Assembly: GCA_004325065.1 (NCBI GenBank)
Contig: PITI01000321.1
Coordinates: 1-14,553, forward strand
Origin: Hamiltosporidium magnivora
Lineage: Eukaryota; Microsporidia; Dubosqiidae
Direction: 5' to 3'
Length of the DNA stretch: 14,553 nt
Of the stretch, positions 1-14,553 are shown one piece after another. The translations under genes and the position numbers were made by a program. Under the pieces are notes generated by a model. The model saw only the letters and a list, made by a program, of their open reading frames with translations. It did no database searches and was not told where the DNA came from. Each line of letters begins with the position of its first letter. Position 1 is the stretch's first letter.

Positions 1-39
1 TTAAAAAATAAATAGAAGTTATTTAGAGAAATACTTTAA

Positions 40-2538
40 TCACTTCTTTGTTTTTTTTACCTCTTTTTTACTTTTTGAAGAGTCAATTACTTTGTTTTTA
101 TTATCATCTGATACTTTCTTTTTCTCTTTTCCTGTAGAAGCAGTCTTTTTACTTTCTGACTTTGCTTTTTCATTTTTATGTTCACCAGCTTTCTTTGCCT
201 CCTTTTTTGTAGGATCTACTTTCTTGACAGGTACAGATACAACTTCTGCTACTTCTAATGTAACTTTTTCAATTACTGGTCCTTCTTTTTTATTTTTCTT
301 TTCTGTTGTAGTAGATTTAACATTTTTAGGTTCTTTAGTAGGTTCGTTTGACTTTTTCTTTGTTTCTTTTACAGGTTTAGATTTGACATTCTTAGTTTCT
401 TCTTCTGTTTTTGTATTTAATTCATTGACTTCCTTTTTAGATGAAGATTTTGCTTTTTTAGAATCTTTATTTTCATCAGTAGATTTCGCCTTTTTAGATG
501 TCTTGGTGGTTTCGTTGGATTTTTTCTTCGATTCTTTGTTTTCGTCCTCTTTTTTTTCTTCTACTAAATTTTGTTTCAATTCTTTCTTTTCCTTTTTTAC
601 TGTATTTGAGGCATTTGTTTTTTCCTTTTTACCACCTTTCTTTGTAATAGACTTACTTGTTTCTACAGTTTCATCTGTCTTAATATCACCTTCCACCTTT
701 TTATCATCAATTTTCTTTTTATTAGATTTACCCTTTTCTACACCTTTTGTTTTCCTTTCCATAGGGTCAAATAAAATTTCATTATTTAAATTAGACCCTT
801 CTTTATTAAAGAGTAAATTTGAATTTTCTAAAAATAAAGAATTTTTTTTATCTTTTTTATCTGTAATTTCTCTATCTTTTTTAATCTTCTTACTTTCTCT
901 GTTTTCTTTACTTTTTTTATTTTCTTCAATTTTTTCATCTTCTTTGATTTTTTTATTTTCTTTATTACCTCTGTCTTCTTTACTTTTTTTATTTTCTTTA
1001 ATTTTTTTACTTTCTTTAATTTTTTTATTTTCTTTATTACCTCTGTCTTCTTTACTTTTTTTACTTTCCTTGTTTACTATGTCTTCTTCACTTTTTTTAT
1101 TTTCTTTCGATTCTTTATTTTCTTTACTCCTCTTGCTTTCGTTAATTACTATGTCTTCTTTACTCTTCTTATTCTTCTTTTCCTCCTTGCTTTTTTCATC
1201 TTCTTTACTTTTTTTTAATTTTGATTTTTCTTTGTCTTCTTTATATTTTAACTTCTTGGAATTTTTTTTTGAATTTATTTTTTCATTTTTTATTTTGTCA
1301 AAGACTCTTTTGAGAACAATATCGGTGTTTTCCACTCGAATCCCTCCTTTAATATTTTTGACACGATCTTCTACCATTTTGAGTAGTGATTTTCCATATT
1401 CGTTAGTTTTTTCTTCGCTAAAATAATCAATTCTGGAGGCAATAGAGCATTTTGAAGCAATAAATCTACAGAGTTTTCCTTTATCATCAGAATTTACTTG
1501 ACTTACACCTGGTGCTTGGTATATAAATCCATATTTTGGTGTACTCGATTTTGCTTTAAGTGCTCTAAAAAGTGCCTTTTCTGCTCCAAGAACTTGTAAA
1601 GTTGAACTTGGGCATTTTGCCAAATTTAAAAGACTACCTGCAGTTGCAATTAACTTTGCAGAAAGTTTATTTCCCAAAAGTGCCAATAAATTTGGAGCAA
1701 TCTGTGTAAGTTTTTCTATCAAATAATTATTTAAATTTTCTGCCGTTTTCTGTTTTTCAATTATAATTTTATTTATGCGAGAAATATTTTTTAAATCATA
1801 AATAAAAAGTACCGAACCAACAGAAATCATATAAGAATTTAAAATATTTTCCACAAATAAATTATCTTTGATATTTTTTAAAAGTTCATTTTTTAATTCT
1901 TCATAATAAATAGATTTTTTATTAAAATTTAATTCATTTAAATTTACAGAAGAAGATTTTAGTTCTTCTTCTTTATTTATATAAAACTCAATAAAAATAT
2001 TTAAAATTTTACAATAATCGTTATTGTTATCACAGATGTTTGACAATTCTGGAAAGAAATTACTTGTAAGTTCTTTAAGTCGAATTATATATTTTGAAAT
2101 GTCTTTATCTAATTCTTCTAAAACTAAATAACTTTGAATTACAAAATTGTCTTCTTTTTTTGTGTCATATTCTATCTTGTCACGAGAATATTTATGTGAC
2201 AAAGATAATATTGATTGGTTTATGTCTGTCTGTTTTTCTTTGAGTAATTTGATTTGATTTAATCGAATGTTTCTCATTATGTCGTTGTTTGATTTTACTG
2301 AAATTTTTTCTTTACTCAAAGCAGAATGTAAAGATTTGTCACAAATAAGTGATTTTACTTTGTGAAGAGATAAAAATGATAAAAGTTCTGAACTGACTTG
2401 TCCTTGGGACAACAAATGTTGGTTTTCTAGACTTTGTGCGGGTGAAAGTGGATAAAACGAATGTAGGAATAAATTCGAGTCTTCATTTATCTTTATTAAT
2501 GCAAAGCCCATAGAATTTTCAAATAGTATCAAATCCAT
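40..2538 (-). CDS. NOP56: NOP56-like box C/D snoRNP core protein with greatly extended Lys/Glu-rich tail
   Basis: The 832-residue product is a core protein of box C/D snoRNPs. With NOP58, fibrillarin and SNU13 it supports 2'-O-methylation and processing of pre-rRNA in the nucleolus. Residues 1-65 resemble the NOP5/56/58 N-terminal domain (start MDLILFENSMGFAL). Residues 113-165 carry the family segment LSHKYSRDK followed by LDKDI and FFPEL. The Nop RNP-binding domain follows, with APNLLALLG near 281-289, GSLLNLAKCPSSTLQ near 301-315, GAEKALFRALK at 318-328 and TPKYG at 333-337. The segment SKCSIASRIDYFSE at 362-375 is typical of NOP56 rather than NOP58, which favours this paralogue. From about residue 417 to the end the protein is almost all K, E, S, N, D and T. 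Yeast NOP56 is about 500 residues, so this tail is several times the usual length. The start is supported by family alignment from residue 1 and by CCCC one base before the ATG. A long open frame on the opposite strand over the tail is only a shadow of its biased composition. Confidence 0.93.
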   Translation of the reverse strand: MDLILFENSMGFALIKINEDSNLFLHSFYPLSPAQSLENQHLLSQGQVSSELLSFLSLHKVKSLICDKSLHSALSKEKISVKSNNDIMRNIRLNQIKLLKEKQTDINQSILSLSHKYSRDKIEYDTKKEDNFVIQSYLVLEELDKDISKYIIRLKELTSNFFPELSNICDNNNDYCKILNIFIEFYINKEEELKSSSVNLNELNFNKKSIYYEELKNELLKNIKDNLFVENILNSYMISVGSVLFIYDLKNISRINKIIIEKQKTAENLNNYLIEKLTQIAPNLLALLGNKLSAKLIATAGSLLNLAKCPSSTLQVLGAEKALFRALKAKSSTPKYGFIYQAPGVSQVNSDDKGKLCRFIASKCSIASRIDYFSEEKTNEYGKSLLKMVEDRVKNIKGGIRVENTDIVLKRVFDKIKNEKINSKKNSKKLKYKEDKEKSKLKKSKEDEKSKEEKKNKKSKEDIVINESKRSKENKESKENKKSEEDIVNKESKKSKEDRGNKENKKIKESKKIKENKKSKEDRGNKENKKIKEDEKIEENKKSKENRESKKIKKDREITDKKDKKNSLFLENSNLLFNKEGSNLNNEILFDPMERKTKGVEKGKSNKKKIDDKKVEGDIKTDETVETSKSITKKGGKKEKTNASNTVKKEKKELKQNLVEEKKEDENKESKKKSNETTKTSKKAKSTDENKDSKKAKSSSKKEVNELNTKTEEETKNVKSKPVKETKKKSNEPTKEPKNVKSTTTEKKNKKEGPVIEKVTLEVAEVVSVPVKKVDPTKKEAKKAGEHKNEKAKSESKKTASTGKEKKKVSDDNKNKVIDSSKSKKEVKKTKK
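940..1062 (-). repeat. Duplicated coding repeat inside the NOP56 tail
   Basis: Residues 493-509 and 517-533 are the identical 17-residue string KKSKEDRGNKENKKIKE, offset by 24 residues (72 bases). The DNA copies are 1012-1062 and 940-990. Looser versions of the same K-S-K-E-D theme extend on both sides (for example EDIV at 461-464 and 485-488). This points to expansion of the tail by in-frame tandem duplication rather than fusion to another domain. Confidence 0.85.
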
Positions 2539-2547
2539 TGGGGTTGA
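2539..2547 (-). promoter_or_regulatory. Microsporidian-type CCC signal before the NOP56 start
   Basis: Read on the minus strand the sequence is CAACCCCAA directly followed by the ATG, so CCCC ends one base before the start codon. A C-run at this place is a described start-proximal signal of microsporidian genes. The PDI gene in this window has almost the same arrangement. No other C-run lies in the AT-rich upstream sequence. Confidence 0.65.
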
Positions 2548-2739
2548 ATTTTTTTACAATATAAGAGATTTCAAATATCTGAAAATGTTAAGAGAATGAA
2601 AATATTCAACAAGAAGTCTAATAAGTTATAGGAAGTTTAAAAATTAAATTCTTTCAATAAAAAAATTGAAAAATTATTTATTGTTAAATATTAAATGAAA
2701 ATTTAAAATATCTTCCAATTTTTTAAGGAAATACTATAT

Positions 2740-3500
2740 TAGATTTTATGTGAGATGAAGGAAGGAAGGATGTCTACAAAAGAAACTTTCTGCATGGCAA
2801 TGAGTGTGTCAAACTGGTATGAGGTCATTGTTAAGATTCTTGGTGGGAATAAAACCAAACAATATTTTCAGTTATCTTATGGAAGTTGCATGAGTAGGAG
2901 AGGTCTACGAAATGGTGAAACTTTTTCTAGCAATTTATTTGTAGTTTTTTATGTAACCAGATTGCAGACCGCAGCTGAACATGTAGGTAATTGCCATGTA
3001 AAAGCATGGAAACCCAGGCTCGCTCACTCGGGTTAGAAGACTTAGCGCCTGGGAGATATAAAAATAAAACCCTTTAAAGCCAGGAGAGCTAAGTAGCAGG
3101 TTATACCTGTTGGTATGACATTGCACTGTCTAGGTGGACCCCATGTAAATCTCTGAAATATATCTTAGCTAGAAGTTTATTAGGTTTAGAAAGTGTAGAG
3201 TAAGTGGGAATGCTGCATAGTCTTAAGGGAGACCGCGAGGCTTCGATCACATTACATGCAACAGACGTTAACGAACTCCGGGTAACTGCCTCGCCTATTC
3301 ATTGAATTCTACACACCTGGTAGATGTAAAACATCGAGATCTAGGTATCGCAGGGGGTACTGATGGACTTTTGGATAGCAGTTATTTATATTAAACTAGA
3401 ACTGCGTTAATGTCATCAAAACAAATATAACACTTGCTAGTGTTTTGAAAAGATAAGATATTTTCAAATTAATGGAGATATATAATTTTAGACTAAACGC
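2740..3500 (+). repeat. Dispersed GC-richer element, copy A (youngest-looking, near complete)
   Basis: This block is clearly richer in G and C than its surroundings; 3001-3060 has 31 G or C in 60. It aligns along most of its length with 11195-11900 (copy B), and its end aligns closely with the reverse complement of 14461-14553 (copy C). Several stems are visible: CCATG 2994-2998 with CATGG 3005-3009; CCCAGGC 3013-3019 with GCCTGGG 3047-3053; CAGG 3097-3100 with CCTG 3106-3109; GCGAGGC 3235-3241 with GCCTCGC 3288-3294; and GATG 3323-3326 with CATC 3332-3335, inside a second helix 3315-3320/3341-3346. A 93-codon frame at 2755-3036 has no recognisable product, and its ATG is GTG in copy B, so I do not call it a gene. 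Ends are uncertain by some tens of bases. It could be a solo LTR, a SINE-like or MITE-like element, or a multicopy noncoding RNA. Confidence 0.75.
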
Positions 3501-4200
3501 CAAGTGCAAAAAAAAGGTTTCTATGATCTTGTAATCACATTGAATCACATAATAAACTTCTCTATTCTACAATTTTTTATACTGTTGCTTTTCTGATCTT
3601 TACTATGATATTAATCCATCGAATTTTTATTTTACTCTTATATAGTTTATTTTAAAAGTAATTGTGGATCATAACTTCAGATGTACCAGCACACTTTCGC
3701 GTTATAAACCAAAATAACCATCAAATCTGATTATAATAAGATTTTAAAATCACTCGGCTTTTAACAATGTAAAGTCCTGTAGAATCTTTAAAATCAGGTA
3801 AAACCATATAGGCTTCGCGTTTCTGATCTATATTGACAGAAACAGGGTTCTTAAGGCACGCAGATTTGTTGGCTGTATTCAACGATAAAAAAAAAATAAC
3901 CTGCTTTATCTATCTGATAATTAGTGTACTTTGTTTCTTTCTACACTTAAGAAACAATAATAATATCTTATGTTTAATTAGTCCAAAAATACGCCTTCTT
4001 ATTTTAAGCGGAAATTAAAATGGTTTTGCTTTAGAACTTTAAAGTTTTTACTTGCATTTCTATCGCGGTATAAAGACATCTCTCAATTCAATTCTTTGGT
4101 TAAAAATATCGTAGTTAACCTTACTTTATTCTTATATTATTTTATTTTTTGAAAAATAGAATACCGAAAAAAAAGCTAGATATTGAATTCTGAAAGTTTA
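3501..4200. other. Gene-poor AT-rich stretch, nothing assignable
   Basis: Frames are short and interrupted. A minus-strand stretch of about 45 open codons around 3727-3860 and a 61-codon plus-strand frame at 3833-4018 show no family motif. The block may hold more decayed transposon sequence, since it lies between two mobile elements, but I see no specific match. Confidence 0.6.
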
Positions 4201-5600
4201 AATGACAAACCGAGAGCGAGATATTTCTTTTAAGCTAAATAAAGATATATGTATTGTTTGTAATAAATCATATCAATCCTATGTGGATGCATTATAAAAC
4301 GTGGTTATGAAAGAAACTATCCTCTGAAGAACTCGAAATATACTGGTATTTCATGAGAAAATACATATAACTTTAAAACGTGGGTTTAATTCTCAAAAAT
4401 AAATGTTTAAGAGGTTAAAGCTTGGCAAGAAACAGAAGCCTGAGCTAGTTTCTATGTGACTTATTTTTTTTGCAAAACGCGGAAAACGTTTTACAGACGG
4501 TGAATCAATCAAAGATTATATGATTGTTGAAACATTATTAATGCGTCTAAAAAAATTGTGCTTCTAAAAATATTTGCTAGTTTTCCACATAATAGTGATT
4601 TTAATGATCGAAATTGCAGATGGTATAATGACACTGTTTTCTATACTAAAAAACCCAACCTGAAATAGTTCTTTTATCCCTGGATGGCTTAAAACATGTT
4701 TCGAATGTAGCACAGAAGTTGCTTTTTATCTAAGAATAAATCTAATTTGGACATATGCAAGCGCTACAAGCCGTTCATGGTTTTAAATCCAACAACTAGT
4801 GAAGATAAATTTCAATAAGTGGGAAAATCTGTTGCATAGAACAATCTTTTACAAAAAAACTTGAAGTGTGTTGGAACTGATGCCAAAAAAATAAAGATGA
4901 CATCGCTTTCTTAACAAAATTTGTAAAAATAACTGGCATCTATTACTGGCCTAAAAAATTATATTAATGAAAAATAATCATTGTGTAGATAATGCTTAGA
5001 CACGTCAGGAGTTTTAGGACCGATAATCTTAACTGTAAACCATTTCAAATTTCATTCACTCAATTATCGTTAATTCCGTGTGTTAATTTAATCATTCGAG
5101 AAAAGGATTTACCATATTTTATTGGTATTCGCTGACTTGGCTGTGGGAAAGTTTTGATGCTATCTTCAAAACTTAGAAAAATCATCAAAATATTTTTACA
5201 TCAAAAGAATTGCTTCATTGTTGAGTTCGAAGTAATATATGGCTATAAAATTTATCTTTTGATACAAATTTAATTAAGCATATAAATATTTTTGATTTAA
5301 ATTACAAGGAAAAAACAATACTGTTGCTAATCCACTCTTATTGAATCCTTTTGTTTAAAACTAGTTTGGTTCAAATTAAATCAAAAAAATGTTTAAATTA
5401 TGGCAATACGTACCAAAAGCCAGGTTTATACAGAGAAACACTTTAAAAGGATTTTGCACTAAAACTTTAAAATACTATGAGATTAAAATTTGATTCTCGC
5501 CGTCCGAATTTTGATTCAGCAGCAAAATTTATTGAAATTTTTTATCTTATTTTTTTACTGCTGATGTTAAATTTTACTCAAAAACTTCCATTGGAAATAA
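4201..5600 (+). pseudogene. hAT-superfamily transposase relic (ZBED5/GTF2IRD2-like), heavily decayed
   Basis: No single frame is open, but pieces in the three plus frames appear in the order expected of this transposase family. They are: a zinc-binding start CIVCNKS near 4251-4271; AKRGKRFTDGESIKDYM near 4473-4523, matching the conserved KRGKPFTDGE.IKECM block; LLSLDGLKTCFECSTEVAFYLR near 4672-4737, at the LALDES..DTAQL position; MVLNPTTSEDKFQ near 4779-4817, at the TTGEDIF position; VGTDAKKIKM near 4870-4900, at the TTDGA position; DLPYFIGIR-stop-LGCGKVLM near 5107-5160, matching LPYHTEVRWLSRGKVL with the tryptophan codon now TGA; and a LQGKNN piece near 5303-5320. About ten stops and shifts break it, so it cannot be active. 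No terminal inverted repeats or target duplication were resolved. The family is common in animals, so transfer from a host is plausible. Confidence 0.8.
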
Positions 5601-5649
5601 TCATGGAAATTATGTGATATTTTAAAAGATAAATATTCAACTCAATTCC

Positions 5650-5835
5650 TCTATTTATCCCCGGCACTACAGCTCTGCACGAGCGTTGGCATCTCTCTGT
5701 AATACCGCCCACCGGTCTTTTTCCAGTGGGTTCGTTTACTTTTTCGGGTTTCGTAACAAGGTGGTTTTAAAGGGTGACTTGGTAGCGCTACGCCCAACCC
5801 CAATCTGGAGGACAGTCCTTTTAAATCGCTTCTTA
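5650..5835 (-). mobile_element. GC-rich transposon fragment, probably LINE-derived
   Basis: This short island contrasts sharply with the AT-rich flanks. Read on the minus strand, one end encodes DRWAVLQRDANARAEL followed by a stop, which resembles the usual C-terminal end of non-LTR reverse transcriptases (DR..W..IV.EA.A..GL-stop). The matching end of the LINE relic at 10020-10060 has the same plus-strand layout, with GGCRCTACAGC followed by a GGC-CTCT segment. The rest reads RFKRTVLQIGVGRSATKSPF in another frame and resembles leader sequence I associate with animal LINEs. A 106-codon frame at 5651-5971 spans it but mixes this fragment with unrelated AT-rich sequence, so it is not called as a gene. 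The class assignment is tentative. Confidence 0.4.
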
Positions 5836-5989
5836 CGACAAACAAGAAATATTCCAAGCTAATTCTACATCCGGTATGATAATTTATAGTATAAAATAAT
5901 AACAAATTTATTGGTGACTTAAAAAAATGATTAAACTTAAATTCACCTTCCTTTTTTACAGATTCATTCATGAATTATCATAATTATAA

Positions 5990-6755
5990 TTCTTTTTCTA
6001 AAGTTTATGTGCATTTTTTATTTTATTTCCTTTCTATAAAACATCTATTCTACAAAAAAAATAATCATGACTGGTCGAATAAAATGTTACATAAGTCATA
6101 ATTTGAAGTTTCTTTGCTGTTATATAAAAAGTTCGATATTAACAATTATTCTTGAAGATGATTTTGATTTTCATATCTGCTTAAATTAATCCATACTAAT
6201 AACAACCAAAGAGAAATTATATAATTGATTTAATTACCTTTATATCATGCAGCTCAAAAAAAACTGCTTTTACACACAAAGAAAATGCTTTACACGAACA
6301 AGGACTAAAAAAATAAAAAAATTGGAATGATATAGAAATATATGGCAAACATAACATGACAAGCAAAAAATAATGAGTTAAATCAAAAAAAAAATAAAAG
6401 TAAATCGGAAAGATTAAGAATGATAGGCAGATTCAAAACCATCTTGAATTTTTATAAATAATTATAAGAGAGGCTATAAATCTGTATTTGAGAGCCTAAA
6501 AATGTATACGCGTATAAGAACAGACGAACTTATAAAATCCAAAATAAAAAAAATTAAGAAGTTATAAATGAAGCAAATTAAGCTAATATAGATAAATCTA
6601 CGAGATGATCTTTTTTTTGTATATAAGATTGGCTTCATTGTACGAGTTACAATAATATTGAATAAAAAAACGTGAGCTGTCAAATTATATGAAATTTACA
6701 AAAGTGTTAAAAATATCAAATTTTATTTTATATTCTTGTATTTGTCATATTTTAT
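5990..6755. other. AT-rich spacer with no recognisable gene
   Basis: Both strands are crowded with stops. A 69-codon minus-strand frame at 6474-6683 is composed mostly of I, F, L, S and R, as expected of random AT-rich sequence, and has no C-run before its start. The right end may include the promoter of the broken LRR gene, but no specific motif is visible. Confidence 0.6.
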
Positions 6756-6761
6756 CATAAA

Positions 6762-9133
6762 ATGAAAATTTTAATTCGTTCATTGCAAAAAAATATTATG
6801 AATGCTATATTTTTAAACACTTGGATTTTTGTTTTTTATATATTATTTATATCAATGAATATGGTTTTTTCTCATACTTTTAGATATGTTTTAAAATAAA
6901 ATGAAAATAATGAAATTCTATTCTTTCGAGAAGAACAAAAAAACCAACTGGCTGATAAAGAAACATGTGAGGAGCATAGATTATCTCTATTATCGGAGCT
7001 TAATCTTGAACCAAATTGTAATCAAAGACATGTATTTACATATAAAAAAGGAAATTTTATTAATTTCGATCTTTGAACCAAATTTTACAATCAAATACAA
7101 ACGAAAATAGCCAACAATGTGGAATTATAGAATCTGATTTTGAATTATCTTATTTTTTAAAGTTATCTAAAGATATATTAGAAATATCAGATAATCTAAA
7201 CAATTTTAAATTCAAATGTATGCTGACAGTTTTAAAATGTTTGAAAGCTGTAAAACATAAAAATAATGTTAAACTTTTACAAGCTTTTATTTACACAGAT
7301 CTTGTCTTTAAAGATTTATCTAATTCAAAAAATAACTGTATGAATTTGGAATAAATATTAAGTTCGGGATTTCTGCAAGATATTGATTATTATATTAAGA
7401 AAGATTTTATATCTGCTTTTTTGAATATTTTTATGATTCAATTTGAATTTCACAATGAGAATTTAATTTTGTTGGAAATATTAAAGAATCTTTTGAAATC
7501 TCACTTTTCAATATCATATTCTATATAAAAACGTATTAATTAATAATTATAAAGTATTTTATAACTTGGAGAACATATTGAAAAACCCCCGTAATTTATC
7601 TATTTTAGGAATTTTTTTAAAAGAAATAAATATAGAGTCTTTGATACTTAACTTTGAAAATAAAACCACTGAGTCGGTTATTGATTATAATTTCTTAATC
7701 CTTTCAATCGAAACATTTGAATCGATAACAATTTTCAATCTATAAGATCATTCTTCAAATTTTTATTAGAATTAAATTCCTCTATCGATAAAAATATTGA
7801 ATTTTTAAGTTTAAAAAATCTTTTAGTTCCAAAAGATACTTTAGCTTTATTATTGAAAAAAAAAGAAGAACTTGATGGTTTGGTGTTGCATGATGTTAAG
7901 ACTGTTGAAAATCTTAGTTTTATAGATGAATGTTTGAATTTAAACGGAAAAATAGATTATGTTGATTTTGAGAATGTTGATATTAGTGAGAATCGGTGGA
8001 AATTGTTTTTTGATGAATTCAAAGTCAGTAAGCTTATACTTAAACTTGGTTATGGTAGCCGAAACTTCATAGATGAATTTATTAAACTGAAATCAAATAT
8101 TTATATATCGTACTTGTCTTTGAATTTGAATTATTACAGTATGACAGAAGAATTTTGCAGGTCGTTAATGTTGTTTGAAGAATTGGAAACACAAAAACTT
8201 TATGATTATAAGGTTAAGGAATATACAGAGAGTTTTTTTATATATACTATCGAAAGAATGAAATATTTGGAAGATCTAATAATTCCTAGATCATCATATG
8301 AAGTCACAGATGATTTTAAGTTCTATTTGCAAAATTGGGAAATAAGAACATTTCATTTAGAGAATATTTAGTGACGAGACAAAGCTTCATCAAAATATTT
8401 TTTCGAAAATCAAAAATCGCTGACTGAAATCATTTTGATAAATTGTGAAATACAATATCTTGATATGGACAAAATTTTCGAGTTAGAAAAATTAGAAACA
8501 CTCAAAATAAATAATTGTTATGTTCATAATTTTCATTCCGACGATTTGATATGTTTCTCGTCGAGAAACCTTAAATATTTGGATTTAGAAGATAAGTCAG
8601 TTGATTTATCAGATAATTCTTACTTTCTAAGTGAATTAAATTGTTTGGAATATTTACGCGTATCTCATTCGATTCTACCCCTAGACCATCTAATAGACTT
8701 AAATAGAAAAAGCCACTTAACTTTAAAAGCTCTGATTTATGAACATATCCGACTAAATGTTTGGGATTTGATGGGTATAGAAAAACTAGAGGTTTTGGAG
8801 AAATTGTCGTTTCAATATTGCACGTTTTTAGATACTGATTCTTACAACTTTAAAAATTATTACAAATTTTTTCACTCTTTATAAATTTTAAATATTTCAG
8901 GGGCGAAGATAAGTCTGCAAGATGTGAAATATATAAAAAAATTTAAAAAACTAAAGAATATATCAATAGTATATAGCAATATGGAGCTTCGTTTAAATTC
9001 AAATTTGTTTCTATCGTTACCTTTAAACGAACTCTATATAACTGATCAAAATAAAAAATTATTAGATAAACAGAGAATTAAAGACTGTGTTTATGAGTAT
9101 AGCTCGTTGCGTGTAAGAATGTGGGATAGATAA
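6762..9133 (+). pseudogene. Broken gene for a secreted leucine-rich-repeat-like protein
   Basis: A start at 6762 gives a hydrophobic N-terminus suited to secretion (MNAIFLNTWIFVFYILFISM from residue 13) and then TAA at 6897. The same frame continues as protein-like sequence to TGA 7074. The reading then moves to frame 2 (about 7070-7525, crossing TAA 7352 and ending at TAA 7526), to frame 3 (about 7551-7742, containing ESLILNFENKTTE) and back to frame 2 from 7721 to 9130, interrupted by TAG-TGA at 8369 and TAA at 8882. The later part has spaced leucine-rich motifs such as LETLKINNC, LKYLDLED, LEYLRVSHS, LEKLSFQYC and LKNISIVYS, each about one LRR turn. Large families of secreted LRR-like proteins are known in several microsporidia. 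The lesions (at least five in-frame stops and two shifts) suggest a dead member. Because NOP56 and PDI have no internal stops, stop-codon reassignment is not a good explanation. Exact family unknown. Confidence 0.75.
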
Positions 9134-10015
9134 AATATTTGTATTTCATTTCTTTTTATATGCTACATTTTTTTTAAAAAAATAATAATTTTAAGAGTAA
9201 AAGTATAATTTACAATCCACAATTTGTGAAAAAAATATTTTATATTTGAATTTCATTCTAAAACATGTAAATTTTACTTAATTTTTCCATACCTTTTACC
9301 CAAAAAAATCATAATTCGATAAAATTTTAGCTAATAATTCATTTATTATGAAAAAATAATGCGATAGCGTTTATTGAAACTGAATTACTTCGTGTTATTC
9401 GGATAAATCTGTTGAAATTAAAAAAGACATGGGAAATAATAATTTGGTCAGTTATAAATACGCATCATGTTGCTATATAATCAATTAAAATATAACCCAG
9501 TTACTTGACAAGGCTATATACATCGAATTATCTAACATGAATGAGATATTTAATAAATTATAAGTCCTATTATTGGTTTTTATACATATAAATATACTTA
9601 AGTTTTAAATAAAAATGTCCTTTCACAATAATGTTTTCTTTACTTTGAAAGAAAAAAGCGGTAGGGAACGTAAATCCAAAGTGATCATCATCTAGATCTC
9701 AATTTTAAATTAAGCATTGAAATAATATTTCATGTAATGCCTTGAGATGGTTTTTTGTTATAGTGTGAGCTGCAACCTTGAGAAATCAACTAGTCATCAA
9801 CATGTTAAAAAAATATTATTAGGATTACACAACTAAAAATTATGAAATATTTCACTGGCTCTAACAATTCGATTTGAATAAAACGAAATTCCGTTAAAAA
9901 TTGCAAATATTAAATTTAATATTATAAAAGATGCTTAAAGCCTAATCCTTTATCAAATCTTTAAAAATGGTTAGTTTAAAAAAATGTATAGAAATCAAAA
10001 TACTCTACAAAATTA
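9134..10015. other. Gene-poor AT-rich stretch, nothing assignable
   Basis: No open frame of useful length and no familiar motif on either strand. A short stretch around 9615-9690 reads FHNNVFFTLKEKSGRERKSK before a stop and may be a remnant of a coding sequence, but I cannot place it. Confidence 0.6.
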
Positions 10016-10017
10016 CT

Positions 10018-10805
10018 AACTAACTCACGGCGCTACAGCCCTTGTAGAGCTCGGGCCTCTTTAACTATTTTCCTCTATTCTTCTTCATTGTGCATTAAGT
10101 CATTCCGTTGCAATATATTGAATTTCCTTAGATCGTTTTCCAACTCGTCTAGCCATCTTTTTCTCGGTCAACCTCGTTTTCTTTTGCCTTCAGGTGCAGA
10201 TCTAAAAATTTTTCTAACAGCTCTTTGGTCGAGATTCATATTACGTGTCCTAGCCATCTAAGTCGGCTCTGTCTCTTAATGGTAACCAAAGTTTGTTTTT
10301 TTCATAAAGCTAGTATATTTCTAGATTTTTTCTAATCCTCCACATGTTATTTCCAAATATAGGGCCGTATATTCTTTTCAGTATCTCTCTTACCCATATG
10401 TCTAGCAGGGTCTGGTTTCTTTTTGTTATCACTAGTGTTTGGGAGGCTTGCAGTACAAAAGGTCTAATATTCGTTCTATATATTTGCCTTTTAGTATTTC
10501 GATTTAACAGGTTTGACTTCAGTAAGCGGTGCAAAGCAAAGTAGGTCTTGTTGCCTGCTTTTATTCTTTTTTTAATCACAAGAACATTTATGTTATTCTC
10601 GTCCAGAAGAGATCCTAGGTATTTGAAGCTTAATACTCTTTGAAATATATATGAATCAATTTTTAACGAGTTCCTCGGGTATTCATCGAACGGGGAGCTG
10701 ATCATATATTTTGTTTTACTTTCATTTATTTTCAGTCCAGCTTATCCTGAAATCGCTGCTAATATTCTTAAAGTTGATTCTATATGTTCTTGTTTTCTTC
10801 TCTAA
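10018..10805 (-). pseudogene. 5'-truncated non-LTR (LINE) reverse transcriptase relic
   Basis: Reading on the minus strand from about 10805, the frame gives RRKQEHIESTLRILAAISG, a TAA, then AGLKINESKTKYM, matching the GL.IN..KTKYM block of LINE reverse transcriptases. The open part, 10705-10310, continues with FKYLGSLL, KRIKAGNKTYFALHRLLKS, NTKRQIYRTNIRPFV and REILKRIYGP, all standard for the thumb and C-terminal region. After the stop at 10310 a shifted frame gives SRLRWLGHVI near 10239-10268, and the end near 10020 reads KRPELYKGCSAV. The catalytic YADD region, the palm and any endonuclease are absent, so the copy is truncated at its 5' side, as is common after incomplete target-primed reverse transcription. 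It cannot move by itself. Clade not determined. Confidence 0.85.
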
Positions 10806-11190
10806 AAAATTAACTGATAAAAAAAATTAAAAGCTCAAAACTAAAATATAAATGATTGGCCCAAAATGAAATGGAATAATAAATAATTAGGGAAATTTTT
10901 TAGCCTCAAAAACTTAAATCGTGAAACAAATACTCTACTTATAACATATTTTCTTCATCTAATTAAATTAAATTTAATAGATGTTGACTGTATAGGCACA
11001 TACGCCAAAATATGTTATAATTTTTTTTCGATTTTCACATACTTTTTAAAATTTCAAAATCATCAAACACTAAACCAAACTTAAATCTTCTACTTCACCG
11101 GGGTTAAATTACTATAATTAAATATTTTATTTGGACTTTGAATTATTTAAATGACATTTTAAATTCTGTATTTCTTATTTTTAAAATTAA
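10806..11190. other. AT-rich spacer, nothing assignable
   Basis: Short frames only. There is no sign that the LINE continues beyond about 10805 and no other motif. Confidence 0.55.
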
Positions 11191-11194
11191 ATTG

Positions 11195-11900
11195 TAACTT
11201 TTTAATTATCTGAAAAATATTCATTATTATTAGTGAAGGAAGTCTCTACACTGAAAACCATATCTTTATATTGATTAGATAAAAGTTTTGGAAAAATAAT
11301 TGTCTGGATTTTTAAGGAAAAAAATCCAATATTTTTCGGTTGTTCCATAGAAATTCGTATATGAAGAAAAGAGGCTGAAAAATTGTGCAATTTTCTCAAT
11401 GAGTTAATTTTTGGGTCTTTATCTGACTTGATAGAAAACCAAGGTTTAATTTTTAACTAAAAATTTCGAAAAACATGTGGAATTGGATTTTCCCATGCTG
11501 GTTAGAAGAAAGTAGATCGGAAAGATATAAAGAAGGTTTAAAAAACCAGTAAAACTAAGTAGCAGATTATAACTGTTGGTATGACACTGTAAAGTTAATA
11601 ATTTCATTTAATTTGCCGAAAATATCTCAGAAGAAATTTTGATTCAATCGCAAAAACTATAATAAAAAATAATAGTTCAATTTATATTGTATCACATGTC
11701 GAGTTTCGATTTAAGAGCACATATTCTGAGATGAACAACAAAAACACTGAGCAACTTCACGCTTATAAAATGAGTTTCAACCATTTTTAAGATGTAAGTA
11801 TCTAAAGAATACCAAAAGATTTTTTGCATGTTAATTATCAATTTACAAAGAAGAACTACATTGGTGCTTTAAAAAATTATAAATTAACATCTTTCACATT
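11195..11900 (+). repeat. Dispersed element, copy B (old, AT-drifted)
   Basis: The order of matching blocks follows copy A. GTGAAGGAAGTCTCTACA near 11234 matches the A segment near 2754. CAATATTTTT near 11328 matches about 2870. AACATGTGGAATTG near 11472 matches about 2979. GGTTAGAAGA near 11501 matches 3030. CTAAGTAGCAGATTAT plus GTTGGTATGACA (11554-11586) match 3089-3120. GAGTTTCGAT near 11701 matches 3238-3247. AGATGTAAGTATCT near 11790 matches 3322-3335. GAACTACATT near 11851 matches the conserved end block near 3399. Many differences replace G or C in copy A with A or T, as expected for an unconstrained copy drifting toward the local composition. No frame is shared with copy A. Confidence 0.65.
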
Positions 11901-11904
11901 TTTT

Positions 11905-12220
11905 AAGAATATAGTATTTATAAAATGAATTTATTATCATTTAATATTTTTTTTGAATTTAACACAAAATATATTCATTATTTATAATTTTTAGTCAAAA
12001 CTCAAAGAATTTATTTCTATTTAAATAAATTATGAGTTTAAAATATTTTCAGCTTTTTCATACATTTTTTTGAACTAGTTCATAACTTTAAAAATTTTAT
12101 TTTCTAACAAATTTATTTTTTTAAACTTTTAATAATCTAATAAATACATAATTATTCTTATAAATTAATTTATTTACAAAAAATAATTAAAAATAATATT
12201 TTTTCTCAAGAAAGTTTCTT
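11905..12220. other. Extremely AT-rich spacer before the PDI upstream array
   Basis: This is almost pure A and T with no frames, no C-run signals and no clear repeat unit. It may be untranscribed spacer. Confidence 0.5.
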
Positions 12221-12221
12221 A

Positions 12222-12288
12222 TTTTTTAATTTTTAATTTATTAAGTTTTTAATTAAATTTTAAATTAAATAAAGGATTTTCTCAAGAA
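12222..12288 (+). repeat. Left inverted arm around the 86-bp array
   Basis: The reverse complement of this segment matches 12615-12680 with few differences, sharing for example GGAAAATCCTTTATTTAATT (one mismatch) and the block AATTAAAAACTTAATAAATT. With the tandem units between them, the two arms could form a long hairpin or cruciform. Such an arrangement is seen in MITE-like elements. Confidence 0.75.
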
Positions 12289-12618
12289 TAATTGAAAGAA
12301 TTTTTTAAAAGAGAGAAAAAAAATTTGTCCTGAATTTTACTTAAATAAATACATATTACAGTCCTTTTTAAGAATGATTGAAAGAATTATTTAAAAGAGA
12401 GAAAAAAATTTTGTTACTAAATTTTAATTAAAAAAATACATATTACGGTCCTTTTTAAGAATGATTGAAAGAATTATTTAAAAGAGAGAAAAAAATTTTG
12501 TCCTGAATTTTACTTAAATAAATAAATATTACGGTCCTTTTTAAGAATGATTGAAAGAATTATTTAAAAGAGAGAAAATTTTTAACCTAAAATTTTAATT
12601 AATCTAAAAGGTCCTTCT
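12284..12618 (+). repeat. Four-unit tandem array, unit about 86 bp
   Basis: Units begin at 12284, 12370, 12457 and 12543, each opening with AAGAATRATTGAAAGAATT followed by ...TTAAAAGAGAGAAAA, with a TACATATTACGGTCC-type end in the first three. Spacing is 86, 87 and 86 bases, and the fourth unit is shortened to about 76. The middle units are nearly identical, indicating recent duplication or homogenisation. The array ends about 90 bases before the PDI start and so lies in its upstream region. Confidence 0.9.
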
Positions 12619-12680
12619 TAGGAAAATCCTTTATTTAATTAAATCTTTTAATTAAAAACTTAATAAATTAAAAATTAATT
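12615..12680 (-). repeat. Right inverted arm around the 86-bp array
   Basis: This is the partner of 12222-12288 in inverted orientation. Its outer end lies only about 28 bases before the PDI ATG, so the PDI transcript start may lie inside or next to this arm. Confidence 0.75.
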
Positions 12681-12698
12681 ATAAATAAACAAAAAAAA

Positions 12699-12707
12699 CC
12701 AAACCCC
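12699..12707 (+). promoter_or_regulatory. Microsporidian-type CCC signal before the PDI start
   Basis: The bases CCAAACCCC abut the ATG directly. They stand out from an otherwise nearly C-free AT-rich leader and mirror the ACCCCA arrangement before NOP56. This fixes the PDI start at 12708. Confidence 0.65.
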
Positions 12708-14021
12708 ATGATATTTTTTATTTTGTTCTTTACCTTTCTACAAACAGAAACACCAAACATTTACTCCTACAAACAAATAAACCTAGATAATACAAAAGAC
12801 GAACCATTAAAAGCAAACTTTTTTGACTGTAAAAATACCAAACACGAGAAATGTGATGAAAATAATATTTTAATTGAACATCTCGGACGAACTTTTACTT
12901 TGAAACCAGAAAATGAAAAAGTATTACCCAGTATTATTTCTCTACTCAATAAATACAAGGCACCTCCACAAAACATCAAAGAAATTGTTGAGAATTTAAC
13001 TTCTTTAGAAAGTAAAGAAGATCCTGAGATAGTGTCTATTCGATCTGGAGCCAGAAGTTTTGCAATATATTTTGTTGACAGTAACGAGGTAGATAAGATT
13101 ACACCTTCAACCCTTCCAAACATTTCCATATTTCTTTCTTCAGATAAAAAACTTGCAGAAACACTTGACACACCTTTTCCTGGTATTTATGGATTCAATG
13201 CCTCTGAAAGAACACATTACCGTATGAAACCTACAGAAAGTTATCTTTCTAATATTTATACAATATTAATTCCTATATTAGAAGAAGTCACCTCAGAAAC
13301 AATCAAACACTACGAATTGTGTCAGCTACCCGTATTTTACATATTTGTTTCTCAAAAAGATTCTGAATCTTTAATGAAAGATTTAAAACCAATTTTTTTA
13401 AAATACAAAGAAAAAGCAAAAGGAGCGGTCGTATTTTATAAGCAAGAAAAAACGAATTTGAAACATTTTGGTATTTCTGAAGAACAATTACCAGCAATGA
13501 TAAATTTAACAAACAAAAAGAAATACAAACAAGTAGGTCTCACAAAAGAAAATACAGAAAATTTTCTAGAAAATTATTTTTCAGAATCTCTCACCCCTTA
13601 TGAAGCATCAGGAGAAGTACCTGAAGATAACAGTAAAAGAAATTTAAAAGTTATTGTACGAAACGATTATAAAAAATACTATGAAGATATTAAAAAAGAT
13701 ATTATTATTGTTTTTCATTCTCCATATTGTAGATACTGTGTTGAACTCAAACCTTTACTTGAAAAACTTGCTGATCTTTATAACAAATATGCTTCAAAAA
13801 AGATTGTCATCGGTACAATTGATATGGTAGATAATGATATGCCAGAATTTACAATACACGGATTCCCTACTATATATCTTTTAAAAGGTAAAACACGAGA
13901 AGCTATTTTATTTGATCAACAAAGAAGTTTTAACAATTTTATTGAGTTTATTCATCAAAATGGTTACAATAAAATTAATTTGAATAAATACCTTGATAAG
14001 AAAGAAAAAGAAGATTTGTAA
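12708..14021 (+). CDS. Protein disulfide isomerase-like protein with a single catalytic thioredoxin domain
   Basis: The 437-residue product is predicted to act in the ER lumen, forming and rearranging disulfides in secreted proteins. Residues 1-13 are a hydrophobic signal peptide (MIFFILFFTFLQT). The C-terminus is KEDL, a KDEL/HDEL-like retrieval signal. Residues about 20-200 look like non-catalytic N-terminal thioredoxin-like domains. Residues 200-300 look like a PDI b' domain, including FGISEEQLPAM near 254-264. The catalytic a' domain is about 312-425, with IIIVFHSPYCRYC placing the active-site cysteines at 341 and 344, and with the cis-proline in GFPTIY at 387. Classical PDI has about 500 residues and two CGHC sites. 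Here there is one site, CRYC, and no N-terminal CxxC of that type, although C41 and C49 exist. The start is supported by the signal peptide and the adjoining CCCC. The gene is flanked by repeat arrays on both sides. Confidence 0.9.
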   Translation: MIFFILFFTFLQTETPNIYSYKQINLDNTKDEPLKANFFDCKNTKHEKCDENNILIEHLGRTFTLKPENEKVLPSIISLLNKYKAPPQNIKEIVENLTSLESKEDPEIVSIRSGARSFAIYFVDSNEVDKITPSTLPNISIFLSSDKKLAETLDTPFPGIYGFNASERTHYRMKPTESYLSNIYTILIPILEEVTSETIKHYELCQLPVFYIFVSQKDSESLMKDLKPIFLKYKEKAKGAVVFYKQEKTNLKHFGISEEQLPAMINLTNKKKYKQVGLTKENTENFLENYFSESLTPYEASGEVPEDNSKRNLKVIVRNDYKKYYEDIKKDIIIVFHSPYCRYCVELKPLLEKLADLYNKYASKKIVIGTIDMVDNDMPEFTIHGFPTIYLLKGKTREAILFDQQRSFNNFIEFIHQNGYNKINLNKYLDKKEKEDL

Positions 14022-14040
14022 GTTTAATTAAATTGTAAAT

Positions 14041-14251
14041 AGGAATTATAAATTTGTTTTTAGTTTTCATATTTTTATGTAAAAATTATTTAATTTATTT
14101 TCATATGTTTATGTAAGAATTATAAATTTATTTTTAGTTTCCTTATTTTTATGTAAGAAATATAAATTTATTTTTAGTTTCCTTATTTTTATGTAAGAAT
14201 TATAAATTTATTTTTAGTTTCCTTATTTTTATGTAAGAATTATAAATTTAA
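14041..14251 (+). repeat. 40-bp tandem array just downstream of the PDI stop
   Basis: Three near-identical 40-base units begin at 14113, 14153 and 14193 (GTAAGAATTATAAATTTATT then TTTAGTTTCCTTATTTTTAT). A partial unit follows at 14233, and two older diverged units precede them from about 14041 and 14079. The array starts about 20 bases after the stop codon and so probably lies in the 3' untranslated region or terminator region of PDI. Confidence 0.9.
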
Positions 14252-14460
14252 TATCTAACTTTTCTTTCTTTGATAATTAAGATGCTATAGTTTATAATAA
14301 ATTATGTTATTTGTTATTAAGAATATTTAAATTCATAAAATTTTGTTTTAAAAATAACTTTCTTTACTTTATATTAAATTTAAATAAACTTTTTTTTTAA
14401 AATGATTTATTTATTTTTATATTCATATAGTTTACTTTCAGATGAATAATCTATTTATTT

Positions 14461-14553
14461 GGAAATATCACATCTTTTTACAATAGTGGCAAGTGTTATA
14501 TTTGTTTTCATGACATTAACGCAGTTCTAGGTTTAACATAAATAACTGCTACC
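14461..14553 (-). repeat. Dispersed element, copy C (partial, inverted, cut by window end)
   Basis: The reverse complement of 14489-14553 aligns with 3373-3437 of copy A over 66 columns with only four differences (two substitutions and two single-base gaps). Weaker similarity continues to about 14461. The rest of the element should lie beyond the right edge. It is in the opposite orientation to copies A and B. Confidence 0.9.

What the first reader, a model, noticed from the sequence alone, without database searches (positions are those of the whole stretch)
2740..3500. Undescribed-looking ~0.75-kb dispersed element with three copies in 15 kb
Copy A (2740-3500), copy B (11195-11900) and the end of copy C (14461-14553, inverted) are homologous but of very different ages. 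A and C differ at four of 66 aligned columns, while B has drifted toward AT. The element is GC-richer than the genome around it, has no frame shared between A and B, and matches no rRNA, tRNA, LTR retrotransposon coding region or transposase I recognise. Divergent copies so close together suggest a high-copy family with continuing amplification.
Basis: seen in the sequence. Interest (0 to 1): 0.75.

Follow-up and report, generated by a model that had tools for sequence, protein, structure and literature searches.

The report
Long SINE-like repeat in a microsporidian
The repeated 0.7-kb stretch is one of about two hundred scattered copies of a non-coding "hitch-hiker" element that seems to be copied through RNA by another element's enzyme, in the large genome of a parasite of water fleas.

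Summary
In the source genome (Hamiltosporidium magnivora, by a 100% protein match) copy A belongs to family F1: 728 nt, sharp ends, no stop-free run over 77 codons. 31-letter probes find 188, 184 and 227 sites (5', middle, 3'; reversed controls 0). No Rfam or tRNA match, no inverted-repeat or LTR-type ends. In the fetched sample 74 matches are full length and 6 cleanly 5'-truncated; pieces lacking the 3' end are contig-cut, F2 heads or decayed. Target duplications (score 10 or more) flank 20 of 59 full-length copies against 11 of 577 mismatched flank pairs; one of 6 truncated copies has a perfect 15-nt duplication. This fits LINE-type target-primed reverse transcription: F1 is a non-autonomous, SINE-like retroposon. 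A second family, F2 (about 225 nt, TAAG tail), shares F1's first 109 nt; its last 60 nt match the 3' end of a decayed LINE family here, and 48 nt of its body match that LINE's 5' side. F1's own partner LINE was not found; transcription was not testable. New member of a known kind; no characterised microsporidian SINE family turned up in my literature searches; the shared 5' head is of unknown origin.

The parts
2760..3473 (+). Copy A: full-length F1 retroposon (family positions 1-728)
   Evidence: Mapping; BLAST 87.8% over family positions 5-727; common ends in an alignment of 36 copies. No clear target-site duplication at this copy (score 5).
2760..2867 (+). 5' head module of copy A (family positions 1-109), the part shared with family F2
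   Evidence: F1/F2 majority sequences 88 of 109 identical; position mapping
3089..3122 (+). Core of copy A (family positions 333-366), the segment best kept in the very old copy B
   Evidence: 91% kept in copy B against 61% over the whole copy; position mapping. Conservation in other old copies is mostly an effect of how they were fetched.
11233..11930 (+). Copy B: ancient, A+T-drifted F1 relative; ends approximate
   Evidence: 61% over 521 columns, E 2e-31; mapping
14454..14553 (-). Copy C: 3' 100 nt of a less diverged F1 copy, cut by the contig end
   Evidence: 96% over family positions 628-727

Best explanation
F1 is a non-autonomous, non-coding, SINE-like retroposon. A full-length RNA of about 728 nt is made from a source copy (inferred). 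The reverse transcriptase/endonuclease of a LINE in the same cell uses the 3' end of that RNA and copies it into a nicked chromosomal site by target-primed reverse transcription (supported by the anatomy of the copies; the enzyme is inferred). Copies then decay towards A+T. The first 109 nt are a portable head that also fronts a second family, F2. F2 is that head plus a piece matching a LINE's 5' side plus that LINE's 3' end with (TAAG)n, which suggests how such elements are built here: a common head joined to a LINE-recognised tail. The head is most likely the transcription-start/promoter or RNA-stability module (inferred). Because F1 carries internal runs of 5, 5 and 6 T and no Pol III box above chance, RNA polymerase II is the likelier transcriber (inferred, about 65%).
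For: Common ends. Non-coding. Full length and 5' truncation only: 74 full-length matches, 6 clean 5' truncations, 2 old broken pieces, 5 cut by locus or contig ends; 20 further pieces without the 3' end, which I read as contig-end cuts, F2 heads, copy B or other decayed copies. Of the 13 copies fetched by the 3' probe, 10 run to within 12 nt of the 5' end, 2 are truncated and 1 is an old broken copy. Target duplications: score 10 or more in 20 of 59 full-length copies and 11 of 577 mismatched pairs; truncated copy L139 has a perfect 15-nt duplication, best of 50 mismatched pairs 8. F2: shared head, tail shared with a LINE family in three fetched copies, 5'-side piece shared with L144 (48 nt, 77%, E 1.4e-5). 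A LINE with an intact 914-aa frame and RT is present.
Against: 39 of 59 full-length copies, some little diverged, and 5 of 6 truncated copies show no clear duplication. No LINE sharing F1's 3' end was found, though only the fetched LINE loci were compared. Most copies are full length, more than is usual for LINEs (recalled); part of this is sampling, because copies found by the 5' or middle probe cannot be truncated beyond it. No transcript evidence was available. The F2-tail LINE family has RT matches below Pfam's cut-off and is decayed.
Confidence: 0.87

Rival explanations
1. F1 copies are retro-pseudogenes of a cellular structured RNA gene (as 7SL or snRNA pseudogenes are), not a self-perpetuating element lineage.
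For: Non-coding, higher in G+C than its surroundings, fixed 5' end, folds better than 20 of 20 shuffles, z -2.5. The copies fit a lasting source sequence.
Against: No Rfam family reached its threshold; no tRNA. The same head is joined to a different, LINE-derived body in F2, which is how mobile SINE families are built, not pseudogenes of one gene.
Confidence: 0.08
2. F1 is a DNA element (MITE or Helitron-like) or a solo LTR.
For: Short, non-coding and dispersed; MITEs, Helitrons and LTR elements are reported from microsporidia (passages).
Against: The ends GTGGAGGG and AAATAAAG are neither inverted repeats nor TG...CA (by inspection). Duplications vary in length and clean truncation is at the 5' side.
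Confidence: 0.03
3. F1 is a Pol III-transcribed canonical SINE whose boxes have become unrecognisable.
For: TGGCAATGAGTG in the head resembles an A box by eye; F2 is of ordinary SINE size with a LINE tail.
Against: A and B box matches are no better than shuffles (shuffles at least as good in 75-99% of cases for the A and B boxes); T runs of 5, 5 and 6 inside F1 would be expected to stop Pol III (the stop rule is recalled).
Confidence: 0.2

Closest known systems
EhSINE1/EhSINE2 of Entamoeba histolytica
   Same: Non-coding, about 550 bp, target-site duplications, 5' truncations (passages of PMC3716655); no Pol III RNA head and LINE partners (recalled).
   Different: No sequence comparison was made. 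EhSINEs have internal short repeats; F1 is longer, has a head shared with a second family, and no partner LINE identified.
RIME/ingi of trypanosomes (recalled, no call)
   Same: RIME is made of the two ends of its LINE; F2 likewise carries pieces matching the 5' side and the 3' end of a LINE.
   Different: F2's first 109 nt were not found in that LINE copy, and F1 shows no LINE-derived part.
Canonical tRNA-, 7SL- or 5S-derived SINEs (recalled)
   Same: Dispersed, non-coding, LINE-type insertion; F2 has a LINE-derived 3' tail with a tetranucleotide repeat.
   Different: No tRNA or Rfam match, no Pol III box above chance, T runs inside F1, 728 nt long.

Membership tests
SINE-like non-autonomous non-LTR retroposon (EhSINE/RIME kind) | No protein-coding frame of its own | tested here: met
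   Longest stop-free run 77 codons in six frames of the family sequence
SINE-like non-autonomous non-LTR retroposon (EhSINE/RIME kind) | Variable-length target-site duplications | tested here: met
   Score 10 or more in 20 of 59 copies against 11 of 577 mismatched pairs; met for the family, not detectable at 39 of 59 copies
SINE-like non-autonomous non-LTR retroposon (EhSINE/RIME kind) | Common 3' end with 5' truncations | tested here: met
   74 full length, 6 clean 5' truncations; L139 truncated with a 15-nt duplication
SINE-like non-autonomous non-LTR retroposon (EhSINE/RIME kind) | 3' end shared with a partner LINE | tested here: inconclusive
   F2: shared with L075, L143 and L144. F1: no match among fetched LINE loci
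SINE-like non-autonomous non-LTR retroposon (EhSINE/RIME kind) | Transcribed RNA of element length | not testable with these tools
   No RNA data held
Canonical SINE (Pol III) | Head derived from tRNA, 7SL or 5S RNA, with Pol III boxes | tested here: not met
   ARAGORN 0 in the window and 14 loci; no Rfam family at threshold; boxes not above shuffles
LTR retrotransposon / solo LTR | TG...CA ends and short fixed-length duplication | tested here: not met
   Ends GTGGAGGG...AAATAAAG; duplication length varies
MITE | Terminal inverted repeats | tested here: not met
   The two ends compared by inspection of the family sequence; no search program was run on it
Known structured RNA (rRNA, snRNA, RNase P, ribozyme and the like) | Match to an Rfam family at its threshold | tested here: not met
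   Only sub-threshold matches

The most novel reading that the evidence does not exclude
The 109-nt head is a new kind of portable SINE head: a transcription-start or RNA-protection module not drawn from tRNA, 7SL or 5S RNA, joined at least twice to different LINE-recognised bodies. Hamiltosporidium would then carry a SINE superfamily of its own that accounts for part of the large unclassified repeat fraction of these genomes.
Probability: 0.4. Interest if true: 0.6.

Novelty: new member of a known kind. Interest (0 to 1): 0.42.

Why it matters
Microsporidia are a model of genome reduction, yet Hamiltosporidium genomes are large and full of unclassified repeats: in H. tvaerminnensis 39.56% interspersed repeats, 25.45% of the genome in "other" (passage). 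Two related non-coding retroposon families with LINE-type insertion would give part of that fraction a mechanism and supply insertion markers for population work. The shared head makes a testable case of how SINE-like elements can arise without a Pol III RNA.

Tried and rejected
Conserved boxes as functional motifs: the middle and 3' boxes looked strongly kept in old copies, but most of that is ascertainment, because those copies were fetched with those probes. Ten old copies found by the middle probe keep the 3' box at 0.83 against a mean of 0.79; six found by the 3' probe keep the middle at 0.82 against 0.76. Only copy B, found without a probe, keeps 333-366 at 91% against 61%.

5S rRNA-like core: suggested itself by eye, but 15% of 300 shuffles score as well. 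Rejected.

LINE partner for F1: the L048/L054 match to F1 678-720 lies roughly 300 nt inside those LINEs and is A+T-rich (profile E 0.078 for L054). Judged chance. TTTAAATAAA near the ends of two LINE groups may be only a polyadenylation signal. The DNA before the isolated F1 3' end in L143 was examined as a possible partner LINE: one tblastn match at E 0.29 only, so I read it as a 76-nt truncated F1 copy.

F1 outside this genome: an exact 28-mer found 0 in viral contigs and 0 in bacterial/archaeal contigs. Other microsporidia are not held, so presence in H. tvaerminnensis or elsewhere was not tested.

Compensatory changes: by eye the F1 and F2 heads seemed to keep a second hairpin through changes; no pair count was run, so no claim is made.

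Dropped rows: exact duplicates (4, 8) and, L139 and L140 (truncated). F2 copies L018, L071 and L125 were left out of the duplication test.

Full report
What was checked. The window is contig C321 of a 10.74-Mb, 644-contig assembly. The window's PDI protein is 100% identical to one named Hamiltosporidium magnivora, a parasite of Daphnia (host of the genus seen). With 2740-3500 as query, 40 of 40 scored candidates (647 in the first look) matched at 81-100%. Thirty-six distinct copies aligned with flanks fall from about 90% column agreement to background within a few bases at both ends. This gives a 728-nt unit, F1, beginning GTGGAGGGAGGATAACCAC and ending TTTTAAATAAAG. Copy A (2760-3473) is 88-89% identical to it, copy C 96% over 100 nt, and copy B 61% by BLAST or 66% over mapped columns.

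Copy number. Probes of 31 nt with up to 3 mismatches found 188 sites at the 5' end, 184 in the middle and 227 at the 3' end; reversed probes found none. Of 33 mapped copies that came from the probe-free search, 88-94% pass each probe; of all 77 mapped copies 68-79%. The assembly therefore holds about 200 copies or more. Exact duplicates, perhaps allelic, inflate this a little (8 dropped).

How it moves. Three marks point to LINE-type target-primed reverse transcription. First, in the fetched DNA 74 deduplicated matches are full length and 6 are cleanly truncated at the 5' side (at family positions 210, 320, 387, 453, 615 and 652). Two more are old broken pieces, 5 are cut by locus or contig ends, and 20 pieces lack the 3' end; I read those 20 as contig-end cuts, F2 heads, copy B or other decayed copies. 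Sampling favours full-length copies, since those found by the 5' or middle probe cannot be truncated beyond it; of the 13 fetched by the 3' probe, 10 are full length or within 12 nt of it, 2 truncated, 1 old and broken. Second, flanking duplications scoring 10 or more occur in 20 of 59 full-length copies and in 11 of 577 mismatched pairs; the second copy lies 0-13 nt after the element's end. Third, truncated copy L139 has a perfect 15-nt duplication, while the best of 50 mismatched pairs scored 8. Against this, 39 of 59 full-length copies, some little diverged, and 5 of 6 truncated copies show no clear duplication, copy A among them. Ends that are neither inverted repeats nor TG...CA speak against MITEs and LTRs.

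The second family. Short matches to F1's first 48 nt led into a different sequence. A search with it gave 42 matches from 40 scored of 210 candidates. Eight copies align as F2, about 225 nt, most ending in (TAAG)n-like repeats. The F1 and F2 majority sequences agree at 88 of 109 positions from the 5' end and show no further significant BLAST match. F2's last 60 nt match the 3' end of a LINE family in three copies, L075, L144 and L143 (nhmmer E 3e-7, 1e-10 and 4e-5). A search with that LINE 3' region gave 16 hits: the query itself, 8 more long LINE copies ending at query 441-456, 6 short hits confined to query 396-455 (the one on C303 is a known F2 copy; the other five were not verified) and 1 further piece. 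F2 113-161 also matches the 5' side of the LINE in L144 (77% of 48 nt, E 1.4e-5); that this lies just before the LINE's endonuclease start is my reading of the frame. The head itself was not found in that LINE. Two of five F2 copies tested have duplications scoring 11 and 14, while mismatched pairs reached 9. This LINE family is decayed: its RT matches lie below Pfam's cut-off.

The machinery. The genome has 39 RT domain matches, not all LINEs. One LINE, L048, keeps a 914-aa frame with RT and a weak endonuclease match below Pfam's cut-off; L049 is a Ty3-type element and L058 telomerase. No LINE with F1's 3' end was found among the fetched loci, so F1's partner is inferred.

The RNA. F1 has no Rfam match at threshold, no tRNA, folds better than 20 of 20 shuffles (z -2.5), has no Pol III A or B box above chance, and holds T runs of 5, 5 and 6. 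I favour Pol II for the full-length RNA, as an inference.

What is known. De Albuquerque et al. (PMC7313128; parts 1 and 2 of 4 read, passages of the rest) report TE classes for 47 microsporidia. Parisot et al. (PMC4202319; passages) list 12 LINE, 5 LTR, 4 Helitron, 1 Mariner/Tc1 and 3 piggyBac families for H. tvaerminnensis, with no SINE column. Angst et al. (PMC10542269; passages) put 25.45% of that genome in "other" repeats. No word beginning with "sine" occurs in the text held of PMC7313128, PMC10542269, PMC4202319, PMC12449221, PMC12558613 or PMC13174016. A table for Nosema bombycis lists SINE at 0.18% with no subtype (PMC3614468; passage). Searches listed no paper whose title or abstract start describes a microsporidian SINE family (searches listed 15 of 33 and 15 of 21). 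So a characterised family appears unreported in this library; supplements and most subscription journals were not seen.

Verdict. F1 works like EhSINE- or RIME-type elements and fails the Pol III-head criterion of a canonical SINE. I file it as a SINE-like non-autonomous non-LTR retroposon, a new member of a known kind. The unexplained part is the shared head.

Noticed in passing
L123-L128; L018 about 1400-1663 (- strand); L071 3086-3314: Second SINE-like family, F2, about 225 nt with a (TAAG)n tail, sharing F1's 109-nt head and a LINE's 3' end.
   Followed up: yes
L065 429-2170: An old F1 copy appears to be split by a LINE fragment between family positions of about 308 and 402, a possible nested-insertion clock.
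   Followed up: no
window 10010-10750 (- strand): Looks like a decayed LINE 3' part with a GTTAGTTAG tail; the 131-aa frame 10310-10705 reads like the C-terminal part of a LINE reverse transcriptase by eye, but has no Pfam hit.
   Followed up: partly
window 7073-8884 (+ strand): Three neighbouring frames (93, 172 and 149 aa) that look like one decayed, leucine-rich gene; no Pfam hit.
   Followed up: no
window 43-2538 (- strand): Nop-domain (snoRNP, Nop58-like) protein of 832 aa with a very long lysine-rich C-terminal part encoded by internal repeats.
   Followed up: partly
window 12214-12690: Inverted repeat of 44 nt (89% complementary) around 3.4 tandem copies of an 86-bp unit, just before the PDI gene; possibly a small MITE-like element.
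   Followed up: no
window 14043-14250: 5.3 tandem copies of a 40-bp unit just after the PDI gene.
   Followed up: no
L058 (C509): Telomerase reverse transcriptase gene with an open frame of at least 806 aa.
   Followed up: no
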